A stretch of DNA of 5,532 nucleotides from Hyphomicrobiales bacterium (GTDB taxonomy: Bacteria; Pseudomonadota; Alphaproteobacteria; Rhizobiales; Beijerinckiaceae), in the NCBI GenBank assembly GCA_028290595.1, contig JAQGJO010000204.1, positions 1 to 5,532 of the forward strand, read 5' to 3'. Position 1 is the first letter of the stretch, and the number at the start of each line of letters is the position of its first letter. This document shows, piece by piece, positions 1 to 5,532 of this stretch. Position numbers and translations under genes: made by a program. Under the pieces are notes generated by a model, which saw nothing but the letters and a program-made list of their open reading frames with translations, did no database searches and was not told the DNA's origin.

Positions 1-1709
1 AGACCAGCCGGCTCGACCCATTTCATGTTGAACTGGGTGGCGGGCATATCCGATTTCGGATCGCGATAGAGCGGCACCAGTTCGACAAGCGGCCGATCGC
101 CGATGACGATGCCGGCCGCATGGGTCGAAGCGTTGGAATAAAGCCCTTCGAGCTTCTGCGCGATGTCGACCATGGTGGCGACGCGCTCGTCCTGCTCCAT
201 CGCTTCTTTCAGGCGCGGCTCAGAATCGATGGCCTGTGCGAGCGTAACCGGCGATGCGGGATTCTGTGGCACCAGCTTGGCGAGCTTGTCGACCTGGCCG
301 AGCGGCATTTCCAGCACGCGGCCGACATTGCGCATGACGCCGCGCGCCAGGAAGGACCCGAAGGTGATGATCTGCGCGACGCGATCGACGCCGTAGCGCT
401 GGCGCACATAACGGATCACCTCGTCGCGGCGATACTGGCAGAAGTCGATGTCGAAGTCGGGCATCGAGACGCGTTCGGGATTGAGAAAGCGCTCGAACAG
501 CAGGCCGAAGCGGATCGGATCGAGATCGGTGATGGTCAGCGACCAGGCGACGAGAGAGCCTGCGCCGGAGCCGCGGCCCGGACCGACGGGAATACCCTGC
601 GCCTTGGCCCATTTGATGAAGTCGGCGACGATGAGGAAGTAGCCGGGGAACTTCATGTTGACGATGACGCTGAGCTCGAATTCAAGCCGCTCGCGATAGT
701 CGCTTTCGCCGAAGCCCGGCGCCATGCCATGGGCTGCGAGGCGAAGCGCCAGGCCGTCGCGCGCCTGGCGCTGAAGCTCGGTCACCTCGTCCTGTATCTG
801 GCCGTCGATGGACGTGAAGCGCGGCAGGATGGGACCACGCGTCTTCGGCCGATAGCTGCAGCGCATGGCGATTTCGACGGAATGGGTCAGCGCCTCCGGC
901 AGATCCTTGAACAGGGTCTGCATTTCGGCGCGGGTCTTGAACCGGTGCTCGGCGGTGAGCTGACGGCGATTGGTCTCGCTCGTCGTCGTGCCGTCGGCGA
1001 TGCACAGCAACGCGTCATGGGCCTCATGATCGGAACGGGCGGCGAAATAGGGTTCGTTGGAGGCGACCAGCGGCAGCGAACGCCGGTAGGCCAGATCGAC
1101 GAGTTGCGGCTCGACCCGTTTCTCGGCAGGCGTGCCGTGGCGCTGCAATTCGATATAGAACCGGCCGGGGAATATCCGCTCCAGTTCGCCGGCGCGGATC
1201 GCCGCCTGCTCGGCCCTGTTGTCGCGCAGCAGTACATCGATGGCGCCGGACGGACCGCCGCTCAGCGCGATCAGGCCGTTGGCCTCGCGGGAAAGCTGGT
1301 CGATCAACACATGCGGCAGATCGCCGGCCTGCGGCTCGATCCAGGCCGAGGAGACGAGACGCATCAGATTGGCGTAGCCCTCTTCGTTCTGGGCGATGAG
1401 AACGATGCCGCCCCGCCCGGCGGTCGGATCATCGGCCCTGGCGCCGAGCTTGCGGGCGTCACCGAAATCGAGCGTCAGGTGACAGCCAATGATCGGCTGG
1501 ATGCCTTCCTTCGAGACCTTCTCGGAGAACTCCAGCGCGCCGAAAAGATTGTTCGTATCGGTGATCGCCAGCGCCGGCATATGATCGGCCTTGGCGAAGC
1601 TGATCAGCTTGGGGATCGTCAGCGCGCCTTCGCGAAGGGAAAACGAAGTGTGCAGGTGCAGGTGCACGAACCCTACGTCTTTGACGATCCGATCGATATT
1701 CTGCGGCAT
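1..1709 (-). CDS. dnaE: DNA polymerase III alpha subunit, DnaE1 (N-terminal 569 residues; 3' end beyond the window)
   Basis: This is the catalytic subunit of the replicative polymerase. Read on the minus strand, the frame is open without interruption from 1709 to the left edge. The PHP domain begins at HLHLHTSFSL (residues 16–25) and includes TDTNNLFG (50–57). The polymerase core has GPGRGSGAGS (376–385) and PDFDIDF (417–423), whose D418 and D420 correspond to the first two catalytic aspartates. THAAGIVIGD lies near 528. The sequence stops at KWVEPAG, a few residues before the family's third catalytic aspartate. Family members are about 1,150 residues, so roughly half is present. The sequence belongs to the replicative DnaE1 type, not the SOS mutasome type (DnaE2/ImuC). 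An in-frame TGA lies about 40 nt upstream of the chosen ATG; the only other start seen between them is a TTG at 1718. The Shine-Dalgarno is weak (GGAA about 12 nt upstream). Confidence 0.97.
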   Translation of the reverse strand, partial: MPQNIDRIVKDVGFVHLHLHTSFSLREGALTIPKLISFAKADHMPALAITDTNNLFGALEFSEKVSKEGIQPIIGCHLTLDFGDARKLGARADDPTAGRGGIVLIAQNEEGYANLMRLVSSAWIEPQAGDLPHVLIDQLSREANGLIALSGGPSGAIDVLLRDNRAEQAAIRAGELERIFPGRFYIELQRHGTPAEKRVEPQLVDLAYRRSLPLVASNEPYFAARSDHEAHDALLCIADGTTTSETNRRQLTAEHRFKTRAEMQTLFKDLPEALTHSVEIAMRCSYRPKTRGPILPRFTSIDGQIQDEVTELQRQARDGLALRLAAHGMAPGFGESDYRERLEFELSVIVNMKFPGYFLIVADFIKWAKAQGIPVGPGRGSGAGSLVAWSLTITDLDPIRFGLLFERFLNPERVSMPDFDIDFCQYRRDEVIRYVRQRYGVDRVAQIITFGSFLARGVMRNVGRVLEMPLGQVDKLAKLVPQNPASPVTLAQAIDSEPRLKEAMEQDERVATMVDIAQKLEGLYSNASTHAAGIVIGDRPLVELVPLYRDPKSDMPATQFNMKWVEPAG

Positions 1710-1730
1710 TGCGGTCAACGTTTCCGAGCG

Positions 1731-1759
1731 ATTCCATGCGACTCACGGACACCTGTCCA
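1731..1759 (-). promoter_or_regulatory. Candidate dnaE promoter (-35 TGGACA, 17-bp spacer, -10 TGGAAT)
   Basis: The -35 TGGACA at 1759–1754 matches TTGACA at 5 of 6 bases. After exactly 17 bp comes TGGAAT at 1736–1731, which matches TATAAT at 4 of 6. The predicted transcript would start near 1724, giving a leader of about 15 nt before the dnaE ATG at 1709. The -35 hexamer is the same as in the candidate promoter upstream of the small gene at 1937. An inverted repeat, GGACA-GG-TGTCC (1758–1747), overlaps the -35 and could be an operator or chance. This is a pattern match only. Confidence 0.35.
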
Positions 1760-1841
1760 TGGCGGCGCGGATGATCGGGGAATGTGGCGGGCGCGTCGAG
1801 ATCGGATGTCCAATTACGCCCGCCATCAACAGGCGCGCGCC

Positions 1842-1937
1842 TCAAACGATCGGCGCGGCGCGGGTCAGCAGAAGGATCATCCCGACGAAGGCAGCGAGAG
1901 CTGCGAGTTCAATCGTGTCCATAAGAAGAGTACGCAT
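1842..1937 (-). CDS. Small single-span membrane protein (31 aa), predicted LexA/SOS-regulated; possible SidA-like division inhibitor
   Basis: An ATG-to-TGA frame of 31 codons lies in the gap between queC and dnaE. The protein begins MRTLLMDT, continues with an uncharged stretch IELAALAAFVGMILLL (residues 9–24, apart from E10) and ends TRAAPIV. This is the profile of a one-helix inner-membrane peptide, with Arg residues at 2 and 26. The chosen ATG has a GGAG Shine-Dalgarno at 1950–1947 with a 9-nt spacing. An in-frame ATG at 1952 would add five residues (MECLA) but has no comparable ribosome site; an internal ATG at 1922 would leave 26. A LexA-type box sits 39 nt upstream inside a candidate promoter. 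Known family context: Caulobacter SidA is a 29-residue SOS-induced inner-membrane division inhibitor. I recall, without being able to verify it, that sidA also lies near dnaE there. The SidA link is an inference from size, topology, regulation and position, not from sequence alignment. Confidence 0.7.
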   Translation of the reverse strand: MRTLLMDTIELAALAAFVGMILLLTRAAPIV

Positions 1938-1968
1938 GGCCAAACACTCCATGTTTCTTGTTACGATC

Positions 1969-1997
1969 ACTTTAAGTTCATTGTTTGTTCTTGTCCA
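1969..1997 (-). promoter_or_regulatory. Candidate sigma-70-type promoter of the 31-aa membrane protein gene
   Basis: The -35 TGGACA (1997–1992) matches the consensus at 5 of 6 bases. A 17-bp spacer follows, then the -10 TAAAGT (1974–1969) at 4 of 6. Transcription would start near 1962, giving a leader of about 25 nt that carries the GGAG Shine-Dalgarno of the ATG at 1937. That start site would leave too little leader for ribosome binding at the ATG at 1952, which supports the shorter protein. The spacer is filled almost entirely by the LexA-type box. Confidence 0.55.
1976..1990 (-). promoter_or_regulatory. LexA (SOS) box, alphaproteobacterial GAAC-N7-GAAC type
   Basis: On the minus strand the site reads GAACAAACAATGAAC; on the plus strand it is GTTC-N7-GTTC. 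It is an exact match to the direct-repeat LexA operator described for Alphaproteobacteria, with an AT-rich centre. All 15 bp lie between the candidate -35 and -10 elements, so a bound repressor would block RNA polymerase. A rough expectation for this 8-base pattern, both orientations, in a 120-bp upstream region is about 0.004 under equal base use, so chance is unlikely but not excluded. The downstream target is the 31-aa membrane protein gene and possibly dnaE by read-through. Confidence 0.7.
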
Positions 1998-2027
1998 CGT
2001 AAATCCGATTGGCTGGACTGGCCGGGT

Positions 2028-2039
2028 TCGCTTTAGCGA
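2028..2039. repeat. Short inverted repeat TCGCT-tt-AGCGA
   Basis: Perfect 5-bp arms flank a 2-bp centre in the spacer between queC and the small SOS-type gene. The loop is too tight for a stable hairpin and no T-run follows, so it does not look like a terminator for the upstream operon. It could be a protein-binding site or chance. Confidence 0.2.
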
Positions 2040-2044
2040 TACTT

Positions 2045-2052
2045 ATGGTTAA
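2045..2052 (-). promoter_or_regulatory. TTAACCAT, a CtrA half-site-like octamer
   Basis: The minus strand reads TTAACCAT in the short spacer after queC, about 48 bp upstream of the predicted -35 of the small gene. This octamer is one of the motifs linked to the cell-cycle regulator CtrA in Caulobacter and relatives. No second half-site was seen at the full-site spacing. An 8-mer is weak evidence alone, and TTAACC is common in rhizobial intergenic DNA. Confidence 0.2.
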
Positions 2053-2080
2053 CCAGAAATAAACTTCGGACAGGGCCGTG

Positions 2081-2791
2081 CTAGCGCTTGCCAGCAAAAG
2101 CCTGCCAGCCAGCGGCGCGCAAATCGCAGGCGGGACAGGCGCCGCAGCCGCTTCCCCAGGCATGCACACGGGTGCGATCACCGGCGTAGCAGGAATGAGT
2201 TCGCTCGCGGATGAGGTCGACGAGATCGTCGCCGCCGAGTTGGTGCGCCAGTTCCCAGGTCTGGCGCTTGTCGATCCACATCAGCGGGGTTTCGAGGACG
2301 AAGCGGCGTTCGAGGCCGAGGTTGAGGGCAAGCTGCATCGCCTTGATCGTGTCGTCGCGGCAATCCGGATAGCCCGAATAATCGGTCTCGCAGACGCCGG
2401 TGACGATGCGGCGCAGATCGCGGCGATAGGCGACGGCTGCGGCAAACGACAGAAAGATGAGATTGCGGCCGGGCACGAAGGAATTCGGCAGGCCATCGGC
2501 CTGCAGCCGGAATTCAGCCTCGCTGGTCAGCGAGGTTTCGGCAATGTCGGCGAGCGCCGAGATGGCGATGACCCGGTCTTCGCCGAGGCGCGCGCTCCAA
2601 TGGGAAAACTTTGCACGCAACCCGGCAAGGACGTCCTGCCGGCAGTCGAGTTCGATGCGATGGCGCTGGCCGTAGTCGAAGCCGATGGTCTCGACTCTCT
2701 CGTAGCGCTCCAGCGCCCAGGCGAGGCAGGTGGTCGAATCCTGACCGCCCGAGAACAGAACGAGCGCATGTTCGCTCAAATCTGCACTCAT
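2081..2791 (-). CDS. queC: 7-cyano-7-deazaguanine (preQ0) synthase QueC
   Basis: QueC converts 7-carboxy-7-deazaguanine to preQ0 using ATP and ammonia, a cytoplasmic step in queuosine synthesis for tRNA. The PP-loop ATP-binding motif SGGQDS lies at residues 14–19. [15 protein letters not shown], in the middle of the protein, is typical of the family. The C-terminal zinc site is complete: C201 in HSCYAG, then C216, C219 and C222 in [11 protein letters not shown]. The length of 236 residues is normal. The reading frame allows a GTG start at 2794, but the ATG at 2791 sits 7 nt after a GGAG that overlaps the end of lolD, so the ATG is preferred. The gap to the lolD stop is 4 nt, so the gene is probably co-transcribed with the lol genes. 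No other queuosine genes are in the window. Confidence 0.96.
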
Positions 2792-2795
2792 CACG

Positions 2796-3491
2796 TTACT
2801 CCAGTTCCACCAGGAGCCCGTCGCGCAAGGTCACGCGCCGGTCCATGCGGCGGGCGAGTTCGAGATTATGCGTGGCGACCAGCGCCGCCAAGCCGGACGC
2901 GCGGACGATTTCGGTGAGCACGGCGAACACATGATCGGCGGTCTTGGGATCGAGATTGCCGGTCGGCTCGTCGGCCAGCAGCACGCGCGGCGTGTTGGCC
3001 ACGGCGCGCGCAATGGCGACGCGCTGCTGCTCGCCGCCAGACAGCATGCCGGGACGATGCGACAGCCGCTGGCCGAGGCCGAGGAAGGTCAGCAATTCCT
3101 CGGCGCGCCGACGCGCCTCCGAGCGCGCAAGGCCGCGTATCATCTGCGGCAGCATGACGTTCTCCGTCGCCGAGAATTCCGGCAGCAGATGATGGAACTG
3201 ATAGACGAAGCCGATTTCGAGACGCCGCAGCGCCGTACGCTCAGCATCATCCATATGGGCGGTGGGCTGACCGCCAACCAGGATCTCGCCGCCGTCAGGG
3301 CGCTCGAGCAGGCCGGCCAAATGCAGCAGCGTCGATTTGCCAGCGCCCGATGGCGCGATCAGCGCCACCGACTGGCCAGGCGACAAGGTCAGATCGATGC
3401 CGCGCAGGATGTCGAGCGTGGTCTCGCCCTGCGCATAGTGCCGCTGGACGTTCTGGAGATGGAGAGCGGGAGCGGAAGCCACAGCGTTCAT
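2796..3491 (-). CDS. lolD: Lipoprotein-releasing ABC transporter ATP-binding protein LolD
   Basis: LolD is the ATPase of the inner-membrane LolCDE machine, which extracts outer-membrane-directed lipoproteins and hands them to LolA. All ABC elements are present in order: Walker [10 protein letters not shown] (46–54), Q-loop at Q98 within [16 protein letters not shown], signature LSGGEQQ (150–156), Walker [13 protein letters not shown] (170–181) with catalytic E175, and switch histidine H208 in [21 protein letters not shown] is characteristic of LolD among MacB/FtsE-like ATPases. The first residue of Walker A is Ala rather than the usual Gly, a position that varies in this family. At 231 residues the length is typical. 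The start ATG overlaps the permease stop (ATGA) without a clear Shine-Dalgarno, which suggests translational coupling and stoichiometric expression with the permease. Confidence 0.96.
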
Positions 3492-4789
3492 TCATACCGC
3501 AAAGCGTCGACAGGATCGACTTTGGCGGCACTCCACGACGGCAGGATCGTCGCCAGCAGCGACAGGCTGAGCGAGAGAACCACAATAGTCGTGACATCGG
3601 AGGGCACGATCACCGACGGTAGGCGGCTGAGGAAATAATAGGTCGGATCGAAGAGATTGAGATTGAACAGCCAGTTCAACCCTTGGCGGATCGATTCAAG
3701 ATTGCGGGCGACGAAAAGTCCGAGCAGGAAGCCCGCGAACGTGCCGACGATGCCGATGGTCGAACCGGTGATGAGAAAGATGCGCAGGATTGCTCCCTTC
3801 GTCGCGCCCATCGTTCGCAGAATGGCGATCGCCCTGCCCTTGTCCTTCACCAGCATGGTGAGCCCAGAAATGATGTTGAGCGCGGCGACAATGACGATGA
3901 GCGTAAGGATGAAGAACATCACCGTCCGCTCGACTTTCAGCGCTTCAAAGAACGATTTGTTGCGCTGGCGCCAATCGGTCATGATCATCGGACGGCCGAT
4001 GCTGCCCTCAAGCTTCTGGCGCATTTCGTCCATTTTTTCGGGATCGTCGACAAATGCTTCGATCACCGTCGCTTCGTCTTCCTTGTTGAAGAAGGTCTGC
4101 GCCTCGGCCAGCGGCATATAGACAAAAATGCCGTCGAAATCGGAAACGCCGATCTGGAAGATGGCGACCACCGGATAGGCCTTGATGCGCGGCGCGATGC
4201 CGAAGGGAGTCGCCGCGCCCCGTGCCGTCAGAATCGAGACCTTGTCGCCGACGCGCACGCTGAGCGTTTCAGCCATCTTCTGGCCGATGGCAACGCCCTC
4301 ACCGGTGTCGAAGCCGTCGAGCGTTCCCTGCTTCACATTGCCGGCGATACCGGGCAATTGCTTGATGTCCTTCTCGCGGATGCCGCGCACTAGCGCCCCC
4401 GCCTGCTGATAGGGCGAGGAGACGCCCGCCGCGGCTTCGACCATCGGCAGCGCCACCTTCATGCCCGGGACCTTGGAAATGCGGCCGATGACCTCATCGT
4501 AATCGTTGAGCGGTGTATCGGCGCCCTGCAGGAACAGATGGCCGTTGATGCCGATGATCTTGTTCATCAGTTCGATGTGAAAGCCGTTCATCACCGACAT
4601 GACGACGATGAGCGTGGCGACGCCGAGGGTGATGCCGAGAAACGACAGGCCGGCGATGAGCGAGACAAAGCCGTTGCCGCGGCGCGAGCGCAGATAGCGC
4701 AGCGCCAGCATCCATTCAAAAGCCGAGAACGGCCGCGTGCCTGTCGGCTCCGCCTTCACCTGGGGTGCGTCTAGGGCTGTTGCTGTCAT
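3488..4789 (-). CDS. lolC: Lipoprotein-releasing ABC transporter permease, LolC/LolE family
   Basis: This is the membrane partner of LolD. The 433 residues follow the MacB/LolC plan. A cytoplasmic N-terminus contains [14 protein letters not shown] (24–37), and TM1 lies at about 41–66. A periplasmic domain follows (about 70–295). TM2 is at about 299–324, TM3 at about 343–371 and TM4 at about 400–420, and the protein ends [13 protein letters not shown], the family C-terminal signature. [20 protein letters not shown] (325–344), between TM2 and TM3, is the conserved cytoplasmic loop that contacts the ATPase. The segment [10 protein letters not shown] (194–203) lies where LolC carries its LolA-recruiting hook; this is a positional inference. 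The start ATG overlaps the proS stop by 4 nt (ATGA). Only one permease is visible, so it could be LolC, LolE or a dual-role homodimeric form. The symbol is therefore tentative, while the family is secure. Confidence 0.93.
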
Positions 4790-5532
4790 GCGGTCGGCCG
4801 CGCTGTCAGTTTGTTGAAGGCCTCATCAGGCGACAGCGTTTCGCGCGCGCCGGTGCGTCGGTTCTTCATCTCGACCTTGCCTTCGGCGAGGCCTTTGGGA
4901 CCGACGATGAGCTGATGCGGCAGGCCGATGAGATCCATCGTCGCGAACTTCGCGCCGGGCCGTTCGTCGCGATCGTCGTAGAGCACGTCGACGCCCGCCT
5001 TGGTCAGTTTGTCGTAGAGATCGAGACAGGCGGCGTCGACCGCCGCATCGCCGACCTTAAGGTTGGCGATGCCGACTTGAAACGGCGCGACCGATTCGGG
5101 CCAGATCATGCCGGCGTCATCATGATTGGCTTCGATGATCGCCGCGGCAAGGCGCGACGGACCGATGCCGTAGGAACCGCCATGGACGGCGACTTCCTTG
5201 CCGTCCGGCCCGTTCACGACCGCGCGCATGGGCTGCGAATATTTCGTGCCGAAATAGAAGATATGCCCAACCTCGATGCCGCGCGCCGACAGCTTGGCGT
5301 CGTCGGGAAGCGCATCGAAGGCCTTGGCGTCATGCATGTCGGACGTCGCCGCATAGAGCGATCGCCATTTGTCGACGACGCCCTGCACCGATGCACGATC
5401 GTCGAAGTCGATGTCGGCTGGCGGCGGCGTGAACTCGAGATAATCCTTGTGACAGAAGACTTCGCTCTCGCCGGTCGAAGCAAGAATGATGAATTCATGG
5501 CTGAGGTCGCCGCCGATGGGTCCGGTGTCGGC
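4786..5532 (-). CDS. proS: Prolyl-tRNA synthetase, C-terminal 248 residues (5' end beyond the window)
   Basis: This cytoplasmic class II enzyme charges tRNA-Pro. The frame is open from the right edge to the TGA at 4788–4786. The fragment opens in the motif 2 region with [11 protein letters not shown] and contains class II motif 3 as [10 protein letters not shown] (about fragment residues 118–127). It then has the anticodon-binding domain ([41 protein letters not shown]). Only about 100 residues separate SHEF from motif 3, so the large YbaK-like editing insertion of the E. coli type is absent. This is the short form of roughly 430–440 residues common in Alphaproteobacteria. The true start is outside the window; the GTG at 5388 is an internal codon. 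The gene overlaps the next by 4 nt and heads the visible part of the operon. Confidence 0.96.

Follow-up and report, generated by a model that had tools for sequence, protein, structure and literature searches.

The window, by which we mean the whole 5,532-bp stretch of DNA that was analysed, holds a short open reading frame (ORF) in the gap between queC and dnaE, with the following features in and around it.

3..1709, minus strand: 5' part of dnaE (DNA polymerase III alpha), ATG at about 1709; next gene downstream of the 31-aa ORF, assigned by family match.
1842..1937, minus strand: predicted gene for a 31-aa single-span membrane protein, proposed to be sidA-like; ATG 1937..1935, TGA 1844..1842; protein MRTLLMDTIELAALAAFVGMILLLTRAAPIV.
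1947..1950, minus strand: Shine-Dalgarno sequence GGAG, 9 nt from the ATG of the 31-aa ORF, read from the sequence.
1969..1997, minus strand: promoter-like site TGGACA-17-TAAAGT, with the LexA box inside its 17-bp spacer.
1976..1990, minus strand: LexA (SOS) box GAACAAACAATGAAC, a perfect GAAC-N7-GAAC, 38 bp 5' of the ATG.
2081-2794, minus strand: queC, next gene upstream of the 31-aa ORF, assigned by family match.
2796-5532, minus strand: lipoprotein-release genes (lolD and lolC/E-type) together with proS (3' part), the ordinary remainder of the window.

An earlier note on this DNA had claimed that the queC-dnaE gap encodes a compact hydrophobic peptide. The ORF is confirmed, as the ATG, the TGA stop, the length of 31 residues and the GGAG at 9-nt spacing are all borne out by the sequence, and the protein contains a single hydrophobic segment (Kyte-Doolittle 2.57 over 15 residues). 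Longer in-frame starts exist at ATG 1952 (36 aa) and GTG 1970 (42 aa), but the 31-aa start is preferred because the Shine-Dalgarno sequence and the family alignments favour it. Since charged residues lie on both sides of the helix (R2, D7 and E10 before it, R26 after it), the topology is unsure. The gap from the ORF to dnaE is 132 nt long. No Pfam match was obtained for the ORF, and the window as a whole matched no Rfam family and contains no tRNA.

The earlier note mentioned neither the LexA box at 1976-1990 nor the promoter-like site surrounding it. The box is the one perfect copy in the 5,532-bp window, where 0.11 would be expected, and a search of 1690-2100 gave TGGACA-17-TAAAGT as its sole promoter-like site, with 0.2 expected. 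For Caulobacter, a review gives the SOS box as GTTC-N7-GTTC (PMC9578287). In related genomes, with strand and place checked, a perfect box precedes lexA in 6/6 and recA in 4/6. The bare motif GAACN7GAAC is unspecific genome-wide, with 218 sites in the whole genome G001 as compared to 154 for the backward control, and was therefore used only in combination with place and ORF.

The 31-aa ORF is a gene under purifying selection. Its closest relative found, in Roseiarcaceae bacterium H3SJ34-1 (L001; DnaE 94% identical over 288 residues), differs at 15 of 93 coding positions, distributed 4/0/11 over the three codon positions, and 12 of these differences are synonymous and three non-synonymous (pN/pS 0.09). 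Between the same two loci, the 60 bases 5' of the ATG, LexA box included, are identical at 57 positions, and the gap from the ORF to the dnaE match at 110 of 131, with eight gapped columns. Across 20 non-overlapping pairs of family genes (the window-L001 pair included), picked at 70-97% DNA identity and equal length, pN/pS was 0.16 and the codon positions were 61/20/178, whereas a neutral simulation of such pairs gave a mean pN/pS of 0.95 and a minimum of 0.68. The codon-position bias (dN/dS below 1) that the earlier note had named as a check on the frame is thus present both in the closest pair and over the 20 pairs.

The arrangement of box, peptide and dnaE is conserved. We pooled dnaE-upstream DNA from a scan set of 80 named contigs, from a class sample (the best 90 of 282 genomes with a match, out of 289), from 110/120 genomes of a Caulobacterales sample and from a family sample of G001 (the best 30 of 59 with a match, out of 60, one being the genome of L001), giving 299 distinct regions, each 250 bp or longer, with the window included. 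Under a strict rule, which asks for a perfect box at most 60 bp from an ATG ORF of 20-60 aa with a Shine-Dalgarno sequence and a hydrophobic stretch, 97/299 regions carried the arrangement, the window among them. The same rule found it in 0/299 regions on the other strand, in none of five dinucleotide shuffles, and in 0, 1, 0 and 1 of 299 regions with four scrambled boxes. Looser rules that still asked for a perfect box raised the count to 105/299, made up of 16/77 scan, 15/87 class, 58/109 Caulobacterales and 15/25 family regions plus the window, counts that are not unbiased frequencies because the scan, class and family sets come from the top of a similarity ranking. When one box mismatch and looser spacing were permitted, 122/299 regions qualified, compared to three on the other strand and 0-1 in shuffles. 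Across arrangement regions, the peptide ORF lies 6 to 294 nt from the dnaE match.

Some dnaE-upstream regions carry two operators. In L312, L314, L315, L316, L321 and L322, a GAACN7GAAC box upstream of dnaE is accompanied by an oppositely oriented GTTCN7GTTC box starting 18 bp further on, which makes a doubled operator. A tandem form, in which two GAACN7GAAC boxes upstream of dnaE have their starts exactly 18 bp apart, is seen in L249, L252, L253, L278, L280, L281, L282 and L287, and recurs in part of the Caulobacterales sample.

An independent test of the closeness to dnaE is the blind whole-genome search, in which a profile of the window clade was run against 199 whole genomes of the order regardless of place (threshold E<=0.01); copies away from dnaE were looked for by this search only. 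It returned 23 matches. In 19 of these, one being in the seed genome G001, dnaE follows on the same strand, with its match 51-702 bp away. A perfect box accompanies 18 of the 19, in 17 cases within 500 bp of dnaE and in L319 farther off; in L313 and L319 the dnaE match begins 702 and 600 bp after the profile match. The frames of the four matches that have no dnaE in their locus are 186 to 687 aa long, and these matches resemble noise.

The spread of the arrangement is patchy. On a FastTree phylogeny of 167 DnaE N-termini, of which 163 were scored and four rows had too little upstream DNA, it is present (one box mismatch permitted) in 73/122 rows of one large part and in 2/41 scored rows outside, with at least 20 changes of state; absences on this tree are upper bounds, because a peptide ORF that runs into the dnaE match, as in L131 and L126, is left unlabelled. 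Named carriers include Roseiarcaceae, Beijerinckiaceae, Lichenihabitantaceae, Methylopilaceae, Devosiaceae and Parvularculaceae, and the arrangement was seen before dnaE in 0/19 Phyllobacteriaceae rows and 0/6 named Rhodospirillales rows of the tree. The Phyllobacteriaceae rows without it include L035, L045, L049, L050 and further Mesorhizobium loci. A database search with the window type gave 913 proteins at E<=10 among 7986 scored; among the 120 matches listed of these 913, none is named SidA, and the named ones are hypothetical proteins, for example from Bradyrhizobium and Phreatobacter.

SidA is the SOS-induced division inhibitor of Caulobacter. It acts through FtsW (PMC4211646), and the earlier note had placed its gene, too, beside dnaE. 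That placement was correct. The curated model NF033228 (div_inhib_SidA), which also matched Caulobacter vibrioides as the named control, exceeded its cut-off of 35 bits in 14/120 genomes of the Caulobacterales sample, and in all 14 the locus immediately precedes the dnaE match and shares its strand. Seven of nine sub-threshold matches in this sample also lie just before dnaE on the same strand. Two 29-aa Caulobacterales peptides taken from the place upstream of dnaE were tested against NF033228 and matched it, and database searches with such peptides led to proteins named 'cell division inhibitor SidA' in Caulobacter and Phenylobacterium. The SidA loci L242, L260, L268 and L272 have boxes with one mismatch only.

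Against this background, the likeness that the earlier note saw between the window protein and SidA stands in size and single-span form, with 31 residues and one hydrophobic helix, and fails at the curated model: NF033228 matched neither the window protein nor the 20 members of its clade alignment, and its cut-off was exceeded in 0/199 genomes of the window's order. The two proteins share a length of about 29-31 aa, one hydrophobic helix, a place immediately ahead of dnaE and on its strand, and a LexA-type box in front, which is perfect here and carries one mismatch in some SidA loci. Moreover, an acidic residue of the window protein aligns with SidA's Glu before the helix, which is in register. 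Unlike SidA, the window protein lacks the RE[ST]..FVW signature, and its clade keeps a second acidic residue, E10, which is invariant in the 20-sequence clade alignment and variable in a wider set.

At the level of sequence, the profile similarity of the window protein to SidA is weak but repeatable. With motif-picked profile groups, 14/15 pairs were similar and the comparison of SidA with the 'Hyphom' group was not significant (5/60 shuffles as good); as such groups are possibly biased, the SidA profile test was repeated with sets of 22 and 12 sequences selected by genome. Here, the window clade and SidA aligned in register over 28 columns with a score of 21.2 (P 5e-5, probability 67%), as compared to 9.3 for a mirrored profile, and 0/200 column shuffles scored as high (maximum 19.2). 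Iteration of an HMM seeded solely with the window sequence converged on 41 members, with SidA among the next-ranked matches (best E 0.11; 11/15 rows at E<=10, from 8184 ORFs searched), and SidA was never included at E<=0.01 in the iteration. Since its database consists of regions fetched mostly through dnaE, the closeness to dnaE of the matches of this HMM is no independent test. In the reverse direction, a SidA HMM gave the window frame an E of 1.6 and ranked an unrelated frame above it (0.32). HMMER E-values between the window and SidA clades were all above 0.01. Compared to shuffled sequences, 13/15 SidA rows (11/13 distinct) beat at least 297/300 shuffles and at least 296/300 pattern-keeping shuffles, and the other two were little above their own shuffles (29/300 and 104/300). 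Bridging sequences such as MFKIFVEEAAALASITLFVGMIAIWAQVIPQL were ranked at E 0.2 by the SidA profile. Judged by these comparisons, common descent of the window clade and SidA is probable, short of proof.

If the link were instead one of analogy, an unrelated small membrane gene would have acquired a similar LexA promoter before dnaE and then a similar role. The sequence link taken alone, with a best E of 0.11 forward and 1.6 in reverse and no NF033228 match, leaves some room for such convergence, but the in-register profile match over 28 columns, the links between several clades and the bridging sequences speak against it, and we regard analogy as unlikely. The claim of the earlier note that the gene is a positional homologue of sidA in another order gains support, because place, size, single-span shape, LexA box, purifying selection and the weak, repeatable profile similarity all agree with SidA. 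The window gene is probably a SidA orthologue that current annotation has overlooked.

Taken as a whole, we consider it likely that the window gene is sidA-like and encodes an SOS-induced division inhibitor of the SidA type, and a SidA-like mechanism would be expected from its place, control and form. In an undamaged cell, LexA sitting on the box between -35 and -10 would block transcription. Upon DNA damage, RecA would become active and LexA would be cleaved, whereupon the 31-aa peptide would be made and would enter the inner membrane as a single helix. Once there, it might, like SidA, keep the FtsW/FtsI complex for septal wall synthesis in an inactive state and so postpone division until the damage is repaired. 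On the minus strand, the search between the peptide gene and dnaE turned up no terminator-like site, and some of the SOS transcription may therefore continue into dnaE, the replicative polymerase gene. For the window gene, we infer each of these steps, that is damage induction, membrane insertion, FtsW binding, division arrest and read-through into dnaE.

Several other small membrane proteins invite comparison. DidA of Caulobacter is an SOS-independent, small single-span inhibitor of late division that has 71 aa, is controlled by DriD rather than LexA and binds FtsN (PMC4211646). The window protein resembles it in its small single-span form and differs in its 31 aa and its LexA box, and on these two grounds we rejected an identity with DidA. 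YneA of Bacillus, SosA of Staphylococcus and ChiZ of Mycobacterium are damage-induced membrane division inhibitors, and low-confidence models place them, as well as SidA, on TM7 of FtsW, with SidA on the opposite side (PMC13396833); the window protein, as a proposed inhibitor of this kind, is likened to them by description.

A different target is conceivable, in that an SOS-induced single-span peptide could act on the membrane itself, causing depolarisation or persistence, rather than on the division machinery. TisB of Escherichia coli is an SOS-controlled single-span peptide, and to our knowledge neither its gene nor that of DinQ lies beside dnaE. DinQ, also from Escherichia coli, is described as an SOS-regulated toxic single transmembrane peptide with antisense small RNAs at its locus (PMC3567139). 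The size, single helix and LexA control of the window gene would fit such a function equally. However, the place before dnaE is common to SidA, the similarity to SidA is in register, and, unlike at DinQ, no known RNA family was matched in the window, though a new antisense RNA would escape this search. A membrane-acting peptide is accordingly improbable to us.

Still less probable is a translated leader that mainly regulates dnaE, through translation coupling or LexA control of dnaE, with the peptide itself doing little. The fixed order before dnaE and the apparent lack of a terminator-like site between the two would suit a leader, but the amino-acid sequence is under strong selection, which a mere leader would not need, and the variation of the gap to the dnaE match from 6 to 294 nt speaks against coupling; the distances of 702 and 600 bp in L313 and L319 also count against a leader. 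Finally, although 31-codon frames are common in GC-rich DNA, a chance open frame is rejected on the codon-position bias, the pN/pS of 0.09 and the recurrence with box and dnaE in 97/299 regions as compared to none on the other strand and in shuffles.

Returning to the SidA-type division inhibitor, we tentatively propose, as a possibility somewhat short of even, that Caulobacterales, Hyphomicrobiales and their neighbours inherited the SidA checkpoint from a common ancestor and kept it as a LexA-controlled unit with dnaE, one SOS promoter driving both a division brake and extra DnaE. If this were true, the same signal would stop division and refill the replisome. Outside gammaproteobacteria, SulA is reportedly not conserved widely (PMC4211646). 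Titles and abstract openings of the open-licence papers searched, a survey outside which the first description of SidA (Modell 2011) and the study of the Caulobacter SOS regulon (da Rocha 2008) lie, yielded no report of SidA outside Caulobacterales. Our analysis suggests that current annotation underrates how far a SidA-type damage checkpoint extends across alphaproteobacteria. Testable candidates are hypothetical proteins of the window type in Bradyrhizobium and Phreatobacter, as well as loci with the box-peptide-dnaE order in, among others, Methylopila, Lichenibacterium and Parvularculaceae, and a simple rule for annotators would be to inspect the DNA between a LexA box and dnaE.

Among the peptides encoded at this place in the Caulobacterales sample, a 28-aa one, MAQLQDAAAFAAILAFTLMAWGWGAVIG, occurs in identical form upstream of dnaE in six genomes (L239, L243, L250, L255, L263 and L289), and a comparison of three pairs of these loci showed DNA differences solely at third positions.
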